A stretch of DNA of 8,898 bases from contig JAEZHS010000212.1 of assembly GCA_023436825.1 (NCBI GenBank), forward strand, positions 1 to 8,898, in the 5' to 3' direction. How positions within the stretch are numbered: position 1 is the first letter of the stretch; each line of letters opens with the position of its first letter. Shown here in pieces: positions 1 through 8,898 of this stretch. The DNA is from Pseudomonadota bacterium (GTDB taxonomy: Bacteria; Pseudomonadota; Alphaproteobacteria; Reyranellales; Reyranellaceae). The notes under the pieces are model-generated. The model was not told the DNA's origin and ran no database searches. It was given only the letters and a program-made list of their open reading frames with translations. The position numbers and the translations under genes are program-made.

Positions 1-128
1 CCGCCAAGCGCACGGCCGAGGCCGTCCTTGACGCCGTCGCCGAAATCTTGCCCCTCACATCCCCTGCCGAATGCTCCAACTACTTCGCTCAGGCAGGATA
101 TGCCAAACTTCAACCCATCACGCTCTAG
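1..128 (+). CDS. IS630-family transposase, C-terminal end only (5' part outside window)
   Basis: The frame is open from the left edge (first complete codon at 3) to a TAG at 126-128. It encodes 41 residues ending in ECSNYFAQAGYAKLQPITL. The ECxNYFxxAGY signature close to the C-terminus is typical of IS630/Tc1-mariner-type DDE transposases, which catalyse cut-and-paste movement into TA targets. The catalytic DDE residues would lie upstream and are not visible, so it cannot be judged whether the enzyme is intact. The stop codon sits inside a 10-bp palindrome (122-131). The element should end a short distance downstream, but I could not define its terminal inverted repeat because the other end is missing. 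The family call rests on recognition of the tail motif alone. Confidence 0.8.
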   Translation, partial: AKRTAEAVLDAVAEILPLTSPAECSNYFAQAGYAKLQPITL

Positions 129-167
129 AGCTCAGAGGATTTCATGGTTGGCGCGGGCCGCCGAGAC

Positions 168-184
168 TGCCAGCACTGCTGGCA
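168..184. repeat. Small perfect hairpin downstream of the transposase
   Basis: TGCCAGC (168-174) and GCTGGCA (178-184) form a 7-bp perfect stem with a 3-nt loop. No T-tract follows, so it is not a classical intrinsic terminator. It lies 40 nt after the transposase stop and may belong to the right end of the insertion sequence. Confidence 0.5.
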
Positions 185-193
185 CGACCCGAG

Positions 194-233
194 AGTTTTT
201 GCGCCCTTTGGCCCCTTATGGAGCGCAAAAACT
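194..233. repeat. 11-bp perfect inverted repeat with 18-nt spacer
   Basis: AGTTTTTGCGC (194-204) is the exact reverse complement of GCGCAAAAACT (223-233), with an 18-nt spacer. The A/T-rich arms stand out from the GC-rich surroundings. It lies 65 nt past the transposase stop, so it may mark the element end, a nested remnant of a second element, or a bidirectional hairpin terminator. The T-run is in the left arm, not after the stem, which argues against a simple plus-strand terminator. Confidence 0.5.
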
Positions 234-631
234 AGAACCATAGTTGATTCATTCTGGAACTTAAGTTATATTGACCGTGCGTTGCCTCCTGGCAGCTCTG
301 CTCTATGCATCGTTCATCCGATACCAAAGGCTGCGCCGGATGCCGCGCAGGGCCCGTCCGGTTGCCTGCATCCGGACCGGCCGATCTCGGGGTTTTCGGG
401 CTCTCCGGCCCGGTGATTCCGTTGCAAAACTTGCGTAACGGTCCGAATTCGGAATGAGGCCCAACGGATAGGGGGTGCGATCTCGAAGGGCTACTGGGCT
501 CTCTGCCGGAAATGCCGGAAATGCCGGAAATACCGATAAATCCATCGCACCGCTGACAGCAGTGCCTGCGCGGCCGACCGAGGGATCCGCCGCGCACCCG
601 CACCACGTTTACCTGATGCGATGCGCTCGTC
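234..631. other. Gene-free region between the IS end and the cytochrome P460 gene
   Basis: Neither strand holds a convincing gene in this roughly 400-bp stretch. The open frames present have repetitive or arbitrary-looking translations and no usable ribosome binding sites. Visible structure: a 6-bp stem GTCCGG/CCGGAC (356-361/372-377), the 12-bp palindrome TCCGAATTCGGA (442-453), and the 9-bp tandem repeat at 504-539. It is the downstream flank of the minus-strand operon, but no T-tailed hairpin terminator was found for that operon. Confidence 0.6.
504..539. repeat. 9-bp tandem repeat, three exact copies plus a decayed fourth
   Basis: TGCCGGAAA is repeated exactly at 504-512, 513-521 and 522-530, and a degenerate copy TACCGATAA follows at 531-539. 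The unit length keeps reading frames open, which explains a Gly-Ile-Ser (or Phe-Pro-Ala) repeat in spurious translations of the minus strand. It looks like a slippage-generated microsatellite in non-coding DNA. No function can be read from it. Confidence 0.85.
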
Positions 632-1195
632 TCACCGCTTCCCGTACTCTGTGAAGACGTAGTCGCGCGTCACCACATCCGTGTGGCACGCGAACCCGCA
701 CTTCGCGTCGTTTCCCTGGGGCGGCCTGGAGGCTGCATTGGCGGGCCTGAATGTGCCCGACGCCTCGTCATACTCGAACGCGCCCCATCCCCAGCCGCCG
801 CTGTCGGCGAACCGTTTGCTGTCCTTCACCATGAAGTCGACGTCATGCAGGGTGCCCGGCACGGTTGGCTGGCCCGGGTAGCTCTCCTGCTTTTTCGGGT
901 TCCAGTGGATCTTGGCCATCTTGGCGCCATCGGGGAACGGCTTGCCGTTGTCAGGGATGCCTTGCTTGTAGGCGTCGATCATCACCGGATTTCCCAGGAT
1001 CGCGGCGACCTTGCCGCCGTTCCCGCTGAGCGAGATGACGGCCCAGTCCTCGTATCCCCTGAACTCGGAGAATGCGAGACCATCCGGCACTTTGACCGCG
1101 TACTTGTCCTTGTCCTGAGCGGAAATCGAAACGCCGGTGACCAGGACAGCGATCGACACAGCAATACTGACGGCGGTCGGTATGCTCCTTTTCAT
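632..1195 (-). CDS. Exported cytochrome P460-family heme protein
   Basis: 187 aa from the ATG at 1195, chosen because GGGGGAG (1203-1209) sits 7 nt upstream and the protein then opens with a signal peptide: MKR, a hydrophobic stretch of about residues 5-24, and probable cleavage after SISA (A26). The mature part has the P460-family layout: a VPDGLAFSEFRGYEDWA opening, a Trp/Gly-rich GGWGWGAFEYD segment, and a C-terminal heme site C166-GFA-C170-H171 followed by TRDYVFTEYGKR. Family members are periplasmic c-type cytochromes. The best known oxidise hydroxylamine using a Lys-cross-linked heme; many relatives, the cytochrome c'-beta type, bind NO or have unknown roles. The cross-linking Lys cannot be assigned by eye. 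The heme motif has three residues between the cysteines instead of the usual two. It is the last gene of the minus-strand block, 104 nt after the TPR gene. Family call good; substrate unknown. Confidence 0.87.
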   Translation of the reverse strand: MKRSIPTAVSIAVSIAVLVTGVSISAQDKDKYAVKVPDGLAFSEFRGYEDWAVISLSGNGGKVAAILGNPVMIDAYKQGIPDNGKPFPDGAKMAKIHWNPKKQESYPGQPTVPGTLHDVDFMVKDSKRFADSGGWGWGAFEYDEASGTFRPANAASRPPQGNDAKCGFACHTDVVTRDYVFTEYGKR

Positions 1196-1212
1196 CGTGC
1201 ATCTCCCCCATA

Positions 1213-1262
1213 GGCTCGGCGGAGCCGGAGACATGTCGCGCGGGCGGCCTGATCGCCCGCGC
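1213..1262 (-). promoter_or_regulatory. GC-rich hairpins in the leader of the P460 gene
   Basis: Two stems fill much of the 104-nt gap between the TPR and P460 genes. GCGCGGGCG (1238-1246) pairs perfectly with CGCCCGCGC (1254-1262) around a 7-nt loop. GGCTC (1213-1217) pairs with GAGCC (1222-1226) just upstream of the P460 Shine-Dalgarno sequence. There is no U-tract, so factor-independent termination is not supported. Plausible roles are mRNA stabilisation, partial attenuation, or tuning of P460 expression relative to the TPR gene. Structure is seen; role is inferred. Confidence 0.4.
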
Positions 1263-1299
1263 TGGAAGGCTATGAAGACGCCGGACGATCGGTCGGCCG

Positions 1300-1794
1300 T
1301 CAGTTGGTCGGCTTCTTGCCCTGCTTGTAGTTGGCGATCGCCGTCTTGAGCATGCGGTACTCGGTGCAGCCGAAGACGCAGAGCGAGTCGAGGCGCGCCA
1401 GCATCTTTTCGGCCTCGGCCGGCTGGTTGAGCATCAGATAGGCCTCGCCGAGATACTCGTGCGCGCCGAGATGGCGGCCGTCGATCGCCAGCGCCTGCTG
1501 ATAGTACTGCAGCGAGCCCTGCGGATTGCCGGACGAGCGCGTGGCGTAGCCCAGCAGGTTGTAGGCGTCGGCGTTGCGCGGATCGCGCTGGACCACCTGT
1601 TGCAGGAGCGGGATCGCGTTGGCGTAATTCCTGGCCTCGATCATCGCCTTGGCCTGCGCGAAGTTCGGATCGGCCGGCGTCGCGGGCTTGACGGCTTCGA
1701 TCCGTTGCGGATCGGCGCCGCCACCGGCGGCGAAAGTCGCAATCGGAAGTCCAAAAGCGAGCAGGGCCGCCGAGGCAAAAACGGTCGGGCGCAT
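1300..1794 (-). CDS. Exported tetratricopeptide-repeat (TPR) protein
   Basis: 164 aa. The ATG at 1794 is well supported by a textbook AGGAGG (1801-1806) with a 6-nt spacer. An N-terminal signal peptide (MRPTVFASAALLAFGLPIATFAA, here counted as residues 1-23) is likely cut after FAA, placing the protein in the periplasm. Three TPR units follow at about residues 44-73, 75-107 and 109-138, with the expected small/aromatic pattern (YNLLGYATRSSGN, ALAID, EYLGEAYLMLNQPAEAEKML). After the repeats comes C139-VFG-C143-TEYRMLKTAI, a C-x3-C pair that may form a disulfide. TPR domains bind partner proteins and are common in cytochrome assembly and in periplasmic scaffolds. It lies 59 nt after the cyclase gene and 104 nt before the P460 gene, so a role linking these two is reasonable but unproven. 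It has no catalytic motif. Confidence 0.88.
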   Translation of the reverse strand: MRPTVFASAALLAFGLPIATFAAGGGADPQRIEAVKPATPADPNFAQAKAMIEARNYANAIPLLQQVVQRDPRNADAYNLLGYATRSSGNPQGSLQYYQQALAIDGRHLGAHEYLGEAYLMLNQPAEAEKMLARLDSLCVFGCTEYRMLKTAIANYKQGKKPTN

Positions 1795-1853
1795 GGTTCA
1801 CCTCCTGAGGTTGCTGGATTCTCGACTGATACCTCTGCCGGGCAACGAAAATT

Positions 1854-3521
1854 TCATGACATTGCCGTGAGTTCAGCGACTCTCTTGACGGCGCGCACGG
1901 TCAAGCGCCCTTGTCGGCCGCGAATCTCGACGTCGTGGCTTTCATACGTGCCAAGGTCGGCACCGGCGCGATCCAGCAGTTCCTGTGAGACGACCAGTTC
2001 GGCGCCGAATTCCTTGGTCAGCGCCTCGAGGCGACTGGCGATGTTCACCGTGTCGCCGATCGCGGTCAGATGCGTGGTGCGCTCGTAGCCCATCTCGCCG
2101 ACGATGGTCGGGCCGGAATGCAGGCCGATACCGATGCGCAGGGGCTGGTCGAGATCGCCCGACAGCGCCTCGTTCAGATCGGCCAGCGCCACGACCATGC
2201 GCCGCGCCGCATCGAGCGCCTGGCGACAGGCGACCTGCGGCTCGTGGCCCAGGCCGAAGATCGCCATCACGCCATCGCCGATGAACTTGTCGAGCCGGCC
2301 GCCCGCCGCCTCGATCGCCTGACCGGTGGCGCGGAAATAGCGGTTGAGCAGGAACACCACGTCGTAAGGCAGCCTGCCTTCGGAGATCGAGGTGAAGCCG
2401 CGGATGTCAGCGAACAGGATGGCGACATAATGCTCGCCGCCATGCGCCTGCGGCTGGCGGCGATAGGCCTCGACCGGGCCGGCCGACGGGGGCAGCAGCG
2501 GAGTCACGTGATAATGGCCGGGCGGCGGGCGCAGCTGGCAGGCCAGTCGCACATTGGCCGGTGCGCCGACGCGCGCCAGCACCTTCCGCTCCTCCGGCGA
2601 GGCTGCGGGCAGCTTGGTGCGATCCGGGCCGCCGATGCGCACCCGGCAGGTCGAGCAGCGGCCGCGGCCGCCACACACCGAGGCGTGCGGGATGCCGGCG
2701 ATGCGGCTCATCTCGAGGATGGTGAGGCCGGTCGGCTGGGCGACGCTGCGCCGGTCGCCGTAGTCGAGGCGCACGACGCCGGCGCGGCGCTCCCACAGGT
2801 CGCGCAGCGGCCGCGCGCTCAGCGCGCCGGCCAGCAGCATTAGCGCGCCGATCTGCAGGTTGCGAGAGATGGCGTAGAGATTGTCGATATTCTCCTGCGA
2901 CGGCACGTGCACGCGCGCGAACAGGTTCTGCAGGAAGCCCGGCTGCTGGGCGAGGTCGGCGACGTCGCGCAAGGCGATGGCGGCGCCGGCGATACCGCCC
3001 ACCGGCACCAGCAGGGCGACGGCGTAGAGCAGCGGCAGCCAGGTGCGATACCAGGGACGAAGGCGCCACGCGAAGTGCAGGCCGATGCAGGCATGCAGCC
3101 ACACGACGAGAGGCAGGGCGAACTGGCGAACGATGCCGGTCCAGTCGCCGACGACGAGCGAACCCAGCACCCAGGGATAGCCGGGCTCGACGTCGTAGAG
3201 CGTGTGCGCCAGCCGGGTGCCGACGACATGTATGGCGCCCAGCGGGATGATCAGTACGCCGAGACTCCATTGCGTCCATTCCCACGACGACAGCTTCAGC
3301 GCGCGCCGCTGATAGAGCGACCACAGGGCGAGGAAGAAATGGCCGAACAGCGCGCCGTAGAGCACGGTCTGGCCGACCGGATTGTGCCAGATGAAGACGA
3401 ACCAGTGGCGGCCGGCCTCGAGTATGCGCAGCGAGATCAGGCCGAGCGTGTGGTTCAGCAGATGTGTGACGACATAGAAGAACAGCACATAGCCCGACCA
3501 GAGGCGGAGCCGGCCGATCAT
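1854..3521 (-). CDS. Membrane-bound 2Fe-2S ferredoxin/class III adenylate cyclase fusion
   Basis: 555 aa with three parts. Residues 1-240 hold about six membrane segments (near 8-30, 50-70, 84-104, 134-152, 160-183, 222-236) with intramembrane histidines H20, H24, H61, H98, H106, H143 and H149, reminiscent of SdhC-like b-type cytochromes. Residues 248-345 are a ferredoxin domain with C283-x5-C289-x2-C292-x35-C328, the 2Fe-2S ligand pattern. Residues 364-550 are a class III nucleotide cyclase: metal aspartates D372 (FADIRGFT) and D416 (DKFIGDG), base-selecting K412 with T486, and transition-state N493 and R497 (VNIASRLE). The Lys/Thr pair indicates ATP as substrate, hence cAMP (class IIIb type). 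All catalytic residues are present. The ATG at 3521 lies 4 nt after the arsC stop and has no good Shine-Dalgarno sequence, suggesting translational coupling. The family is known in rhizobia and relatives; heme binding is inferred. Confidence 0.92.
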   Translation of the reverse strand: MIGRLRLWSGYVLFFYVVTHLLNHTLGLISLRILEAGRHWFVFIWHNPVGQTVLYGALFGHFFLALWSLYQRRALKLSSWEWTQWSLGVLIIPLGAIHVVGTRLAHTLYDVEPGYPWVLGSLVVGDWTGIVRQFALPLVVWLHACIGLHFAWRLRPWYRTWLPLLYAVALLVPVGGIAGAAIALRDVADLAQQPGFLQNLFARVHVPSQENIDNLYAISRNLQIGALMLLAGALSARPLRDLWERRAGVVRLDYGDRRSVAQPTGLTILEMSRIAGIPHASVCGGRGRCSTCRVRIGGPDRTKLPAASPEERKVLARVGAPANVRLACQLRPPPGHYHVTPLLPPSAGPVEAYRRQPQAHGGEHYVAILFADIRGFTSISEGRLPYDVVFLLNRYFRATGQAIEAAGGRLDKFIGDGVMAIFGLGHEPQVACRQALDAARRMVVALADLNEALSGDLDQPLRIGIGLHSGPTIVGEMGYERTTHLTAIGDTVNIASRLEALTKEFGAELVVSQELLDRAGADLGTYESHDVEIRGRQGRLTVRAVKRVAELTAMS

Positions 3522-3525
3522 GGCG

Positions 3526-3876
3526 CTATTTCAGGAGCGGCAGCACTGCTTCGGGCGGCCGGCCGATGGCGGCGCGCTTGCCCGCCACCACGATCGGCCG
3601 CTGCAGCAGCACGGGATGGTCGGCGATCGCCTTCACGATATCGGTGCGGCTGAGTTCGGCTTTCTTCTTCTTGAGCGCCTTGAACTCGGCCTCGCCGTCA
3701 CGGATCAGCGCCGCGGGCTCGCCGCCGACCATGTCCAGAAGCGTCTCGACCTCGGCCTTGCTGGGCGGCTGCTTGAGGTACTCGCGAACCTGCGGCTCGA
3801 TGCCCTTCTTCCTCAGGAGCTCGAGTGTCTCGCGCGATTTGCTGCAGCGCGGGTTATGCCAGATCGTGATGGTCAT
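3526..3876 (-). CDS. arsC: Arsenate reductase, ArsC (glutaredoxin-dependent) family
   Basis: 116 aa, a normal length for the family. The start at 3876 is chosen over an in-frame ATG at 3960: the GAGGAGA at 3885-3891 gives an 8-nt spacing, and homology begins with MTITIWHNPRCSKSRETLE, while the extra upstream residues look random and would overlap recX. The thioredoxin-like fold carries the nucleophile C11 in NPRCSKSR, and the arsenate-binding arginines of ArsC appear to be conserved at R59 (ALIRDGE), R93 (LLQRPIVV) and R101 or R106 (GKRAAIGRPPE). The enzyme reduces arsenate to arsenite with glutathione and glutaredoxin. No arsenite pump or ArsR regulator is nearby, so it may be a housekeeping YffB/ArsC-like thiol reductase and not part of a resistance operon. 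It lies 64 nt after recX and 4 nt before the cyclase gene. Confidence 0.9.
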   Translation of the reverse strand: MTITIWHNPRCSKSRETLELLRKKGIEPQVREYLKQPPSKAEVETLLDMVGGEPAALIRDGEAEFKALKKKKAELSRTDIVKAIADHPVLLQRPIVVAGKRAAIGRPPEAVLPLLK

Positions 3877-3895
3877 CGAACGCTTCTCCTCATTT

Positions 3896-3918
3896 CCTCT
3901 CCCGTCAGACGGGGGAGG
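3896..3918. repeat. Palindrome between recX and arsC
   Basis: CCTCTCCCGTC (3896-3906) pairs with GACGGGGGAGG (3908-3918) at all but one position, and that one can pair as G-U, giving a stem of about 10 bp with a minimal loop. The CTCTCCCC...GGGGAGAG type of palindrome is a recurrent intergenic element in alphaproteobacterial genomes. There is no T-tract. It sits just upstream of the arsC Shine-Dalgarno sequence and may mark an mRNA processing or attenuation point between recX and arsC. Confidence 0.6.
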
Positions 3919-3940
3919 CGAAGATGAGCGTACTAGAGCC

Positions 3941-4495
3941 TCACTCCTCGTCCAGTGCATCAGCGCTCTTCGCGTCGATCACCTTTTTGGCAACATCGAA
4001 GGCGAAGCCGGCGCGGGCCATCGCGGCGAGGTCGCGGGTGCGCTTGTCCTTGCGGTCCTCCTCCGGCCGGAACGGTCCGAGACGCCGTCGCCGCGCCAGC
4101 GCCACGGCGGCCTGCCATTCGCGCTCGGCCGGGTTGGTGTCGAGCTCCTGGTCGAGCGCCGCCATCGCCCGGTCGAGCGTGTCGCCGTCGATGCCGGCGT
4201 GCTTCAGTTTCTGCCGCATCAGCCGGCTCGACGCGCCGCGCCGGTGCAGCGCGCGCGCCTTGGTCTGGGCGAACTCCTTGTCGTCGATGGCGCCGGCGTC
4301 GACGAACTTGGCGACGATCGCTTCGATCGCCTGCTCGACGTTCTCGATCACGGGCGCTTCGGCCAACTCGGCCTTGCGAACCCGGCGGCCGAGAACGCGG
4401 CGCAGCCCCTCGGCCGTGGCGGGATAGCGCTCGAGATAGAACGTCGCTGCGTTCAGCAGGTACTTCGCGGTGATCGGACGCGCCGGACGCTTCAC
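3941..4495 (-). CDS. recX: RecX family regulator of RecA
   Basis: 184 aa, typical for alphaproteobacterial RecX. It is all-helical with the family's tandem three-helix repeats: about residues 12-45 (KYLLNAATFYLERYPATA), 55-112 (FVDAGAIDDKEFAQTKARAL, then RLMRQKLKHAGI) and 122-175 (RDLAAMARAGFAFDVAKKVI). RecX binds in the groove of RecA filaments and inhibits recombinase and coprotease activity. No recA is adjacent, so regulation with recA cannot be inferred. The start is a GTG at 4495, the earliest that keeps the KRPARPITAKYLL opening; it begins 3 nt after the stop of the HAD gene and has no strong Shine-Dalgarno sequence, so translational coupling is likely. The acidic C-terminal tail (ALDEE) ends just before the intergenic palindrome. 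Confidence 0.88.
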   Translation of the reverse strand: MKRPARPITAKYLLNAATFYLERYPATAEGLRRVLGRRVRKAELAEAPVIENVEQAIEAIVAKFVDAGAIDDKEFAQTKARALHRRGASSRLMRQKLKHAGIDGDTLDRAMAALDQELDTNPAEREWQAAVALARRRRLGPFRPEEDRKDKRTRDLAAMARAGFAFDVAKKVIDAKSADALDEE

Positions 4496-4498
4496 GCT

Positions 4499-5164
4499 TC
4501 AGCCGCGTAACGCGATGCCGACCATCGCCTGCAGCTCGTCGATCGCCACGTCGGGATCGCCGACCTTGATGGTGCGCATGCCGAGCGCGCGGGCGGGCTT
4601 CAGGTTGATGCCGAGATCGTCGAGATAGACGCAGTCCTCCGGCTTCACGCCCAAAAGGTCGCAGGCATGCTGGTAAATGCGAGGATCGGGCTTGCGCATG
4701 CTGAGCTTGCTCGATTCCACGACATGCTCGAACAGCGTCATGATCTCGGCCACAGCCTTGGCCTTGTCCGGGCTGCGCGCCATGCCGGGTCCTTCGCCGT
4801 GCTTCATGTTGTTGGTGATGCAGGCGACGCGGAAAGCGCGGCCGCAGCGACGCAGAGCCTCGACCATCTGCGGCCGAATGTCGCCGCTCAGTGACTGCAG
4901 GATGCGCCAACCATCCAGCTTGTGACCGTGCTGGCGGGCTTCCTCCTCGAACAGCGCGACGAAGCCTTCGAGCGAGACCTCGCTGCGTTCCATTTTCGCC
5001 CAGGCATTGGTGTCGCCGTTGCGCGCATTCAGGCCGCGTATGAAATCTTTGGGAAGTCCCGCTTCGGCCTCGTAGCGATTGAAGGCCTCGAAGGGGCTCG
5101 AAAGAATCACGCCGCCGAAATCCCACAAAATCGCTCGGGGGCTTTTTGCATGGCTCATATTCAT
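4499..5164 (-). CDS. HAD superfamily (subfamily IA-like) hydrolase
   Basis: 221 aa with the four HAD motifs in order. Motif I is the nucleophile D15 in WDFGGVILSSP, where the usual second Asp is Gly, as in YihX-like phosphatases and the N-domain of epoxide hydrolases. Motif II is T117 in ACITNN, motif III K158 in MRKPDPRIYQ, and motif IV D182-D183 in CVYLDDLGINLKPARALGM. A helical cap occupies about residues 25-95. It is a cytoplasmic Mg-dependent phosphatase or dehalogenase-like enzyme. The DxG form of motif I and the lack of a visible substrate signature prevent naming a substrate. Two starts are close, ATG at 5164 and at 5158, neither with a strong Shine-Dalgarno sequence. It is the first gene of the minus-strand block and is divergent from the TetR gene, so its promoter probably lies in 5165-5282. 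Confidence 0.88.
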   Translation of the reverse strand: MNMSHAKSPRAILWDFGGVILSSPFEAFNRYEAEAGLPKDFIRGLNARNGDTNAWAKMERSEVSLEGFVALFEEEARQHGHKLDGWRILQSLSGDIRPQMVEALRRCGRAFRVACITNNMKHGEGPGMARSPDKAKAVAEIMTLFEHVVESSKLSMRKPDPRIYQHACDLLGVKPEDCVYLDDLGINLKPARALGMRTIKVGDPDVAIDELQAMVGIALRG

Positions 5165-5282
5165 GGTGGTGCGACCCTGTTTACCTTGTTCCTGCCCTAG
5201 TCGGCCCTTATTTCACGCCCTCCATAGGCGACGGAGTGATCAATGACCACCGTTCGCCACCACAAGCTAGGAACCCAGCGAA

Positions 5283-5969
5283 ATGAGCGAAGCAGCGGTG
5301 CAGCCGCGCGGCAACGCAGTGGCACAGTCGAGTGAGGCAGGAATGGGCGATATGAGCCGTTCTGAAACTGGTCGGTCCGATGGACGCAACCGGCGCGCGG
5401 CCGAGACTCGCCGCAAGATCATTGCTGCTGCCAAGGCGATGATTGCCGAGACCAGCACGGCGCCGACCGTGGTGGCAGTGGCAAAGCGGGCCGACGTGTC
5501 GGTCCGGTCTGTCTTCCAGCATTTTGGCGATGTAGAGTCACTTTTCGTAACTGTCGTGGACAGCGTGCGTGACGACCTGGTCGTGCCGCCGCCGACCCCC
5601 AGCAACCGGCCGCTGGATGCGCGTATCACCTCGGTGGTCGAGAACCTGGCCCAGGTGTTCGACAAGATCGTGCCGCTGCGTGTCGCCGCCGGCCAGTTCG
5701 TGAACCATCCCGCCCTGACCGAGCGCGCCAAGGTCTCCAAGGATGAGCTGCGCGAGGCCACCCTCGAGGCGTTTGGCCCGGAATTCGCGGCTTTGAGCGA
5801 GCAGGCCAAGGAAGAGCTGCTGGACGCCATCGGGGCGGCCCTGTCGCTCGAGGCGTGGATCGTGCTGCGCCGCCGCGACGGCCTGAGCCTCGAGCGGGCC
5901 ACCGCGGTGTGGCGGTTGACGCTGGAAGCGCTGCTGGCGCACGGTTTCGCGGCTCCCGCGACCGAATAA
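5283..5969 (+). CDS. TetR/AcrR-family transcriptional regulator
   Basis: 228 aa from the ATG at 5283. The DNA-binding domain is at about residues 38-92: a helix RRAAETRRKIIAAAKAMIAE, then the helix-turn-helix VVAVAKRADVSVRSVFQHF, followed by GDVESLFVTVVD. The remaining all-helical part (about 110-225) is the variable ligand-binding and dimerisation domain, so the inducer cannot be read. The first 35 or so residues are polar and unstructured-looking. A downstream start, M21 at 5343, has GAGG at 5334-5337 with a 5-nt spacer and may be the true start; M24 at 5352 is also possible. The gene is divergent from the HAD gene (118 nt between starts) and 78 nt upstream of the SxtJ-like gene. Targets could be itself, the HAD operon or the carbamoyltransferase operon. 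No clear short-spaced palindromic operator was found in either intergenic gap. Confidence 0.9.
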   Translation: MSEAAVQPRGNAVAQSSEAGMGDMSRSETGRSDGRNRRAAETRRKIIAAAKAMIAETSTAPTVVAVAKRADVSVRSVFQHFGDVESLFVTVVDSVRDDLVVPPPTPSNRPLDARITSVVENLAQVFDKIVPLRVAAGQFVNHPALTERAKVSKDELREATLEAFGPEFAALSEQAKEELLDAIGAALSLEAWIVLRRRDGLSLERATAVWRLTLEALLAHGFAAPATE

Positions 5970-5976
5970 CCTTCCC

Positions 5977-6058
5977 CTGGTCGCCAATTGACTTCGCGTT
6001 TGAGATCAGTGAGTTAAAGCCCCCGAAAGGGTGGCAGTACGGGGCAAATGGCGACCAG
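5977..6058 (+). promoter_or_regulatory. Long-range inverted repeat covering the sxtJ-like start codon
   Basis: CTGGTCGCCA (5977-5986) is the exact reverse complement of TGGCGACCAG (6049-6058), separated by 62 nt. The right arm begins at the second base of the ATG at 6048-6050. If the transcript includes both arms, a 10-bp stem would hide the start codon. The repeat is directly seen; any translational control is inference and chance cannot be excluded. Confidence 0.3.
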
Positions 6059-6479
6059 CCAGCTTCACGAAGACTATTCGCGCGAGGAAGAGGTAAAGGC
6101 GGGTACCGATCGCGGCTTCGGACTCGTCTTCGCCGGCTTCTTCGCAATCCTTGGCGTGCTCTCGCTGTGGCACGGCAGCAAGGCTTGGCATTACACGCTG
6201 CCGCTGGCGGCGGCGTTCCTGCTGGTGGCGTTGGTTTATCCACGCATTCTCGCACCGCTCAACCGGCTGTGGCTGAAGTTCGGTCTGCTACTGTACAAGG
6301 TGATGAATCCCCTTGTGCTGGGGCTGCTGTTCTTCGTGACCATCATGCCGATCGGCTTGCTCATGCGTGCTTTTGGCAAGGACTTCCTCCGTCTCAAGCG
6401 CGATCCCGGCGCCAAGACCTACTGGATCGACCGCACCCCGCCGGGGCCGCCGCCGCAATCCATGAAGAACCAATTCTGA
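6048..6479 (+). CDS. SxtJ-family membrane protein, carbamoyltransferase partner
   Basis: 143 aa. A polar N-terminus (residues 1-22) precedes membrane segments at about 23-41 (FGLVFAGFFAILGVLSLW), 49-66 and 86-107 (NPLVLGLLFFVTIMPIGLLM), with an amphipathic stretch at 70-85 between the last two. The cytoplasmic-looking tail has the family-like features RAFGKDFLRLKRDPGAKTYW and a Pro-rich end. The KVMNPLVLGLLFF/PIGLLMR block followed by a YWI.R tail is what I recognise as SxtJ-like. The biochemical role is unknown; in saxitoxin clusters sxtJ lies beside the O-carbamoyltransferase sxtI and a tiny gene, sxtK, and the same order of partners is seen here. It probably anchors or assists the carbamoyltransferase at the inner membrane. 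The Shine-Dalgarno sequence is weak (GGGG at 6041-6044). It is first in a three-gene operon, 20 nt before the next gene. Confidence 0.85.
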   Translation: MATSQLHEDYSREEEVKAGTDRGFGLVFAGFFAILGVLSLWHGSKAWHYTLPLAAAFLLVALVYPRILAPLNRLWLKFGLLLYKVMNPLVLGLLFFVTIMPIGLLMRAFGKDFLRLKRDPGAKTYWIDRTPPGPPPQSMKNQF

Positions 6480-6499
6480 TCTGAAAGGGACCGAGGCCA

Positions 6500-6652
6500 A
6501 TGGGCTCCATTCTCGTCGAACTCTGGGACTTCATGCGCGAGCGCAAGAAGTTCTGGCTGCTGCCGATCCTGATCATGATGGTGATCTTCGGCGGCCTGAT
6601 CGTGCTGACCAAGGGTTCGGCGATCGCGCCGTTCGTCTACACGCTGTTCTAA
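6500..6652 (+). CDS. DUF5989/SxtK-like 50-residue membrane protein
   Basis: A 50-aa frame from ATG at 6500 to TAA at 6650-6652, easily missed because of its size. It begins MGSILVELWDFMRERKKFWL, an amphipathic segment with a basic RERKK cluster. One membrane helix follows at about residues 19-37 (LLPILIMMVIFGGLIVLTK) and then GSAIAPFVYTLF at the C-terminus. The RKKFWLLP...LIVLTxGSAxAPFxYTLF pattern is that of DUF5989 proteins, which accompany NodU-type carbamoyltransferases; sxtK in saxitoxin clusters is of similar size and position. AAAGGGA (6484-6490) lies 9 nt upstream of the start. The 20- and 18-nt gaps to the genes on either side support co-transcription. The function is unknown; a membrane tether or small subunit of the carbamoyltransferase is inferred. 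Confidence 0.85.
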   Translation: MGSILVELWDFMRERKKFWLLPILIMMVIFGGLIVLTKGSAIAPFVYTLF

Positions 6653-6670
6653 CAGGGAGCGGAAGCCTCC

Positions 6671-8506
6671 ATGCGCGTGCTCGGCATCTCGGCCTTCTAT
6701 CATGACAGCGCTGCCGCGCTGATCGAGGACGGCCACCTCGTCGGCGCAGCGCAGGAGGAGCGCTTCACCCGCAAGAAGCACGATTCGGGCTTCCCGCAGC
6801 ACGCCGTGCAGTACTGCCTCGACGAGGCCGGAATCAAGCTTCAGGACATCGACTACGTCGCCTTCTACGACAAGCCGTTCCTGAAGTTCGAGCGTCTGCT
6901 CGAGACGTACCTCGCCTACGCGCCGCGCGGCTTCCAGTCCTTCCGCATGGCCATGCCGCTGTGGCTGAAGGAGAAGCTCTTCCAGAAGACGCTGCTGCGC
7001 GACGAGATGAAGCACTGGCAGCCCGACTTCGACTGGCACAAGCGTCTGCTGTTCGGCGAGCATCACCAGAGCCATGCCGCCTCGGCGTTCTTCCCGTCGC
7101 CTTACGAAGAGGCGGCCGTGCTGTGCATGGACGGCGTCGGCGAGTGGGCGACGACGTCGCTGGCCTGGGGCCAGGGCAACAAGCTCGAGATGCTGAAGGA
7201 GATCCACTTCCCGCACTCGCTCGGGCTGCTCTATTCGGCGTTCACCTACTACACCGGCTTCAAGGTCAATTCCGGCGAATACAAGGTCATGGGTCTCGCG
7301 CCCTATGGCGAGCCGAAGTTCAAGGACCTGATCCTCGACAAGATCGTCGACCTCAAGGAGGACGGCACCTTCCGCCTCGACCAGCAGTATTTCGACTACT
7401 GCACGGGCCTGCGCATGACGAACGAGAAGTTCGGCGCGCTGTTCGGCGGCAAGGCGCGCAAGCCCGAGGAACTGCTGACGCAGCACCACATGGATCTCGC
7501 GGCGTCGGTCCAGGCCGTCACCGAGGAGATCGTGATCCGGCTGGCGCGCTCGGTTCGCAAGGACACCGGGGCGAAGAACATCTGCCTGGCGGGCGGCGTG
7601 GCGCTGAACTGCGTCGCCAACGGCAAGCTTCTGCGCGAGAACCTGTTCGACGGCATTTGGGTGCAGCCGGCGGCCGGCGATGCCGGCGGCGCCGTCGGTG
7701 CGGCCTATGCGGCCTACCACGGTTACCTCGGCCAGTCGCGCAAGCTCAACGGCCATCTCGACGGCATGGCCGGCTCCTATCTCGGCCCGGAGTTCAAGGA
7801 CGACGAGATCGAGAAGCGGTTGGCGGCCGCTGGCGCCAAGTTTACCAAGCTGACCCGCGACCAGATCATCGAGCAGACGGCGCAGGCCCTCGCCGACGAG
7901 AAGGCGGTGGGCTGGATGCAGGGCCGCATGGAGTTCGGGCCGCGCTCTCTCGGCGCCCGCTCGATCCTGGGTGACGCGCGTTCGCCCTCGATGCAGAAGA
8001 CGCTGAATCTCAAGGTCAAGTACCGTGAATCGTTCCGTCCCTTCGCGCCGGCGGTGCTGCGCGAGGACGTCGACAAGTATTTCGACATCAAGAGCGACAG
8101 CCCCTACATGCTGATGGTGGCGCCGGTGAAAGAGGATCGCCGCCGCAGCATGAGCGAGGCTGAGCAGGCGCTGTTCGGCATCGACAAGCTGAACGTGCCG
8201 CGCTCCGACATTCCGGCGGTGACCCACGTCGACTATTCGGCGCGCATCCAGACGGTGCACAAGGAAACCAACCCGGCCTTCCACGACCTGCTCACGTCGT
8301 TCAAGGCCAAGACCGGCTACTCGGTGGTCGTGAACACCTCGTTCAACGTGCGCGGCGAGCCGATCGTCTGCACGCCCGAGGATGCCTTCCGCTGCTTCAT
8401 GGGCAGCGAGATCGAGGTTCTGGTGGTCGGCAACTGCTTCCTCAGGAAGGAAGACCAGGATCCGGCACTGAAGCTCGATTACAAGAACGCCTTCGAGCTG
8501 GATTAG
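6671..8506 (+). CDS. NodU/SxtI-type O-carbamoyltransferase
   Basis: 611 aa, full length for the family. These enzymes transfer a carbamoyl group from carbamoyl phosphate, through carbamoyl-adenylate, to a hydroxyl on a small molecule (Nod factor, tobramycin, saxitoxin, cephamycin). The N-terminal Kae1-like domain (about 1-345) opens with GISAFYHDSAAAL (H11, D12) and carries the metal-site pattern H131-x3-H135 (HHQSHAASAFF) with D154 (CMDGVGEW), then GGVALNCVANGKL and D337 in PAAGDAGGAVGAA; these fit the iron-site residues described for TobZ. The C-terminal YrdC-like domain has G418-R-M-E-F-G-P-R-S-L-G-A-R-S-I-L433 and ends with TSFNVRGEPIVCTPEDA. No key residue appears to be missing. GGGAG (6655-6659) lies 11 nt upstream of the start. 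The acceptor cannot be deduced: no Nod, antibiotic or saxitoxin genes are in view. Confidence 0.93.
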   Translation: MRVLGISAFYHDSAAALIEDGHLVGAAQEERFTRKKHDSGFPQHAVQYCLDEAGIKLQDIDYVAFYDKPFLKFERLLETYLAYAPRGFQSFRMAMPLWLKEKLFQKTLLRDEMKHWQPDFDWHKRLLFGEHHQSHAASAFFPSPYEEAAVLCMDGVGEWATTSLAWGQGNKLEMLKEIHFPHSLGLLYSAFTYYTGFKVNSGEYKVMGLAPYGEPKFKDLILDKIVDLKEDGTFRLDQQYFDYCTGLRMTNEKFGALFGGKARKPEELLTQHHMDLAASVQAVTEEIVIRLARSVRKDTGAKNICLAGGVALNCVANGKLLRENLFDGIWVQPAAGDAGGAVGAAYAAYHGYLGQSRKLNGHLDGMAGSYLGPEFKDDEIEKRLAAAGAKFTKLTRDQIIEQTAQALADEKAVGWMQGRMEFGPRSLGARSILGDARSPSMQKTLNLKVKYRESFRPFAPAVLREDVDKYFDIKSDSPYMLMVAPVKEDRRRSMSEAEQALFGIDKLNVPRSDIPAVTHVDYSARIQTVHKETNPAFHDLLTSFKAKTGYSVVVNTSFNVRGEPIVCTPEDAFRCFMGSEIEVLVVGNCFLRKEDQDPALKLDYKNAFELD

Positions 8507-8518
8507 TCATGGTCTTCC

Positions 8519-8568
8519 GGACCGCGGGCTTCCAGCCCGCTCATGAGCGCGCAAGGTGCGCGCGGTCC
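8519..8568. repeat. 50-bp nested palindromic intergenic element
   Basis: Outer arms GGACCGCG (8519-8526) and CGCGGTCC (8561-8568) enclose, and partly overlap, a hairpin GCGGGCT-TCC-AGCCCGC (8524-8540), a 10-bp palindrome GCTCATGAGC (8539-8548), and a hairpin GCGCGCA-AGG-TGCGCGC (8547-8563). The strand can fold either as two adjacent hairpins or as one long stem. The GCGGGCTTCCAGCCCGC core resembles REP-like intergenic repeats of high-GC bacteria. It begins 12 nt after the carbamoyltransferase stop and ends 8 nt before the next ATG, so it could act as an mRNA 3' end or a transcription barrier. It has no T-tract. Confidence 0.75.
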
Positions 8569-8576
8569 AGAAGAGC

Positions 8577-8898
8577 ATGAGGGCCGTTGTCTGTGATCGC
8601 CTCGGCGATCCGTCAGTTTTGAAAATCAAGGAAGTAGCGGTCCCGGAGATCGGCCCCGCCGACGTGCTGATCAAGGTCGGCGCAGCCTCGGTCAACTTCC
8701 CCGACGTGCTGATGCTGACGGCCGAATACCAGCATAAGCCGGAGCTGCCGTTCATTCCCGGGATGGAAGGTGCCGGCACGATCGCAGCCATTGGCGCCGA
8801 GGTAAACAACTGGCGCGTCGGCGATCGCGTGATCTTCGGCGTGCGGCCCGGTGCCTTCGCCGAATACGTGCGCGTGCCGGCGAGCGGCAGCCTGATGC
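8577..8898 (+). CDS. Zinc-type alcohol dehydrogenase-like/NADPH:quinone oxidoreductase, 5' part
   Basis: 107 complete codons run off the right edge, beginning MRAVVCDRLGDPSVLKIKEV. This is the GroES-like catalytic domain of the medium-chain dehydrogenase/reductase superfamily: VLIKVGAASVNFPDVLMLTAEYQ, the FIPGMEGAGTIAAIGAEV core (PGxEGAGxVxxxG), and WRVGDRVIFGVRPGAFAEY. There is Asn-Phe-Pro-Asp where zinc alcohol dehydrogenases have the first Cys ligand, so it is the zinc-free quinone oxidoreductase (QOR) type, reducing quinones or enones with NADPH. The Rossmann domain lies outside the window. The ATG at 8577 follows the palindromic element by 8 nt, and the only Shine-Dalgarno-like bases are AGAAGAG. 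Its relation to the carbamoyltransferase operon is doubtful because the palindrome intervenes. Confidence 0.88.
   Translation, partial: MRAVVCDRLGDPSVLKIKEVAVPEIGPADVLIKVGAASVNFPDVLMLTAEYQHKPELPFIPGMEGAGTIAAIGAEVNNWRVGDRVIFGVRPGAFAEYVRVPASGSLM

Follow-up and report, generated by a model that had tools for sequence, protein, structure and literature searches.

Here we describe a bacterial locus whose leading member looks, from its sequence, like a redox-regulated adenylate cyclase of the published CyaC kind. It is followed by the gene of a small tetratricopeptide repeat (TPR) protein that recurs beside such cyclases and by the gene of a cytochrome P460 family protein. We put at roughly 80 % the probability of our preferred reading, namely that this is the CyaC-type redox cyclase of a Reyranella-like alphaproteobacterium, with the TPR protein as its recurrent genetic partner and P460 as an independent cytochrome. 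An initial annotation had joined the three genes into a redox- or heme-gated cAMP signalling unit; a three-part cyclase-TPR-P460 sensor of this kind is not supported. The window, by which we mean the whole 8,898-nt stretch that was analysed, holds the following features at this locus, listed from the highest coordinate down:

3526..3876, minus strand: ArsC (glutaredoxin-type arsenate reductase family); TIGR00014 over cut-off
1854..3521, minus strand: apparent CyaC-type membrane adenylate cyclase, 555 aa; Pfam, invariant residues, AlphaFold model
1300..1794, minus strand: TPR protein, putatively exported, 164 aa; Pfam TPR; C-terminal CxxxC (LCVFGCTEY); recurrent cyclase neighbour
1238..1262, minus strand: hairpin of 9 bp, G+C, in the TPR-P460 gap; possible terminator without a T run
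632..1195, minus strand: cytochrome P460 family protein, 187 aa; PF16694, Foldseek, CX3CH motif

As first described, the cyclase, TPR and P460 genes lie on one strand with gaps of 59 nt (cyclase-TPR) and 104 nt (TPR-P460), and their domains are those originally given. The ArsC gene (TIGR00014, 134 bits; cut-off 106) was absent from that description. Its end lies 4 nt ahead of the cyclase start, and RecX and HAD genes stand upstream of it on the same strand; the transcription unit therefore likely begins further upstream, with HAD, RecX and ArsC. The P460 start was placed at the ATG at 1195, a choice backed by homologs that are likewise 187 aa long. Taken whole, the gap between TPR and P460 folds with a z score of -0.61, no more stably than shuffled sequences, and a terminator scan of positions 500-4100 picked up terminator-like sites on the plus strand only, two in all.

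In Pfam the cyclase scores 30 bits for Fer2, against a cut-off of 21, and 66.5 bits for Guanylate_cyc, against one of 21.9, and six long N-terminal helices make up the membrane part of its AlphaFold model. Four histidines (H20, H61, H98 and H143), the four ligands of the [2Fe-2S] ferredoxin domain (C283, C289, C292 and C328) and the intact class III catalytic residues are each invariant in 47/47 aligned sequences, which bears out the earlier claim of a membrane cyclase with histidine-rich helices and a complete 2Fe-2S ligand set. Four conserved histidines are the signature of the CyaC-type hexahelical membrane anchor. Reyranella and related uncultured alphaproteobacteria are foremost among the named matches. 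A fold search that looked for an SQR-like membrane domain gave no FrdC or SdhC chain among the 50 matches listed, which were filled by the catalytic domain and barely covered the membrane part.

In print, Sinorhizobium meliloti CyaC (SMc01818) is presented as a quinone-responsive, redox-regulated adenylate cyclase that combines a diheme-B anchor with a [2Fe-2S] centre. The published accounts assign two b hemes to the anchor, on the pattern of di-heme SQR, describe the input as the quinone pool acting via membrane heme b, and name the TetR regulator CycR as the flanking partner. The window cyclase resembles this enzyme in its predicted hexahelical diheme-B anchor, its [2Fe-2S] centre, its class III domain and, as architecture and invariant ligands suggest, its redox/quinone control. 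The claim of a redox- and heme-controlled membrane cyclase with a 2Fe-2S centre is upheld to this extent, as the published CyaC type, and because CyaC has been published as a quinone-responsive redox-regulated enzyme, this part of the proposal was already known.

The surroundings differ: unlike S. meliloti CyaC with its partner CycR, the window cyclase is flanked by ArsC and the TPR protein, and the TetR gene of the window lies 1.8 kb away, divergent, with three genes intervening. The 155 plasmid records with cyclase homologs are mostly from Rhizobium, six being from Sinorhizobium; no annotated TetR gene was present at the one plasmid cyclase locus examined, nor was one recognisable beside the cyclase in seven distant loci whose gene calls were read by eye.

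On our preferred reading, the six-helix anchor would bind two b hemes through the four histidines and exchange electrons with the quinone pool, as its architecture and ligands suggest. The cAMP output of the cytoplasmic homodimer would then be set by the redox state of the anchor together with the [2Fe-2S] domain that lies between the anchor and the catalytic domain. This mechanism is in print for S. meliloti CyaC and would extend to the present protein, given its domain layout and its invariant ligands. The TPR protein, being exported, may work on the anchor from the periplasm, perhaps by helping to assemble it. P460, to judge by its distribution, would be an independent periplasmic cytochrome that in this lineage lies downstream by an accident of gene order and serves as no input module.

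Which genes stay with the cyclase was read from 48 Reyranella-type loci (L001-L047 and L063) out of 79 fetched, using tblastn. In 43 of these the TPR gene follows the cyclase in the same orientation; three of the 43 (L013, L038 and L063) end less than 400 nt past the TPR match. Among the five loci without it, L033, L045, L046 and L047 break off 0-290 nt past the cyclase match, which leaves L041 as the one locus long enough to hold the gene. ArsC is also retained beside the cyclase in the Reyranella group, within 2.5 kb in 47 of the 48 loci (all except L046), upstream in 46 and downstream in L041, with a match that is only partial in L004, L018 and L037.

The closest locus, L001 (cyclase 97 %), has the same three genes and is the only one of the 48 in which P460 was found. 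When the whole genomes were searched, a P460 match at E 1e-3 appeared in 10 of the 47 that hold Reyranella-type loci. Three close-relative genomes carry an ortholog (87-98 %), in each case downstream on the same strand: adjacent in the genome of L001, and past the TPR gene by 7.6 kb in Reyranella soli (L096) and 7.4 kb in G003 (L097). In the latter two, genes for a solute-binding protein, a permease, an ABC ATPase and an alpha-L-arabinofuranosidase lie between TPR and P460. A search for a deletion or insertion junction found only ~50 nt around the TPR gene end in common between the window and R. soli.

A wider sample of 289 alphaproteobacterial genomes gave a cyclase match at E 1e-60 in 87 (partial in G111, G232, G241 and G288), so that the CyaC-type cyclase is widespread in this class, and a PF16694 match at E 1e-5 in 65, many of these P460 matches being weak. 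The cyclase and the P460 domain occur together in 40 genomes. P460 is thus found in 40 of the 87 cyclase genomes versus 25 of the 202 others (odds ratio 6.0, p 1.6e-9), a comparison that controls for neither genome size nor relatedness. Just one of the 87, G125, has P460 and cyclase less than 5 kb apart, and the next nearest copy is 50 kb away (G282). Four plasmid records contain P460; the three of them that were examined showed no annotated cyclase, but their gene tables are incomplete, with none for L177. Our literature search found no paper with both cytochrome P460 and adenylate cyclase.

We do not retain P460 as a conserved third component, given its presence in a single Reyranella-type locus and in 10 of 47 genomes, its displacement by ~7.5 kb, and the lone case within 5 kb among the cyclase genomes. 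Its inclusion in the unit is not supported, and the three-gene order that the initial annotation proposed to look for across alphaproteobacteria is not conserved. Rare co-occurrence, which the initial annotation itself named as refuting its model, is what we see for the gene order, although cyclase and P460 are found in one genome more often than would be expected if they were independent.

A model in which P460 detects NO or hydroxylamine in the periplasm and the TPR protein hands the signal on to the diheme cyclase, if only in this small clade, seems to us barely credible. Such a sensor would account for the short gaps between same-strand neighbours in the window and L001, for the exported appearance of both small proteins, for the retention in P460 of the lysine that corresponds to Lys106 in the protein of Nitrosomonas sp. 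AL212, and for the genome-level association, and it could point to the unrelated genome G125, where P460 is 2.5 kb from the cyclase. However, the P460 of G125 lies on the opposite strand, convergent with the cyclase and behind a cupredoxin gene, and no TPR match is present in the 17-kb stretch read around the two. Against the model there is also the rarity of P460 in the Reyranella-type loci, with 37 of 47 genomes keeping the cyclase without a P460 match at E 1e-3, and the distance between the genes in two close relatives.

The pair that does recur consists of the cyclase and an exported CxxxC TPR protein. The window copy matches TPR_19 (59.8 bits), and N-terminal hydrophobic stretches on the TPR and P460 proteins (best 13-residue Kyte-Doolittle means 2.0 and 2.5) are consistent with export of both, in line with the export signals originally claimed. 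Among 55 cyclase-adjacent copies the C-terminal motif is CxxxC in 53 and CxxC in two. We searched 80 of the 87 cyclase genomes for the protein; 63 gave a match at E 1e-7 and 17 gave none. In 21 of the 80, a TPR match and the cyclase are no more than 2.5 kb apart (G102, G006, G016, G329, G261, G053, G118, G215, G119, G144, G312, G293, G223, G186, G306, G298, G267, G076, G226, G225 and G128), the orientation being convergent in 13, divergent in three, same strand upstream in two and same strand downstream in three. Random placement would give ~0.1 adjacency, an estimate made from 84 TPR places, a target of ~6.7 kb and genomes of ~4.5 Mb, with relatedness uncorrected. The commonest neighbour within 3 kb of the cyclase is the TPR cluster, in 18 of 52 mostly non-Reyranella loci. 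Our gene calls followed a simple GC3 rule, which lets in some false ORFs and overlooked the TPR gene in the fetched loci L161, L165, L166 and L168.

The same putatively exported family with its CxxxC end also occurs away from the cyclase, so that the TPR protein stands as a recurrent cyclase neighbour though not as an exclusive one. Ten of 19 examined non-cyclase copies lie near guaA (GMP synthase), and the family of one such gene was confirmed. The cyclase-adjacent copies differ from these guaA-linked ones in neighbourhood and fall mostly on separate branches, though not in two clean clades. On a tree of 48 TPR rows, the cyclase-adjacent label requires 6 changes, at least 4 of them forced by well-supported branches, versus 15.2 in shuffles; the pairing is therefore clustered on the tree, without a single simple history.

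What the TPR protein does beside the cyclase can be read in more than one way. It may have an accessory role at the periplasmic face, for example in heme or disulfide assembly. A stronger version, which we regard as a tentative possibility, would make it a genuine accessory subunit in cyclases of the CyaC type. Its CxxxC pair, as a disulfide, heme-delivery or metal site, would then aid b-heme assembly or supply a thiol-redox input from the periplasm. The persistence of adjacency through four relative orientations, the rank of the TPR cluster as the largest among cyclase neighbours, the almost invariant CxxxC, and loop charges that fit three periplasmic loops of the cyclase anchor in the AlphaFold model all speak for such a subunit, but the guaA-linked copies and the cyclase genomes that lack a TPR match do not. 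That the gene often lies beside the cyclase without being functionally tied to it is doubtful: the label changes forced on the tree would suit this view, as would the 59 of 80 genomes with no TPR match in the 2.5 kb around the cyclase (a count uncorrected for cyclases close to the end of a contig), yet the excess of adjacencies over the random estimate, relatedness uncorrected, and the scrambling of strand order while adjacency stays speak against it. Among the papers listed by our literature search, none linked tetratricopeptide proteins with CyaC or diheme adenylate cyclase. Very improbable, in our judgement, is a combined scheme in which the CxxxC TPR protein is a dedicated periplasmic CyaC partner that either matures the hemes of the cyclase or gives it another input, of thiol- or metal-redox kind, from the periplasm, and in which the CX3CH P460 has been recruited downstream in the clade of the window, feeding NO or hydroxylamine chemistry to the same periplasmic face.

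The P460 protein, which on our preferred reading is independent of the cyclase, belongs to its family by profile (PF16694, 111 bits; cut-off 27) and by fold. It resembles in both respects the P460 of Methylococcus capsulatus (6hiu) and of Nitrosomonas sp. AL212 (6amg), 6hiu being the best Foldseek match (E 7.4e-11, TM by target 0.77) to a model of mean pLDDT 76.6 that falls below 50 at residues 1-26, 172-180 and 184-187. Lys95, the candidate crosslinking residue, aligns with K106 of AL212 P460 (6e17), the residue altered in the deposited mutant K106L; at this position 30 of 34 aligned sequences have Lys and four have Arg. By analogy with known P460s, hydroxylamine or NO chemistry is its likely role. 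The neighbours of other P460 copies vary, and a second copy in R. soli (L103) is followed after 3 nt by a pair of [2Fe-2S]/molybdopterin oxidoreductase genes.

Its heme motif is CGFACH, that is CX3CH, which departs from canonical CXXCH and makes the window protein, by its sequence, a P460-family variant, not a canonical P460. A 2025 review (PMC11928373) gives CXXCH as the superfamily motif. We counted CX3CH in 129, CXXCH in seven and a broken motif in one of 137 P460 sequences, made up of the 120 nearest database proteins (73-93 % identity), the window and 16 loci. Because 120 of these are close relatives, the count shows conservation inside one subfamily; the seven CXXCH copies are distant P460 homologs from loci of the whole-genome search of the Reyranella-type set. 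Among the literature matches listed, none joins cytochrome P460 and CXXXCH.

The core of this locus is ordinary, and the recurrent TPR neighbour is a real but modest new point. The CX3CH P460 subfamily offers a second, independent lead, in that its heme attachment motif departs from that of the superfamily. The hypothesis of a three-part sensor is corrected, and among the neighbours of the cyclase it is the exported TPR protein with its CxxxC motif that merits testing.

The probably redox-regulated membrane adenylate cyclase, the exported tetratricopeptide repeat (TPR) protein and the cytochrome P460 family protein are flanked in the window by the following features.

3526-3876, ArsC-type gene, separated by 4 nt from the cyclase on its upstream side
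504-535, 14-nt TGCCGGAAATGCCG-type direct repeat in three copies with 9-nt spacing, downstream of P460
3-128, plus strand, end of a partial open reading frame at the window edge, beyond P460

An ArsC-type gene lies close to the cyclase in 47 of the 48 Reyranella-type loci. In ten of 52 mostly non-Reyranella cyclase loci, an oppositely oriented gene from a cluster with a DUF1289 representative is found on the upstream side of the cyclase (for example L060:5509-5817). At the other end of the window, the translation of the partial frame resembles the C-terminus of what we take to be an IS630-type transposase. Relatives of the TPR protein in several alphaproteobacteria (L155-L174; for example L156:4297-9749) are found close to the genes for GMP synthase (guaA) and IMP dehydrogenase (guaB).

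The heme motif of the window P460 (632-1195) is CX3CH, common to 129 of the 137 sequences compared, whereas all five solved P460/c'-beta structures among the alignments listed have CXXCH. In Reyranella soli a second P460 copy is followed after 3 nt by a Fer2/Fer2_2 gene, and then by one for a molybdopterin-binding oxidoreductase (stretch L103:7533-10941).

The three closest relatives have a gene for a mechanosensitive channel with a cyclic-nucleotide-binding domain; it is convergent to P460, and 2.8 to 8.7 kb separate it from the cyclase.

L096:15513-17051, channel gene, Reyranella soli
L097:4505-6013, channel gene, genome G003
L098:4984-6525, channel gene, third relative

Among the 79 loci first fetched, most of which extend just ~6 kb downstream of the cyclase, the channel gene was seen only in the locus closest to the window (L001). 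This channel, with its cyclic-nucleotide-binding domain, could be a target of the cAMP.
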